Shown piece by piece: positions 1-64,000 of a stretch of 64,000 nucleotides of DNA (position 1 is its first letter; every line of letters begins with the position of its first letter). This stretch comes from Bacteroidales bacterium (GTDB lineage: Bacteria; Bacteroidota; Bacteroidia; Bacteroidales; UBA932). The position numbers and the translations under genes were made by a program. The notes under the pieces were generated by a model that saw only the letters and a list, made by a program, of their open reading frames with translations, was not told the origin of the DNA and made no database searches. The DNA is taken from NCBI GenBank assembly GCA_009777095.1, contig WRMN01000005.1, positions 1-64,000 of the forward strand, in the 5' to 3' direction.

Positions 1-234
1 GTTCGACTATTGGTTCGGGTTCAACTATCGGCTCAGGTTCGACTATTGGTTCGGGTTCAACTATCGGCTCAGGTTCGACTATTGGTTCGGGTTCAACTAT
101 CGGCTCAGGTTCGACTATTGGTTCGGGTTCAACTATCGGCTCAGGTTCGACTATTGGTTCGGGCTCAACTATCGGCTCAGGTTCGACTATTGGTTCGGGT
201 TCAACTATCGGTTCGGGTTCAACTATTGGTTCAG
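1..234 (-). repeat. 36-bp tandem repeat (two 18-bp half units) encoding EPIVEPEPIVEP
   Basis: gttcgactattggttcgggttcaactatcggctcag repeats at 1, 37, 73, 109, 145 and 181 with minor variation. Confidence 0.95.
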
Positions 235-844
235 GTAGAACTTGCACTTGAGCTACTAATTGTGGCATTGGCTCAACTATCGGTTCAGGTTCAACTTTTT
301 CGTTACCTGCCGTATTCCATGCACTGATGCTTTGAGAAAAGGCGCTGCCGGCATTCCAGTTAACACGTATAAACTGCTTTTTGATAAAGGACAAGACCTC
401 TAATAAATTGTCAGCTGATTGATAACCGGTAATTGAGGTAATCAAGTTCTTGTTCTCATCAAGAAAGGCTAAGGCCGGAAAAGAAAAATTGTTCGAGGCC
501 AACAAAAGCGAAGTTAACTGATGAAAACCATGAGCCTCATTATTATCAAATGTATATCCTTTGAATAGGACAGATCGGGTTTCGTGCGCATCAAACCGCA
601 CAGGATAAAACTCATTGTTTAAGGTAGTGATCACCTTGGTATTTGTAAAGACAGTTTGGTCCATGAGTTTACAGAACTCGTCTTGTTCAACATAGAGATA
701 TACCACAGTGATGCGAGGCGATTGGCCCGTCATTTCTTGCATCTGCTCAAAAGTTGTCCATTTAACGCCTGTATTGGCATTATTTGATTGGGAGATGGCT
801 ACTGAGTAACAGAAAACAAATAAGAGAATGAAAATGTTACGCAT
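1..844 (-). CDS. Secreted thioredoxin-like protein with C-terminal EPIVEP repeat tail (truncated at window edge)
   Basis: Reading the minus strand from ATG at 844 gives an open frame to the edge: MRNIFILLFVFCYSVAISQSNNANTGVKWTTFEQM...VVYLYVEQDEFCKLMDQTVFTNTKV...FPALAFLDENKNLITSITGY..., then (EPIVEP)n. Not in the ORF track because there is no stop inside the window. Confidence 0.8.
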   Translation of the reverse strand, partial: MRNIFILLFVFCYSVAISQSNNANTGVKWTTFEQMQEMTGQSPRITVVYLYVEQDEFCKLMDQTVFTNTKVITTLNNEFYPVRFDAHETRSVLFKGYTFDNNEAHGFHQLTSLLLASNNFSFPALAFLDENKNLITSITGYQSADNLLEVLSFIKKQFIRVNWNAGSAFSQSISAWNTAGNEKVEPEPIVEPMPQLVAQVQVLPEPIVEPEPIVEPEPIVEPEPIVEPEPIVEPEPIVEPEPIVEPEPIVEPEPIVEPEPIVEPEPIVEPEPIVEPEPIVE

Positions 845-872
845 AAGGTTTATGTTATTATTTCAAATTGTT

Positions 873-1469
873 TCAATGCAGTTTTACGCCTATCAGGTGC
901 ATAAATTCTTCGCGGGTACGCGGGTCTTTCATAAAGGCGCCCGTAAAGGCGGAAGTTATAGCCACAGAGTTTTGCTTCTGTACGCCGCGCATTATCATGC
1001 AGGTATGCATTGCTTCTATAACTACGGCTACGCCAAGCGGCTTCAGCGTGTCCTGAATACAGTCGCGAATTTGAACCGTCAACCTTTCCTGCACCTGAAA
1101 TCGGCGGGCAAAGGCATCTACCACTCTGGCTACTTTGCTCAATCCGGTAATATATCCGTTGGGAATGTAAGCTACATGCGCTTTTCCGTAAAACGGCAAT
1201 AAATGATGTTCGCACAAAGAATAGAGGTCTATATCTTTCACTAAGACCATTTGTTGGTATTCTTCTTTGAAACGGGCCGAAAGCAATATATCTGCCGGAT
1301 TCAATGCATACCCATGAGTGAGAAATTGCATGGATTTGGCAACCCTTTCAGGAGTTTTTAACAAACCTTCCCTTTTCGGCTCTTCACCCAAAAGTTGCAG
1401 AATAGCCTTGTAGTGTTCGGCTAAAACTGCCGTTTTTTCAGGACAGTACTTATCAATTTTTTCGTACAT
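873..1469 (-). CDS. folE: GTP cyclohydrolase I
   Basis: 198 aa; [48 protein letters not shown] signature. Confidence 0.97.
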
Positions 1470-1579
1470 ATCAAACTAATTCCTTCCCTTGGTTTTCACA
1501 AAGTGTGAAAGCAACAAAGTTAATCCTTTTTAACCGATTTACAAAATAATTATAAAATTACATCTGTAAACCCGCAAAT

Positions 1580-1849
1580 CTATTCTTTTTGACCCTCCGT
1601 ACATTCCTCGCCGCTACAACCGCTGCAAATATCCTCAGGGTTAACCGCTTCGCCGCGCAGTTGCCGCCAGCGGATAATTTCTTCCTGCTTAGTACAGCGA
1701 ATACCTAATCTTCTCATATTGCTGTTTTTACCGACTTCCGTCTCGGGAAATTTGCCCTTCTTCCTGATGAGTATGCTTATTGACAAAGCAAGCACAGAAA
1801 ACCCAACAAGGGCAATGGCGATAAGTAACATTATGATAAAGGTTTGCAT
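1580..1849 (-). CDS. Small membrane protein with Cys-rich C-terminus
   Basis: 89 aa; one N-terminal TM helix; C-terminal CSGCSGEEC. Confidence 0.6.
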   Translation of the reverse strand: MQTFIIMLLIAIALVGFSVLALSISILIRKKGKFPETEVGKNSNMRRLGIRCTKQEEIIRWRQLRGEAVNPEDICSGCSGEECTEGQKE

Positions 1850-1922
1850 GCTTAGCTTAATTTAATATTAATAAATATGCGAAATAAATGTAATCAATCC
1901 GAAAAATCTTAAACCACAAAGC

Positions 1923-3254
1923 CTAATATGCCCCGGAATCGCGCTCAAGCGCATCTCTCACATAATTATCTAATTCCGATTCAAAAAAGAACTCCTTCTC
2001 TCCAAAAGCGGGTTTTAACTGGTCGAACCAGGTGGCCGTGGAACTATATTTGGCAAAAAAAGGCCGAGCTACCCAGTCGGGATTACGTCCTTGTATGAAA
2101 CGAAGTACAAAGATTTTCTCTCCTACAGCCTCGCTTACGCCAAGAATCTGTATTTTGCCGGCATGGTCGCTCATGCTGGGGCCCCTGACGGTGCGGCAAA
2201 TGCCGCTTACCTTTTGATAGGCCTTGCGGAAGATAGTCTGGCATTGGGCTAAGGGAAGTTCAAAATAGTGCTTGGCTCCGGTGTCCCGCGCTACAAACAT
2301 ATAGTACGGAATACAGCCGAGGCCAACTTGGCGGCGTAACAATTCTTCCCAAATTTTGGGGTCGTCATTGATGTGCCGAAGTACGGGCGACTGGGTGCGT
2401 ATATGCGCTCCTGTATTGCGAATACGCCGTACCGCTTCTTTTACCGCATCTGTGGAAAGTTCTACAGGGTGGTTAAAGTGTCCCATAATGGAAAGGCGCC
2501 TGCCGGCATGTATAATATCGTCAAAAAGGCGCAGAATCTCATCGGCATCTTCGTCGGTGGTAAAGCGATATGGCCAATAGGCTAAGGCCTTGGTGCCAAT
2601 TCGTATGTGCCTGATTTGCTTCATAGTGGGGGAAAGCATCGGCTCAATGTAAGCGCGTAAGAGGGAGGCGCTCATCACCATGGGGTCGCCTCCGGTAAAG
2701 AGGACATCGGTAACCTTGGGGTGGGCTTTTATGTATTTTAGGTACAGTTCATAATCCTCCTTCATGGAGAATTTCTTTTCGGGCAGGCTGGAAAACTGAG
2801 GCCAGCGGAAGCAAAAAGTACAGTAGGCGTGGCAGGTTTGTCCCGGTCGGGGAAAGAATAAGACCGTCTCGCGGTACTTATGCTGTAAGCCATGCAAACG
2901 AACGCCTTGAAATTCAGGAACATTATGCTCCTGCCCCGATGGATTGGGATTGAGTTCGCAACGGATTTTCTCTACAAGGGCCTTAAGCGACTGTGTATCT
3001 CCGTTGTAAAGCAAGTGTTCTACCTCTCTGTAATGTTGAGGCAAGAGCATCTCCTTTCGGGGAAAATTCAGCGTAAACATGGGATCGTCTTTGAGTTGGC
3101 TCCACTGTATCAGTTCGTCAATGACGTAGTTATTGGTCTTAAATGGAAGAACATGCCCAACCACCTCAATGGCCCGACGGTCTTCAGCAGGAATGGAAGC
3201 GGCTTGTGGTATTTGTTTCCAATTCTGAAGCGTGTATGATTGGTATTTTTTCAT
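1923..3254 (-). CDS. KamA-family (lysine 2,3-aminomutase-like) radical SAM protein
   Basis: TCHAYCTFCFRWPQF (CxxxCxxC) followed by VLFTGGDPMVM; likely start MKKYQSYTLQNWKQI at 3254, not the ORF-track start at 3353, which overlaps cmk. Confidence 0.85.
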   Translation of the reverse strand: MKKYQSYTLQNWKQIPQAASIPAEDRRAIEVVGHVLPFKTNNYVIDELIQWSQLKDDPMFTLNFPRKEMLLPQHYREVEHLLYNGDTQSLKALVEKIRCELNPNPSGQEHNVPEFQGVRLHGLQHKYRETVLFFPRPGQTCHAYCTFCFRWPQFSSLPEKKFSMKEDYELYLKYIKAHPKVTDVLFTGGDPMVMSASLLRAYIEPMLSPTMKQIRHIRIGTKALAYWPYRFTTDEDADEILRLFDDIIHAGRRLSIMGHFNHPVELSTDAVKEAVRRIRNTGAHIRTQSPVLRHINDDPKIWEELLRRQVGLGCIPYYMFVARDTGAKHYFELPLAQCQTIFRKAYQKVSGICRTVRGPSMSDHAGKIQILGVSEAVGEKIFVLRFIQGRNPDWVARPFFAKYSSTATWFDQLKPAFGEKEFFFESELDNYVRDALERDSGAY

Positions 3255-3322
3255 GATTTTGCAAATTATTGGGGTATAATACGCTTTTGCAAAAATAAGA
3301 AAAAAAACAAAAATATACAAAT

Positions 3323-4036
3323 TTAAGAACCCGCTATCACCCGTCGGAACCATGCCATCTGCTCTTCGGGTATCATATTGCTGTTATCTAATAGGATAGC
3401 ATCTTCGGCCTTGCGCAGAGGAGCGACACTGCGAGTTTCGTCGTCGTGGTCGCGCTGTATAACGTTGTTTAATATTTCATCAAAAGATACTTTGCTGCCT
3501 TTCTCCCTTAGTTCTTTGTAACGCCTTTCGGCGCGCACACGCGGGTCGGCAGTCATAAAAATTTTCAGTTCGGCCTGTGGAAACACCACCGTGCCTATGT
3601 CGCGCCCGTCCATCACAATACCCTTTTCTTTGCCCATTTGCTGTTGCAAGTAAACCAAGTGTTTACGCACGCCCGCAATGGCGCTCACCGCACTCACCTG
3701 CTGCGAAACGGCTATCTCGCGTATCTCGCGCTCTACGTTAACCCTGTTGAGGAAGGTATTGTTTTGGCCGGCAATATTTTGAAAACTAATGTGAATATCG
3801 GGCAGGACGGCCATCAATGCTTCAATTTCAATTTGTCCATCAGAGCTAACCAGTTTATGTTGAAGTCCGTATAAAGTAACGGCGCGGTACATGGCGCCCG
3901 TGTCCACATAAATATAATTTAGTTCTTGGGCTATGGCCTTGGCAAAGGAACTCTTTCCGGTCGAGGAATGTCCGTCAATAGCTATAATTATTTTTGTCGT
4001 AAAAGGATTCAATGTTAACTTCGTGTTAGTGTACAA
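3323..4036 (-). CDS. cmk: Cytidylate kinase
   Basis: IAIDGHSSTGKSSFAKAIAQELNYIYVDTGAMYRAVT and GIVMDGRDIGTVVFPQAELKIFMTADPRVRAERR. Confidence 0.95.
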   Translation of the reverse strand: MYTNTKLTLNPFTTKIIIAIDGHSSTGKSSFAKAIAQELNYIYVDTGAMYRAVTLYGLQHKLVSSDGQIEIEALMAVLPDIHISFQNIAGQNNTFLNRVNVEREIREIAVSQQVSAVSAIAGVRKHLVYLQQQMGKEKGIVMDGRDIGTVVFPQAELKIFMTADPRVRAERRYKELREKGSKVSFDEILNNVIQRDHDDETRSVAPLRKAEDAILLDNSNMIPEEQMAWFRRVIAGS

Positions 4037-4083
4037 AAGTAGTGATTTTTTCTTTCTTTTACTAAATTAAATCGAAAAAGCGC

Positions 4084-4091
4084 TAAATTTG
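4084..4091 (+). promoter_or_regulatory. Bacteroidota -7 promoter element TAAATTTG
   Basis: Matches TAnnTTTG, upstream of the regulator at 4164. Confidence 0.45.
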
Positions 4092-4163
4092 CGCCCAATT
4101 ATACGAAAATAATTTATGTTAATATGCGATTTTTAACGCCTTTACAAATTTAATGTTTAGAAG

Positions 4164-5327
4164 ATGAGAATTTTAGTAGTTGATGATGAAAAAAGTATCC
4201 GTAACACCATGAAGGATATTTTAAGTTATGAGGGACACGAGGTGGTAGTAGCGGAAAAAGGGGCGGAAGTCTTGCACAAGGTGGCCGAAACGCCTTTCGA
4301 CTTAATATTTTGCGATATTAAAATGCCCGAAATGGACGGAGTGGAAGTGCTGGAGCAACTGCAGCAGCGTTTTCCAGAATTGCCGGTGGTAATGATTTCA
4401 GGCCATGGCACTATTGATGTGGCGGTGGATTGTATTCGCAAGGGTGCCTACGATTTTATTGAAAAACCGCTTGATTTGAACCGTATTCTTATAGCTTTGC
4501 GGAACGGAACGGAAAAAACGGCATTGGTTAAGGAAACCAAAGTACTTAAACGTAAAATTTCCAAACTGCCTGATATAATAGGCGGATCGGAAGCCATACA
4601 AAAAATCAAGGAAATGATAGACCGCGTGGCTCCGACCGAAGCGCGGGTGCTGATTACCGGTGCTAACGGAACAGGAAAGGAATTGGTTGCGCGTTGGTTA
4701 CATGAAAAGAGCACACGGATTGCTGCGCCCTTTGTGGAGGTAAACTGCGCCGCTATCCCCGGAGAACTGATAGAAAGTGAGTTGTTTGGCCACGAAAAAG
4801 GTTCATTTACTTCAGCCGTCAGGCAGCACAAAGGTAAATTTGAACAGGCCAACGGCGGAACTTTGTTCCTTGATGAAATCGGCGACATGAGTCCTTCAGC
4901 TCAGGCCAAAGTATTGCGCGCCCTGCAGGAAAATAGAATTACCCGCATAGGCAGCGATAAGGATATTAACGTAGATGTCCGCGTAATAGCGGCTACTAAT
5001 AAAAATCTCCAATTGGAAATAGAAAGAGGAACTTTCCGCGAAGATCTTTATCATCGCTTAGGTGTAATTTTAATCCGAATGCCGTCTCTATCGGAGCGCA
5101 AAGACGATATTTCGATTTTTGCCCATTATTTTATCCGCCAAATTTGTGATGAATACGGATATAGTGTGCGAAAAATCACTGATGATGCTTTGATAGAACT
5201 GCAAAAATACCCATGGACGGGGAATATCCGCGAATTTCGTAATGCCATGGAGCGTTTGATTATTCTTTGCGATAAGCGCATAGGGCTCAAAGAGGTAAAA
5301 ACGTACGTCAATCCGCTGTTTCTATAA
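4164..5327 (+). CDS. NtrC-type sigma-54 response regulator lacking the C-terminal Fis HTH
   Basis: Receiver domain (VDDEKSIRNT...FCDIKMPEMDG...GAYDFIEKPL) plus AAA+ domain (GANGTGKE, ELFGHEKGSFTSA, GGTLFLDEIGDMS); ends 387 aa shortly after the AAA+ lid. Confidence 0.9.
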   Translation: MRILVVDDEKSIRNTMKDILSYEGHEVVVAEKGAEVLHKVAETPFDLIFCDIKMPEMDGVEVLEQLQQRFPELPVVMISGHGTIDVAVDCIRKGAYDFIEKPLDLNRILIALRNGTEKTALVKETKVLKRKISKLPDIIGGSEAIQKIKEMIDRVAPTEARVLITGANGTGKELVARWLHEKSTRIAAPFVEVNCAAIPGELIESELFGHEKGSFTSAVRQHKGKFEQANGGTLFLDEIGDMSPSAQAKVLRALQENRITRIGSDKDINVDVRVIAATNKNLQLEIERGTFREDLYHRLGVILIRMPSLSERKDDISIFAHYFIRQICDEYGYSVRKITDDALIELQKYPWTGNIREFRNAMERLIILCDKRIGLKEVKTYVNPLFL

Positions 5328-5388
5328 AAATAATCTAAGCACAAATATGCTTTTCTACCTTTCCAGCTTTAGGCCTTTGAACTTTAAA

Positions 5389-6270
5389 CTACTCTAAGAT
5401 ATACCCAAAATTCTTGAGTTGTTGGGTGTTTTCGCGCCAGTCGGGGTTTACCTTAACGAAGATGCGCAGATAAACCTTCTTTTCAAAAAAATCTTCCATA
5501 TCTCTACGCGCCTGTATGCTGATTCTCTTTAAAGCGCTGCCGCCGCTGCCTATGATAATGCCTTTCTGCGAATTACGCGCCACGTGTATGACCGCTTCTA
5601 TGTGATACATGTCTTCCGTTTCCCTGAACTGCTCTATCGTCGCCTCCGTGCAATAAGGAATTTCTTTGCTGTAATTCAATAATATTTTTTCGCGGATAAT
5701 TTCAGCTGCAAAGAAACGCAGATTGCGGTCGGTCAAAGCGTCCTTGTCGTAATAGGCAGGGCTTTCGGGCAAGAAAGATAAAATACGTTTAAACACGCCG
5801 TCAATATTGAATTTCTCCTGTGCCGAGACAGGGTAAATAATCGCCTTCGGCAACAATGTAGTCCAGACTTCCACCAACCGTTCTAAGGCTTCAGGCGTAG
5901 TCAAATCAATTTTGTTGATCACCAAAATTACAGGCGTGTCAATCTGTTGCAGGCGGGTAATATATTCTTCGTTTTTATCATATTTCTCTACTACGTCGGT
6001 AACGTAAAGAATAAGATCTGCATCGCCTATGGCCGTATTCACAAACTTCATCATGCTTTCCTGCAACTTGTAGTTAGGCCGCAGAATGCCCGGCGTATCG
6101 GAAAACACTACTTGAAAATCTTCGCCGTTTACAATACCCATAATCCGATGGCGGGTGGTTTGCGCCTTAGCAGTGATAATCGACAACTTCTCCCCAACTA
6201 AGGCATTCATGAGGGTTGATTTACCCACATTAGGATTTCCAATAATATTTACAAAGCCCGATTTATGCAT
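5389..6270 (-). CDS. era: GTPase Era
   Basis: GNPNVGKSTLMNALVGEKLSIITAKAQTTRHRIMGI, DTPGI, NKID; KH-domain region IIGSGGSALKRISIQARRDME. Confidence 0.97.
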   Translation of the reverse strand: MHKSGFVNIIGNPNVGKSTLMNALVGEKLSIITAKAQTTRHRIMGIVNGEDFQVVFSDTPGILRPNYKLQESMMKFVNTAIGDADLILYVTDVVEKYDKNEEYITRLQQIDTPVILVINKIDLTTPEALERLVEVWTTLLPKAIIYPVSAQEKFNIDGVFKRILSFLPESPAYYDKDALTDRNLRFFAAEIIREKILLNYSKEIPYCTEATIEQFRETEDMYHIEAVIHVARNSQKGIIIGSGGSALKRISIQARRDMEDFFEKKVYLRIFVKVNPDWRENTQQLKNFGYILE

Positions 6271-7568
6271 TATTCATAAGCTCCCATGCGTAACATATTC
6301 ATTTCGGCATCGGTGAGAAAACGCCATTGGCCGCGTTTCAGGTTTTTCTTGGTAAGGCCTGCAAAGTAAACCCTGTCCAATTTCTTCACCTTGTACCCTA
6401 AGGCTTCGAACATACGGCGCACAACGCGATTGCGGCCCGAATGAATTTCGAGGCCTATCTGAGTTTTGTCGTCATCAACATAAGCAAGGCTGTCGGCCTG
6501 AGCAAGTCCGTCATCTAATTCCACCCCATCGAGCAGTTGTTGCATATCTGTCTGCTTAAAATTCTTATCCAAGAAAATATGGTATATTTTTTTCTTATTG
6601 TAAGAAGGGTGCGTCAATTGTTCGGCCAATGTTCCGTCGTTGGTAAACAACAACACGCCGGTAGTGGCCTTATCAAGGCGGCCTACGGGATACACCCGCT
6701 GCGGACATTTATCTTCGCCAATCAGGTCCATGACCGTTTTTTCGGCATTAGGGTCTTCCATAGTAGTTACAAAGTCCTTAGGTTTATTCATTACGATATA
6801 CACCTTTCGCTCGCCCTTGAGGCGTTCGCCGTTAAAACGAATATCGTCGTCGGGCTGCACTTTCACGCCCATCTCCGTTACTACCTTACCGTTTACGCTC
6901 ACTAATCCTGCCACGATGTACTCATCGGCTTCGCGGCGCGAGCAGATGCCCGAATTGGCAATAAATTTATTGAGGCGGATACCCTCATCTGTTTGCTTTT
7001 TTACAGGTTTTTTTGAAGGCGAAGAGTAACGGGTAACGGGTGTCGAATAATTTCTTGTGCCTTTTGTCCTTGTTCCTTGTGTCCCTCGTCCTTGTTCCTT
7101 CTTCTTTGGCCCTTGACTCTTGACTCTTGATTGCTTCGTACCTCGTAATGACGATTGCCCCTTGAACCCTTCGCCCCGCTCAGGACGCCGCCTTGAACCC
7201 TCTTCCCTGCTCCTCGTTCTTTCCGTCCTTGTTCCTTCTTCTTTGAATCTTGATTGCTTCGTACCTCGCAATGACGATTGCCCCTTGAACCCTTCGCCCC
7301 GCTCAGGACGCCGCCTTGAACCTTCTTCCCTGCTCCTTGTTCTTTCCGTCCTTGTTCCTTCTTCTTTGAATCTTGATTGCTTCGTACCTCGCAATGACGA
7401 TTGACCCTTGAACCCTTCGCCCCGCTCAGGACGCCGCCTTGAGCCTTCTTCCCTGCTCCTCGTTCTTTCCGTCCTTGTTTCTTCTTCTTTAAACCTCGAT
7501 TGCTTCGGACCTCGCAATGACGATTGAACCTTATTCCTTGTTCCTCCCGATGGCGTAATTTTTTTCAT
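6270..7568 (-). CDS. RsuA/RluB-family pseudouridine synthase with repeat-derived basic N-terminal extension
   Basis: S4 domain ([21 protein letters not shown]) and catalytic [20 protein letters not shown]-terminal ~190 aa are repeats of [41 protein letters not shown]. Confidence 0.9.
7125..7525. repeat. 123-bp tandem repeat array (about 3 copies plus a partial)
   Basis: Repeated ...gattgcttcgtacctcgcaatgacgattgccccttgaacccttcgccccgctcaggacgccgccttgaacc...; unit is 41 codons in the overlapping CDS. Confidence 0.95.
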
Positions 7569-7651
7569 ATTTGTGTAAATTTTGGCACAAAGATAGTGTT
7601 TTAAATGATTTTTTTCGTACTTTTACTGTTTGGAATGTTTTTATTTCCCTT

Positions 7652-8899
7652 ATGAAATTGATACCCTCATTAATTCGTGAAAACTTTAAAGTTTCACTTA
7701 CAGCGGTTAGAACTAATCGCTTACGCTCTATTCTAACCATTCTAATCATCGCTTTCGGGATTATGGCTTTGGTAGGCATTCTTACTGCTATTGATGCACT
7801 AAAGGGCTCTATTACAGACGATTTTACCTTAATGGGCGCCAATACCTTTTCTATTCAAAGTCGAGGGAATAATTTCCAAGTAATGGGCAAACGTGTACGT
7901 AAACGCAGTTTCAGTTATATTTCCTACCAACAGGCGGCCGATTTCAAAGAAAGGTATGAATTTCCTGCACACATCACGTTACGCACTTATTTATCAGGAG
8001 GGGCAACGGTGAAGAGCGGCGCTGAAAAAACCAATCCCAACATTTCACTGGTAGGCGTATCCGAGAACTATCCTATTACATCGGGAACCGAAATCGACAA
8101 AGGCCGCATGTTTTCCTCGCATGAGGTAGAAAACAGCGATTTTGTGGCTGTAATTGGCTCCGAAATTGCCACTACTTTGTTCAAAAACCGTAATCCCATT
8201 GATGAATATGTCTCCGTAGGCGGCAGCCGCTACCGAGTTGTCGGCACCTTTAAATCAAAGGGAACGGGTTTTGGCGGAGGCCCCGACCGTACTATGGTTA
8301 TCCCCATAAGTAACAGCCGCAGCGTTTTTTCCCGCCCCAATCAAAATTTTGTTATTGAAATAACCCCTTTCAAAGCAGAGGATTTAAATATGGCTATCGG
8401 CGAGGCGGAATCTACCTTCCGCTTAGTGCGTCGCCTTTCGCCCGATATGGAAACGGATTTTAACATTGAGCGCAGCGACGCCTTAGCCGAAATGATGCTC
8501 GATTTCATCAGCTATGCCACGCTGGCCGCCATTGCCATAGGACTCATTACTATGCTGGGGGCAGCCATCGGCCTGATGAATATCATGCTGGTATCGGTAA
8601 GCGAGCGCACGCGCGAGATAGGTACGCGCAAGGCTATGGGCGCCAAGTCGAACACCATTAAGCAACAGTTTCTCTTTGAGTCTATTGTCATCGGACAAAT
8701 CGGCGGCCTACTTGGAATTATGCTGGGCATTAGCGCCGGCAATGCTATTGCTATGGTCATCGGCTCCTCTTTTATTATCCCTTGGGTGTGGATACTTTTA
8801 GGCATAACGCTGTGTTTTGGAGTGAGTATTGCCTCAGGGTACATTCCCGCCCGCCGCGCCGCCCTGCTCGACCCCATTGAGGCGCTGAGGTATGAGTAG
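7652..8899 (+). CDS. MacB/FtsX-type ABC transporter permease
   Basis: [52 protein letters not shown]-terminal [30 protein letters not shown]...[20 protein letters not shown]. Confidence 0.93.
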
Positions 8900-9055
8900 C
8901 AGGCTGAGCCTTACCCCGAAGATACGGTTTCACCCTGTCTAATTTTTCCAATATTAAATTCGGTATTTTCAAATTCTATTTTTGCGCCTTGCGGTTGCTT
9001 GTTTTGACCACAAGAAAGAATAGAAATGCTTATTTAAATAAAATATATACTTTCT

Positions 9056-10300
9056 TTATTGCTTTGTTATTTTTATAAATTTATCAATCTCTTGTAGTAA
9101 TTCTGTTATAGACTTTTTGCCTACTGTATGCCAAACGACTTTTTTGTTTGGCGAAATCAAGAACATTGAAGGGAAAATTCTAAATTGTTTTTTAAAAGTT
9201 ATTATATCATCTTCATTTTTGAAAAAATAAAGGTCAGAAATATCAATCTTCATCTTTTTACAAAACGCTTTTAAGTAATCGCTTGGCTGTTCGTAAGAGT
9301 TTAATGAAACAATTGTAATGCCACGTTCTTCAAATTTCTGTTGATTTAAAGCAACCTCTTTCATCATCTCAAAACAAGGAAAACAACTTTGATGCCAAAT
9401 ATCTAACAATAGCCAACCCTTTATATCATTTAGCTTTATTGAATTATTTTCAAAACTAACTATCTCACAACCGAGCACCTCTTTGCTTAAAGTGATTTTT
9501 GATTTTTCAAATTTTTCTACTTGTTGTTCGCGCTTATCGAATGCTTTTTTATTTATTGCGATATAGGGGTTGTCGTTTTTCACTACAGGAAAATCGGGAT
9601 AAAAAATTGTGTTAAATATCGCTTTATAAATAGAATTTGGTTGATTAAATTCCAAATAATTGATAACTATTTCACGTTCTATAGCGCCCAAATCCAATTC
9701 GGCAATCGTATTATTTTGACGTTTCGTAGTTATTTTTTCCAATAAGTAATTATCTTGATTAACATACATTTTTACATCCTCGTACATTTTTATATCATTA
9801 ACAATTAAAGAAGAATCAACACATTCAAACACAAAATAATCGCCCATATCTGAGATTTTATCCATCTTTTTAAAAAATTTAGGGTATCCTATGATTGAAG
9901 TATAAAAATGTGTTTCCCCACGAATACTGACATCATTAAAATATTTACCCCAATAATCCTGCAAGGAATTGACTGCTATAAATTTTCTTACAAGATTTAG
10001 AGTTGTATTGGTCTCATCTTCAGTATATGAAATTGTATTTTTAGTTTGCGCTCCAACAAATTTATTGTTTTCACAATAAATTAAAGTTGTATCTTTAGTA
10101 TTATATGTTGTGTCAATTACACCTCTGTCTTTTGTGTGTTTTCCACGAATTGTTGAATTTGTAACAATTTCTGCCGTATAATTGTCGTATTTTTTGTAAC
10201 TATCAATTACAAAATTTTGAAAAAGTGTATCAAGATTAATTTGTGCAAAAAGTGTTTGCCCAAAAATAAAAATTACTGAAAATAAAAATACTTTTTTCAT
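9056..10300 (-). CDS. TlpA-like thioredoxin-fold protein, exported
   Basis: Signal peptide MKKVFLFSVIFIFGQTLFAQ; LLLDIWHQSCFPCFEMMKEV (CxxC) near the C-terminus. Confidence 0.8.
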   Translation of the reverse strand: MKKVFLFSVIFIFGQTLFAQINLDTLFQNFVIDSYKKYDNYTAEIVTNSTIRGKHTKDRGVIDTTYNTKDTTLIYCENNKFVGAQTKNTISYTEDETNTTLNLVRKFIAVNSLQDYWGKYFNDVSIRGETHFYTSIIGYPKFFKKMDKISDMGDYFVFECVDSSLIVNDIKMYEDVKMYVNQDNYLLEKITTKRQNNTIAELDLGAIEREIVINYLEFNQPNSIYKAIFNTIFYPDFPVVKNDNPYIAINKKAFDKREQQVEKFEKSKITLSKEVLGCEIVSFENNSIKLNDIKGWLLLDIWHQSCFPCFEMMKEVALNQQKFEERGITIVSLNSYEQPSDYLKAFCKKMKIDISDLYFFKNEDDIITFKKQFRIFPSMFLISPNKKVVWHTVGKKSITELLQEIDKFIKITKQ

Positions 10301-10360
10301 ATATTAGATGTTGTTATAAAATAAAAACCGCAAGCCTCGCATGAATTCGCACTTGAGGCC

Positions 10361-10456
10361 TTAGACTCCCCCCCCTTAACAAATTTTCAATGAACAAAAC
10401 TCACGGTTGACCAAGAGCATTGAGTCATGTTTTTGCTAAGGGGTGAAATAGTCTAA
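10361..10456. repeat. Imperfect palindromic / nested inverted-repeat region
   Basis: Outer arms ttagact (10361-10367) and agtctaa; inner ccccttaacaaa and tttgctaagggg; further inner tcaatg/cattga and actca/tgagt. Confidence 0.7.
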
Positions 10457-10702
10457 GTTTCAGGTACAAAATCAAGCTAATGCTTAATTATGTGTTTTCG
10501 CAAAATATAATAATCAGTTGCATATTAAATAGTTGCGTCATAATAAATATAATTACATTATTTTTGTTTATTTCGTAACAAAGTTAAGAAATAATTTAGC
10601 GATACAAAATTATTTGCTGTTTAATTTTCAGCAATTGCCGACTTTTATTATATTCAAGGTAAAATAATATGCTGAAAAATTGCTTCCTAAATGAGAAAAA
10701 CT

Positions 10703-10710
10703 TATATTTG
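10703..10710 (+). promoter_or_regulatory. Bacteroidota promoter -7 TATATTTG (with TTG at 10680-10682)
   Basis: TAnnTTTG with TTG 20 bp upstream; precedes the tldD-like gene. Confidence 0.55.
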
Positions 10711-10835
10711 CAGAAAAATTAAGAAAAATACAACTGAGTTTTACCTTACCGGTAGTATGCAGCGACGAGGCTATTGAAGCCGCCAAGTAATTAATGTATA
10801 ACTCGATAAAACTATAAAATTAAAATCAATATGTT

Positions 10836-12524
10836 ATGAAAAGAAAATTACTATTAGGTGTCATAGTGGTTTGCTTTACAGCAATAGCTTCTTATGCACA
10901 GACAGCTTCGCAGGACGAGTTGTTGAAAATTTTGAAAAGTGAAATAGACAGAGGTATGGCGTTATATCAAAAAGCCGATATACCGGTTTACCTTATCAGT
11001 TACAGGATCGATGAACTTGAATCCCATTATATAGCGACTTCGTTCGGTACATTAACGGGCTCTAATCCGAATAAAGAAAGAGTGCTAACTGTTCAGGTTC
11101 GTGTAGGGGATAAAGATTTGGACAACTTCCGTGAACTTAGAGACGACGCTTCGGCATATACCAGTTCACGTTACACAAGAATAAATATTCCGACAGATAA
11201 TGACCCGAAGGCCATTGCTTTAGTTTTATGGGAAGCCACAGAAAAAGCATATCGCGATGCAGCCTTACGTTATGAAAAAGTGAAAGCCAATGTAGCTGTT
11301 AAAGTGGAAGCTGAAGATAAGGCCCCTGATTACACGGATATATCTCCTGTGCAATATTACGAAAAACCTGTTAAAATGTCGGATTTTAAATTTGATGTTA
11401 AAGAATGGGAAAATCGTTTAAAAAAATATTCGGCGGAGTTTTCCGAAATTAAAGATATTTTAGATGGCGAATCTACCTTACGTTTTTTAGTTGAACGTAA
11501 GTATTTTGTAACTAATGAAGGAACTTCGATTGTTCAGAACAATACTTATTGCCACCTTTTTCTTTCGGTTATGACACAAGCAGATGACGGCATGGAACTT
11601 CCATTGTACCAATCTTATTTCGGACACAGTCCTCATGATTTGCCGAATGATAATATTATGATACGAGATGCGCAAGAAATAGCGAAAACGGCGGTTGCCA
11701 TGAAAACAGCACCGGTGGTTGACCCCTATACCGGTCCGGCAGTATTATCTGAACAGGCTTCCGGTGTTTTTTTCCATGAAATATTTGGACATAGAGTTGA
11801 AGGTTTGCGCCTGAAAAGCGAATCGGATGGGCAAACTTTTAAGAAAAAAGTAGATGAACTTGTTCTGCATAAAGATTTTTCTGTGATTTTTGACCCGACT
11901 ATTACTACCTATAAAGGTACTCCGCTTAACGGAAGTTTTAAGTACGATGACGAAGGTGTTAAAGGTGAAAAAGTGGCTGTTGTGGATAAAGGCGTTTTGA
12001 AGAATTTTTTAATGACCCGTACGCCTATTAATAATTTTCCGAAGTCTAATGGACATGCGAGGGCTCAGGCAGGATACCAACCGGTTTCGCGCCAATCGAA
12101 TTTAATTGTTGAAACTGAAAAACCTTATACGGAGGCACAATTGAAAGAAATGTTAATAGAAGAAGCTAAAAAACAAGGCAAGGAATATGGTTATCTTTTT
12201 GCAAGAGTAACAGGTGGTTTTACGACAACCGGAAGATTTATGCCAAATTCGTTTAATGTAACGCCTTTAGAAGTATATCGCGTATTTGTAGATGGTCGCC
12301 CTGATGAATTGGTGCGCGGCGTGGACTTAGTGGGTACGCCCTTAGCCATGTTTTCTCAGGTTGAAGCAGCAGGCGATAGGCCTGGCAATTTTGCAGGAAC
12401 CTGCGGAGCCGAATCTGGAGGCGTTCCTGCCGGATGTTGCTCTCCGGCCTTGTTTGTAAAGCAAATAGAAATGCAGAAAAAAGACAAGTCGCAAAATCGT
12501 CCTCCGATTATGGAAAGACCCTAA
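10836..12524 (+). CDS. TldD-like metallopeptidase with signal peptide
   Basis: MKRKLLLGVIVVCFTAIASYAQ signal peptide; SGVFFHEIFGHRVEG (HExxxH); C-terminal GAESGGVPAGCCSPALFVKQIEMQ. Confidence 0.9.
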   Translation: MKRKLLLGVIVVCFTAIASYAQTASQDELLKILKSEIDRGMALYQKADIPVYLISYRIDELESHYIATSFGTLTGSNPNKERVLTVQVRVGDKDLDNFRELRDDASAYTSSRYTRINIPTDNDPKAIALVLWEATEKAYRDAALRYEKVKANVAVKVEAEDKAPDYTDISPVQYYEKPVKMSDFKFDVKEWENRLKKYSAEFSEIKDILDGESTLRFLVERKYFVTNEGTSIVQNNTYCHLFLSVMTQADDGMELPLYQSYFGHSPHDLPNDNIMIRDAQEIAKTAVAMKTAPVVDPYTGPAVLSEQASGVFFHEIFGHRVEGLRLKSESDGQTFKKKVDELVLHKDFSVIFDPTITTYKGTPLNGSFKYDDEGVKGEKVAVVDKGVLKNFLMTRTPINNFPKSNGHARAQAGYQPVSRQSNLIVETEKPYTEAQLKEMLIEEAKKQGKEYGYLFARVTGGFTTTGRFMPNSFNVTPLEVYRVFVDGRPDELVRGVDLVGTPLAMFSQVEAAGDRPGNFAGTCGAESGGVPAGCCSPALFVKQIEMQKKDKSQNRPPIMERP

Positions 12525-12565
12525 GCAATTAAGAATTAAAATTAAGAATTAAAAATATTAAAGAC

Positions 12566-14419
12566 ATGAAAAATATTAGGAAATATATCATTGTGTCAGC
12601 CCTGTTTATGGTGGCTTTTGCATTTTTGAATTTGACGTATGCTCAAACGGAAACTTTTGAAGATATCGCTTTTAGAGCTATGCAAGATGAAATGAACAGA
12701 AACATGTCTGAACTCAGGTTGGACAAACTTAAATCGCCTTATTACCTCAGCTATTTAATTACGGATGCTAATTTGTATAGCATAGAGGCTCAACTTGGAG
12801 CTTTGGTTAAGGTCGTTGACAAGCCCCTTAGACAACAGGAAACTTCGGTGATGGTGGGCAGTAATCAAAGAAATAATCTCAATTTTATTAATGAAAATAA
12901 GCTATTCGGATGGTACGGAGGATCTTTTAACATACCATTGACTTTAGAAAATAACTATGACGCTGTACGTCGCAGCCTTTGGGTAGAAACGGATGTGAAG
13001 TATAAAGAAGCAACGGAATTGATTGAAGCAAAATTATCTGCAATGAATCAACAAAATATACCGGCAGAAGAATTGAACTTGGCTGATTTTTCAGCTATTC
13101 CTCCGTTAAATAAAATAATTTCATCTCCAAAAATAAACTTTGATAAAGCTAAAATAGAAACTTTAACCAAAACCTTATCCGCTGTTTTTTCAAATTACCC
13201 TCATCTTACCAAATCAGGCGTTAATACTTATATTTACACCGCCGACGTTTTGTATGCCAATAGCGAAGCTATAACTTATAAGGTACCGTTTTCATTGGTT
13301 TGCGTTAGAGTATATGCAGAAGCCGTAGCCGCAGACGGAGAACCCTTAATGGATTATATTAACTTCTATTTTAATGCTCCGGAACAAATACCTGCATTGG
13401 ATATTCTCAACCAAAAGGTTAACCAGATGGCAAGCTTATTAACGGAATTACGATCCGCTCCTGCAATTCAGGAATCCTATAGCGGACCGGTGATGTTTGA
13501 AGGCGAAGCCGTAGGTGAAATTGTTGCTCAATGTTTTGTAGATAACCCTAATGGATTGCTTGCCGGAAGAAAACCTGTTGTCAGCAGTCCTATGCTGCTT
13601 CAAAGATATGGACAATATCTACCCAAAGAAAACAATTTGGAACAACTTACCGATAAAAAAGTGATTTCGAGAGAACTTTCCGTTGCAGCTATTCACGATA
13701 AAAATAGTTATAACGGCACGCCACTTGTCGGTTACTACGAAATAGATGCGCAAGGCGTTGTTCCCGCAGCTAAAACCGTACTTATTGAAGATGGCGTTCT
13801 CAAAAGATTGTTGACAGACAGAACGCCCACTATGCAGAATGCAAATTCTAGCGGACATCGTGTTTTTGCCCTGTCAAACGGAGCAATGACAGGTGCATTG
13901 GGTTCAGGCATTATTGAATTAACTAGTGTAGAAACTAAAGGTTACGCAGCGCTTAAAGAAGCCTTAATTGCCGCAGCTAAAGAAGAAGATTACGAATATG
14001 CCTATATTGTACGTAAAATGGCAAATCCCATGGCCGGGGTTCCGGGCCTTTCAACCTTTGTTCCTTCTTCAAATACCGGAATCTTTACAGTTTCACGGCC
14101 GATATATATTTACAGGATATCCGTAAAAGATGGTAAAGAAGAACTGGTTCGTTCTGCTAAGATAGCTGATTTGTCTTTAAAATCGTTTAAACGAATTGTT
14201 GGCGTAGCAGATACACAAGAGGTGTATAATACGCTTCAAAAAGGTAAGCAAGACGGCTTGTTCGGCTATGCTACCTCTCAATTTTCTTTAGTGGGCGCCC
14301 CGGCCAGTTTTATTGTGCCAAAGGCTATTGTATTTCAAGAATTAGAAGTAGAAAAAGATAAAGATATCGTTTTGAAGAAAGAAACGATAGTTCCCAGTCC
14401 GCTTTTATCAGGAAAATAG
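12566..14419 (+). CDS. TldE/PmbA-like partner protein with signal peptide, no HExxxH
   Basis: Signal peptide then FEDIAFRAMQDEMNRNMSELRLDKLKSPYYLSYLI; the equivalent of the metal motif reads GPVMFEGEAVGEIVAQ. Confidence 0.82.
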   Translation: MKNIRKYIIVSALFMVAFAFLNLTYAQTETFEDIAFRAMQDEMNRNMSELRLDKLKSPYYLSYLITDANLYSIEAQLGALVKVVDKPLRQQETSVMVGSNQRNNLNFINENKLFGWYGGSFNIPLTLENNYDAVRRSLWVETDVKYKEATELIEAKLSAMNQQNIPAEELNLADFSAIPPLNKIISSPKINFDKAKIETLTKTLSAVFSNYPHLTKSGVNTYIYTADVLYANSEAITYKVPFSLVCVRVYAEAVAADGEPLMDYINFYFNAPEQIPALDILNQKVNQMASLLTELRSAPAIQESYSGPVMFEGEAVGEIVAQCFVDNPNGLLAGRKPVVSSPMLLQRYGQYLPKENNLEQLTDKKVISRELSVAAIHDKNSYNGTPLVGYYEIDAQGVVPAAKTVLIEDGVLKRLLTDRTPTMQNANSSGHRVFALSNGAMTGALGSGIIELTSVETKGYAALKEALIAAAKEEDYEYAYIVRKMANPMAGVPGLSTFVPSSNTGIFTVSRPIYIYRISVKDGKEELVRSAKIADLSLKSFKRIVGVADTQEVYNTLQKGKQDGLFGYATSQFSLVGAPASFIVPKAIVFQELEVEKDKDIVLKKETIVPSPLLSGK

Positions 14420-14472
14420 TTTGTATTGCTAATGAAATTTCTAAACTGCATTGTTTTATCAGCGTTTTTTAA

Positions 14473-14480
14473 TACCTTTG
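14473..14480 (+). promoter_or_regulatory. Promoter -7 TACCTTTG (TTG at 14451-14453)
   Basis: TAnnTTTG with TTG 19 bp upstream, immediately before tRNA-Gln. Confidence 0.6.
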
Positions 14481-14493
14481 CAGTTTAAAATAT

Positions 14494-14564
14494 TGTCCTG
14501 TGGTGTAATGGTAGCACATCAGATTCTGGCTCTGCTTGTCTGGGTTCGACTCCTAGCAGGACAA
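14494..14564 (+). tRNA. tRNA-Gln (CTG)
   Basis: Acceptor TGTCCTG/CAGGACA, T-arm CTGGG-TTCGACT-CCTAG, anticodon loop TTCTGGC in CAGA/TCTG stem; no encoded CCA. Confidence 0.92.
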
Positions 14565-14569
14565 CTTTA

Positions 14570-15169
14570 ATGAAAAGAATTTGTGTTTTCTGCGGCTCAA
14601 GTTTGGGCTTTGATGAAATTTTTGCCGAGCAGGCTTATCTTTTGGGAAAGACCTTAGCGCAAAGAAATATCGGACTTGTGTATGGCGGCTCCAATATCGG
14701 ACTTATGCGCGAATTGGCTAATGCCGCGCTTGAATACCACGGCGAGGTGATTGGCGTGATGCCGCATTTTATGAAAGAAAAAGAACTGGCGCACCAAAAT
14801 CTTAGCAGTTTGGAAGTAGTCAATAACATGCAGGAACGAAAAAGCAGAATGTACGAATTGTCGAATGGGGCTATCGCTTTGCCGGGCGGTTTCGGTACTT
14901 TAGACGAACTGTTTGAACTGTTGACATGGGGGCAGTTAGGCCTGCACCAAAAGCCGATAGCTTTACTGAATACTGTTGGATATTATAACAATTTATTGTC
15001 GTTTATTCAAACAATGGTTGATAAGGGTTTTGTAGGCGAAAGCAGCCGAGCTATGATCTTAGTACACGACGAGGTAGACAGCCTGCTTGACCTGATGTTT
15101 AATTATAGGGCGCCGGAGGTGGATAAATGGAGAAAACACAGGGAAACGAACAACGGGGTTAATGGGTAA
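14570..15169 (+). CDS. LOG-family (TIGR00730-type) Rossmann-fold protein
   Basis: MKRICVFCGSSLGFD..., GLVYGGSNIGLM, ERKSRMYELSNGAIALPGGFGTLDELFELLTWGQLG. Confidence 0.95.
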   Translation: MKRICVFCGSSLGFDEIFAEQAYLLGKTLAQRNIGLVYGGSNIGLMRELANAALEYHGEVIGVMPHFMKEKELAHQNLSSLEVVNNMQERKSRMYELSNGAIALPGGFGTLDELFELLTWGQLGLHQKPIALLNTVGYYNNLLSFIQTMVDKGFVGESSRAMILVHDEVDSLLDLMFNYRAPEVDKWRKHRETNNGVNG

Positions 15170-15199
15170 AATTAAGGGAATTGGTCAGACTGTATTTTT

Positions 15200-15865
15200 C
15201 TATACATTTTGACCAATTACTAAAAAATAAACAGGCACCGTCAGGAACGCTGATGTTATAAGCGTAGCGTAAATATAAGCAATTATCTTCCAGCGGCAGA
15301 GCCATTTGCTGTTGTTCAGGCCAATGGTTTGGAAGGCGCTCCAGAGGCCGTGGGTGAGGTGGAGCCACAGGGCGCAAAACCAAGCAATATAAATGATGCT
15401 GTAAAGCGGTTGACTAAACCTTTCAGCTACTAATCCGTAAGGGTCGGCAGCGCCTTCGCCGTTCAGGTAGTGGGCTAACTGCATCTTAGCCCAGAAATGA
15501 GTGAGGTGCAGGACTAAAAAGCCCACAATGATAAGTCCTAAGACAAACATATTACGGGCAGCCCATGAGGAAACCGCTCCTTTGTTGGCCACCCTGTATG
15601 CTTGCGTACCGCGCGCCTTCCAATTATTCCATGTGAGGTACACGGCATAAACAATGTGAATAAAAAAACCAAAAGCCAATACCGGCACCATCACCTGAAT
15701 AAGCGGATTGGTATCCATGAACCGACAGGCTGCGTTGTAAACATCGCGTCCGGCCAGCAACAATAAATTAATGCCGGCATGCATCACTAAAAACAGCATC
15801 AAAAACAAACCGCTAAGGCTCATTATTAATTTTTTACCAATAGAGGAAGCGAAAATACTTGCCAT
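15200..15865 (-). CDS. sdhC: Succinate dehydrogenase / fumarate reductase cytochrome b subunit
   Basis: MASIFASSIGKKLIMSLSGLFLMLFLVMHAGINL; five hydrophobic segments with His residues typical of the cytochrome b558 type. Confidence 0.88.
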   Translation of the reverse strand: MASIFASSIGKKLIMSLSGLFLMLFLVMHAGINLLLLAGRDVYNAACRFMDTNPLIQVMVPVLAFGFFIHIVYAVYLTWNNWKARGTQAYRVANKGAVSSWAARNMFVLGLIIVGFLVLHLTHFWAKMQLAHYLNGEGAADPYGLVAERFSQPLYSIIYIAWFCALWLHLTHGLWSAFQTIGLNNSKWLCRWKIIAYIYATLITSAFLTVPVYFLVIGQNV

Positions 15866-15879
15866 GACAAAAGGTTAAA

Positions 15880-16869
15880 TTATTGATTTTCTTCCCATTC
15901 AAAAGAGTAGATAATAGCTTCGACTTGACGTAAAAAATCACGTTTTTTCCCTCTTGGGTAATAAACATTGGCTTCCAGTACAATAATATCCTTACCATCG
16001 GGAGCGAAGAAGGAATGGCTGACAAAGGGACCGGCCATGTAGTCATTTTCCAATTCCCACAAGCCGCGGGTTTCCACAAAGTGCCTTTTGTTATATAAAA
16101 CATTGCGCGAGGTGGGAGGCAATATGCTTGTAGTAGTCATATAACTATTCTCACGAGCGCCCGGAACTTCCTGTTTTAGGATTTTATTGCGTTGTGCAAT
16201 AATGTTTTCGAGTTGTAAAGCAGTACTATCTTTATAGGGATATTTATAGATGAATATCCTTAATTGCGCCTTCTGTATCTCATAATCTATCCACACGAAA
16301 TTATCGGTTTTTTTACGCATTTGGTAGTAATCGGGGAAGTAGGGCGAGCCGCCGAACAGTTTATTGACCGTATCGCGTAAACTTTTGTCTTCAGTTCTTT
16401 TTATCACGGTGTTCATTCTGTCGCGCTCGGCTTGTTCTATAATGTTAATAAAACGTGTTTGTTCCTGCTGTAGCAAGGCTAAGAGTTCTTCGCCGGTGGG
16501 CGCATTGACAATGACTACGGTTTGAGGAGCAGCCCAGATATCGTGTTTAACGACAATACGCGCCGGAACGGTGTCGGGCATAATTTGCAGGAATACCAAG
16601 TTGCGGTGAATTTCAAAAGTGCGGCTGAACGAAGAAGTCGAAAGATTTATAAGGTCAAATATCGGCTCTTGTTGCGGCAGGGCGGGATAAATGGGCGCTA
16701 TGATGCTCCTTACTTCTTTGGTAAAAGTAGTATCCCAAAGAGATTTATCATATATAACTACAATCTCTCCTGCTTTACCGCTGATGTTTCGTTTCAACTG
16801 TGGGCCGTCTTCGCAGGCCACCATGCCGGCCATCACAAGGCCTATTAGTAAAAAATGAATTGTTTTCAT
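15880..16869 (-). CDS. DUF4837-like lipoprotein
   Basis: Lipoprotein signal GLVMAGMVAC; KRNISGKAGEIVVIYDKSLWDTT. Confidence 0.75.
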   Translation of the reverse strand: MKTIHFLLIGLVMAGMVACEDGPQLKRNISGKAGEIVVIYDKSLWDTTFTKEVRSIIAPIYPALPQQEPIFDLINLSTSSFSRTFEIHRNLVFLQIMPDTVPARIVVKHDIWAAPQTVVIVNAPTGEELLALLQQEQTRFINIIEQAERDRMNTVIKRTEDKSLRDTVNKLFGGSPYFPDYYQMRKKTDNFVWIDYEIQKAQLRIFIYKYPYKDSTALQLENIIAQRNKILKQEVPGARENSYMTTTSILPPTSRNVLYNKRHFVETRGLWELENDYMAGPFVSHSFFAPDGKDIIVLEANVYYPRGKKRDFLRQVEAIIYSFEWEENQ

Positions 16870-16916
16870 AATACTGTTTTTATATAAGATGCATTTAAGG
16901 CATAAATTCCATAAAA

Positions 16917-18296
16917 TTATTTAAACAAACGAAAGATGTCGTTGCCAAAGGCTAAAATCATAATACCTATTAAGAAGATAAAGCCGACCATGTTGGCATA
17001 TTCGAGAAACCTGTCGCTGGGTTTGCGGCGGGTAATCAATTCATAAACAGTGAATAAGGTATGGCCACCGTCTAAGCCCGGAATAGGAAGAATATTCAAC
17101 ACAGCTAACATAATAGACAGGAAAGCGGTAATACTCCAAAAGGCATTCCAGTTCCAACTTGAGGGGAATATTTTTCCTATAGTAATAAAACTGCCTACCG
17201 ACTTATAAGCCTCGGTTTTTGGCGTAAAAATTAATTTGAGTTCGCTAAGGTAATTGTTTACTGTTTTGTAGCCCTTTGTTACACCGGCAGGAATAGCGCT
17301 CAACAGCGTGTAATGATGCTCGGTGATGGTAAAATCTTCGGCAGAACTGCCCAAAAAGACGCCCAACTTGCCGTCTTCGCTAACCAATAAGGACAATTGC
17401 AGAAGACTGTCGTTACGTTGTATGGCTACGTTAACCTCGTGCCCTTTGTAGCGTTGGAGTAACGAGTGTATATCTTGTGGAATAAAAACACTGCTGTCGT
17501 TGATGGCTACAATGCGGTCGCCTTCCATAAGGCCTGCATGCAAGTTGTGAGAACTGTCGGGAATATTATGCACAACGAACGGTTGCCGCAGTTCAAACAT
17601 ACCGGCATGCAACATAGCAGGGAAATATTGTTGGTCAATATCAAAAGTCAAAGTGTCGGCGCTGCGCAATACAGTGGCAGTTTTGGCCTGACGCCTCAGC
17701 ATCGTCATTTGCAATTCGTTGAAACGTTCTATCGGTTTACCGTCGAAGGCTAAAATAATATCGCCGTGGCGGAAACCGAGTTCGAGGGCTAATTCATTGC
17801 ATTGTATGCCGAATTTAGCATCTTTGGCAGCCAGATAATTATCGCCCCAAACGTACAACATGCCTGAGTAAATTAAAACAGCCAGCAGCAAATTATTGAT
17901 AACGCCGCCAACCAATACCCAAAAACGTTGTCGGGCAGGCTTTGAGCGGTATTCCCAAGGTTTAGGCTCTTGCCTCAGCTGTTCTTTGTCCATCGACTCG
18001 TCAATCATTCCGGCAATTTTGCAGTAGCCGCCCAAGGGCAGCCAGCCAATGCCCCACTCGGTTTTTTCGGGACAGGCCTTCCAATGCTCCGGCGCCGATG
18101 AGGATAAAAACGAGAACTGCCACCTCCCGCCGATTCTTTTAGCCCTGAGCAACGAGAAAGACGGATTGAAGAAAAGGTAAAACTTGTCAACCCGCATCTT
18201 GTAAATACGCGCCCACATGAAATGGCCTAATTCATGAACGATAATCAATATCGACAGGGACAATAGCAATTGTATGATTTTCAAAAAAGCTTCCAT
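16917..18296 (-). CDS. rseP: RIP metalloprotease RseP (site-2 protease)
   Basis: IIVHELGHFMWARI, PDZ segments, NILPIPGLDGGHTLF. Confidence 0.95.
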   Translation of the reverse strand: MEAFLKIIQLLLSLSILIIVHELGHFMWARIYKMRVDKFYLFFNPSFSLLRAKRIGGRWQFSFLSSSAPEHWKACPEKTEWGIGWLPLGGYCKIAGMIDESMDKEQLRQEPKPWEYRSKPARQRFWVLVGGVINNLLLAVLIYSGMLYVWGDNYLAAKDAKFGIQCNELALELGFRHGDIILAFDGKPIERFNELQMTMLRRQAKTATVLRSADTLTFDIDQQYFPAMLHAGMFELRQPFVVHNIPDSSHNLHAGLMEGDRIVAINDSSVFIPQDIHSLLQRYKGHEVNVAIQRNDSLLQLSLLVSEDGKLGVFLGSSAEDFTITEHHYTLLSAIPAGVTKGYKTVNNYLSELKLIFTPKTEAYKSVGSFITIGKIFPSSWNWNAFWSITAFLSIMLAVLNILPIPGLDGGHTLFTVYELITRRKPSDRFLEYANMVGFIFLIGIMILAFGNDIFRLFK

Positions 18297-18303
18297 AATA
18301 ATT

Positions 18304-19452
18304 TTAGATGTTTTGTTGTGTAATAGTTCGTGCTGTGAGATCTGTTTGTACTAAATCGTCAAAATCAGGTTGAGATATAAACGGTATTTGATACATTGTT
18401 TTTTCGATGAGCGTAGGGATAGCCGTAAATTTAATCTGCTCGTTGAGGAAGGCCTGCACGGCGATTTCATTGGCGGCGTTCATAGCGCAGGGAATATTTC
18501 CTCCTTTGTTAAGCGCTTCGTATGCCAAGGATAGGCAAGGAAATTTAGTAGTATCGGGCGGAAAGAAATCCCAGCTTTTAGCCGCAGAGAAATCAATACG
18601 CTGTTGAGGCATGGGCAAGCGCATCGGATAACTGAGCGCATATTGGATAGGCAGTTGCATGTCGGGCAATCCCAACTGGGCTTTAATAGCGCCGTCGGCA
18701 AATTGCACCATGGAATGAATAATGGATTGCGGGTGCACCAGCGCTTCAATTTTTTCGGACGGAAGGCCGAAGAACCAATGTGCTTCTATCACTTCCAAGC
18801 CTTTATTCATCATAGTAGCGGAATCGATAGTTACCTTAGCGCCCATGTTCCAGTTGGGGTGTTTGAGCGCCTGTTGTTTAGTTACCGCCGATAGCGCTGT
18901 CGGGTTGGTGTGCAGGAAGGGCCCGCCGGAGGCGGTAAGGTATATTTTTTCTATCTCGCTTTGCTCGCCTGCAAGGCATTGGAAGATGGCCGAATGTTCG
19001 GAGTCGATGGGAATAACGGCGGCTTTATTTTCCAAGGCTGTTGCTATGACTAAAGCGCCGCCTGCCACTAAAGTTTCTTTGTTGGCCAAGGCTACGGCCT
19101 TGCCGGTATTCAGTGCGGCGAGGGTAGGGGAGAGGCCTGCAAACCCTACCAAGGCCGAAACCACCATATCGGCAGTATCCCATGCAGCCACTTCGGTAAC
19201 CGCTTTATGCCCGGCATAGACTTTAATGGGATAATCGGCCAAAGCATCGCGTACCTTATCATATTGTTTCTCGTCTGCAATAACTACCGCATTGGGTTGA
19301 AATGCTATAGCCTGCCGTATAAGTAAATCGGCATTTCCATGGGCGGTGAGCACTTCTACCTCAAACAAATCGGCATGTCTTCGGATAATATCCAGTGTTT
19401 GCGTGCCTATAGAGCCCGTAGCCCCTAATATGGAAATGTGTTTTTTCTTCAT
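18304..19452 (-). CDS. dxr: 1-deoxy-D-xylulose 5-phosphate reductoisomerase
   Basis: MKKKHISILGATGSIGTQTLDII, ANKETLVAGG, PIDSEHSAIFQCL, NPLPVVN-type region; likely start 19452 not 19566. Confidence 0.96.
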   Translation of the reverse strand: MKKKHISILGATGSIGTQTLDIIRRHADLFEVEVLTAHGNADLLIRQAIAFQPNAVVIADEKQYDKVRDALADYPIKVYAGHKAVTEVAAWDTADMVVSALVGFAGLSPTLAALNTGKAVALANKETLVAGGALVIATALENKAAVIPIDSEHSAIFQCLAGEQSEIEKIYLTASGGPFLHTNPTALSAVTKQQALKHPNWNMGAKVTIDSATMMNKGLEVIEAHWFFGLPSEKIEALVHPQSIIHSMVQFADGAIKAQLGLPDMQLPIQYALSYPMRLPMPQQRIDFSAAKSWDFFPPDTTKFPCLSLAYEALNKGGNIPCAMNAANEIAVQAFLNEQIKFTAIPTLIEKTMYQIPFISQPDFDDLVQTDLTARTITQQNI

Positions 19453-19459
19453 TGATGGC

Positions 19460-20326
19460 TTAGAAGATAATATATTTTTCAGCATCAACCGGCGCGCCGT
19501 TGAACCACAATTCAAAATGCAGGTGTGCGCCGCTGCTGAGTGCTCCCGAATTTCCGACAAAGGCAATAATTTCGCCTGCTTTCACAGTATCGCCTGCCTT
19601 TTTTAGCAATTTTGCACAATGTTTATAGATGGAAATCACATTGTTTTTATGTTGTATTTGAATAACATTGCCGGTATCGTTGGTCCAGGCTGCTATAGTT
19701 ACCGTACCGTCAAGCACCGAAGCAATACCTGCGTTTAGCGTAGTAACAATATCTGTAGCAAAATGTCCGTTTTGCTGGTCAAACTTGTCGGTAACAATCC
19801 CTTTTACAGGAGGGTAGAAGTTCATAGCGGCCAAAATGGGACTTTCTGCTTTTTCAGCAATATCTTCTCCTTTTATTTCACGTTCAACTTCCAGACGGAG
19901 TAAAGAGTCTTCTTTGGAGTGGCGGCTAATCAGTGTTTTGTGGAGCAACAAGGAGTCGCTAATTTGGGATTCTACGGGAATAGGATCATGGCCTTCGAGA
20001 ATGCGGTTTAAATTAACCAATTGAAGTTCCCATTTGGCAATGGCTATTTCTAAGGAATCGGCCCGGAGCGCGTTTTGCACAATCTCACTGCGGGTCTTAT
20101 CGTCGGGATAACCGGGAATGAACTCACGCAGAGGAGTAAAAGCAATCATTACAATGACAAAGGCAATGATAGCCACAATAATGACATTGAGTAAAATTAA
20201 CGCTTCTAATTTCGTTAATCTAATATTCCACAGCTCTTTATACGATGAGTCATTAGAAATGGAAAAGCGGTATTTTTGTTTAGACCCTTTCCTTGACTCG
20301 TAGCCATTATAATTTTCTTTATTCAT
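19460..20326 (-). CDS. M23-family (LytM) peptidoglycan metallopeptidase
   Basis: FATDIVTTLNAGIASVLDGTVTIAAW...GNVIQIQHKN..., GALSSGAHLHFELWFNG. Confidence 0.9.
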   Translation of the reverse strand: MNKENYNGYESRKGSKQKYRFSISNDSSYKELWNIRLTKLEALILLNVIIVAIIAFVIVMIAFTPLREFIPGYPDDKTRSEIVQNALRADSLEIAIAKWELQLVNLNRILEGHDPIPVESQISDSLLLHKTLISRHSKEDSLLRLEVEREIKGEDIAEKAESPILAAMNFYPPVKGIVTDKFDQQNGHFATDIVTTLNAGIASVLDGTVTIAAWTNDTGNVIQIQHKNNVISIYKHCAKLLKKAGDTVKAGEIIAFVGNSGALSSGAHLHFELWFNGAPVDAEKYIIF

Positions 20327-20434
20327 ACTAATTAAAACTACAAAAGTACTATTTTTTTTGTTTTTTTAATAAAAAATATCATCAGATAGAAAAAAAATGG
20401 TATATTTGTACCAATAACCAAAAAAACATCTACT

Positions 20435-20878
20435 ATGGAAACTTCGTTAGGAAACAGCAATTTAAATGTTTCGGAAATCGTTAAAATGTATCTGAAAAAG
20501 AGCGCTAAATATGCAAATGTGGTTGCAATTATAGGCTACGTTTTTTGCGGATTAACATTCTTATTAGGACTGCTTGTCTTAGCTGTGCAGGCAAGTGTGC
20601 CCAATGGCCTCACCGTAGGTTTAGTATATATAATTATGGCGCTGATTATGCTATTTCCTGCAAATTATCTTTATAAATTTGCCAATAAGATCAGAAATGC
20701 ACTATTGAGTGATAATCAACAAGAATTTGAAGGGGGTTTGTTAAATTTACAGTCCTTATTTTGTTTTCATTTTCGTCTTTTCATTGTTTGTATATGCCTC
20801 ATAACCATTTCAATACTCGTCATCATTATAGCCGGCCCACCCTCGACATCGTTTAATCCTTACGATTTCGGGTACTAA
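20435..20878 (+). CDS. Small integral membrane protein (DUF5362-like)
   Basis: 147 aa with several TM helices; preceded by TATATTTG at 20401-20408. Confidence 0.65.
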   Translation: METSLGNSNLNVSEIVKMYLKKSAKYANVVAIIGYVFCGLTFLLGLLVLAVQASVPNGLTVGLVYIIMALIMLFPANYLYKFANKIRNALLSDNQQEFEGGLLNLQSLFCFHFRLFIVCICLITISILVIIIAGPPSTSFNPYDFGY

Positions 20879-20917
20879 CGGGCATACCTGTAAAAATTAT
20901 TTGCAGTTTCACCTGCC

Positions 20918-21802
20918 TTATCTTGCTGTGCCGCTGATAATATCTAAAAGTTCGTTGGTGATGGCTTGCTGGCGGCTCTTGTTGTAGAGCAGCGTCAATT
21001 CATCAAGTAATTCATCGGCATTATCGGTGGCTAATTGCATGGCCATGGTGCGGGCTGCATGTTCCGCTGCCGCCGAATCGAGCAGGGCTGCAAATATTTT
21101 TAACTCCAGTACCTTTGGCAGCAACAAAGCAATCAATTCGTCGCGTGAAGGCTCAAGAATGTAGTCGGGACTTGTTTTCCACTTGCCGCCGCCATTTGCC
21201 TGAGCAGCTTCCTGAAACGAAAAAGGAAGGTAAACCTCCGAAGTCGGAATCTGTATTGCCGTATTTTTAAAATGATTGTATATAAGCGTCACATGGTCCA
21301 CCTGATGGGTGGAATAGAGTTCCAACAGTTGCAAGGCTAATGCCGCCGCATCTGCATAATTGGGCTTTTCGGCCATTCCCCGAAAGTCCCCTTGCGGTTT
21401 GTATCCTTCACGGAGTATAGCATCGTAAATCTTGCGCCCCACAGGAAAAATCAAGATGTCGCGACTGTGTAACTTGCTGTAGTTATCCTGTATCGTGGCG
21501 TTCAACTTTTTCAAGATATTCACGTTGAATGCGCCACAGAGCGAGGAATTGGAAGAGAAAGCAACGATAGCTGCCCGTTTGACTTCTTTTCTTGGCTGTA
21601 TATAAGGAGAAACAAAGTTTTCTTCCGAAGCGAGGAGCGAGGATAACATACTTATCAGCCGCTGTTCATAAGGCAGCATGTTGGCTACGGCATTCTGCGC
21701 ACGGTGTAGTTTTGCAGAAGCTATCCTTCGCATTGCGGAAGTTATCTTCCAAATGTTTTTGATAGATGAAATGCGTCCTTTTATCTCCTTGAGCGATGCC
21801 AT
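20918..21802 (-). CDS. atpG: ATP synthase gamma subunit
   Basis: MASLKEIKGRISSIKNIWKITSAMRRIASAKLHRAQ; C-terminal YNKSRQQAITNELLDIISG. Confidence 0.97.
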   Translation of the reverse strand: MASLKEIKGRISSIKNIWKITSAMRRIASAKLHRAQNAVANMLPYEQRLISMLSSLLASEENFVSPYIQPRKEVKRAAIVAFSSNSSLCGAFNVNILKKLNATIQDNYSKLHSRDILIFPVGRKIYDAILREGYKPQGDFRGMAEKPNYADAAALALQLLELYSTHQVDHVTLIYNHFKNTAIQIPTSEVYLPFSFQEAAQANGGGKWKTSPDYILEPSRDELIALLLPKVLELKIFAALLDSAAAEHAARTMAMQLATDNADELLDELTLLYNKSRQQAITNELLDIISGTAR

Positions 21803-21818
21803 TTATTTATTGTTTATT

Positions 21819-21852
21819 TGTTTAACTGTTTAACTGTTTAATTGTTTAATTG
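21819..21852. repeat. 9-bp tandem repeat TGTTTAA(C/T)T x4 between atpA and atpG
   Basis: tgtttaactgtttaactgtttaattgtttaattg. Confidence 0.85.
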
Positions 21853-21883
21853 ATTTGCGATACTCAGTTATTTATCGTTTTAT

Positions 21884-21920
21884 TCTCAACTCTCAATTCT
21901 CAATTCTCAACTCTCAATTG
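21884..21920. repeat. Heptamer tandem repeat CTCAA(C/T)T
   Basis: tctcaactctcaattctcaattctcaactctcaattg; overlaps the atpA stop. Confidence 0.9.
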
Positions 21921-23508
21921 TATTCAGCGCTCCGACTAAGGTGGCGGCAATCTGCTCAATTTTTTCACACACCTCGCTGTCAAGTACGCCCTTTTCGAGT
22001 TTCTTATATTCTTCGGTCGGTGTAAATGCGTTGAGAAATTGACTTTCAAATTCGTCCACCAGATCAATCGAAATCTCTTTCAACAGGCCATGCGTGCCGC
22101 AGTAGAGAATAGCGATTTGCTGCGCTACGGGTTTAGGAGAATATTGCGGCTGTACAAGCAAGCGTGTGTTTTTGCGCCCTCGGTCGATGGTGGCTGCGGT
22201 TACAGCGTCCATGTCGCCGCCGAATTTGGCAAAGGCTTCGAGTTCGCGGTATTGCGCCTGGTCAATCTTGAGCATTCCTGCTACCTGTTTCATTGCCTTG
22301 ATTTGGGCATTGCCTCCTACACGCGATACGGATATACCTACGTTAATGGCCGGCCGAACACCCTGATTGAATAGATCGGTGTCTAAGAAAATTTGTCCGT
22401 CGGTAATAGAAATTACGTTAGTGGGAATATAGGCTGAAACGTCGCCGGCCTGCGTTTCGATGATGGGAAGCGCTGTGAGCGATCCTCCTCCTTGTACCTT
22501 TCCTTTGAGACTTTCGGGCAGGTCGTTCATGTTTTGCGCTACCTCTTGTTGTCCGATGATTTTGGCAGCACGTTCGAGCAGGCGCGAGTGCAGGTAGAAA
22601 ATATCGCCAGGATAGGCTTCTCGGCCTGAGGGACGGCGCAGAATAAGCGAAAGTTCGCGATAAGCCACGGCCTGTTTCGACAGGTCGTCATAGACTACTA
22701 ATGCGTGACGCCCCGTATCTCTGAAGTATTCACCGATGGCGGCGCCGGCAAAGGGAGCAAAATACTGCAAAGCGGCCGTATCGGAAGCTAAGGCGGCTAC
22801 CACGACCGTGTACTCGAGGGCGCCGCGCTCGCGCAGCATTTCCACCAAAGACGCCACAGTGGTACCTTTCTGTCCGATGGCTACGTAAATGCAATAAACA
22901 GGATCGCCTTTATCAAAATTGTTCCGCTGATTCAGTATGGTGTCGATAGCAATAGAGGTTTTACCTGTTTGTCGGTCGCCGATAATCAGTTCGCGTTGCC
23001 CGCGTCCGATAGGTATCATAGCGTCCACTGCCTTAAGCCCTGTCTGGAGCGGCTGATTTACAGGCTGACGGAAGATTACTCCGGGCGCCTTACGCTCAAG
23101 CGGCATCTCGGTCGTAGGACCCTGAATAGGCCCAAGCCCGTCGATAGGCTTCCCCAGCGGGTCAATCACACGTCCGAGCATTCCTTCGCTTACCTCAATG
23201 GAGGCAATGTGGCGCGTACGCTTCACACTATCGCCTTCCTTGATTTCATCGGTCGGCCCTAATAACACCACGCCAACGTTGTCCTCTTCAAGGTTCATTA
23301 CTACGGCTTTCATGCCGTTCTTAAATTCTAATAATTCATTAGCTTCGGCATTTTGCAAGCCATAGAGGCGTGCTGCCCCGTCGCTTACCTGTAATACCGT
23401 GCCTACCTCTTCGAGTTTTAACTTCGATTCGATACCCTCCAACTGGTTGAGTAATACCTCGGAAATTTCACTTGCTTTAATATGTTCAGTCATAAATGTA
23501 AAAATCAA
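21907..23508 (-). CDS. atpA: ATP synthase alpha subunit
   Basis: [70 protein letters not shown]. Start may be MTEHIKASE at 23493. Confidence 0.97.
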
Positions 23509-23531
23509 TCCGGCGCTTATATTATACTATT

Positions 23532-24077
23532 CTACCGGTGTTCATTTATAAAATGTTTTTTTATTTCGGTCAACTGTGAGGCGATGGAAGCGTCAATCCG
23601 CATGAAGTTCATTTGGAAGATGAAGCCTCCAATCAGTTCGGGGTTGATATGTTTGTCCAATTCTACTTCTCCTCCTGTACGGGTGCGCACCAATGTTTTG
23701 ATACGCTCTTCCGTATCCTGAGCGAGCGGAACAACGGTTTCTAATAATGCTACGTTAATATTGCGCGCTTTGCGGTAAAGGTCAAGGTAATTAACAGCTA
23801 TAGATTGCAGCAGGAACTCCCTCTGGTTACGAACAACTAAGCGAATGAAACGCCAAGTTTGGCGCGTTACCCGTTCACTGATGGCGCTTTTGATTAATGC
23901 TATCTTACCGCGCGTTCCGAGAATCGGATTTACCAAAGCAGGACGCAGGCGAGGTTCCAGGGCAAAATGTCGCGCAAGGATTTCCATCTCTCGAAAAACC
24001 TCGTCCGACACCCCTTCGTGTTCGGTGTAAGCGAACAGCGCTCTGGCATAACGCACTGATATGATACCTGTATTCAT
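23532..24077 (-). CDS. atpH: ATP synthase delta subunit
   Basis: Position in operon; VSVRYARALFAYTEHEG-like start, GGFIFQMNFMRIDASIASQL. Confidence 0.92.
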   Translation of the reverse strand: MNTGIISVRYARALFAYTEHEGVSDEVFREMEILARHFALEPRLRPALVNPILGTRGKIALIKSAISERVTRQTWRFIRLVVRNQREFLLQSIAVNYLDLYRKARNINVALLETVVPLAQDTEERIKTLVRTRTGGEVELDKHINPELIGGFIFQMNFMRIDASIASQLTEIKKHFINEHR

Positions 24078-24079
24078 CT

Positions 24080-24586
24080 TTAATTAGCTAAATTTTCGCG
24101 CTGTGCCTCGTCTATCATACGATTTAATAAATCCATCTGGCAGTCTTTTTCTTTTAACTTATTACGCAGAATTTTTTCAGCAATATCAACGGCTAAAATT
24201 GCTACCTGGCTGCGAATTTCTGTAAGGGCGGCTTCGTGCTCTAAGCGAATCTGCTTTTGTGTCTCCTGAAGCATTTTCTGCGTTTCGCGCTGTGCTGCCT
24301 CTTTTGCATCGGCCAAAATCCGTTCCTTGGTTTGGCTTGTTTCCCGCAGTATGGAAAGTTGTCTTGAGCGTGTTTCTTCCAGCATGGCTTCGCTTTGAAC
24401 TTTCACCTCGGCTAAACGGCGATTGGTTTCATCAGCCGCCTGTAACGATTTGGTTATATATTCCTTCCGCTCTTCTACCATACGCGTAATAACGGGAAAT
24501 CCCCATTTCGCAACAATGAAGAAAACGATGCCGAACGACAGCAGCATCCAAAACAAGAGCCCTGAATCGGGCAATAATAACGACAT
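24080..24586 (-). CDS. atpF: ATP synthase b subunit
   Basis: MSLLLPDSGLLFWMLLSFGIVFFIVAKWGFPVI followed by a long charged helix. Confidence 0.94.
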   Translation of the reverse strand: MSLLLPDSGLLFWMLLSFGIVFFIVAKWGFPVITRMVEERKEYITKSLQAADETNRRLAEVKVQSEAMLEETRSRQLSILRETSQTKERILADAKEAAQRETQKMLQETQKQIRLEHEAALTEIRSQVAILAVDIAEKILRNKLKEKDCQMDLLNRMIDEAQRENLAN

Positions 24587-24607
24587 AACCTCTTTTTTAA
24601 AAAGATT

Positions 24608-24850
24608 TTAGAGTGCGAGAAAACAGACTACAATAGCGAATAGAGCAGCGCCTTCAATAAGAGCAGATGCAATAATCATCGACATACGAATGTCGTTAGC
24701 CGCCTCGGGTTGTCGTGCAATGCCTTCCATGGCTGCCGCGCCGATTTTACTGATGCCGAAAGCTGCAGCGAATGCAGCTACACTTGCTGCGATAGCAATA
24801 ATGCCGATGTGCAGAGACGATGCGGCTTGTAAAAAATTTGTCATAAACAT
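24608..24850 (-). CDS. atpE: ATP synthase c subunit
   Basis: 80 aa; GISKIGAAAMEGIARQPEAANDIRMSMIIASALIEGAALFAIVVCFLAL. Confidence 0.96.
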   Translation of the reverse strand: MFMTNFLQAASSLHIGIIAIAASVAAFAAAFGISKIGAAAMEGIARQPEAANDIRMSMIIASALIEGAALFAIVVCFLAL

Positions 24851-24878
24851 AAGATTTAAACTTTAAATTATACGATTT

Positions 24879-25967
24879 TTATTTAATTTCTAATTTTGCT
24901 TCTTTAGTTTTGTGATGATGCGCTTTCGGTCTCGACAGGCCGATAAAGACAGCCGACAGCATGGTGAAAACATAAGCCTGAATATAGGCTACCAACAGCT
25001 CAAGGAAACTCATCAACACACTCAAAATAACCGATATAGCACTCATGCTTGCGTTCACTGTCGGCCCTTTGACTACGGTCAGAAAGACTAAGCAGGTCAG
25101 TCCGAGAATGATAGCATGTCCGGCCATTATGTTGGCAAACAAACGAATCATCAGTGCGAATGGTTTTGTGAAAATCCCGAACAGCTCAATTACAGGCATC
25201 AGCGGAATGGGAATTTTCATCCATACAGGTACATCAGGCCATAAAATTTCTTTCCAGTATTCTTTATTGCCGAACAGGTTGACTACAAAAAAAGTACATA
25301 AGGCTAATACCATTGTTACGGCCATATTGCCTGTAGTGGAAGCGCCACCGGGGAAAAATGGAATTAAACCCATAAGGTTGTTAATCAAAATGAAAAAGAA
25401 AGCAGTCAACAAGTAGGGTGCATAACGTTTATACTCGGCGCCAACACAGGGTTTTATCAAGTCATCATGAATATTCATCACAAACATCTCCATGGCGCCG
25501 ACAAATCCTCCGGGCACGCTTCTGCTCGGCCTTTTCCTGTACCACCGTACTAAGCTCATCACTATGCAGATTAAAATGATGCTGTTGATGATAAGGGCAG
25601 CCGCATTTTTTGTGAGCGATAGGTCTATAGGCCGCACCTCTTCTCCTGCGGCATTACGCTCAGCCAGTTTGCCGACATACTTGCCTTCCTGCGCTATGTA
25701 AAAGCCTTTATATTCTTTGTGATCTAATTTTGAGGACATAAAAAGATGCCAGCCCTTTTCCTTGCTGTAGGCAATAATCGGAAGCGGAATAGTGATGTGC
25801 GTGTCGCCCCAAGTGGTAATATGCCAGCCGTAGGAATCCCCTGTATGCGAAAAGATAAACTCCTTTACATCGAATTTCTTTGTTGCCTCGCTATTTTCCC
25901 CCTGAGCGCTGAGGGACATCACAAAGAAACAGATGAAACAGATAATATATTTAGAGAATTTAGTCAT
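24879..25967 (-). CDS. atpB: ATP synthase a subunit with N-terminal exported extension
   Basis: KPFALMIRLFANIMAGHAIILGL; N-terminal signal-like MTKFSKYIICFICFFVMSLSAQ. Confidence 0.95.
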   Translation of the reverse strand: MTKFSKYIICFICFFVMSLSAQGENSEATKKFDVKEFIFSHTGDSYGWHITTWGDTHITIPLPIIAYSKEKGWHLFMSSKLDHKEYKGFYIAQEGKYVGKLAERNAAGEEVRPIDLSLTKNAAALIINSIILICIVMSLVRWYRKRPSRSVPGGFVGAMEMFVMNIHDDLIKPCVGAEYKRYAPYLLTAFFFILINNLMGLIPFFPGGASTTGNMAVTMVLALCTFFVVNLFGNKEYWKEILWPDVPVWMKIPIPLMPVIELFGIFTKPFALMIRLFANIMAGHAIILGLTCLVFLTVVKGPTVNASMSAISVILSVLMSFLELLVAYIQAYVFTMLSAVFIGLSRPKAHHHKTKEAKLEIK

Positions 25968-25971
25968 CTTA

Positions 25972-26376
25972 TCAGCGGATTTGTCGGGTCATTTTTTCAA
26001 AACGGTAAAAAATAGCAATTTCTACAAATAAGTAGAGGAAATAAAAAATTAGCGTAGTAATTACCATCTCGGTTATATTTTCGCCTGCAAGCCAATAATA
26101 AAGTAAAACACTTCCTAAGGTCAGCACAATTTTGATTGCCCGCGACAACATGTAGGCAGTCAGGATCTTTTGTGCCTTATGCCTGCTGTAATGGTACATT
26201 CCTATTGACATAAATAATCCCAACAATATAAAATAAGCAGGGATTAACGGATACCACCGAAAATAATAGGCAGGGAAAATCCAATACAAGACTATCCAAC
26301 CTGCTAAACCTGCAATAACTACTGTTGCGAGCAAGGAGAGGATAAGGGGCAGATATTGTTTTTTGGATTGGTTCAT
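25972..26376 (-). CDS. Membrane protein in the atp operon (AtpI-like position)
   Basis: 134 aa, four TM helices, between atpC and atpB. Confidence 0.6.
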   Translation of the reverse strand: MNQSKKQYLPLILSLLATVVIAGLAGWIVLYWIFPAYYFRWYPLIPAYFILLGLFMSIGMYHYSRHKAQKILTAYMLSRAIKIVLTLGSVLLYYWLAGENITEMVITTLIFYFLYLFVEIAIFYRFEKMTRQIR

Positions 26377-26377
26377 G

Positions 26378-26614
26378 TTATGCTAAAACTATAATATGGT
26401 TTTTCTTTACTTCAACAAATCCGCCTCTGGGGATAGGTAATGTTTCTTTTTTGCTGTCTTGCGTATAGATGATCTTTCCTTTTGGCTGTAAAGAGGAAAT
26501 CAGTGGCGCATGGCCTTCAAGTACAGTGAATGAACCCATTGTACCAGGTAGCGTAACGCTTTCGACTTCGCCGCTGAAAAGCATCTTTTTTGGAGTGATG
26601 ATATCTAATTTCAT
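26378..26614 (-). CDS. atpC: ATP synthase epsilon subunit
   Basis: MKLDIITPKKMLFSGEVESVTLPGTMGSFTVLEGHAPLISSLQ. Confidence 0.95.
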   Translation of the reverse strand: MKLDIITPKKMLFSGEVESVTLPGTMGSFTVLEGHAPLISSLQPKGKIIYTQDSKKETLPIPRGGFVEVKKNHIIVLA

Positions 26615-26645
26615 ACCTTAAAATACTTCATGTTTTTGTCTTTAT

Positions 26646-28184
<1,539 letters not shown>

Positions 28185-28274
28185 TTATTTGAATATTCCT
28201 AAAAAAATATCCGGCAAAATTAATGCAAATATTTGATTAAACAATTTATTTTTTATTTTTCGGTCATTTTTCAG

Positions 28275-28282
28275 TATATTTG
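28275..28282 (+). promoter_or_regulatory. Promoter -7 TATATTTG
   Basis: TAnnTTTG upstream of the ORF at 28306. Confidence 0.5.
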
Positions 28283-28305
28283 CAAGATGTTATCTGAAAA
28301 AATTT

Positions 28306-29151
28306 TTGCCCATGGATACTAAAATAGCCGCTTTTTTGACTTATCTTGAAACAGCTTCTGCTGAAACCCGCCATATAGTAATGCAAAATTACCCTAATGA
28401 ATTGCCTTTAAATGAAGTAGTTGCCTATTTGAAAGACGATCCGACAACGGAAAAGGCTACTGCTTTGTTAATGTATTGGTTGATGCACCCCCGTTTTTCC
28501 AAACAGTTTGACCCGAATGAAGCGCGGGAAAAAGAATTGGAAAAATTCGGCGAAGTTTATTTTGACCTGATAGAAGACCTTGAATGTAAATATGCGGCTG
28601 GTTTTTACACGGTACAAACTATAGGCTATGACCCTTATTACGATTACAGCCGCGATTCTGGCTATTTCGGGGAAAAACGCAGGGTTCCCTCAATAATGAA
28701 TGTGCCGGTCTATGGCAAAACTATTGACACCGCAACTTATGACCGTGAGCATGGCTTGCAAAAAGGCCTGACGGCAGAATTGTTTGCCGTTATTAATGCC
28801 GCAACTGTCCCGCCGCCGACTATCCCTGTTTCGGAGTCGGAAGCGGCGCCTATAGTGTCGGAGGAGCCTGTTTCACCCTACGTGCCTTTCGAGCCTTTGC
28901 TTGCAGGACAGAAAGTAGAAGAAGAAAAGCTTGTTACTGTAGCTGAAGATGCTGAAAAGAGCGAGTGGGAAAAAGTAATGGAAAAATATAAGGAAGAATG
29001 GAAAAAAGAAGAGGAGTATGACCCTTATGCTCCTGATCCTCATACTGATACTCAACATGCGCCCAATAATTCTAAGGCAGGTTGCGGCGCATTCATAGCG
29101 ATTGCTGCTATCATTATGCTATTGATGAGAATGTGCGAGAATACGAATTAA
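28306..29151 (+). CDS. Hypothetical protein with C-terminal membrane anchor
   Basis: 281 aa; C-terminal CGAFIAIAAIIMLLMRMC; no recognised domain. Confidence 0.65.
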   Translation: MPMDTKIAAFLTYLETASAETRHIVMQNYPNELPLNEVVAYLKDDPTTEKATALLMYWLMHPRFSKQFDPNEAREKELEKFGEVYFDLIEDLECKYAAGFYTVQTIGYDPYYDYSRDSGYFGEKRRVPSIMNVPVYGKTIDTATYDREHGLQKGLTAELFAVINAATVPPPTIPVSESEAAPIVSEEPVSPYVPFEPLLAGQKVEEEKLVTVAEDAEKSEWEKVMEKYKEEWKKEEEYDPYAPDPHTDTQHAPNNSKAGCGAFIAIAAIIMLLMRMCENTN

Positions 29152-29194
29152 GCCTAACAGGCAGCTAAACCTTGAACCTTAAATTTGTCGCCTG

Positions 29195-29617
29195 TCATTT
29201 TCTTAGCCGCTCGGTCATCTTGACCATGGCCTCGTCGCGGGCGATGCAGCGTAGCGCCATATAGGTAAGAATGGCGGCAATGACAGGAAAGGCAGCTGTC
29301 AGTGAAAAGGCGGCGCCTGTTTTCAGCGTAAATAGATAATAGGCTATAATCCCTTGGACACCTAATAAAACAAGGCAATTAAACATACAAAGGCGTATCT
29401 GGCGCGTACGTTTACGATACATGAAAATGTTGAAGTAGCCAATGACTGTTGCAACAATAAGCAAGACCTGAATAAGAGTAGAGTCGGTATACTTAATAAT
29501 TTCCTCGCCGAAACTGATAAAGGGGTTAAAAAACATGCAGGTCAGCAGAATGGCCGCAGCCAGCAGAAAAAGAGTTTGAATACGTTGAAGCATATTGGGT
29601 TGTTGTATTTTTCGCAA
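29195..29617 (-). CDS. DUF4293-like membrane protein
   Basis: MLQRIQTLFLLAAAILLTCMFF...; four TM helices. Confidence 0.75.
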   Translation of the reverse strand: MRKIQQPNMLQRIQTLFLLAAAILLTCMFFNPFISFGEEIIKYTDSTLIQVLLIVATVIGYFNIFMYRKRTRQIRLCMFNCLVLLGVQGIIAYYLFTLKTGAAFSLTAAFPVIAAILTYMALRCIARDEAMVKMTERLRK

Positions 29618-29624
29618 TTATTCC

Positions 29625-30266
29625 TTATTCATTGTCCTTGCCCCATTTCTCCGGAGATTGGCGCCATTCTTCAAGTGTTTCCATATCGGATTCTTTGATA
29701 TAGTTACACTGCTTGGCTTCTTCAATCAGGGTCAGATAATTGGTAAGGGTGTGTAATTCGCAACCGGCCTTCTCGAAGCTGCGGCGGGTAGAGATAAAAT
29801 TGTAAGAGAAAATGGCTACCATGCCCAATACTTCCGCTCCCGCCTTACGAACGGCATCTACAGCTTGCAAGCTGCTGCCGCCGGTAGATATGAGGTCTTC
29901 TATTACCACTACACGCGCTCCGGGTTGCAATTCCCCTTCAATAATGTTCGACAGGCCGTGGCTTTTAGCAGAAGAACGGATATAAATAAAAGACTTTTCC
30001 ATTTTTTCGGCCACCAAGGCTCCGTGGGCAATAGCGCCTGTAGCAACGCCTGCGATGACCTCTGCATTGGGAAAATGCTGAAGAATGAGTTGCGTAAGGC
30101 TTTCATAAATCAGTTTCCGCGCTTTGGGGTAAGACAATATTTTGCGATTATCGCAGTATATAGGTGAACGCCAGCCGGAGGCCCAGGTAAAAGGTTGCTC
30201 CACATTCAAGCGCACGGCGGAAATGTCAAGTAGTTGGCGAGCAATAATTTTTTCTATTTTTTTCAT
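29625..30266 (-). CDS. pyrE: Orotate phosphoribosyltransferase
   Basis: PFTWASGWRSPIYCDNR; VVVIEDLISTGGSSLQAVDAVRKAGAEVLG. Confidence 0.96.
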   Translation of the reverse strand: MKKIEKIIARQLLDISAVRLNVEQPFTWASGWRSPIYCDNRKILSYPKARKLIYESLTQLILQHFPNAEVIAGVATGAIAHGALVAEKMEKSFIYIRSSAKSHGLSNIIEGELQPGARVVVIEDLISTGGSSLQAVDAVRKAGAEVLGMVAIFSYNFISTRRSFEKAGCELHTLTNYLTLIEEAKQCNYIKESDMETLEEWRQSPEKWGKDNE

Positions 30267-30300
30267 AAAATTTTTATCTTTGTGCTAAATTTATCCTTAA

Positions 30301-30912
30301 ATGTATAAAATATTCTTCAACGACCGAGTTCTAAGCATTAGTAACAATTGGCTGCAATGTAGCCAAGTTATGAATGCAATAATCTACAAAGTTACAAAAA
30401 AAAATGAAATAAAACCAATAGTTGATAATTTTCAGCAAAATTTGGCTATGCGGGAGCTGTACCTGTATGTTGAAGATGTGGAAGAAGCTATGAATGAGGT
30501 TCTTTCCTTATTTAACGTAGAGGAATCGGCCGGAGGGGTGGTCTGCAATAATAATGACGAATGGCTGCTGATATTCAGGCACGAATTTTGGGATTTGCCC
30601 AAAGGAAGACCGGAGTCGGGGGAAAGCATGCCTGAAGCCGCCTTGAGGGAGGTTGAGGAGGAATGTGGCATTCATGAACTTACATTGTTTGATTTTCTCA
30701 CCTGTACCTATCATACTTATAAAGAAAATGAGCAAATTATGCTAAAGAAAAACTACTGGTACAGTATGAAATATACAGGGACGGCAAGCCTTATACCTCA
30801 AAAGGAAGAAGGCATTATAGAAGCGCGATGGGTGCCCCGCAATGAAATCCCCGTATATTTACCAAAGATGTATTCATCAATTACAGAGGTGCTGCAGATG
30901 GCTGTTTGCTGA
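30301..30912 (+). CDS. NUDIX hydrolase
   Basis: LPKGRPESGESMPEAALREVEEECGI Nudix box. Confidence 0.93.
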   Translation: MYKIFFNDRVLSISNNWLQCSQVMNAIIYKVTKKNEIKPIVDNFQQNLAMRELYLYVEDVEEAMNEVLSLFNVEESAGGVVCNNNDEWLLIFRHEFWDLPKGRPESGESMPEAALREVEEECGIHELTLFDFLTCTYHTYKENEQIMLKKNYWYSMKYTGTASLIPQKEEGIIEARWVPRNEIPVYLPKMYSSITEVLQMAVC

Positions 30913-30932
30913 TAATTTAAAGATTTAAAATT

Positions 30933-33563
30933 TCACCTCTGTTTATTCTCCAACCATATTATTTTGAGTAAGGCTTCTCCTACGCCTATTTTATAGCCTT
31001 CCGACACATACAAAATACCGCCGTTAGCAGATAAATATACCACCAAGGGGTAATTATCTTCAAATTGCCTTTGTAATGACGCGGTAACGGTTTTCAAGAT
31101 ATTTCCCTTATTAGCGCCTGAATAGCTGTTCAGCGGCAAGCCTTTGTAGGTATCAAGCGTAAATGAAGCGTTATAACGATCTTCGGGAACTAAGAAGAGT
31201 ACGCCGCCGCCCCATTCATTAAAGGCTTTGAGCCGCATATCCTGCAACAAGTGCTCGGAAGGCTCTTTTTTCGGATCAATAAAGCAAAGCGCCAAGCCTT
31301 TTCCATGCGACAGGGTTTTTAAACTATGCTTGCTATTATCGCTCAAATACACTTCCGTATTCATGTCCACCGAGCCTAATAAGGCAATTTTATCGGTAAT
31401 ATTAGACAATTTCACCTTAGTTGTATAGGTAGTAGCTAAGGTAAAATATTCGGCACGCACTGCCACAGAACCGTCGTTGGCACGGCTGCCGCTCATCAGC
31501 CTGTAGTAGCCCTCATCTAAGGATAAGTGGACATCATATTCCTTAACGGCAGGACTGTTCCATAAATTGAGCGTCTGAAAATCGTCGTTCTTATATACCG
31601 CCAGTGTATAATGGGTTAGGTAAGCAGGTTTCACAATATTTGTTTTATCGTTGCCAAGTATAAGATAGCTTTTCGACTGTTGCTCCGTAAGGTTTTCGGC
31701 CTCAAATAACACGTCGCGCCATTGCCTGTCGGAAAAATATTGCGGCTTTCCCGTAGCAGTTTCTATCTGCGCAGGAATTCCCAGACTGCGGCACAGGGCA
31801 ACAAAAAACACGTCGCGCGAACGACTATCGGCGCGCTTCAATTCATACACGCCCTGTGGAGTAATCAAACAATTATAATAATTGGCTGCATCATCAAGGG
31901 CGATATTTTCTTTCACATAGCGGATAATATGCTCCACCGTAGTCGGCTCACCTGCTATTTCACGAACAAATTCCGACTGTTGAAAAAAGCTGCGCCAGGG
32001 TCTAATCAACTCTGTGGCAATGCGCGGCGATAACATTTGCTGTACTAAAATAGTTTTAGGAATATCAGTAGTCATATAAGATAACCCATTATCAAAATGA
32101 TCATGTAAATAGTCTAAGGGCGTGTCTCTTAAATCTTTTTCCGATAAGGACAAGAGAAATTCGCTAATCCAATGCCTGTTATTTCCGCTATCTATAAAAG
32201 CAGCAATATCGCGCCAATTTCCCTGCGACAATTGCAGGATTTTCCACACTTCTTCTTTTTTCAACTGTTGACGCACTGCTAAGTCAATCGCATATTCTTC
32301 GGTAGCAAAAGTTTGCATATAAGCTGTGCGAATCGAGTCTTCCTGCTGCAAACGCAGGGCATGCAATGCCGCTTTTTCCGAGGATACCGCCGACACCTGC
32401 TGCTCCTGCGGCACATTTACTGTAAGCTCCTCCACATAAGGTTCGCCGGGCTGTTTATCTAAATGTACAAGCACGAGCGTATCGTCAGGGGTTGATTGGC
32501 CATAACCATAGCGGTCGGCTTTATCTGCCCATACCATAATATCGCCCATGCCGGAAATAATAGCGGCCATGCCTTGTTCATCGGTCTGCTTTTCTACCAT
32601 AGGATACCATTCGGCATAGTTATATACCTTGAATTGCACGCGGGCGCCGCTTATCGGTTGGCCGTTCTCATCTACCGCCTGCACCTTTACTTCGCGCGTG
32701 GGGGCATAATTCTCCAAAACATTAATCCGCGAAAATAAAGGGGTTTCTACATTTTTTTCTTCAGGCCCCGTATATAAGCCGAAGACTGTAGTGTGCACCA
32801 TCATTGCCCGTTTAACCGGACCGGTAAACCAGGCCATATTCAGCTCAGGTTCAGGTTCGCAAGCGCCCATGTAGTACCATTTTCCATCAACCCATACTTC
32901 TACCCAGGCATGGTTATCGTCGGTATGCACCCAGCGCGGCGTGTAGCATTGGCGGGCGGGGATACCCACAGCCCGCAGTGCGGCTACGGTAAAGGTCGAT
33001 TCCTCGCCGCAACGCCCCCATGAGGTGCGCATAAGCGCCAGCGGGGCCGAAGTGCGCCCATCGGTAGCGCGGTAAGTTACTTTCTCATGGCACCAATGGT
33101 TCACTTCCAAGGCCGCTTCGGCCATTGATAAACCTTTCACCCTGTCTTTTAATTCCTCGAAAAACACAATGCGGGCAGTGTCTAAATATTCGTTATTCAC
33201 ACGATATACTAATACAAAATGGCGAAAAATATCGCAGGGAACCGACTTTCCCCAGTGAAAATAATCCTGCGCTTTAAAGGCAGCGTCTATCTGCTTCAAG
33301 AAAAATTCTCCATCGTAGTCGGCCAGATCGCACAAGGGCATGTAGGCATACAAAAATTCCAAGGCTTCCCGCTGTTTCAGGCTGAGTTTGCGCTTGTCGA
33401 GCACGCCGAACAAGGCCTCAGCACGATGTTTGGCCTCTTCCTTTCTTTTCTGAAACTGCTCCTGCACCTGCGCTCGGTAGGTTTTATCTTTCAGAAAGTG
33501 TTCTTCTTGTCCGCAAGCCACCGCCAGTAGGGCGGTTAGTATGATAAACGAAACTTTTTTCAT
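30933..33563 (-). CDS. Transglutaminase-like domain lipoprotein
   Basis: Lipobox TALLAVAC; WGRCGEESTFTVAALRAVGIPARQCYTPRWVHTDDNHAWVEVWVDGKWYYMGACEP (C, H, D triad). Start 33563. Confidence 0.88.
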   Translation of the reverse strand: MKKVSFIILTALLAVACGQEEHFLKDKTYRAQVQEQFQKRKEEAKHRAEALFGVLDKRKLSLKQREALEFLYAYMPLCDLADYDGEFFLKQIDAAFKAQDYFHWGKSVPCDIFRHFVLVYRVNNEYLDTARIVFFEELKDRVKGLSMAEAALEVNHWCHEKVTYRATDGRTSAPLALMRTSWGRCGEESTFTVAALRAVGIPARQCYTPRWVHTDDNHAWVEVWVDGKWYYMGACEPEPELNMAWFTGPVKRAMMVHTTVFGLYTGPEEKNVETPLFSRINVLENYAPTREVKVQAVDENGQPISGARVQFKVYNYAEWYPMVEKQTDEQGMAAIISGMGDIMVWADKADRYGYGQSTPDDTLVLVHLDKQPGEPYVEELTVNVPQEQQVSAVSSEKAALHALRLQQEDSIRTAYMQTFATEEYAIDLAVRQQLKKEEVWKILQLSQGNWRDIAAFIDSGNNRHWISEFLLSLSEKDLRDTPLDYLHDHFDNGLSYMTTDIPKTILVQQMLSPRIATELIRPWRSFFQQSEFVREIAGEPTTVEHIIRYVKENIALDDAANYYNCLITPQGVYELKRADSRSRDVFFVALCRSLGIPAQIETATGKPQYFSDRQWRDVLFEAENLTEQQSKSYLILGNDKTNIVKPAYLTHYTLAVYKNDDFQTLNLWNSPAVKEYDVHLSLDEGYYRLMSGSRANDGSVAVRAEYFTLATTYTTKVKLSNITDKIALLGSVDMNTEVYLSDNSKHSLKTLSHGKGLALCFIDPKKEPSEHLLQDMRLKAFNEWGGGVLFLVPEDRYNASFTLDTYKGLPLNSYSGANKGNILKTVTASLQRQFEDNYPLVVYLSANGGILYVSEGYKIGVGEALLKIIWLENKQR

Positions 33564-33568
33564 GTTGC

Positions 33569-34306
33569 TTATTTGTTGATTTGGGTATTTGTTGAAGACT
33601 GCTTCCTGCTTCGTCCTTCGCAGTCGCAATGACGGTTGAAAGTTGTTGAAGGTGGTAGGCCTGCGCGGAAAGAGCCGTGAATTTCCTTAGCATCGGTGTT
33701 TTTAATGAGTTCGGCGGCATTTTCTGCAGTAATGCCGGCGCCGGGCATCACAATGATGCGTGTCCCGGCCTGCGACACTAATTGTCGTAGCATTGCTGCA
33801 CCTTCCGGAGCCGAAGGGTACCCTCCGGAGGTTAGCACCCGCTCGCAGCCTAACTCAATAATGCTTTCTAAGCACTCAGGCAGGTTACGGCAAGAGTCGA
33901 AAGCCCGATGGAAGGTTACCTGCATATTGTATTGACGGGCAATAGCCATCAATATAGCACAACGGCGGACATCAATGCTTCCGTCGGCATTCAGCATTCC
34001 TATCACTACGCCGTGGCAGCCTAACTTGCCGCAGCAGTGAATATCCGATTGCATCAGAGCAAATTCGGTATCGTTATACAAAAAATCACCTCCCCGCGGA
34101 CGGACAAGGACAAAGACGTCTATGTTCAGCAGTCGCCGCACGGCTTCTATTATGCCAAAAGAGGGAGTAGTACCACCTACTGCCAAGTTTTGGCATAGTT
34201 CTATTCTGTCGGCTCCGCCTTGCTGCGCGTCTAATGCCGCATCAATGCTTTCGACACAGACTTCTATCTTAATTTTATTATTTGTAGCCACAAATTCTGC
34301 AATCAC
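33569..34306 (-). CDS. cutC: CutC-family protein with repeat-derived C-terminus
   Basis: IEVCVESIDAALDAQQGGADRIELCQNLAVGGTTPS; GCERVLTSGG; C-terminus FNRHCDCEGRSRKQSSTNTQINK. Confidence 0.93.
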   Translation of the reverse strand: MIAEFVATNNKIKIEVCVESIDAALDAQQGGADRIELCQNLAVGGTTPSFGIIEAVRRLLNIDVFVLVRPRGGDFLYNDTEFALMQSDIHCCGKLGCHGVVIGMLNADGSIDVRRCAILMAIARQYNMQVTFHRAFDSCRNLPECLESIIELGCERVLTSGGYPSAPEGAAMLRQLVSQAGTRIIVMPGAGITAENAAELIKNTDAKEIHGSFRAGLPPSTTFNRHCDCEGRSRKQSSTNTQINK

Positions 34307-35016
34307 TTCATATTGTGGTAAACATTCTGCACGTCATCGTCCTCTTCAAATCGCTCAATCAATTTTTCGAGTTCTGTCCTTTGCTCGGGAAGAAGTTCTT
34401 TTAATTCGGCAGTGGGAATACGTTCAAAGCCGCCGCTCAGCAGTTCTAAACCCTGTTCTTCAATATATTTCTGAATAGCGCCGTATGATTCAAATCCGCC
34501 GTATATCATCACCTCATCGCCGTCGGCAAAAATTTCTTCGCCGCCAAAGTCTATCAACTCCAACTCCATATTTTCAATATCCATACCTTCTTTCGCCTTC
34601 ACCTTAAACATACATTTACGTTCGAACATAAACTCCACGCTGCCCGAAGTACCTAAGGAACCGCCGAATTTGTTAAAATAACTGCGTATGTTGGCAACGG
34701 TACGCATAGTGTTATCGGTAGCCGTTTCTACAAGGAAAGCAATACCATGAGGGCCATAGCCTTCATACACCACTTCCTTGTATTCGCTTTGGTCTTTTTC
34801 AATCGCCCGTTTAATGGCCCTTTCGATATTATCTTTGGGCATATTTTCAGCTCTAGCCATTTGAATGACAGCCCGCAGGCGGGGATTATTTTCGGGGTCA
34901 GGGCCGCCGGACTTGGCAGCTATGGTCAACTCTTTTCCTATACGTGTAAACACGCGGGACATATTGCCCCAGCGTTTCATTTTACGTTCTTTACGATATT
35001 CAAAAGCACGTCCCAT
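34303..35016 (-). CDS. YebC/PmpR-family regulatory protein
   Basis: KSGGPDPENNPRLRAVIQMARAENMPKDNIERAIKRA; YEGYGPHGIAFLVETATDNTMRT. Confidence 0.96.
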   Translation of the reverse strand: MGRAFEYRKERKMKRWGNMSRVFTRIGKELTIAAKSGGPDPENNPRLRAVIQMARAENMPKDNIERAIKRAIEKDQSEYKEVVYEGYGPHGIAFLVETATDNTMRTVANIRSYFNKFGGSLGTSGSVEFMFERKCMFKVKAKEGMDIENMELELIDFGGEEIFADGDEVMIYGGFESYGAIQKYIEEQGLELLSGGFERIPTAELKELLPEQRTELEKLIERFEEDDDVQNVYHNMK

Positions 35017-35034
35017 AGTATGTCGATTTTTAGT

Positions 35035-35703
35035 TTATTCCATAGGCGATACCTCGCCGATATATTTGTCTATTTCGCGGGCTTCCTCAGACTGAGGATA
35101 ATTAGTTTTAATACGCAGGAACATCTTCAGGGCCTCTTCGGGCTTACCCGAAGCTTTATAAGTAAGCCCTGCCTTCAGCAATGGCTCTGCCGCAAAAATA
35201 TTTTCGCGATAATTAGCTGCTTTCAGGAAATAATTCAGCGCCTCAGGATAATTATTCAGATTAACGTAAGCATCGCCGATACGAGCTAATGCAATAGCCG
35301 ATGTAATCTCATCGCCTACCTTGTATTTCTTCAAGTTTTCAATAGCTTGTTCGTATTGGCCTAATTTCAATTGGCAAATCCCTGCATAAAAGTAAACCAT
35401 ATCGCCGGCCTTGCTGCCGTATTCATCAATAATCTGCAAAAAGCCCGAATTATTACCATCGCCGTTCAACGCTAAGGATAGAGAATCTATACGGTAGTAT
35501 TGTTCTGCTATAAACATCTGACTACGAGCTTCTTCTTGTTGCGGCTCATAGTAAAATTTTTGATAACCGAAATAAATCAGCACTATGGCCAATATGCCGA
35601 CCACAGCATAAATAATAACATTTTTATATTTTGTCAAAAATTGTTCTGCGGACGAAAGTACTTGTCCTACAGCTTCTCCGGAATTGTGAGCTTGTTTAGC
35701 CAT
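35035..35703 (-). CDS. TPR-like membrane-anchored protein
   Basis: N-terminal TM VIIYAVVGILAIVLIYFGYQKF; TPR-like repeats. Start MAKQAHN at 35703. Confidence 0.8.
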   Translation of the reverse strand: MAKQAHNSGEAVGQVLSSAEQFLTKYKNVIIYAVVGILAIVLIYFGYQKFYYEPQQEEARSQMFIAEQYYRIDSLSLALNGDGNNSGFLQIIDEYGSKAGDMVYFYAGICQLKLGQYEQAIENLKKYKVGDEITSAIALARIGDAYVNLNNYPEALNYFLKAANYRENIFAAEPLLKAGLTYKASGKPEEALKMFLRIKTNYPQSEEAREIDKYIGEVSPME

Positions 35704-35790
35704 GAAAATAATATTAATAAATTTAGGGTTGCAAATATAGTGTTTTTTTATGAAATAGTAAAAAAAATTTCTACAAACTATGTAAAATAG

Positions 35791-35798
35791 TATCTTTG
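35791..35798 (+). promoter_or_regulatory. Promoter -7 TATCTTTG
   Basis: TAnnTTTG just upstream of recF start at 35803. Confidence 0.45.
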
Positions 35799-35802
35799 TG
35801 CT

Positions 35803-36894
35803 ATGCTTTTGAAACAAATTTCCATAACGAATTTTAAGAATATCGTAGCAACTACACTGCGTTTTTCCCCGAATATCAATTGTATAGTAGGTAATAACGG
35901 CGAGGGGAAGACCAACCTCTTAGATGCTGTTTATTACCTGTCTATGACCAAAAGTTACTTCGGAGGCAGCGACCTATTCCATATTCGACATGGGGAACAG
36001 TATTTTTTATTACAGGGATTATTTTCGCATGATAATGAGGAAGAACAAGTTAACTGCGGCGTTACACGGGAAGAAGGAAAAATTTTTAAACGGAATGGAA
36101 AGACTTACAACCGTTTAGCTGAGCATGTAGGACGTTTTCCCTTAGTAATGGTTTCGCCTACCGACAATACGTTAATTAATGAATCGGGAGAAGAACGCCG
36201 GAGGTATTTGAACGGCATTTTGGCACAAAGCGAAAAAGAGTACCTAAATGTATTGTTGCGGTATAATCATACTCTCTTACAGCGCAATAAGCTGCTTAAA
36301 ACCCCTTACGACAGTAATATGCCGACTTTATTGAGTGCTATTGATGAGCAAATGGTTGATGTTGGAAAAAAAGTATATAACTTTCGTAAACAGCTAATTA
36401 TAGATTTGCAACCTTATTTTAGCCAGGCCTATGCTACCCTCTCCGAAAATAAGGAAGAGGTGAGTTTAATCTACCGTTCAGAACTTGATAATGAGGATTT
36501 TGTAGAGATATTGGAACGAAACCGCGACCGCGACAGGATCTTGCAGCACACTTCTGCCGGCATACACCGCGACGACCTTAGCATGTTAATAGAGGGCTAC
36601 CCCTTACGGCGCACAGGCTCACAAGGGCAACAAAAAACCTTTCTGCTGGCATTGAAGTTAGCCCAGTTTGAGTTGCTTCATCGGCAAAAAGGCTTCCGAC
36701 CCTTGCTGTTGCTCGATGATATTTTTGACAAGTTGGACGCCGACAGGGTACATCAACTGTTAAGCATGGTAGCTCAGGCCAACTTCGGCCAAATATTTAT
36801 TACCGACAGCAACAAGGTGCGCGTCGATGGCATAGTGCAGCAACTAACGCAGGATTACGCCATGTTCACGGCGGAGAAGGGAGTATTTAAATGA
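35803..36894 (+). CDS. recF: DNA replication and repair protein RecF
   Basis: NCIVGNNGEGKTNLLDAVYYLSMTKSY; GSQGQQKTFLLALKLAQFELL; LLLLDDIFDKLDADR. Confidence 0.96.
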   Translation: MLLKQISITNFKNIVATTLRFSPNINCIVGNNGEGKTNLLDAVYYLSMTKSYFGGSDLFHIRHGEQYFLLQGLFSHDNEEEQVNCGVTREEGKIFKRNGKTYNRLAEHVGRFPLVMVSPTDNTLINESGEERRRYLNGILAQSEKEYLNVLLRYNHTLLQRNKLLKTPYDSNMPTLLSAIDEQMVDVGKKVYNFRKQLIIDLQPYFSQAYATLSENKEEVSLIYRSELDNEDFVEILERNRDRDRILQHTSAGIHRDDLSMLIEGYPLRRTGSQGQQKTFLLALKLAQFELLHRQKGFRPLLLLDDIFDKLDADRVHQLLSMVAQANFGQIFITDSNKVRVDGIVQQLTQDYAMFTAEKGVFK

Positions 36895-37069
36895 GGATTG
36901 TTGAAGGTTTCTTACATCTCATACTTCACATTCCCAAAAAACGAAAAAGCCAATGAAAGAATATGGATGCGCTATTAAATGACCTGATAGGAAATCTTCC
37001 TCAAGTACAAATAACTACTTACACGAATTCAGTGATTTATAATCCGTAAATATTGCTTACCTTTGCAGC

Positions 37070-38053
37070 ATGAAGATTACTCATCTTACCTTCGATAAGT
37101 ATCCGCTGTTTTTGGCGCCTATGGACGAGGTAACCGACGCCTCGTTCCGTTATGTGTGTAAGCATTTCGGCGCCGACATGATGTTTACTGAATTTGTAGC
37201 TGCCGACGGATTAATACGCGATGCCGCTTCGACTGTAGCTAAGATGCAAATTTACGATTATGAGCGCCCTATCGGCATTCAAATCTACGGACACCTGATG
37301 GAGCCTATGATTGAAGCCGCACGCATTGCCGAAGAGGTTGCACCTGATGTGATTGACATTAATTTCGGCTGTCCGATGAGAAAGATTGCCGCCCGCGGCG
37401 CTGGCTCGGGCATAATGCGCGAACCCGACAAGATGGTGGAGATGACCAGCCGGATTGTTGATGCTGTCAAAGTTCCGGTAACCGTTAAAACCCGCTTAGG
37501 CTGGGACGAGGACAGTAAGATTATTGTAGAATTAGCCGAACGCCTGCAGGATACGGGCATAGCGGCGCTGACCATTCACGGCCGCACCCGCGCACAGGTA
37601 TATAAGGGTGAAGCCGACTGGACCCTGATCGGCGAGGTGAAGCGTAACCCGCGAATGAAGATACCCATCATTGGCAACGGCGATGTGAAGAGTCCGCAAC
37701 GCGCTAAAGAAATGTTCGACCGCTATGGAGTGGACGCCATCATGATTGGCCGTGCTACCTATGGTCACCCTTGGATTTTCAGGGAAATCAAGCATTACAT
37801 AGCGACCGGAGAGCTATTGCCCGACATGCAAGTCAGTGAAAGGGTGGCCTTAGCAAAAATACACTTACAAAAATCAATTGAGGTAAAAGGCGAGCGCACC
37901 GGCGTGTTGGAAATGCGGCGCCACCTGAGCAACTACTTCAAAGCCTTGCCAGACTTCAAGGAAACACGCAGCAAATTAGTTACCGAAAACAACCCCGAAA
38001 AGGTGACAGAAATATTGGATTATATCGGGGAAAGGTGGAAAGAATCGGCTTAA
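37070..38053 (+). CDS. tRNA-dihydrouridine synthase (DusB-type)
   Basis: LAPMDEVTDASFRYVCKHFGADMMFTEFV; DINFGCPMRKIAARGAGSGIM; GNGDVKSPQRAKEMFDRYGVDAIMIGRATYGHPWIF. Confidence 0.95.
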   Translation: MKITHLTFDKYPLFLAPMDEVTDASFRYVCKHFGADMMFTEFVAADGLIRDAASTVAKMQIYDYERPIGIQIYGHLMEPMIEAARIAEEVAPDVIDINFGCPMRKIAARGAGSGIMREPDKMVEMTSRIVDAVKVPVTVKTRLGWDEDSKIIVELAERLQDTGIAALTIHGRTRAQVYKGEADWTLIGEVKRNPRMKIPIIGNGDVKSPQRAKEMFDRYGVDAIMIGRATYGHPWIFREIKHYIATGELLPDMQVSERVALAKIHLQKSIEVKGERTGVLEMRRHLSNYFKALPDFKETRSKLVTENNPEKVTEILDYIGERWKESA

Positions 38054-38055
38054 TT

Positions 38056-41000
38056 TTACCTTACTAAAGAAATACTACCTGCCGGATGAGTTTCGCGTCC
38101 TTTTTTATCAATGTAACGTAGAACATAAAAATAAGCATCTGAGGGCGCTTCCCTGTCTTTTTCAGTACCATCCCAGCCATCATCGCCTTCAAATATCTTT
38201 CGGCCAAGCCTGTCGTAAATAATAACGCGGTAGCCTTTCATAAAATGATCATTTACCCCGTCGTTATTGGGCGAAAATACTACAGGTATAAAGAGATTAC
38301 CCGCTAAACTGTAATCATTGCTTACACTGCAACCATTACTGTCGGTTACTTCTACCGTAAATGTATAAATTTGGTCATCGTAGGTTCCGAAAGCACAAAC
38401 ACCCTTAATAGTACCATCATTGTGAAGCGTCATACCATTAGGAAGAAGTCCGGAGACAATAGTATAGAACGGCGAATCGGCATTGCTTTGCAACTGCTGC
38501 TCGTAATACCTGTTACGCTCAAAATCAGGCAAAACCGTCGGATTAAGATGCAATAAATCTCCTACCGTAATATACACCGTATCCTGCACGTCGGGACAGT
38601 ATTGCCGCGAAGCCGTAATAACATAAGAAGAAGAAGAGGTATGGCTAAAAGTGGTTTGCGGAACATTCCATGTAATATTATCGGCATCGTAATGATCAGT
38701 TGTCAGCGTCAGTATTGTGCCGTAACAAACAAAAAGGTCGTCCATGGCTTTCAACTCCGGCGGTTGAGCGACAGAAATGCTGAGGCTGCCTTGCGAAACA
38801 CAATGATGAATACTGGTAGCCTTAACATAGAAGGTGGTATCGGTAGTTAAGGAAGCAATAGTAAACGAAGTCGTTCCGAGAAATTGTGTCTGCAAGAAGT
38901 CTTCATACCAATTTAGAACATCGGTGTCGTCAACGGTAGATGCCGTAACCGTAACGCTTTCACCCGAGCAAATATTACTGTTGCTAATAATCAGCACAGG
39001 CAAGGGATTAATCGTAACCTTCACTGAGTCGCGGACAGAACAGTTATGCTCTGATACGGCTTCGACATAATAAACCGTAGTGGTAGCAGGCGTAAGCGTC
39101 ATCGTATTAGCCGTAACTATAGCGCTGGTATAATTTGGGTCGCTGTACCATGTAAGGGTTCCGCTGATATTGGTTATCGTAGCGCTAATGTCTAATGTTG
39201 TTCCGTAACATTCGGCTACATCGGGGCTGACAACCAAGTGGGGCAACGGATTTACCGTTACCGTTACAGGACCTGCCGAACTCGAACAGCCATGGCTGTT
39301 GAGTACTATGACCGAATAGTCGGCAGTGGCCGTTAAGGAACTTAGCGGATAAGTATTTACTGTAGTAGTTCCTAATTGTATTGCGCCCTCATACCAGGTA
39401 TAAGTCATAGCCGCTGTATTTCCATTCAAAATGTCGGCTGTTAAGGTTGTACTTTCATCGGAGCAAATAGTAGAATAGGAAGCCGAAAGGCTGACTTCCG
39501 GCAATGGATTAACGGTTACTGTTATAACTGTTGCAGAACCTGAGCAGCCATTTTCGTTCAGGACTTCTACCGAATAGTCGGCTGTGGTCGTTAAGGCGCT
39601 TAACGGATAGGTATTGACAGTGGTGGTTCCTAATTGGGTTGCACCCTCATACCAGGTATAAGTCATAGCCGCCGTACTTCCACCCAAAACATCGGCTGTT
39701 AAGGTTGTACTTTCACCGGAACAGAGCGTAGAGGCTGAGGCGGAAAGACTGACCTCAGGCAGCGGATTTACCGTTACCGTAACAGGGCCTGCCGAGTCGG
39801 AACAGTCATTGCTGTTGAGCACTGTTACCGAATAGTCGGCTGTGGCCGTCAAGGCGCTTAACGAATAGGTATTGACAGTGGTAGTTCCCAAGGTGTTTGT
39901 ACCCTCATACCAGGTATAAGTCATAGCCGCCGTACTTCCATCTAAAACCTCGGCTGTTAAGGTTGTACTTTCACCGGAGCAAATAGTGGACGATGAGACC
40001 GAAAGTTGGACATCGGGAAGCGGGTTCACGGTTACCTGCAGCATCTCTGAGGTCTCTAAACAGCCATCGCTATTGGTTACTCGTACATAGTAATTAGAAG
40101 TCTCCTCCAAATTGCTTATCGGATAAGTGTTTTCGGTTGTAGTATCTAAGAGGCCGGCGCTTCCATACCAAACATAGGTCATAACTGTGGTCGTTCCGCC
40201 CGATACTTCCGCTGTTAAGGTTGTAGATTCGCCAAAGCAAATAGTAGCCGAAGATACTGACAGATCAACCACCGGCAAGGGATTTGCCGTTATTGTTATC
40301 GAAGCAGAGGTAGCTATGCAGCCATTGTTATTGATTACTTCCACGTAGTAATCGGCAGTCGCGGCCATAGCGCTTAGATAGAAATTATCTACTGAGGTAA
40401 CTCCCATTGAAGTAGTATTTTCATACCAGATATAATACATAAGTGTAGTAGTTCCTCCGGAAACCTCGGCTGTTAGGATAGGCGATTCCCCAATACAAAC
40501 ACTGGTAGAAGAAGCCGAAAGGCTGACCACCGGCAGTAGATTTACCGTTATAGTTGCCGGAGTGGAAGTCTCAGAACAGCCATTACTGTTAAGTACTGTT
40601 ACCGAATAGTCGGCGGTGACCGTCAAAGAGCTTAGCGGATAGGTATTTACCGTAGTAGTTCCTAATTGGGTTGCGCCCTCATACCAGGTATAAGTCATAG
40701 CTGTAGTAGTCCCGCCGGAAACATCAACGGTTAGGGTAGCAGGGTCGCCGTAACACACATCGGGTGAGGAAGTTAATAAGCTTACTATCGGCAAAGGATT
40801 TACCGTTACTGTAACAGGACTTGAGGATCCGAAACAGTCATTGCTGTTGAGCACTGTTACCGAATAGTCGGCAGTGGCTGTCAAGGCGCTTAGCTGATAA
40901 GTATTTACAGTAGTAGTTCCCAAGGCGATTGCGCCCTCATACCAGGTATAAGTCATAGCCGCCGTGTTTCCATCTAACACCTCGGCTGTTAAAGTTGTAG

Positions 41001-44000
41001 ATTCACCGAAACAGATAGTCGAGGGTGAAGCCGACAGGCTGACCTCAGGCAGCGGATTTACCGTTACCGTAACAGGACTTGCCGAGCCCGAACAGTTATT
41101 GCTGTTGAGCACTGTTACCGAATAGTCGGCAGTGGCTGTCAAGGCGCTTAGCGGATAGGTGTTGACCGTGGTAATTCCCAAGGCGGTTGCGCCCTCGTAC
41201 CATGTATAAGTCATAGCTGCCGTACTTCCATCTAACACCACGGCTGTTAAAGTTGTAGATTCACCGAAACAGACAGTCGAGGGTGAAGCCGACAGGCTAA
41301 CATCAGGCAGCGGATTTACCGTTACCGTAACAGGGCCTGCCGAGCCGAAACAGTCATTGCTGTTAAGCACTATGACCGAATAGTCGGCAGTGGCCGTCAA
41401 GGAGCTTAGTGAATAGGTATTGACCGTGGTAGTTCCCAAGGCGATTGCACCCTCATACCATGTATAGGTCATAGCTGTGGTCGTTCCAGCCGATACCGCA
41501 ACCGTTAAGGTTGTAGATTCACCATAACAGACAGTCGAGGGTGAAGCCGACAGGCTGACATCAGGCAGCGGGTTGACCGTTACTGTAACAGGACTTGAGG
41601 ATCCGAAACAGTCATTGCTGTTGAGCACTGTTACCGAATAGTCGGCAGTGGCTGTCAAGGCGCTTAGCGGATAAGTATTTACAGTAGTAGTTCCTAATTG
41701 GGTTGCACCCTCATACCATGTATAAGTCATAGCCGCTGTACTTCCATCTAAAATGTCGGCTATTAAGGTTGTACTTTCACCGAAGCAAATAGTAGAAGAT
41801 GAAGCCGACAGGCTGACATCAGGCAGCGGGTTGACCGTTACCGTAACAGGGCTTGCCGATCCGGAACAGTCATTGCTGTTGAGCACTGTTACCGAATAGT
41901 CGGCAGTGGCTGTCAAGGCGCTTAGCGGATAGGTGTTGACCGTAGTAGTTCCTAATTGGGTTGTACCCTCATACCAAGTATAAGTCATAGCTGCCGTACT
42001 TCCATCTAAAATGTCGGCTGTTAAGGTTGTGCTTTCACCGAAGCAAATAGTAGAAGATGAGGCTGACAGGCTGACATCAGGCAGCGGATTTACCGTTACC
42101 GTAACAGGACTTGCCGAGCCGACACAGTCATTGCTGTTGAGCACTGTTACCGAATAGTCGGCGGTGGCCGTCAAGGAAGTTAGCGGATAGGTGTTGACCG
42201 TAGTAGTTCCCAAGGCGATTGCGCCCTCATACCAGGTATAAGTCATAGCCGCCGTACTTCCATCTAACACCTCGGCTGTTAATGTTGTACTTTCACCGAA
42301 GCAAATAGTGGACGGTGATGCCGAAAGCCTGACATCGGGAAGCGGATTTACCGTTACCGTTACCGGAGCAGATGCGCCGGAGCAGCCGTTAGTATTGATT
42401 ACGCTCACGGAGTAATTAGCGGTAGCGCTCAAAGCGCTTAGATCGTAGTCGTTTAATGTAGTTGTGCCTATTTGAGCGCCTCCTGCATACCATGTATAAG
42501 TCATGGCTGGAGTGCTTCCGTTTGAGACTGTAGCCGTTAGGGTAGTAGATTCACCATCGCATATAGCGATTGGAGCGACTGACAGGCTAATCTCAGGCAG
42601 GTCATATACTACTACCGTTACCGTTACCGTTACCGGAGCAGAAGTCTCGGAGCAGCCATAGCTGTTGAGTACTTCCACAGAGTAGTCGGCAGTAAGGGTC
42701 AAAGCGCCTAAATCGTAAACATTGACTGTAGTGGTGCCTAATGGCGTAGCTCCTGAAAACCAGGTATAGGTCATGGCCGGAGTGCTTCCGCTTGGTACCG
42801 TAGCCGTTAGGGTAGCAGCCTCACCTCTGCAAACAGCGGACGAAGAAGCTAATAAATCGACTACCGGCCGCGGATTTACCGTTACGGTTACCGGATCGGA
42901 TATCTGCGCACAGCCGTTACTGTTAAGCACTTCCACAGAATAATTAGCGGTAGCGCTCAAAGAGCTTAGATTGTAGTCGTTTAATGTAGTTGTGCCTATT
43001 TGAGCGCTTCCTTCATACCAGGTATAGGTCATAGCAGTAGTAGTGCCGCCCGAGGCGGCAGCTGTTAAGGTAATGGCATCGCCGGAACAGGTGGTAGTTG
43101 ATGAAGCCGAGAGGTTAACCTCCGGCTGCGGATTTACCGCTATTGATACCGTTAGCGTTAGCGGAGCAGAAGAACCTGAACAGCCGTTACTGTTGATTAC
43201 TTCCACGGAATAATTTGCAGACGCCGTTACAGCGCTTAGTTGATAAAGATTGACTGTAGTGCTGCCTAATGTCGTAGTTCCCGCATACCAGGTATAGGTC
43301 ATGGCCGGAGTGCTTCCGCTCAAAACTGTAGCCGTTAGGGTAGCAGGCTGATTCAAGCATACAGCGGGTGACGAAGTGGCTAAATTGACCACAGGCAGCG
43401 GATTCACTGTTAATGTTTCTGAAGCCGATGTCTCGGAACAGCCATTGCTGTTGAGTACTTCCACGAAATAATCGGCTGTTGCAGTTAAGGCGCTTAGCGG
43501 ATAGTTGTTGACAGTGGTAGTTCCCAAGGCGGTTGCGCCCTCATACCAGGTATAGGTCATGGCTGTGGTAGTCCCGCCGGAAACATTGGCTGTTAGGGTA
43601 GCAGGGTCGCCGTAACACACATCGGGTGAAGAAGTGGTTAAACTGACCACAGGCAGTGGATTAACGGTTACCGTTATAGCTGTTGCCGAGCCCGAGCAGC
43701 CATGCTCGTTAAGTACTTCTACCGAATAATTGGCAGTGGCTGTCAAGGCGCTTAGCGGATAGGTATTTACAGTAGTAGTTCCTAATTGGATTGCGTCCTC
43801 GTACCAGGTATAAGTCATAGCCGTAGTACTTCCCTCCAAGACGGTGGCTGTTAAGGTGGTACTTTCGCTGAAACATATAGTGGACGGTGAAGCCGAAAGG
43901 CTGACATTAGGTAGCGGATTGACCGTTACCGTAACAGGCGTTGCAGAGCCCGAACAGTCATTGCTGTTGAGCACTGTTACGGAATAGTCGGCAGTGGCCG

Positions 44001-46857
44001 TCAAGGCGCTTAGCGGATAGGTATTTACTGTAGTAGTTCCTAACTGGATTGCGCCCTCATACCAGGTGTAAGTCATAGCTGCGGTAGTTCCGTCGGAGAC
44101 ATTAGCCGTTAAGGTGGTACTTTCACCGGAGCAAATAGTGGACGGTGAAGCCAAAAGGCTGACCTCAGGCAGCGGATTGACCGTTACCGTAACAGGGCTT
44201 GCAGGGGCGGAACAGCCGTTGTCGTTAACTACCTCTACCGAATAGTCGGCAGTGGCCGTCAAGGCACTTAGCGGATAGGTATTTACAGTAGTCGTTCCTA
44301 ATTGGATTGCGCCCTCATACCATGTATAGGTCATAGCCGTAGTCGTTCCGCCGGAGGTATTAGCGGTTAGGGTGCTACTTTCACCGGAGCAAATAGTGGA
44401 CGGTGAAGCCGAAAGACTGACAATAGGAGGGAGGCTTACCGTTACCGTAACAGGGCCTGCCGAGCCGAAACAGTCATTGCTGTTGAGCACTGTTACCGAA
44501 TAATCGGCAGTGGCCGTCAAAGCGCTTAGCGGATAGGTATTTACAGTAGTCGTTCCTAATTGGATTGCGCCCTCATACCATGTATAGGTCATAGCCGCAG
44601 TACTACCCGCCAATAGCGTAGCTGTTAAAGTTGTACTTTCATTGAAACATATAGAGGAGGGAGAAGCCGAAAGGCTAACAGTCGGCAGCGGATTTATCGT
44701 TAATGCTACCGGAGCGGAAATACCCGGACAGCCATCGCTATTGGTTACTTTTACGGAGTAAGTAGTACCAGTGGTTGAAAGGGTGAGATGATTGGTCGTA
44801 TTGACTGTAGAGTTGCCCAAATCTAAAGCCCCTTCATACCAGGTATAGGTCATGGACGTAGTAGTCCCGCTGGAAACATTAGCCGTAAGGGTAGCAGGCT
44901 CGCCTAAACAGACGGCAGATGAAGCAAGCGATAAATCTACTATAGGCGGCGGATATACTGTAACCACCAAGTTCTGAGTATTACTGCAGGCGCTTGTCAG
45001 CTCATATACGTATGTTACATTTATCGGAGCGGCTGTATTATTGACTAATGTTTCGTTGATGTTTGGCCCGCTTCCTGCACCTGTAGCCGGCGTAATGCCC
45101 GTTACCGCTGCCCGCGACCAACTGAAAGAAGTACCCGAATCGGGGCTTGTTGCAGTATAATTAAGCGCCACACCCGAACAAACGCTTGCCGTAAGTGCTG
45201 AGTTCATAACCGGCGCAGGAGTAATTGTAAGCGTAACCGACGAGGGATTATTTACCGTAACAAATGTCTGATCGGTGCTGCTCAGGGTTATGGTTACGGC
45301 AGAATTATCGGTTCCTGTAGGCGAAGCTGTTACCGTAAAGGTTGCGCCGTTCGACCCCTCCGGTATAGTAACCGAAGAAGGCATGGAAAAAAATTCGGAG
45401 GTAGCTCCTGTATAGGCAAGGTTTACAGTAACATTGTTGGCAGCAGTGATTGTACTCGGATATTGAACGACAAATTGCTGAGAAGACCCTCTACAAACAA
45501 ACTTATGCGTATCGTCCGACAAACTTACGGTTGTGGCAACGGTAAGCACAGCAGGCGTGCCAATAGGAAGGGTTTGCGTCATGTTGCTGATTGAACTGCC
45601 ATCGACCACCCATTGACCGGCGCGCACAATGTTGATAGGAACCGCTACCGTAGCGGATCCCGCTGCGGCAACCGAAGCCCCGGTTAGTTGGTAAAACTCG
45701 TTTCCGGGTGCACAATTTGTAATTCCTCCCGAAAAACCGAAAGAACTACAGCCTCCCGGCCGAATTTGTAAACCGGTATGGTTAACCCGAAAGCCTACAT
45801 TGTTCAAAACCACCGGACTATGGCTCTTGTACTCCAAATCAAGCGTAACGTTATCACCGATATTTGCCGTATGATTTTTTACTCCATTCCAAAAATAATC
45901 CAAATCGCCGTCAAGCGTAGAGGTAAAGGTCAAGCCTGTTCGGATTTCGGTAATTTCTCCGGCCGGAATATTATCGTAACCCACGCCTGTCCCATTATCG
46001 GCGCCTGTCGAAAAAGGACCGAACTGGAACTTATATTGACTATCGCTCCCCGTAGCAGTGCCGTTTCCGGGAGTTGCACCCGGTATATTAAAACAATATC
46101 CCCGATTGTACGGATTAGCGGAATAGCCTCTGTCAAAATCCCGTCCTATCGGAAAAAAAGCAATTAATGCACCATCTCCGGTATTATTGCGTGCGCCCAC
46201 CAAGCGCAAAGACTGCATCTGCGCCGTTGTTAAATACCGGTTAGCTACAATCGGATTATTATTTAAACTGAAAATATCCGGCAGAATGAAGGCATATCCC
46301 GCATCTGACAAATTAACGTAAGTATCCCATCCGTAAGCGAGTGTAATGGGCGTTCCGGTAGGAATATTTCTTGCATCAATGGTTGCGTGTTTGATGAAAT
46401 AATCAGGCGAAGTAGTATTGTACGTGATTTTCAACGTAACCGTAAATGTATTTCCATTATAGGTACCCGTAAACCGCTTGGTCATCTCCTGATTGGCTCC
46501 GATAGTAACAGGCGCGCCTACATCTGCAATAGAATTAAAGGCAGTAATGGCGCCTACCAGAGAAGAACCAGCTAAAGGCATCGTATTCCCCCCTGACGAA
46601 AAGGTAGTATTGCCTATTTTAATAGCAAACAAGTGAGAATTTTCAGCATAAAATTGCTTTCTCCAAGAGTTGTTTAGCCATCGATAGACACAATATCTGC
46701 CGCCGTTAGCTATTCTGATGGATAATAAATTAGCCGGAACAGGAGTAGTCCCCGCCGCAACTCCTAAAGTTACCGGATTATCTGTAACTTGAGCATGCAA
46801 TGATGTAAAAGAAAGCCCAAAAAACAAGATTAACGAAAGGGAGATAATTTTTTTCAT
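38056..46857 (-). CDS. Giant secreted Ig-like repeat protein with gliding-motility-associated (T9SS-type) C-terminal domain
   Basis: 2933 aa; signal peptide MKKIISLSLILFFGLSFTSLHAQ; 22 tandem 86-aa repeats; C-terminus NLFIPVVFSPNNDGVNDHFMKGYRVIIYDRLGRKIFEGDDGWDGTEKDREAPSDAYFYVLRYIDKKGRETHPAGSISLVR. Confidence 0.93.
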   Translation of the reverse strand: MKKIISLSLILFFGLSFTSLHAQVTDNPVTLGVAAGTTPVPANLLSIRIANGGRYCVYRWLNNSWRKQFYAENSHLFAIKIGNTTFSSGGNTMPLAGSSLVGAITAFNSIADVGAPVTIGANQEMTKRFTGTYNGNTFTVTLKITYNTTSPDYFIKHATIDARNIPTGTPITLAYGWDTYVNLSDAGYAFILPDIFSLNNNPIVANRYLTTAQMQSLRLVGARNNTGDGALIAFFPIGRDFDRGYSANPYNRGYCFNIPGATPGNGTATGSDSQYKFQFGPFSTGADNGTGVGYDNIPAGEITEIRTGLTFTSTLDGDLDYFWNGVKNHTANIGDNVTLDLEYKSHSPVVLNNVGFRVNHTGLQIRPGGCSSFGFSGGITNCAPGNEFYQLTGASVAAAGSATVAVPINIVRAGQWVVDGSSISNMTQTLPIGTPAVLTVATTVSLSDDTHKFVCRGSSQQFVVQYPSTITAANNVTVNLAYTGATSEFFSMPSSVTIPEGSNGATFTVTASPTGTDNSAVTITLSSTDQTFVTVNNPSSVTLTITPAPVMNSALTASVCSGVALNYTATSPDSGTSFSWSRAAVTGITPATGAGSGPNINETLVNNTAAPINVTYVYELTSACSNTQNLVVTVYPPPIVDLSLASSAVCLGEPATLTANVSSGTTTSMTYTWYEGALDLGNSTVNTTNHLTLSTTGTTYSVKVTNSDGCPGISAPVALTINPLPTVSLSASPSSICFNESTTLTATLLAGSTAAMTYTWYEGAIQLGTTTVNTYPLSALTATADYSVTVLNSNDCFGSAGPVTVTVSLPPIVSLSASPSTICSGESSTLTANTSGGTTTAMTYTWYEGAIQLGTTTVNTYPLSALTATADYSVEVVNDNGCSAPASPVTVTVNPLPEVSLLASPSTICSGESTTLTANVSDGTTAAMTYTWYEGAIQLGTTTVNTYPLSALTATADYSVTVLNSNDCSGSATPVTVTVNPLPNVSLSASPSTICFSESTTLTATVLEGSTTAMTYTWYEDAIQLGTTTVNTYPLSALTATANYSVEVLNEHGCSGSATAITVTVNPLPVVSLTTSSPDVCYGDPATLTANVSGGTTTAMTYTWYEGATALGTTTVNNYPLSALTATADYFVEVLNSNGCSETSASETLTVNPLPVVNLATSSPAVCLNQPATLTATVLSGSTPAMTYTWYAGTTTLGSTTVNLYQLSAVTASANYSVEVINSNGCSGSSAPLTLTVSIAVNPQPEVNLSASSTTTCSGDAITLTAAASGGTTTAMTYTWYEGSAQIGTTTLNDYNLSSLSATANYSVEVLNSNGCAQISDPVTVTVNPRPVVDLLASSSAVCRGEAATLTATVPSGSTPAMTYTWFSGATPLGTTTVNVYDLGALTLTADYSVEVLNSYGCSETSAPVTVTVTVVVYDLPEISLSVAPIAICDGESTTLTATVSNGSTPAMTYTWYAGGAQIGTTTLNDYDLSALSATANYSVSVINTNGCSGASAPVTVTVNPLPDVRLSASPSTICFGESTTLTAEVLDGSTAAMTYTWYEGAIALGTTTVNTYPLTSLTATADYSVTVLNSNDCVGSASPVTVTVNPLPDVSLSASSSTICFGESTTLTADILDGSTAAMTYTWYEGTTQLGTTTVNTYPLSALTATADYSVTVLNSNDCSGSASPVTVTVNPLPDVSLSASSSTICFGESTTLIADILDGSTAAMTYTWYEGATQLGTTTVNTYPLSALTATADYSVTVLNSNDCFGSSSPVTVTVNPLPDVSLSASPSTVCYGESTTLTVAVSAGTTTAMTYTWYEGAIALGTTTVNTYSLSSLTATADYSVIVLNSNDCFGSAGPVTVTVNPLPDVSLSASPSTVCFGESTTLTAVVLDGSTAAMTYTWYEGATALGITTVNTYPLSALTATADYSVTVLNSNNCSGSASPVTVTVNPLPEVSLSASPSTICFGESTTLTAEVLDGNTAAMTYTWYEGAIALGTTTVNTYQLSALTATADYSVTVLNSNDCFGSSSPVTVTVNPLPIVSLLTSSPDVCYGDPATLTVDVSGGTTTAMTYTWYEGATQLGTTTVNTYPLSSLTVTADYSVTVLNSNGCSETSTPATITVNLLPVVSLSASSTSVCIGESPILTAEVSGGTTTLMYYIWYENTTSMGVTSVDNFYLSAMAATADYYVEVINNNGCIATSASITITANPLPVVDLSVSSATICFGESTTLTAEVSGGTTTVMTYVWYGSAGLLDTTTENTYPISNLEETSNYYVRVTNSDGCLETSEMLQVTVNPLPDVQLSVSSSTICSGESTTLTAEVLDGSTAAMTYTWYEGTNTLGTTTVNTYSLSALTATADYSVTVLNSNDCSDSAGPVTVTVNPLPEVSLSASASTLCSGESTTLTADVLGGSTAAMTYTWYEGATQLGTTTVNTYPLSALTTTADYSVEVLNENGCSGSATVITVTVNPLPEVSLSASYSTICSDESTTLTADILNGNTAAMTYTWYEGAIQLGTTTVNTYPLSSLTATADYSVIVLNSHGCSSSAGPVTVTVNPLPHLVVSPDVAECYGTTLDISATITNISGTLTWYSDPNYTSAIVTANTMTLTPATTTVYYVEAVSEHNCSVRDSVKVTINPLPVLIISNSNICSGESVTVTASTVDDTDVLNWYEDFLQTQFLGTTSFTIASLTTDTTFYVKATSIHHCVSQGSLSISVAQPPELKAMDDLFVCYGTILTLTTDHYDADNITWNVPQTTFSHTSSSSYVITASRQYCPDVQDTVYITVGDLLHLNPTVLPDFERNRYYEQQLQSNADSPFYTIVSGLLPNGMTLHNDGTIKGVCAFGTYDDQIYTFTVEVTDSNGCSVSNDYSLAGNLFIPVVFSPNNDGVNDHFMKGYRVIIYDRLGRKIFEGDDGWDGTEKDREAPSDAYFYVLRYIDKKGRETHPAGSISLVR
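39240..44960 (-). repeat. 258-bp (86-codon) tandem repeat array, 22 copies
   Basis: ataccagg anchors at 39391, 39649 and 39907 are exactly 258 bp apart; 22 (M)TYTWY-type motifs counted in the protein. Confidence 0.95.
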
Positions 46858-47309
46858 CAGTACTCCACTTTTTTATAAATTAAGTAAAACTGCCTGCTTG
46901 CTTGAGTGTATTCTATTTTAAGAAGCTCATTTTCAAATGTATAATTAAACGTGCGCGACTGTTCTTCCCGCATGGTAACAATCAATGTTCCCTCGTTGGC
47001 GGTAAAAGTTCCTTTCAGGCTAACCTCGGGAACAAACTCCGTTTCGGTGCTGTTTACGCCTATTTGGTCGTCAAAAAAATAAAGGGAAGTAAACATGTTT
47101 CTCGGCAGCCTGCTCTTATCGGCCAGCAGTTCCTCTACTGAATATGTTTGGGAAACATCATCTACGGTGATGGTTATTGTTTTAAGTTCCCAAAGTCCTT
47201 CTAAGCGCTCATCACTATGCTGTGCACTTGCCTTGCCGGTTGTAAAACAACAAAGCAGCAAGATACATAGGACCATTATCATTGATTTTCTTTCAGGTTT
47301 GTTTTGCAT
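46857..47309 (-). CDS. Hypothetical exported lipocalin-like protein
   Basis: 150 aa with signal peptide; LEGLWELKTITITVDD; TGATG-type 1-nt stop/start overlap with the giant gene. Confidence 0.65.
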   Translation of the reverse strand: MQNKPERKSMIMVLCILLLCCFTTGKASAQHSDERLEGLWELKTITITVDDVSQTYSVEELLADKSRLPRNMFTSLYFFDDQIGVNSTETEFVPEVSLKGTFTANEGTLIVTMREEQSRTFNYTFENELLKIEYTQASRQFYLIYKKVEY

Positions 47310-47402
47310 CGTTAGTAAGGTTTTTAATTTATATATTGGAACTGTCTTTATATTATCGTACCAAATCTTTACACTATTGCACCTACCTTAAAATAAAGAA
47401 TA

Positions 47403-47410
47403 CAAAGATA
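47403..47410 (-). promoter_or_regulatory. Minus-strand -7 element (CAAAGATA = TATCTTTG)
   Basis: TAnnTTTG on the minus strand, upstream of the 47309 CDS. Confidence 0.45.
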
Positions 47411-47455
47411 ATTAATATTTTATTCATTTCTGATAAAACTCAACTTTATCAACAA

Positions 47456-47505
47456 CTTTTTAACATTTTTTAACACTTCTTAATGATTTTTAACACTTTT
47501 TAACA
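47456..47505. repeat. 10-bp tandem repeat, T-tract plus AACA (5 units)
   Basis: CTTTTTAACA TTTTTTAACA CTTCTTAATG ATTTTTAACA CTTTTTAACA. Confidence 0.9.
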
Positions 47506-47591
47506 ATTCTCACTGTAAGTATTTCTAAAATCCTACAGATTAAAAATGTAATAAATCGTCAATGATCAGTGGTAAACGCCCTCGCAAAGGC

Positions 47592-49103
47592 TCAACAATA
47601 GTGTAACAACTCTTCAATATGCTCCCGCGTATTGCTTAAGCGGGGAACCTTGTTTTGTCCGCCTAATTTGTTGCGGCTTTCCATCCATCTGTAGAAAGCG
47701 CCGGCAGGGGCGGCATGTAATACCAAACGGCGCAAGGTAGTATTTTTAGAACGCTTGGCTTCGTAGTCGGAATTTTCGGCGCAGAGGGCTGCATCTAATA
47801 AATTAGCAAACTCCTCTATATCATTAGGCGCTACGGCAAATTCAATAACCCACTCATGAGCGCCCTTGGCAGTGCTGTCCATGAAAATGGGCGCAACCGT
47901 GTAGTCGGTAATTTGTGTGCCGGTGGCCTCGCAGGCCTTGCGCAAGGCGTTTTCGGCATTATCAATAATCAGCTCTTCGCCGAAAACATTGATAAAGTGG
48001 CGGGTACGGCCGGTGATTTTGATTTTGTGCGGATACAGTGAAGTGAACATTACCGTATCGCCGATAAGGTAGCGCCATAGCCCGCCGGAAGTGCTTATGA
48101 CAATCGCGTAATTTATCCCTTTCTTTGCGGTTTCCATGGTGTCGGGAGTATAGCGGCCTTCTCGGGTTTCTTGGAGTTTTCCAAGGGGAATAAATTCGTA
48201 AAAAGCATCGTTTTCGGGTAAAAGTAGCATGGAGGGGTCGCTCGGCTCGTCCTGAAAAGCAAAAAAACCTTCGGAGGCATTGTAAATATCCATGTAGCGC
48301 ATATCGTCTGAGGGAATAAGCTCGCGGTATTGCTCGCGGTAAGGCGTGAAGCTAATGCCTCCGTGCATGAATAATTCCATCTTAGGCCACAATTCGAGCA
48401 AATTTTTCTTTCCGCTAATTTCCAGTATTCTTTTCATCAACACTAAGTTCCACGAAGGAACGCCTGCGAAAGAGCTTACATTTTGCTTACAGGCTTCGGC
48501 GGCAATGCCTTCCACCTTGGTTTCAAAATCGGCAATGAGCGCGGTTTTCCGCTTGGGCACACGCTTAAATTCGGCGTACCGGGGGGAATTTTGAATCAGA
48601 ACTGCCGAAAGGTCGCCGTAGCGGACGCCGGCAGCCTGCTCGTCGGGTTGGTGGCTGCCGCCGAGCGTTAAGGTTTTACCGTCAAGTAGCTTAGACTTTG
48701 GATAATTATGCAAATAAACACAGATTACATCTTTTGGCCCTTGATAATGGCAACGATGCAGTACTTGCCGACTTACCGGAATGAATTTGCTTTTTCCGGC
48801 TGTGGTGCCGCTTGATTTGGCAAACCAGCGCACAGGCGTGTTCCACAATATATTTTGCTCCCCTTTCAGCATTCGGTTGATATAGGGCACAAGCTCGTCG
48901 TATTCGTGAATGGGCACGCGCTGTTGGAACTCGCCAATACCACCAATGGTATCGAACCGATATTTTTCTCCGAAGAAAGTATGGCCGCCGGCTTCCAATA
49001 AGCGTTCGAAGACCCGCAGTTGGGCAGTCCACGGATTATTCCGATAAGCCTCTATTTGCCGAAAACGCGAAGCGGTAAGCCGACGAATTAATTGAGTAAT
49101 CAT
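47592..49103 (-). CDS. GH3 auxin-responsive-promoter-family protein (acyl-adenylate-forming type)
   Basis: WFAKSSGTTAGKSKFIPVSRQ; GGLWRYLIGDTVMFTSLYPHKIKITGRTRHFINVFGEELI. Confidence 0.92.
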   Translation of the reverse strand: MITQLIRRLTASRFRQIEAYRNNPWTAQLRVFERLLEAGGHTFFGEKYRFDTIGGIGEFQQRVPIHEYDELVPYINRMLKGEQNILWNTPVRWFAKSSGTTAGKSKFIPVSRQVLHRCHYQGPKDVICVYLHNYPKSKLLDGKTLTLGGSHQPDEQAAGVRYGDLSAVLIQNSPRYAEFKRVPKRKTALIADFETKVEGIAAEACKQNVSSFAGVPSWNLVLMKRILEISGKKNLLELWPKMELFMHGGISFTPYREQYRELIPSDDMRYMDIYNASEGFFAFQDEPSDPSMLLLPENDAFYEFIPLGKLQETREGRYTPDTMETAKKGINYAIVISTSGGLWRYLIGDTVMFTSLYPHKIKITGRTRHFINVFGEELIIDNAENALRKACEATGTQITDYTVAPIFMDSTAKGAHEWVIEFAVAPNDIEEFANLLDAALCAENSDYEAKRSKNTTLRRLVLHAAPAGAFYRWMESRNKLGGQNKVPRLSNTREHIEELLHYC

Positions 49104-49436
49104 GTTTAGTTTACGGTTTTATTTCCATATTTTCTAAGGCAAAGGTAGTAACTATTTCTATCATTTGCCAAAAAAGTAGATTTTGTGTAATCTGATTTAT
49201 ATTCATATACCCGATTTTCTTACAGCGCATACACCGACCGGTATAAATACCGGCTTTCCTTGTGTAGCCATAAGCAGAAGATACAATACATAAATGTTTT
49301 TCATATCTAAACGAAATTTCAAGAACGAGTGGAATGGCGGAAAACTCCACCGCAAAGATAAGAAAAATTTTGACTTAATACACAAAACTGATTATGAAAA
49401 TAGTATAAATTTGTATAATCCACAGATAAAAATTAC

Positions 49437-49444
49437 TATCTTTG
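49437..49444 (+). promoter_or_regulatory. Promoter -7 TATCTTTG
   Basis: TAnnTTTG about 45 bp upstream of the first RHS gene start. Confidence 0.5.
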
Positions 49445-49490
49445 CATAGAATTAAAAACTAAGTTATTGTTTTGCAACAAAAAAAGTAGA

Positions 49491-52400
49491 ATGAAAAACA
49501 AAAAACAAAAAGCCTGTTGCTTATTTTTAGTATTGTGTACAATAGTTGTCTGGGGACAAAATAATGATATTCCCGAACTTCCACGACCAATTCCACCCAC
49601 ACCTCAAGCAGCGCAATTTATCCGTTATGGGGAAATACCGGTAGGGCATACCACCGGCGTGCCACAAATAGAGGTGCCTATCTACACATTAAGTACCGGC
49701 TGGATTGATATTCCGATTTCTATTTCTTATCATGCTTCAGGTTTCAGGCCTCGCGAGATTCCTATCTCGGTTGGTTTGGGTTGGGTGTTGAATGCCGGTG
49801 GTATGATTTCACGCGCCATTGAAGTTTTACCCGATTTTGAAGCTTTACCTGATGATATGCCTGTAAAATCGGAAGCAGATATATGGGGAATGAAAACCGG
49901 TACGTACCAACCGGTAGGCGTATATTGGTTTAATAGTATTTGGTGTTGGGAAAACCTCATACTTAACCCACAACAGAATCATTCACAGATAGATACTCGT
50001 TCCGATAGGTACAGTTATAATTTTCTCGGTAATGCAGGCATTGCAAGGTATAATGTTAACACAAAGAAACTTATACCCGTCCCTTATGCTCCGTTGATTA
50101 TTAACAGGATAGCCATAGATCACTATGTAATAACAGATGCCAAAGGTATAAAGTATGAGTTTACTGTTCCGGAGAAAACCAGTTACCAAATTAGTGATCA
50201 CACCTTTTTTCCGGCTACTTCAACAGGCTGGCACCTATCCAAGATAAGCTATCCGGGCATGGAAAATGATCCTGTTGTCTTTTCTTACAAGAATGCGGAA
50301 GGATATGGAGAAGTTATATCTTCTCGAACAATAAGCATTCTTAAAGAATTTACTACTGGCTCAAATTTCACGTGTGAACAATGTGGTGGTTGTCCGGGGG
50401 ATTCGCAAAAATGCCCTAAACAATGGACAACAAATTCAAGTCTAAATTCTATTTTTTATTCTTATGACTCTCAGATTATAACATCAATTAAATGGAAGAA
50501 TGTTTCTATTGAGTTTAATTATTCAGACGATAGACAAGACAAGCGAAAAGAAAGACTGACTACTATTGTTGTAAAACACGGGAATAATATTGTGCGGCAG
50601 GCAGTGATAGATAATAATGATTATTTTGGGAGTAAACCTAAGAGTTTACGTCTAAAATTGAATAGTATTTCCTTATATGGCAACAATACTGCTACGAATG
50701 GAGAAGTATATAGCTTTAATTATAATTATAGCTCTGGAGTGCCTGAATACGGAAAGATCGGCGGCGAGGATTTATGGGGGTATTTCAATAATAGTAATGA
50801 CCACCTTATACCCATTGAAATTGCACAGCATTTAAAAAATACTTATCCCAGCGCATGGCTTAATCCCTCCATTTATCCGGATAGAAAACCCAATGAAGCC
50901 GCTACAAAAACGTGTGTATTGGAAGAAATTGTATATCCTACAAAAGGGAAAACCCGGTTTGAATATGAAATAAACCGAATTCCCGGTTTTTACGTAAACA
51001 TAGGTGATTCGCTGTCTGATATGGTAGGCGGTTTGCGTTTAAAGAAAAGAATAAATTATTCCGAAACCGGAACCGTTTTAGATATAAAGGAATACCGGTA
51101 TGAAGGTTACGGTACAATGCCTTTAAGTTATGACATGTTTATTGGTGAACTACAGACTAAGGAATCTTATGGTATGCATGAACACTTTTTAGCTAGGCTG
51201 TGTGCTGATGTAACATATAAGATAGCAACAAGTTCCTCCATGCTGTCATTAACAGGATGGAGCGCCAGTCCGGTATTTTACAATAAGGTTATAGAATATA
51301 ATGGAGAAAATGCCATTTTTTCGGGAAAAACCGAATACTTTTATACTGCACATAACTTTCCTGATGATATCCCCTCTGTTTGTAAGCAGACCTTTTCACC
51401 CTGGTATTTTTCGGTTTATAATGATTGCGACAAAGGCCATATAAAGGAATTGTTAGACTCAATAAAAATATATAATCAATCCGAAGCTATTGTAAGAAAA
51501 ACAGCAAACACCTATCAATTTTACAATATCCCTTATATACCTACAGGTGTTCATGTGAAACAATTACGCCTGTTTCCAAATGGTTTTGACCCTTGGATGG
51601 CACAGGCAATTGTCAGTTCCTCATGCAATGAGCAGAGTTATTATCAAAATTACTTCCTCGGCAACATTGTAGCGGTAAACACTTATGCTAAGCAGGAAAT
51701 TCATCTTTTACAAAGCACTACGGATACCGAATATGTTAATGGAGCGCCGGCAATCAGTAAAACCAGCTCGTATGTCTATGATACAAAAGACGATAAGCCG
51801 ATACTGTTTACACCTTTTTTGGTTATACAGGAAAACAGCGATGGCGAAACATGGGTAAGCAAATCTGTATTCCCTTATGACGATGCCTATAAAAATACCG
51901 CACCCTACAATATAATGGTGGGTAAAAACATGCTGGATTTTCCTGTAGAAGTAAAGACTGGAAAAGGCATAAAAATAATCAATAAACAACCTATTAATCA
52001 AAGATTTACAACTTATAAGCAGGTAGCGGATATGATACTTCCCGATGCAATTTCGATAAAATATACAGGAGATACGCCGGTAGAACAGCGCATTACCTAT
52101 CATGAGTACGATGTATATGGCAATCCTGTCTATATATCCAAAGACAACGCAGAAAGAGTGGTATATCTTTGGGCTTATAGAGGACAATACCCTGTGGCAG
52201 AAATAGTCAATGCTGCTTATGACGAGGTAGAAAATATTTTAGGCGCCACTTTAATCAGCAGGCTTGCAAGCGAAGATGAACCTGCAAGCAATGACCTGGC
52301 TGCTGTCAACAATTTACGCAATAGTTTGCCGAATGCTTTAGTTACGACTTATACTTACAAACCCTTAATAGGAAAAGCTACCGTTACCGACCCTAACAAC

Positions 52401-52502
52401 ATTACTGTTTATTATGAATACGATGATTTAGGCCGGTTAAAAACGATAAAAGATCAGCATAACAATATATTACAGCAAAATGAATACCACTATAAACAGT
52501 AA
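49491..52502 (+). CDS. Exported RHS/YD-repeat-type protein (N-terminal partner)
   Basis: Start at MKNKKQKACC with signal peptide ...CTIVVWGQ; VGHTTGVPQIEVPIYTLSTGWIDIPISISYHASGFRP; C-terminal YHEYDVYGNPVYISKDNAE..., YYEYDDLGRLKTIKDQHNN. Confidence 0.85.
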   Translation: MKNKKQKACCLFLVLCTIVVWGQNNDIPELPRPIPPTPQAAQFIRYGEIPVGHTTGVPQIEVPIYTLSTGWIDIPISISYHASGFRPREIPISVGLGWVLNAGGMISRAIEVLPDFEALPDDMPVKSEADIWGMKTGTYQPVGVYWFNSIWCWENLILNPQQNHSQIDTRSDRYSYNFLGNAGIARYNVNTKKLIPVPYAPLIINRIAIDHYVITDAKGIKYEFTVPEKTSYQISDHTFFPATSTGWHLSKISYPGMENDPVVFSYKNAEGYGEVISSRTISILKEFTTGSNFTCEQCGGCPGDSQKCPKQWTTNSSLNSIFYSYDSQIITSIKWKNVSIEFNYSDDRQDKRKERLTTIVVKHGNNIVRQAVIDNNDYFGSKPKSLRLKLNSISLYGNNTATNGEVYSFNYNYSSGVPEYGKIGGEDLWGYFNNSNDHLIPIEIAQHLKNTYPSAWLNPSIYPDRKPNEAATKTCVLEEIVYPTKGKTRFEYEINRIPGFYVNIGDSLSDMVGGLRLKKRINYSETGTVLDIKEYRYEGYGTMPLSYDMFIGELQTKESYGMHEHFLARLCADVTYKIATSSSMLSLTGWSASPVFYNKVIEYNGENAIFSGKTEYFYTAHNFPDDIPSVCKQTFSPWYFSVYNDCDKGHIKELLDSIKIYNQSEAIVRKTANTYQFYNIPYIPTGVHVKQLRLFPNGFDPWMAQAIVSSSCNEQSYYQNYFLGNIVAVNTYAKQEIHLLQSTTDTEYVNGAPAISKTSSYVYDTKDDKPILFTPFLVIQENSDGETWVSKSVFPYDDAYKNTAPYNIMVGKNMLDFPVEVKTGKGIKIINKQPINQRFTTYKQVADMILPDAISIKYTGDTPVEQRITYHEYDVYGNPVYISKDNAERVVYLWAYRGQYPVAEIVNAAYDEVENILGATLISRLASEDEPASNDLAAVNNLRNSLPNALVTTYTYKPLIGKATVTDPNNITVYYEYDDLGRLKTIKDQHNNILQQNEYHYKQ

Positions 52503-52515
52503 CCGGCTTAATTGC

Positions 52516-55500
52516 ATGCAGATGAAAAGGATATATAAAATACTATTGCTTGGCATAATACATTGTTTAACATTTCAGTTAGCTCATGCACATACACCGG
52601 ACTTCAATGAATTTGTCAATTTTCTCGTCGAAGACAATTTTCATGCCGGAGAAATAGCAGCAAACGCCGATACGGTAACCTGTACTGACTATGTGTTTAT
52701 TAGTGAAATTAGCGGAGCATCGTGTGCCTTGCCCTATCGCCCTATTTATAAATGGCAGCGAAAGATATTGCCCGGAGGAGTGGAAGAAGACATACCAGCG
52801 AGTAAAAGTCCTTCCTATGATGTAGGTTATTTAACTACTTCCACTGCTTTCCGGCGCGAAGCAAAATGCGATGAAACTATAGCCTATACTCCCTGGGTGG
52901 AGATAATCGTAGTACAGCCCTTATTGGCCGGCACTATTTTTCCGGCGAGCTTGTCGGTAAATAACTGCGAAAATATTCCACTATTACAGGTACAAGGATA
53001 TAGCGGTGGCACATCCTATACTTTCAGTTGGAGTTTGAAAATTTTGAATAAGGAACTGCAAATTTCGGGCGCCAATGCTTCTACCTATCAACCGCCTCCT
53101 ATGTCCCACTCTGCAGAATATCGCTGTAAGGTAACCAGCGGTAGCCAATCAGCTTATACGCCATGGATGCCCATTACCGTAGTAGCACAACCCTTATTAT
53201 CGGCCGGCGCCATTTCTCCGGCAAGTTTGTCGGTAAATGCCAATGAAACTATCTCTCCTTTACAAGTAGAAGGAGCCGGCGGAGGGTTGCTATGTTCTTA
53301 TACTTATCAATGGTGGTCTAAGTCACCTGTTACAGGCGTAGAAACGATGATCCCCGACAATAATGTTTTTATCTATCAACCGCCCCCGCTGAGTCAATCT
53401 ATGAACTATCGCTGTGAAGTAACCAGTGATGATCAATCGGCTTTTACGCCATGGATGGAAGTTAGAGTAAATGGGTCGGAAAGTTTAAATAATTATTTAG
53501 CGGAAGCAAATTATATCGCAACTTGCAGACCTTTGGATGCCGTACAGCAACTTAGCACCCTTTCCATAGAAGAACAGCAGCGCGCTACCTCCATTACCTA
53601 TTTCGATGGCCTGGGCCGCCCCATACAAACTGTCCTGCCCCTGCACACGCCCGAAGGCAAGGATTTAATCAGCAGCATTACATACGACGCCTTTGGCCGC
53701 GAAAGCCTGCAATACCTGCCTGTGCCTGTGGGTGGTAACAACGGTGGTAATTATGCAGCTACAGCCACCCTCAATACCGCCCGACAAAGTTTTTACGGAG
53801 CAGAAGCCCCCCGCGCCTTTGCCGAAACCATTTACGAACCCTCGCCTCTGAACCGCGTTACAGGGCAGGTGATGCCCGGCGCAGCGTGGGAAGCGCAGCC
53901 TGTTGAGTTGGACTACCAAACCAATACTTCGCCCTTAACCACATGGCACGCCACAAGCAATGGCAACTACACGCCGCTAAGCTATGCTGCCAACCAACTG
54001 TATGTAGCTCAGGTTACCGACCCCGACGGACGCCTCGCCCGCGAATACAAAGACAAATTAGGACGAGTGGTGATGACCGAGGCCTACGATGATACCGACT
54101 GGCTGCAAACAAGATATGTATATGACGATTTCGGGCAGCGAAAAGCCGTTGTGCCGCCCGAAGCTACAAGTGTAGAAGAGGAGGAATACTGTTATTACTA
54201 CGAACACGACTACCGGCGACGGGTGGTTAAAAAGAAAATCCCGGGTGCCGACTGGATCTATGTGGTATATGACAAGCTCGACCGCCCCATACTTACGCAG
54301 GACGGCAATCAGCGTACCCGCGATGAATGGACTTTCCGTAAATATGATGTCTTCGGACGGGAAATCATTACCGGCTTGTATTCCACTATGCTTACTCATA
54401 GCGATTTGCAGACACAGTTTGCAACTGAGTTGATTACCGAAGAATACACCGGCAGCGGCCTGGCCGGTTATTCGTGGAATAATGAACCCATTGTAACCCA
54501 AGCCGAAGACTTGCTTAGTGTGAATTATTATGACAACTACGCCGGGCTTTCGGTTATTACAGCAAGCAACCCTACCCAAGCCACCCTGAGCTTTATGGCT
54601 AACGATTTGGTAACGGAAACTGCCAATAGCAACAAAGGCCGATTAACCGCCACCCTCACGGCTGCCTTACCCTCCCCTACCTTAACTACTCTAACTACCT
54701 TAACCACTCTAACTACTACTCCTGTTTTAACCACTGTTTACTATTACGACACCTACGGTCGTGTGATACAAACCGTAGCCACCAACCATGTAGAAGGTAT
54801 AGACCGCGTAAGTACTCAATACGATTTTCGCGGCAATGTGCTGCAAAGCCTGCAGGAGAGCGATTGGATTAACGATAGCGATGACCCCGGCAGCTTGACC
54901 CTGCGGCAGACTATAGACTACGATTTGGTGAAGCGCCCCACAGCCATGCACCTGCAAATTAACGACGAGCCGCCGCAAACCATTGCAGAAATGGAATATG
55001 ATGAGTTAGGGCGGGTGAAAATAAAGCAATGGCACGATGGCGTTGAAAGTACGACCTATACCTACAATATACAGAACTGGCTGAAAACCATCACCGGCGC
55101 TTTGTACAGTCAGGAACTTTTCTACGAGCAGCCTCCGGCCGGCAGCACTGTAACTCCGCAATTTGGCGGCAACATCAGCGGCATGAGTTGGAGTACGCCG
55201 CAACACACCAACAACTGTTACGCATTTACCTACGATGGTGTCTCAAGGCTCATTAACTCTCAATTCTCAATTCTCAACTCTCAATTCTCAAACAGTTACA
55301 CCGAACATTTGACCTACAACAAAAACGGCAGCATTTTGACCCTGCAACGTTACGGCGCTAATGGTTTGATAGATGACATGAGCTACAGCTACAACGGCAA
55401 TCAGGTAATGCAGATTGTTGATATAGCTACTGCTGACGGTTTTCCTGTAGGGACTACCAATTATACTCACGATACTAACGGCAACACCATTACCGAAGGT

Positions 55501-56745
55501 AGCACGCAAACAAGCTACAACCTGCTCAATTTACCTTCACTCGTAACTTTAGTGGGCGGGCGAAAAATAGAAAATACTTATGCTGCCGATGGCCGTAAGT
55601 TAGCTACAGTAGCTAAAGAGGGCAATGAACTTAAAGAGGGAACTAAAACTTATAATGGTAACTTAGTCTTTGATCTAAACCGTGATTTGGAGTATATACT
55701 ATTCCCTGAGGGCAGGATTTTACATAATGCAGGAAGTTTTACTTATGAGTATCATCTCAAAGACCACTTAGGCTCTACAAGAGTTGCCTTTACGCCCATA
55801 AACAGCATCGCTAATGTCGTACAGGTCAATGCTTTTTATCCATTCGGAGCACCTATTGCCGCTTTGAGTTGGAGCAGCCAGACGCAGAACAAAAACCGCT
55901 ATCTCAGGGAAGGAAAGGAATACGTGAGCGACCATGGGTGGAATAAATATGACTTCGGTTGCCGTGCGTTTGATTCTTGGAATCTACACCCTTTACAACT
56001 TGACCCGATGGCGGAAAAGTTTTATCATTTGTCTCCGTACACGTTGTGGGGAAACAATCCCATGCGCAATATAGACCCCACGGGGATGATTTGGAGAGAT
56101 ATAAATGGAAATGAAATAGAAGACCATAGTAAGATTCAGGCATACATTTTCTATGACCCTCGCAAGAAAGGTGGATTTTCTGAACAATCCATGCAAATGG
56201 CTAAAGATTTGGAGCAAGAATATGGTGAAGGCACTGTTGCTATGAGCAATGTTACAACAGTGGAAGAATTTGTTCAAGATTGGGGCGACATGGCGGGAGT
56301 TAATATCAGTGAAGTAAATCTAAACTATCATGGTAACAATCAAACTATCATGTTAAATTCAAGTGGTAAACAGTATATTACTGCTACGGGTGATGGAAAA
56401 ACTAATCGGTCAGGAACAGATGCTACGAATGTACAAGATTTACCTGCACCCGCAGGCACCATTGATAATGCTCAGCTAAATATAAATACATGTGAATCTA
56501 ACAATCCTAACCAATATCCGTTAAAAGGTTCGGGTCAAACTCTTATGAATGCGTTTAGAACGACTACCGACTTTAATGTTGTAAGAGGTACTTCCTACGG
56601 GGTCAGTTATGACAGAACTACAAAGCAGCCTTTTCCCGGACGTTCGTGGAGTCGTGGCACATGGGATTATATGTATAAACCTGCCCCTATAGTAACAAAA
56701 TATCCCGGCATAGACCTAACCCTACCTCTGCCTGTATTAAAATGA
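52516..56745 (+). CDS. RHS repeat-associated core protein (DUF6443-type) with variable C-terminal toxin-like tip
   Basis: Signal peptide; ATSITYFDGLGRPIQTVLPLHTP; YD repeats; core end HLKDHLGSTRVAF...FGAPIAALSWSSQTQNKNRYLREGKEY...LDPMAEKFYHLSPYTLWGNNPMRNIDPTGM; unrelated tip follows. Confidence 0.9.
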   Translation: MQMKRIYKILLLGIIHCLTFQLAHAHTPDFNEFVNFLVEDNFHAGEIAANADTVTCTDYVFISEISGASCALPYRPIYKWQRKILPGGVEEDIPASKSPSYDVGYLTTSTAFRREAKCDETIAYTPWVEIIVVQPLLAGTIFPASLSVNNCENIPLLQVQGYSGGTSYTFSWSLKILNKELQISGANASTYQPPPMSHSAEYRCKVTSGSQSAYTPWMPITVVAQPLLSAGAISPASLSVNANETISPLQVEGAGGGLLCSYTYQWWSKSPVTGVETMIPDNNVFIYQPPPLSQSMNYRCEVTSDDQSAFTPWMEVRVNGSESLNNYLAEANYIATCRPLDAVQQLSTLSIEEQQRATSITYFDGLGRPIQTVLPLHTPEGKDLISSITYDAFGRESLQYLPVPVGGNNGGNYAATATLNTARQSFYGAEAPRAFAETIYEPSPLNRVTGQVMPGAAWEAQPVELDYQTNTSPLTTWHATSNGNYTPLSYAANQLYVAQVTDPDGRLAREYKDKLGRVVMTEAYDDTDWLQTRYVYDDFGQRKAVVPPEATSVEEEEYCYYYEHDYRRRVVKKKIPGADWIYVVYDKLDRPILTQDGNQRTRDEWTFRKYDVFGREIITGLYSTMLTHSDLQTQFATELITEEYTGSGLAGYSWNNEPIVTQAEDLLSVNYYDNYAGLSVITASNPTQATLSFMANDLVTETANSNKGRLTATLTAALPSPTLTTLTTLTTLTTTPVLTTVYYYDTYGRVIQTVATNHVEGIDRVSTQYDFRGNVLQSLQESDWINDSDDPGSLTLRQTIDYDLVKRPTAMHLQINDEPPQTIAEMEYDELGRVKIKQWHDGVESTTYTYNIQNWLKTITGALYSQELFYEQPPAGSTVTPQFGGNISGMSWSTPQHTNNCYAFTYDGVSRLINSQFSILNSQFSNSYTEHLTYNKNGSILTLQRYGANGLIDDMSYSYNGNQVMQIVDIATADGFPVGTTNYTHDTNGNTITEGSTQTSYNLLNLPSLVTLVGGRKIENTYAADGRKLATVAKEGNELKEGTKTYNGNLVFDLNRDLEYILFPEGRILHNAGSFTYEYHLKDHLGSTRVAFTPINSIANVVQVNAFYPFGAPIAALSWSSQTQNKNRYLREGKEYVSDHGWNKYDFGCRAFDSWNLHPLQLDPMAEKFYHLSPYTLWGNNPMRNIDPTGMIWRDINGNEIEDHSKIQAYIFYDPRKKGGFSEQSMQMAKDLEQEYGEGTVAMSNVTTVEEFVQDWGDMAGVNISEVNLNYHGNNQTIMLNSSGKQYITATGDGKTNRSGTDATNVQDLPAPAGTIDNAQLNINTCESNNPNQYPLKGSGQTLMNAFRTTTDFNVVRGTSYGVSYDRTTKQPFPGRSWSRGTWDYMYKPAPIVTKYPGIDLTLPLPVLK
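55255..55292 (+). repeat. Heptamer tandem repeat inside RHS coding sequence
   Basis: aactctcaattctcaattctcaactctcaattctcaaa, encoding [12 protein letters not shown]; same heptamers as at 21884-21920. Confidence 0.9.
55843..55952 (+). repeat. 110-bp direct repeat, copy A (RHS core/tip junction)
   Basis: 4 mismatches by eye to 62467-62576; same reading frame. Confidence 0.95.
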
Positions 56746-56805
56746 CACCCAAGTACAAGATTATTCAAATAAAACAACAATAAGAGCGTTTAGAAAGATT
56801 AATTT

Positions 56806-57258
56806 ATGAAACGAAAATTTTATACAGAAATATTATTTATAGCTATATCCTTATTCTGTAGTTGTAGAGGAAGATTGCCAGAAACCGTTATTTTTTTTGA
56901 AAATTATGATTTGAGTACTGGAGAATATAAACTTCTTGTGTTTGGAGGAGAGGGGCAATGGATTGATGATTATCGAGACTTTTATATTGACGATACTGAA
57001 GTCCTGACAAAGATGCAAAAACGATGGGTTTTCAAGTATCAATCGGATATAATGGCATGTGGTTATGGATATTCAATTTTGTTAGTTGATAGAAACAAGG
57101 TGCTTAAAGAAGTGGAAGTTAATATTGAATGTGATTGCGAATATATGTCAGGTTGGATATACTTTCCCAGAAGTTATTTATCAGATTATAAAAATCATTT
57201 TAAAAAAATGACAGAAATGGAGAAGAAGGAGTTTTTGGAAAAGTATAGGAAGAATTAG
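56806..57258 (+). CDS. Small putative lipoprotein, candidate immunity protein
   Basis: 150 aa; N-terminal signal with Cys (SLFCSC); lies directly downstream of the toxin tip. Confidence 0.6.
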   Translation: MKRKFYTEILFIAISLFCSCRGRLPETVIFFENYDLSTGEYKLLVFGGEGQWIDDYRDFYIDDTEVLTKMQKRWVFKYQSDIMACGYGYSILLVDRNKVLKEVEVNIECDCEYMSGWIYFPRSYLSDYKNHFKKMTEMEKKEFLEKYRKN

Positions 57259-57492
57259 ATAAAAAACAAAGAAAAATACCGCTACCCTTCCCGTCGTTCA
57301 ACCAACACATCGGGTTGCCTCTTTTGGCAAAACAAACTCAATCCCGCACAGGGGGCTTTGTTATTAGACGGTTTTCAGGGGGAAAGGTTTAACGCGGAGT
57401 TCCCTGCTTCGCGGTCAGGCCGGTGGTTGTTTGTTCCTTGAGCAGGAAAAGCGGAGTTCGTCATCGCTCGTCGGCACAAAACCATGCCATGC

Positions 57493-57549
57493 CGTTCAGC
57501 CCTTTTTTCTTTTTTGCTTAATTTATAAGGCATAAAAAAAGGCTGAACG
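57493..57549. terminator. Long inverted repeat flanked by T/A tracts (possible bidirectional terminator)
   Basis: cgttcagcccttttttc (57493-) versus aaaaaaaggctgaacg (57534-57549). Confidence 0.55.
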
Positions 57550-58224
57550 CCCTTCGGGTGCTTCGCTGTCGCTTCGCAGCCTGTCATGGTTTTTGCAGCT
57601 CCTCGTTCTTCCTCACGGCAGGCTCCCGCGTCCGTGTGTTCGTGCTTCCTGCTTCGTACCTCGCAGTCGCACCAACACACCTCCGGCGCCTGCCCATAAT
57701 TTTGCTCGCCTGCTGGTCGCCGCCGGCTGCGGGCTTGTCATGGTTTTTGCGGGCATGGCCGCGTCTTTAGATTTAACGGCAGCCATGCCTCACGGCAAAA
57801 ACCACGCCAAGCCCTTGTGTGAGGCACATAGGTCGCCCCCGCTGCTTCCTGCTTCGTGCCTCGCAGTCGCAGCTCTCAGGCTCCCACCGGCGGCTCCACT
57901 CGCAGGCGGCTCGCGCCTTCCGTTCGCTTACGCTCACTTCGGCTGCTTGGCCGTCGGCCATTACGCTACGCTCCACAGCCTCCGGCCAGCCGTTGGATAA
58001 GAACCGACCGAAGCAGGTAAGAGCAGGCTGCAGATTAAAAATGCAGATTGTTTCCTTTGTAATCCTCAGGGTTAGATGTGTGCCAGGCTGAAGTCCCTGC
58101 AGTTGTTTGCTCGTTTTTTACGTAAATTTGTCCGCTGCGCTTCCAAACATACATAAAAAACGAACGATGTTTTTCTGTGCAGTTCAAAGGAGGAAAGCAG
58201 CTGTATTAACTGGACTTTTAGCGT

Positions 58225-58584
58225 CTATACAAAAGTTATCTTTCCGTCGAGCAGGTCTTTCATTCTCTTTTTAGTAAGCATGGAATTAATGATTTTGATT
58301 AAGGCCTCTTTCTCGTCATCGTCCAGCTGGTTCATCATCATTAACTGCTCGTTCTTCTCGCGGCTTTGAATGTTTACAGCACCGTTGTCGTCATCATTCA
58401 GCAGCCGGTCGGCAGAGACGGCAAAGACTCTCATCAGTCGCTGCACAATGTCGATAGAGGGCAGCAGATGGCCGTTCTCCATCTTGGACAGGTGGGTAAC
58501 ATGAATATGTAATCTGTTGGCCAGTTCCTGCTGGTTCATGTCGGCTGCCTTACGCAGGGCTCTAATCTTATCTTTAAACGCCAT
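58225..58584 (-). CDS. XRE-family HTH transcriptional regulator
   Basis: MAFKDKIRALRKAADMNQQELANRLHIHVTHLSKMENGHLLPSIDIVQRLMRVFAVSADRLL; start 58584. Confidence 0.9.
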   Translation of the reverse strand: MAFKDKIRALRKAADMNQQELANRLHIHVTHLSKMENGHLLPSIDIVQRLMRVFAVSADRLLNDDDNGAVNIQSREKNEQLMMMNQLDDDEKEALIKIINSMLTKKRMKDLLDGKITFV

Positions 58585-58690
58585 ATTGGAAAGTGTTATT
58601 GTCGCAGGCAAAGTTACCATAATTTAAGATATTTAACTATTTTTTTTTGTTTTTAATGAAAATATATTGCAAATATATGAAATTTATTTT

Positions 58691-58698
58691 TACCTTTG
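58691..58698 (+). promoter_or_regulatory. Promoter -7 TACCTTTG (TTG at 58667-58669)
   Basis: TAnnTTTG with TTG 21 bp upstream; lies inside the ORF-track N-terminus, supporting start at 58767. Confidence 0.6.
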
Positions 58699-58766
58699 CA
58701 TTCAAAATAACAATTAATTTTATTGTTAAATTCTCAAGGCCACTGAATTTTGATAAAACAAGCGAT

Positions 58767-60293
58767 ATGAACCCACTGCAAATACTTAATCCTCATTTTC
58801 TTATTTACAGCGATGAGCTGTTTACGATAGACGTTCTTGGCGGGATAGACCTGCTGCAGATGGAAAGAATGATCTGTACCCTGCGGATAACACACAAAAA
58901 CTATCCGCCGATGCGCACTACCCTTGATTTGTACAGCGACAGCCAAACCGACAGACTCATTCGCAGGCTCTGCGACAAATACGGCTTGACGCTCGTAGAA
59001 AGCGCTAAATCCGTACATGCCTGTATCTGCCAGCTGGAAAGCTACAGACTGGAACGGCTGCGCTACCCGCAGGGCGAGCAGGAAGATACTTTTGAGATGA
59101 GCGAAGAAGAACGGCAGGCAGCAAAAAAGTATTTATCACATAAAAACCTGATTGCCAACCTGAAAAATGATTTGGAAAAAATCGGGATTTTGGGCGAGGA
59201 AGACAACGCTTTGATTTTGTTTTTGGCCATGGCAAGCCACAAAAGCGACAGCCCTTTTTCCGTTCTCTGCCTTTCCGAAAGCGGCATCGGTAAAAGCTAT
59301 CTGCTGCAAAAATTATCGGAATGCATGCCGAAAAACACCTTTTCCTTTCACACCCAAATAAGCGAAAACGCCCTTTATTACTTCGACAGCAGGCAGATTG
59401 ACGGCAAAATCCTGTTTATTGAAGACTTGGAATGGACAAACGCAATGCTGATGCCGCTGGCTACGCTGCAAACACAGGGCAGACTGATAAAAACCCGTGC
59501 CACCAAAGACAAAGACGGAATGCTGCACAGTACCACCTTTGAAGTGGCGGCAAAACTCTGTTTAATTGCCTGCGCCTGTTCCGAAAAGAACTGTGAACAG
59601 TTGAGCCTGCCCTTTTTGTGCCTGCACCTGAACCACAGCAGCGCACAGGATACTAACGTTATGGAATATCAAAAGAAAATCAGGGCGGGTTTGATTAACC
59701 AAACAGAAATAAGCCAAATACAGCGGCGTTTGCAGTGTGTAATTGCAAGCCTGAAAAACACAGGCATTATCAACCCTTTTGCAACACTTATTCACCTGCC
59801 CGATGACGTTCCGCACCCAAGAAAAACGCTTTTACTGCTACTTAATTTCATTGATGCTATTACCTTTTTCCGCCAGTACCAAAGAGAAGAAACCGCCGAC
59901 CCGAACACCGGCGAGGTGATGATAAAAACCCGACCCGAAGACATAGAACTGGCTTTTACCTTACTGAAAAGTTCCCTGCTGCGCCGGGTCGATGAGTTGA
60001 GTATAGCGGTGCAGGGTTTTTACGCCTGGCTGCAACAGTATTTAAACAGGGCGCAAACAAACCTGTTTACCGCCTTTGACCTGCGCAGGGAAAAACGCAT
60101 ACACCCGCGAACCCTGAACCGCTATCTGCAGGAGCTTTGCCTGTTCCACTGCATACAAATCACCGGCGGGAACAGGTACCGGGAGGGCTACCGGTACAGG
60201 ATTACCGGCCTGAACGAAGGCAATAACCTGAGCGAAAGCATGGAAAGCGCTGTAAAGCAAACGCTTGATAAAATAAAAAGCGAAATTCAGTAG
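58767..60293 (+). CDS. AAA+-like ATPase with C-terminal winged-helix-like region
   Basis: Walker A-like SESGIGKSYLLQKL, Walker B-like GKILFIEDLEW; C-terminal RREKRIHPRTLNRYLQELCLFHCIQITGGNRYREGYRYRI. Confidence 0.7.
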   Translation: MNPLQILNPHFLIYSDELFTIDVLGGIDLLQMERMICTLRITHKNYPPMRTTLDLYSDSQTDRLIRRLCDKYGLTLVESAKSVHACICQLESYRLERLRYPQGEQEDTFEMSEEERQAAKKYLSHKNLIANLKNDLEKIGILGEEDNALILFLAMASHKSDSPFSVLCLSESGIGKSYLLQKLSECMPKNTFSFHTQISENALYYFDSRQIDGKILFIEDLEWTNAMLMPLATLQTQGRLIKTRATKDKDGMLHSTTFEVAAKLCLIACACSEKNCEQLSLPFLCLHLNHSSAQDTNVMEYQKKIRAGLINQTEISQIQRRLQCVIASLKNTGIINPFATLIHLPDDVPHPRKTLLLLLNFIDAITFFRQYQREETADPNTGEVMIKTRPEDIELAFTLLKSSLLRRVDELSIAVQGFYAWLQQYLNRAQTNLFTAFDLRREKRIHPRTLNRYLQELCLFHCIQITGGNRYREGYRYRITGLNEGNNLSESMESAVKQTLDKIKSEIQ

Positions 60294-60359
60294 GACAGTA
60301 GGACAAACCCCACTGTCCGACTCTCAAAGCCCCGCCGGCAAAGGGATAAGCAGTAGGAC
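60289..60359. repeat. AGTAGGAC repeats and inverted GGACAGT/ACTGTCC
   Basis: AGTAGGAC at 60289, 60297 and 60352; GGACAGT 60293-60299 with ACTGTCC 60312-60318. Confidence 0.85.
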
Positions 60360-60391
60360 GACACAAAACAGAAAAATCAGGAATTAAAAAT

Positions 60392-61330
60392 ATGGATAAG
60401 GCAGGATTTATGCACTATTTAGAAAGTAAAGAGCTTACTGTAAACTATATAGCTCGATGTACAAGGCTGGCAGAGCGCTTTTTTAAGCAAGCTGAAAAGG
60501 AAGACATACAGGTAATCAAAGCCGATATTTTAAAGTACCTGGAAGCTCTGAACAGAAAAGGGCTGCAAAACATATCACGCTATCGTTCGCTCTCTGCGCT
60601 AAATCATTACTTCAGTTTCCTTTACGGCGCGGGATTAATCGACAAAAACCCCTGTCTGCTGCTTAAAATACGCGGAATAAAAAGAAAAATACTGTACAAA
60701 ACTTACAGCCCCGAAGAACTTGAGGCGCTTTTTGATAATTATTACCAGTACTTTGTACGCAGCCATGATGAGAGTTGCCTGCCCGAAAATCATCGAAAAT
60801 CATCGGCTTTGAAAAAGTACAGAAACGCCGTGATAGTAAGTATTTTAATCTTTCAGGGGGCAATATCGGGCGAAATAGAAGGAATAGAAGTGAACGATAT
60901 GGATTTAATGAAAGCGACTGTTAAAATACGGGGCGGACGGCGCAGCAACGGGAGAACGCTGCCGCTCAAAGCCGCCCAAATCGGTTTAATGATGCACTAT
61001 TTGCAGAACATACGTCCGCAGCTGATGGAATACCGAACAGGGGAGACCGACAGGCTGGTTTTTCCTTTGTTCGGCAACAAAAATAACGCCGATAAGGATA
61101 ATATTTTAAATGTAACAGGAATGATTGCCAAACAGTTAAAAACCATTGACAAGCAATTTTTAAATTTTAAACAGCTGCGGGCTTCGGTCATTAGCTTTTG
61201 GATAAAGACGCAGGGATTACGCAAAGCCCAGTACATGGCCGGGCATCGTTACGTCAGCAGTACAGAGAATTACTTATCCAATAATTTAGAGGACTTAACA
61301 GAGGAGATTAACAAATTACACCCGTTTTAA
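60392..61330 (+). CDS. Tyrosine recombinase-like protein with degenerate catalytic residues
   Basis: SAM-like N-terminal domain; QGAISGEIEGIEVNDMD where GLRxSE is expected, FKQLRASVISFW where HxLRH is expected; AGHRYVSSTENYLSNN retained. Confidence 0.85.
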   Translation: MDKAGFMHYLESKELTVNYIARCTRLAERFFKQAEKEDIQVIKADILKYLEALNRKGLQNISRYRSLSALNHYFSFLYGAGLIDKNPCLLLKIRGIKRKILYKTYSPEELEALFDNYYQYFVRSHDESCLPENHRKSSALKKYRNAVIVSILIFQGAISGEIEGIEVNDMDLMKATVKIRGGRRSNGRTLPLKAAQIGLMMHYLQNIRPQLMEYRTGETDRLVFPLFGNKNNADKDNILNVTGMIAKQLKTIDKQFLNFKQLRASVISFWIKTQGLRKAQYMAGHRYVSSTENYLSNNLEDLTEEINKLHPF

Positions 61331-62238
61331 TGAATAAAGGATACAGAACAGTTGCAGCCGAATATGCTGTATGGCTTGATACGCTTGGTTACTCCGAGGG
61401 CTTGCGCTATGGCTGTAACTCAGCCCTGAAGCTGTTTTTGGAATGGCTGGAAGACAACCGGCTGCAAAGCATAAATCAACTGAGGGATAAACATATAAAC
61501 GATTATCGTCAGTATTTGGAAACGCGCCGGCACCTGCGCATCAAAGGCCGTTTGCTGAGCGTTGCTCACTTAAACCGAAATTATTTTGCCATTGATAAAC
61601 TGTTGGAGTTCCTGCACCAGTACGGTGTGGAAAAGGTCCCGGTGCCTGCCAACCGCCGTATAAAAATGGATAAGCAGGAGCGGATAGGAAAAATAGAAGT
61701 TCTTACACAGCAGGAAATAAAAACGCTGTACAGGGGCATACCGAACACCTATCAAAAAAAACTGTCCTTTGAAGAACGGCAAGCCAAACAGTACGAGTTA
61801 AAACTGATTTTTGCCCTCTTTTACGGCTGCGGCTTACGGCGTTCCGAAGGCTACAGGCTGCAGCTGCAGGACGTTGATTTTGATAAAAAAACCGTGTTTG
61901 TAAGGCAGGGAAAGAACTACAAAGACCGCACTGTTCCGATGAGTGCGGGCGTTTACGAAGCATTGCAGGATTACGTTTACAACTTCCGGCACCAGCTGAA
62001 ACTAAAACACAATCGTTTATTTATCAGCGATATACACATGCTGCGGTTGCGCCTTAAATACCTGCAGAACAGTTGCAAAGACACGAATATACAGGCTAAA
62101 GTCATCACCCTGCACACGCTTCGCCATTCTATTGCGACCCATCTGCTGCAAAACGGCATGAGCATCGAAAACATCGCCCTGTTTTTAGGGCATAACAGCC
62201 TTGACAGCACACAGATTTACACGCATTTAGTCAATTAG
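61330..62238 (+). CDS. Tyrosine recombinase with intact catalytic residues
   Basis: YGCGLRRSEGYRLQLQDVDF, RQGKNYKDRTVPM, LHTLRHSIATHLLQNG, FLGHNSLDSTQIYTHL; 1-nt overlap with the upstream gene (TAATG). Confidence 0.95.
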   Translation: MNKGYRTVAAEYAVWLDTLGYSEGLRYGCNSALKLFLEWLEDNRLQSINQLRDKHINDYRQYLETRRHLRIKGRLLSVAHLNRNYFAIDKLLEFLHQYGVEKVPVPANRRIKMDKQERIGKIEVLTQQEIKTLYRGIPNTYQKKLSFEERQAKQYELKLIFALFYGCGLRRSEGYRLQLQDVDFDKKTVFVRQGKNYKDRTVPMSAGVYEALQDYVYNFRHQLKLKHNRLFISDIHMLRLRLKYLQNSCKDTNIQAKVITLHTLRHSIATHLLQNGMSIENIALFLGHNSLDSTQIYTHLVN

Positions 62239-62263
62239 AGGCAGAGATTGAGAATTTTAAAAG

Positions 62264-62288
62264 GAGGACTTAAAAATCCTCTTTTTTT
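62264..62288 (+). terminator. Rho-independent terminator after the recombinases
   Basis: GAGGA-cttaaaaa-TCCTC followed by TTTTTTT. Confidence 0.7.
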
Positions 62289-62313
62289 GTGCTTGTATCT
62301 GAATATTTTTTAG

Positions 62314-62321
62314 TAATTTTG
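62314..62321 (+). promoter_or_regulatory. Promoter -7 TAATTTTG (TTG at 62293-62295)
   Basis: TAnnTTTG with TTG about 18 bp upstream, just before the orphan tip gene. Confidence 0.55.
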
Positions 62322-62343
62322 CAGTGGTAAATCTCTGTAAAAA

Positions 62344-63333
62344 ATGGGCTGCGTTAAACTGCACATATTGGACGAACAGTATAAAAGACCTGAGTTCAAG
62401 GTAAGTTACATTAAAAAAGAACTGACCTCGAATTTTTGTGATAAAAACGCACGTAGTTCCTCACTCTTCGGAGCGCCTATTGCCGCTTTGAGTTGGAGCA
62501 ACCAGACGCAGAATAAAAACCGCTATCTCAGGGAAGGAAAGGAATATGTGAGCGACCATGGGTGGAATAAATATGATTACCACGCCAGAGCATTTTGTTC
62601 GTGGAGTATACACCCTCTACAACTTGACCCGATGGCGGAAATGTTTTATCATTTATCGCCGTATGCGTTGTGGGCAAACAATCCAGTCAATGCAATTGAC
62701 CCCGATGGGCGAGTTGTTTGGGTTCTTCCTCTAATTCCTGCTATAAAAAGTTTACTTATAGCTACAGGTATTACAACAACCGCTTATGTGGCACATAAAG
62801 CCGCGAGAGATGCTAATATTGGACAGGCTATTAGTGGCGCTCTCAGAGATGCAGGTAATGCCATAGGGGAAGTGTTTTCCTCTCCAAACTCTGTTGCTAC
62901 GTCAAGAGTAGAAGAGGGTCGTGTAGCCGCAGATAATACGCAGGTACAGACACGGATACCTCTCTCAGATGTTGTTGTAAAAGAAAATAGAGCAGCTACT
63001 CGAGAGCAAAAGAACAATCAACAAAGAGATGATAGAATAAAGCAAGGGAAAGCAGATGAGGCGCGGGGAAATGTACAAAACGCGGCGGATAACAGTGGTT
63101 ATGGGCAACGCCCACCTGGTGGCGATCCAGAACCTAAAAATAAAGTTGTGACGACAATTGGAAAGATAACACTTGGAGGAGGGGTATCAGCTCTAGGAAT
63201 TTATCAAATTTTTGGAAATAGTGATATACAGCAGGTACAAGAACAAATGCAACAACAACAGCAACAACAGCAACAAGAACAACAGCAACAACAAAGCCTA
63301 TGGGAACGTTTGAAATCCTTATTTACAGATTAA
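62344..63333 (+). CDS. Orphan RHS C-terminal tip cassette with membrane-active-like toxin region and polyQ tail
   Basis: MGCVKLHILDEQYKRPEFKVSYIKKEL... then FGAPIAALSWSNQTQNKNRYLREGKEYVSDHGWNKYDYHARAF...LDPMAEMFYHLSPYALWANNPVNAIDPDGR; two hydrophobic segments; QQQQQQQQQEQQQQQSLWERLKSLFTD. Confidence 0.85.
   Translation: MGCVKLHILDEQYKRPEFKVSYIKKELTSNFCDKNARSSSLFGAPIAALSWSNQTQNKNRYLREGKEYVSDHGWNKYDYHARAFCSWSIHPLQLDPMAEMFYHLSPYALWANNPVNAIDPDGRVVWVLPLIPAIKSLLIATGITTTAYVAHKAARDANIGQAISGALRDAGNAIGEVFSSPNSVATSRVEEGRVAADNTQVQTRIPLSDVVVKENRAATREQKNNQQRDDRIKQGKADEARGNVQNAADNSGYGQRPPGGDPEPKNKVVTTIGKITLGGGVSALGIYQIFGNSDIQQVQEQMQQQQQQQQQEQQQQQSLWERLKSLFTD
62467..62576 (+). repeat. 110-bp direct repeat, copy B
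   Basis: Near identical to 55843-55952, in the same codon phase. Confidence 0.95.
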
Positions 63334-63334
63334 T

Positions 63335-63535
63335 ATGAAATATCTTAGATTTCTAAATAAATTAAGCGATGTGTTGATTATTCCTACGGCAATTGGGGGA
63401 GCGTGTATTGTAATATTTAAAGACACATTAAACACTTTAAAATACGCGCAGGCCTTGCGATTCTTAGTCGTTATGATGGGCATAATTATTGTTGTAGGAG
63501 CTTTAGTGAAAAATAAAAATGAAAAAAATAATTAA
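63335..63535 (+). CDS. Small membrane protein, candidate immunity protein (copy 1)
   Basis: MKYLRFLNKLSDVLIIPTAIGGACIVIFKDTLNTLKYAQALRFLVVMMGIIIVVG; two TM helices; starts 1 nt after the toxin stop. Confidence 0.65.
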   Translation: MKYLRFLNKLSDVLIIPTAIGGACIVIFKDTLNTLKYAQALRFLVVMMGIIIVVGALVKNKNEKNN

Positions 63536-63728
63536 TTTTATATTGTATAATACTTATAGTATTTTACTGTGTATCTTTTCGATATATTTGCTAATTTATG
63601 GTTTTTGTGGATTTGATAAATTAGCTCCGATTTACACCTATTTATTAGTTTTATTATTAGGCATGATAATCGGGTTTGGCCTTCACAGAAAGGTTAGTCA
63701 GTTACTATATCGTATGAATAACAAGTGA
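63519..63728 (+). CDS. Small membrane protein, second immunity-like ORF
   Basis: 69 aa, two TM helices; overlaps the previous ORF by 17 bp. Confidence 0.55.
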   Translation: MKKIINFILYNTYSILLCIFSIYLLIYGFCGFDKLAPIYTYLLVLLLGMIIGFGLHRKVSQLLYRMNNK

Positions 63729-63835
63729 GTATTTGCAAAAACAACAGCAACAACAACAAGAGTTACAGCAGCAACAAGAACAACAGCAAAAACAAAGCCT
63801 ATGAGAACGTTTGAAATCCTTATTTACAGATTAAT
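63729..63835 (+). pseudogene. Relic of RHS toxin polyQ tail
   Basis: EYLQKQQQQQQELQQQQEQQQKQSL*, with TGG to TGA versus the copy at 63300; acaaagcctatgRgaacgtttgaaatccttatttacagattaatatgaaat duplicated (63291-63341 and 63792-63842, one mismatch). Confidence 0.85.
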
Positions 63836-64000
63836 ATGAAATTTTTTAAAATCTTAAAAAAAATAAGTAATGTGCTATTTATACCTACATTAATTGGAGC
63901 AGTTTGCTTATTGATATTTAAAGGTGAGTTAAATACTCTTAAATATGCACAAACAATACGATACTTATTCGTTGTCGTATGCATCATTACTTTAATCGGA
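63836..64000 (+). CDS. Small membrane protein, paralog of 63335-63535 (truncated by window edge)
   Basis: MKFFKILKKISNVLFIPTLIGAVCLLIFKGELNTLKYAQTIRYLFVVVCIITLIG aligns with copy 1. Confidence 0.7.
   Translation, partial: MKFFKILKKISNVLFIPTLIGAVCLLIFKGELNTLKYAQTIRYLFVVVCIITLIG

What the first reader, a model, noticed from the sequence alone, without database searches (positions are those of the whole stretch)
60392..62238. Tandem tyrosine recombinases, one intact and one apparently catalytically degenerate
Seen: the second protein has R (GLRRSE), K (RQGKNYKDR), HxxR (LHTLRH), GH and Y. The first reads GAISGEI at the first Arg box, R/S instead of K in the beta-hairpin (GGRRSNGR) and KQLR for HxLR, but keeps GH...Y. 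The genes overlap by 1 nt, suggesting coupled synthesis. A heteromeric recombinase with one structural subunit is inferred.
Basis: partly seen in the sequence, partly recalled or inferred. Interest (0 to 1): 0.6.

Follow-up and report, generated by a model that had tools for sequence, protein, structure and literature searches.

The report
Toxin-tip-swapping mobile element with paired recombinases
The two overlapping recombinase genes, one enzymatically intact and one consistently missing catalytic residues, belong to a mobile DNA element that most likely inserts into a bacterial toxin gene and replaces its toxic end with a new one plus the matching immunity gene, which gives a concrete answer to how such toxins exchange their tips.

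Summary
In detail: 60392-61330 and 61330-62238 encode two XerD-fold tyrosine recombinases overlapping by 1 nt. The second has all catalytic residues. The first lacks Arg-I and His-II but keeps Arg-II, GH and Tyr. This is no decayed copy: 47 unique homologs form one ancient clade (His-II lost in 46, Arg-I in 40, Arg-II kept in 47, Tyr in 46), co-inherited with the intact partner and under purifying selection. The context is the real finding. The pair sits with a divergent HTH regulator and an MCM-like AAA+ (often primase-fused) helicase, between an RHS toxin gene and a truncated orphan RHS tip. 53 of 61 related loci have co-oriented RHS; 0 of 19 Xer loci do. In two closed Bacteroidota plasmids and two other genomes, tandem units contain exactly [core 3' end - tip - immunity - HTH - helicase - RecB - RecA], with junctions inside conserved RHS-core codons. 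A sister class with a single recombinase inserts at the VENN codons of E. coli cdiA, where a natural empty site exists. Best explanation: an integrative element that swaps polymorphic-toxin tips. The degenerate protein as non-cleaving partner is inferred. Tip displacement was proposed for CDI (PMC4927057); I found no description of the element, its sites or the two-subunit RHS version.

The parts
52480..56745 (+). RHS polymorphic-toxin gene (1421 aa) whose 3' end (from ~55843) is the element's cargo tip
   Evidence: DUF6443 hit; RHS core aligns to the orphan fragment at 62467 onward; reading frame continuous through the proposed left junction
55835..55850 (+). proposed left attachment site attL: TATCCATTCGGAGC, TTCGG at 55843 = codons F1122-G of the RHS core motif YPFG
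   Evidence: U/D alignment; coordinates; inferred for the window by analogy with the exact junctions of tandem arrays in G417, G177 and closed plasmids
56806..57258 (+). candidate immunity gene of the current tip (150 aa, lipoprotein-like)
   Evidence: position directly after the RHS stop; same position as small ORFs in related loci; function inferred
57288..57392 (+). ~100-nt interspersed repeat at the start of the duplicated block
   Evidence: copies elsewhere in the genome at C1, C2, C6, C13 and C5; not specific to the element
58225..58620 (-). HTH (Cro/C1-type) repressor, divergent from the helicase gene
   Evidence: HTH_3 PF01381 E 1.8e-13; conserved divergent position in most relatives
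58767..60293 (+). MCM-like AAA+ ATPase/helicase ('Prim'); ORF could also start at 58647
   Evidence: Walker A SGIGKS conserved; AlphaFold model pLDDT 81, Foldseek best hits MCM2-7 helicases E 4e-8; relatives carry an N-terminal CHC2/Toprim primase
60392..61330 (+). RecA (this report's label): degenerate tyrosine recombinase
   Evidence: PF00589 + Phage_int_SAM_1; XerA/XerD fold; Arg-I and His-II lost, Arg-II/His-III/Tyr kept across homologs
61330..62238 (+). RecB: catalytically complete tyrosine recombinase, 1-nt overlap with RecA
   Evidence: R, K, H, R, Y complete in 44/44 homologs
62422..62466 (+). element right end: CTGACCT + 28 nt ending GTAG, conserved in the Bacteroidales subfamily
   Evidence: same motif at the same distance in L027, L028, L029, L040; the motif is present in L030-L032/L035 with a longer tail
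62464..62475 (+). proposed attR: TTCGG at 62467, where homology to the RHS core starts abruptly
62344..63333 (+). displaced orphan RHS tip (329 aa) with a new start (MGCVKL... leader) supplied by the element's right end
   Evidence: Rhs_assc_core TIGR03696; same leader type in L027/L028, L083, L087, L088, L089
63335..63728 (+). small membrane ORFs, candidate immunity genes of the displaced tip
   Evidence: 63250-64744 holds diverged direct repeats; function inferred

Best explanation
The two recombinases are the integration module of a mobile element that swaps the tips of polymorphic toxins. The element is a unit of about 6.5-8.5 kb: [3' part of an RHS core + toxin tip - immunity gene - divergent HTH repressor - MCM-like (often CHC2/Toprim primase-fused) helicase - intact and degenerate tyrosine recombinases - short right end]. 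The recombinase pair recombines a site on the excised element with a short DNA site that encodes a conserved RHS-core motif (YPFG in the window; YxYGFNG, YE(C/L)SNHLGN or RYYDP in relatives). Integration fuses the host RHS gene in frame to the element's own toxin tip and brings the matching immunity gene. The old tip and its immunity gene are displaced downstream as an orphan with a new start codon from the element's right end. Repeated integration builds tandem arrays. Shown by sequence: unit content, co-orientation, exact junctions in tandem arrays, and a natural empty versus filled site in the sister class at cdiA. Inferred: the recombination chemistry; that the degenerate protein is the non-cleaving partner of a heteromeric recombinase (bound to one arm, so that only RecB cleaves); that the helicase replicates the excised form; and that the window's own left end lies at 55843.
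For: (1) Two near-identical modules in the window's genome, each between RHS tips. (2) Among 61 RecA-family loci, 53 have co-oriented RHS cores within ~8 kb and none only opposed, against 0 of 19 XerC/D loci. (3) Tandem units whose repeat includes tip + immunity + whole module: G417 6,749 bp and G177 7,333 bp; closed plasmids Aureibacter pAT2 8,169 bp (99.98%) and Aureispira CCB-E 7,652 bp (99.7%), with identical protein accessions in both copies. (4) Junctions fall inside RHS-core codons. In pAT2 attL, attMid and attR share TATGGATT and differ on one side each; in G177 they share CTTTTGGG. (5) The right end abuts RHS cores cut at different motifs in different families, lacking their 5' part. 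(6) L031/L032: 97% identical modules in two genera with different tips on both sides. (7) Sister class: E. coli C11 has 7.8 kb [tip-immunity-HTH-primase/helicase-XerC-DinJ-RelE] at cdiA VENN codons; strains 1303 and 2013C-3181 carry the uninterrupted gene with C11's displaced tip in frame and the same downstream genes (13-bp shared TGTTGAGAATAAC); ZYB39 has two copies. (8) RecA/RecB co-phylogeny and purifying selection.
Against: No excised circle, RNA or protein evidence was available. In the window itself the two copies share the module but not the tip (identity starts at 57304, after the immunity gene), so cargo inclusion is shown only in relatives; tips must also be exchanged by another route such as homologous recombination. 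A few family members lack recognisable RHS neighbours (L033, L082, L114) and L035's right end does not meet RHS. The natural empty site was found for the single-recombinase cdiA class, not for the two-recombinase RHS class. Retention of Tyr and Arg-II in the degenerate protein is not what a purely structural subunit needs.
Confidence: 0.82

Rival explanations
1. Resident shuffler: the recombinase pair is a local, non-mobile cassette-shuffling enzyme that exchanges silent tips with the expressed RHS gene, like an invertible or shufflon-type system.
For: Arrays of silent tips with core fragments lie next to the recombinases; the sites are direct repeats, so deletion or exchange within an array is possible.
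Against: Silent tips carry their own copy of the module rather than one central recombinase; modules 97% identical occur in different genera with different tips; helicase and primase genes suit replication of an excised form; the sister class shows presence/absence at one chromosomal site.
Confidence: 0.09
2. The element consists of the module alone and inserts into intergenic DNA of RHS arrays; tips are exchanged only by ordinary homologous recombination.
For: In the window and in L031/L032 the shared block starts after the immunity gene; homologous tip exchange is documented for rhs (discussed in PMC4927057).
Against: The module's right end meets a 5'-truncated RHS core, not intergenic DNA; duplicated units in four Bacteroidota loci and in two cdiA loci begin at core-motif codons and include tip and immunity; the C11 versus 1303 comparison shows tip + immunity + module inserted together.
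Confidence: 0.06
3. The first recombinase is a decaying duplicate with no role; only the intact one acts.
For: Catalytic residues are missing; related cdiA elements manage with one recombinase.
Against: The degenerate lineage is monophyletic and ancient, dN/dS 0.09-0.17, Arg-II and Tyr invariant or nearly so, and RecB is present beside it in most loci. In G022 it is RecB, not RecA, that is broken into three ORFs.
Confidence: 0.03

Closest known systems
Orphan cdiA-CT/cdiI and rhs-CT/rhsI modules (polymorphic toxin cassettes; PMC4927057, PMC3482391, PMC7662968)
   Same: Displaced toxin-immunity pairs downstream of the main gene, tandem arrays, integrases noted nearby, displacement model proposed in 2016
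   Different: No element, attachment site or recombinase module was defined in those texts and exchange was mostly ascribed to homologous recombination; here the unit, its ends and its genes are defined, in RHS and with a paired recombinase
SE elements (IntA-Tfp-IntB-Srap; PMC10214605) and GInts (GinABCD; PMC5385486)
   Same: Several co-transcribed tyrosine recombinases, one lacking catalytic residues (Tfp and GinC), target specificity, single-unit integrative elements
   Different: Four-gene modules with two catalytic recombinases plus a third lacking residues, no primase-helicase reported, unrelated cargo and targets; host range of SE is Gammaproteobacteria
Tn554 (TnpA/TnpB/TnpC)
   Same: Two tyrosine recombinases in one operon, specific site, no target duplication
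   Different: Both recombinases carry the RHRY motif according to PMC10214605; needs TnpC; no helicase and no toxin-tip cargo
RIT elements
   Same: Multiple tyrosine recombinase genes in a row
   Different: Three recombinases, all with catalytic Tyr, terminal inverted repeats, no helicase (PMC10214605 table)
rAID clusters of Bacteroidales (PMC12247911)
   Same: Tyrosine recombinase next to interbacterial immunity genes in Bacteroidales
   Different: Arrays of orphan immunity genes after a single recombinase; no toxin tip, no helicase, no RHS target
SaPI-type satellites with primase-helicase
   Same: Integrase plus primase-helicase in a small integrative element; SaPI5 primase-helicase is among the distant fold matches
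   Different: No packaging or phage genes seen in the module; target and cargo are a toxin gene end

Membership tests
Tyrosine recombinase superfamily (PF00589) | XerD-like two-domain fold | tested here: met
   Pfam hits above cut-off for both; fold match of RecA to XerA/XerD
Tyrosine recombinase superfamily (PF00589) | complete R-K-H-R-H-Y catalytic set (in the first protein, RecA) | tested here: not met
   RecB has it in 44/44 (one His-III variant); RecA lacks Arg-I in 40/47 and His-II in 46/47 homologs
XerC/XerD (dif resolution) | passes curated XerC/XerD cut-offs and groups with Xer | tested here: not met
   81 and 128 bits against 330 needed; A, B and Xer are three separate clades
Tn554 family | TnpA + TnpB + TnpC module | tested here: inconclusive
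   Module is HTH, MCM-like helicase, two recombinases; no third small TnpC-like gene seen in the window operon; TnpC homology itself not searched
RIT elements | three tyrosine recombinase genes in tandem | tested here: not met
   Two recombinases in the complete modules
GInt / SE elements | ginABCD or intA-tfp-intB-srap operon | tested here: not met
   Operon composition differs; direct sequence comparison with GinC or Tfp not run
Integron | IntI-specific integrase and attC cassette array | tested here: inconclusive
   RecB scores 110 bits against a cut-off of 265 for integron integrase; attC folding not tested
Polymorphic toxin (RHS) cassette system | RHS core, variable C-terminal tip, adjacent immunity gene, orphan tips | tested here: met
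   immunity function itself inferred from position
MCM/AAA+ helicase | MCM-like fold with Walker A | tested here: met
   Foldseek top hits MCM2-7, E 4e-8, but TM-score only ~0.4; helicase activity not testable here

The most novel reading that the evidence does not exclude
A cross-phylum class of mobile elements whose job is to re-tip contact-dependent toxins: their attachment sites are the very motifs long used to mark toxin tips (VENN in CdiA, YPFG / YxYGFNG / NHLGN in RHS). In Bacteroidota the recombinase has become an obligate heteromer in which the degenerate subunit blocks one cleavage, so that integration proceeds by single-strand exchange and is completed by the element's own primase-helicase (copy-in) rather than by canonical double exchange.
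Probability: 0.35. Interest if true: 0.93.

Novelty: new variant of a known kind. Interest (0 to 1): 0.85.

Why it matters
Polymorphic toxins (RHS, CDI) are among the main weapons of bacterial competition, and how they exchange their toxic tips together with matching immunity genes has been left to 'recombination'. This work points to a specific enzyme module, a defined unit and defined sites, so the question becomes testable: which proteins, which DNA site, which intermediate. It also predicts that the conserved pre-toxin motifs persist partly because they are recombination sites, and it offers a conserved natural pair of one complete and one degenerate tyrosine recombinase in which to study half-active synaptic complexes.

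Tried and rejected
Pfam, NCBIfam and PHROGs gave no name for the helicase-like protein; only the fold search placed it. The ~100-nt repeat at 57288-57392 was first taken for a cassette attachment site like attC; copies next to unrelated genes on C1, C2 and C13 argue against this. An inverted partner of the CTGACCT right-end motif at the left side was sought and not found. No relatives of the helicase in phage records. Module-only insertion was considered and rejected after the tandem arrays and the C11/1303 comparison. A search for plasmids with the same RHS gene but without the element found none useful. One Xer control locus was cut at the wrong place and holds no recombinase, so 19 of 20 controls count. 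Ten literature searches found the displacement idea but no description of this element; subscription papers are not covered.

Full report
What was checked. Both are tyrosine recombinases by Pfam and NCBIfam; the degenerate one also by predicted fold (XerA/XerD). Aligned to E. coli XerD, the second (here RecB) has every catalytic residue. The first (here RecA; no relation to the RecA recombinase) lacks Arg-I and His-II, has an uncertain K-beta, and keeps Arg-II, His-III and Tyr.

Is it decay? No. A profile of RecA separates a family (scores above about 150 bits in roughly 36 of 395 Bacteroidia-class genomes) from the ubiquitous XerC/D (below about 141 bits). Among 47 unique family members His-II is lost in 46 and Arg-I in 40, while Arg-II is kept in 47, Tyr in 46 and His-III in 43; 44 unique partners (RecB) keep R, K, H, R and Y in all cases. 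A maximum-likelihood tree gives three separate groups, RecA, RecB and Xer, with full support, and the same sub-clades recur in the A and B halves. Nei-Gojobori dN/dS of RecA is 0.09-0.17 in the pairs where dS is measurable, like its neighbours. Gene order is helicase-A-B in the Bacteroidales subfamily to which the window belongs and helicase-B-A elsewhere.

The surroundings. Upstream lie a gene whose product folds like MCM AAA+ helicases (model pLDDT 81; best PDB hits MCM2-7, E 4e-8, modest TM-score) and a divergent HTH repressor. Many relatives of the helicase carry an N-terminal CHC2 zinc finger and Toprim domain, i.e. a DnaG-type primase. The module is flanked by RHS toxin genes: an intact RHS gene with a candidate immunity gene before it and a 5'-truncated orphan RHS tip after it. 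A second copy of the module, 99.8% identical over 5.2 kb, follows at C5:65670-70892 with a different tip. This layout is the rule. Of 61 RecA-family loci, 53 have a co-oriented RHS core nearby by profile search, and four more (L029-L032) show an RHS core of another type by eye; 0 of 19 XerC/D loci do.

The right end. Directly after the recombinases a short non-RHS segment ends abruptly in the middle of an RHS core. In the window's subfamily it carries CTGACCT about 28 nt before the end. It meets the core at YPFG in the window (62467), at PYKFGxKEYD in L027, at RYYxP in L030-L032, and at a later motif in L040. It often supplies a new start (MGC(L/V)KL... leader) to the displaced tip. Since the core fragment has lost its 5' part exactly at the element's end, the element was inserted into an RHS gene, and what lies between the RHS core of the intact gene and this end, including the current tip and its immunity gene, is the candidate insert.

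The unit. Tandem arrays settle its content. In G417 (6,749 bp, 99.97% identical) and G177 (7,333 bp) the repeated unit is core 3' end + tip + immunity + HTH + helicase + RecB + RecA + right end. In the closed plasmids of Aureibacter tunicatorum (pAT2, 8,169 bp, 99.98%) and Aureispira CCB-E (7,652 bp, 99.7%) the same unit is repeated with identical protein accessions. The three junctions of pAT2 share only TATGGATT: left of it attL differs from the other two, right of it attR differs from the other two, as site-specific exchange predicts. In G177 the shared block is CTTTTGGG. In the window the matching positions are TTCGG at 55843 (codons F1122-G of the RHS gene, in frame) and TTCGG at 62467, giving a 6,624-bp element; the next unit would be 8,367 bp, ending at C5:70834. 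The window's left end is an inference from these relatives, because its two units share the module but not the tip.

A sister class with a natural empty site. Full-length relatives of the primase-helicase in Proteobacteria lie in the same architecture with a single XerC-like recombinase, attached to CdiA-type toxins (Paraburkholderia, Enterobacter, E. coli) or an FG-GAP protein (Janthinobacterium). In E. coli C11 a 7.8-kb unit (tip, immunity, HTH, primase-helicase, XerC, DinJ, RelE) lies in cdiA between two copies of TGTTGAGAATAAC, the DNA of the VENN motif that is known to delimit CdiA tips. In strains 1303 and 2013C-3181 cdiA reads without interruption into the tip that is the displaced orphan of C11, with the same genes downstream. 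Strain ZYB39 has two tandem copies (7,782-bp period) and an Enterobacter plasmid also has two (7,685 bp).

How it most likely works. Shown by sequence: unit content, junction positions, tandem accumulation, and insertion/absence at one locus in the sister class. Inferred: excision as a circle, repression by the HTH protein, replication of the excised form by the helicase/primase, and site-specific integration by the RecA-RecB pair. A recombinase tetramer with two RecB and two RecA subunits would cleave only one strand pair if RecA cannot cleave; the junction would then be resolved by replication or host enzymes, as in integrons (established knowledge). The retained Tyr and Arg-II of RecA leave open a limited catalytic role.

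Comparison with what is known. Displacement of old CDI tips by incoming modules and the presence of integrases among orphan modules were stated in 2016 (PMC4927057); a 2020 review attributes exchange to homologous recombination (PMC7662968). Tip replacement by standalone toxin-immunity cassettes is in PMC3482391. Integrative elements with paired or degenerate tyrosine recombinases exist (SE, GInt, Tn554, RIT; PMC10214605, PMC5385486), but with other gene sets and no toxin-tip cargo. I found no paper that defines this element, its attachment sites, the primase-helicase link, or the RHS version with a conserved degenerate subunit; only open-licence PMC papers could be searched. I therefore rate it a new variant of known kinds (integrative element; polymorphic-toxin cassette) with a case for a new class.

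Noticed in passing
57288-57392; also C1:241410-241675, C2:99538-99644, C6:356-445, C13:5156-5262, C5:72332-72406 and 73003-73100 of the same genome: A ~100-nt intergenic interspersed repeat (AACCAACACATCGGGTTGCCTCTTT...AGGGGGAAAGGTTTAA) of unknown nature, several copies placed after RHS tip/immunity blocks, others at unrelated genes.
   Followed up: partly
window 63250-64000 and C5:64001-65270: Series of diverged direct repeats encoding small membrane proteins after the orphan tip; looks like an expanding immunity-gene array.
   Followed up: no
L040:4122-5397 (G022:C265): In this relative the intact-type recombinase RecB is split into three ORFs while the degenerate RecA and the helicase are open.
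   Followed up: no
L145 (E. coli C11 cdiA locus), L146 (ZYB39), L147 (Enterobacter plasmid pJBIWA003_2): Single-recombinase elements inserted at the VENN codons of cdiA, with natural empty sites in other E. coli strains; suggests that VENN-coding DNA is a recombinase attachment site. They also carry a DinJ-RelE pair.
   Followed up: yes
L080:8286-8816, L083:9345-9878, L091:8877-9431 (ORF6N-like); L084:9489-10550, L029:2688-3728, L031:2405-3499 (DUF1016-like): ORF6N-domain proteins and DUF1016/YhcG nucleases recur beside the module in many relatives (one of each confirmed by Pfam); role unknown.
   Followed up: partly
L083:11825, L087:14798, L088, L089, L027, window 62344: The MGC(L/V)KL leader seen on orphan RHS proteins in these loci is the right end of the element; searching it alone could map past insertions.
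   Followed up: no
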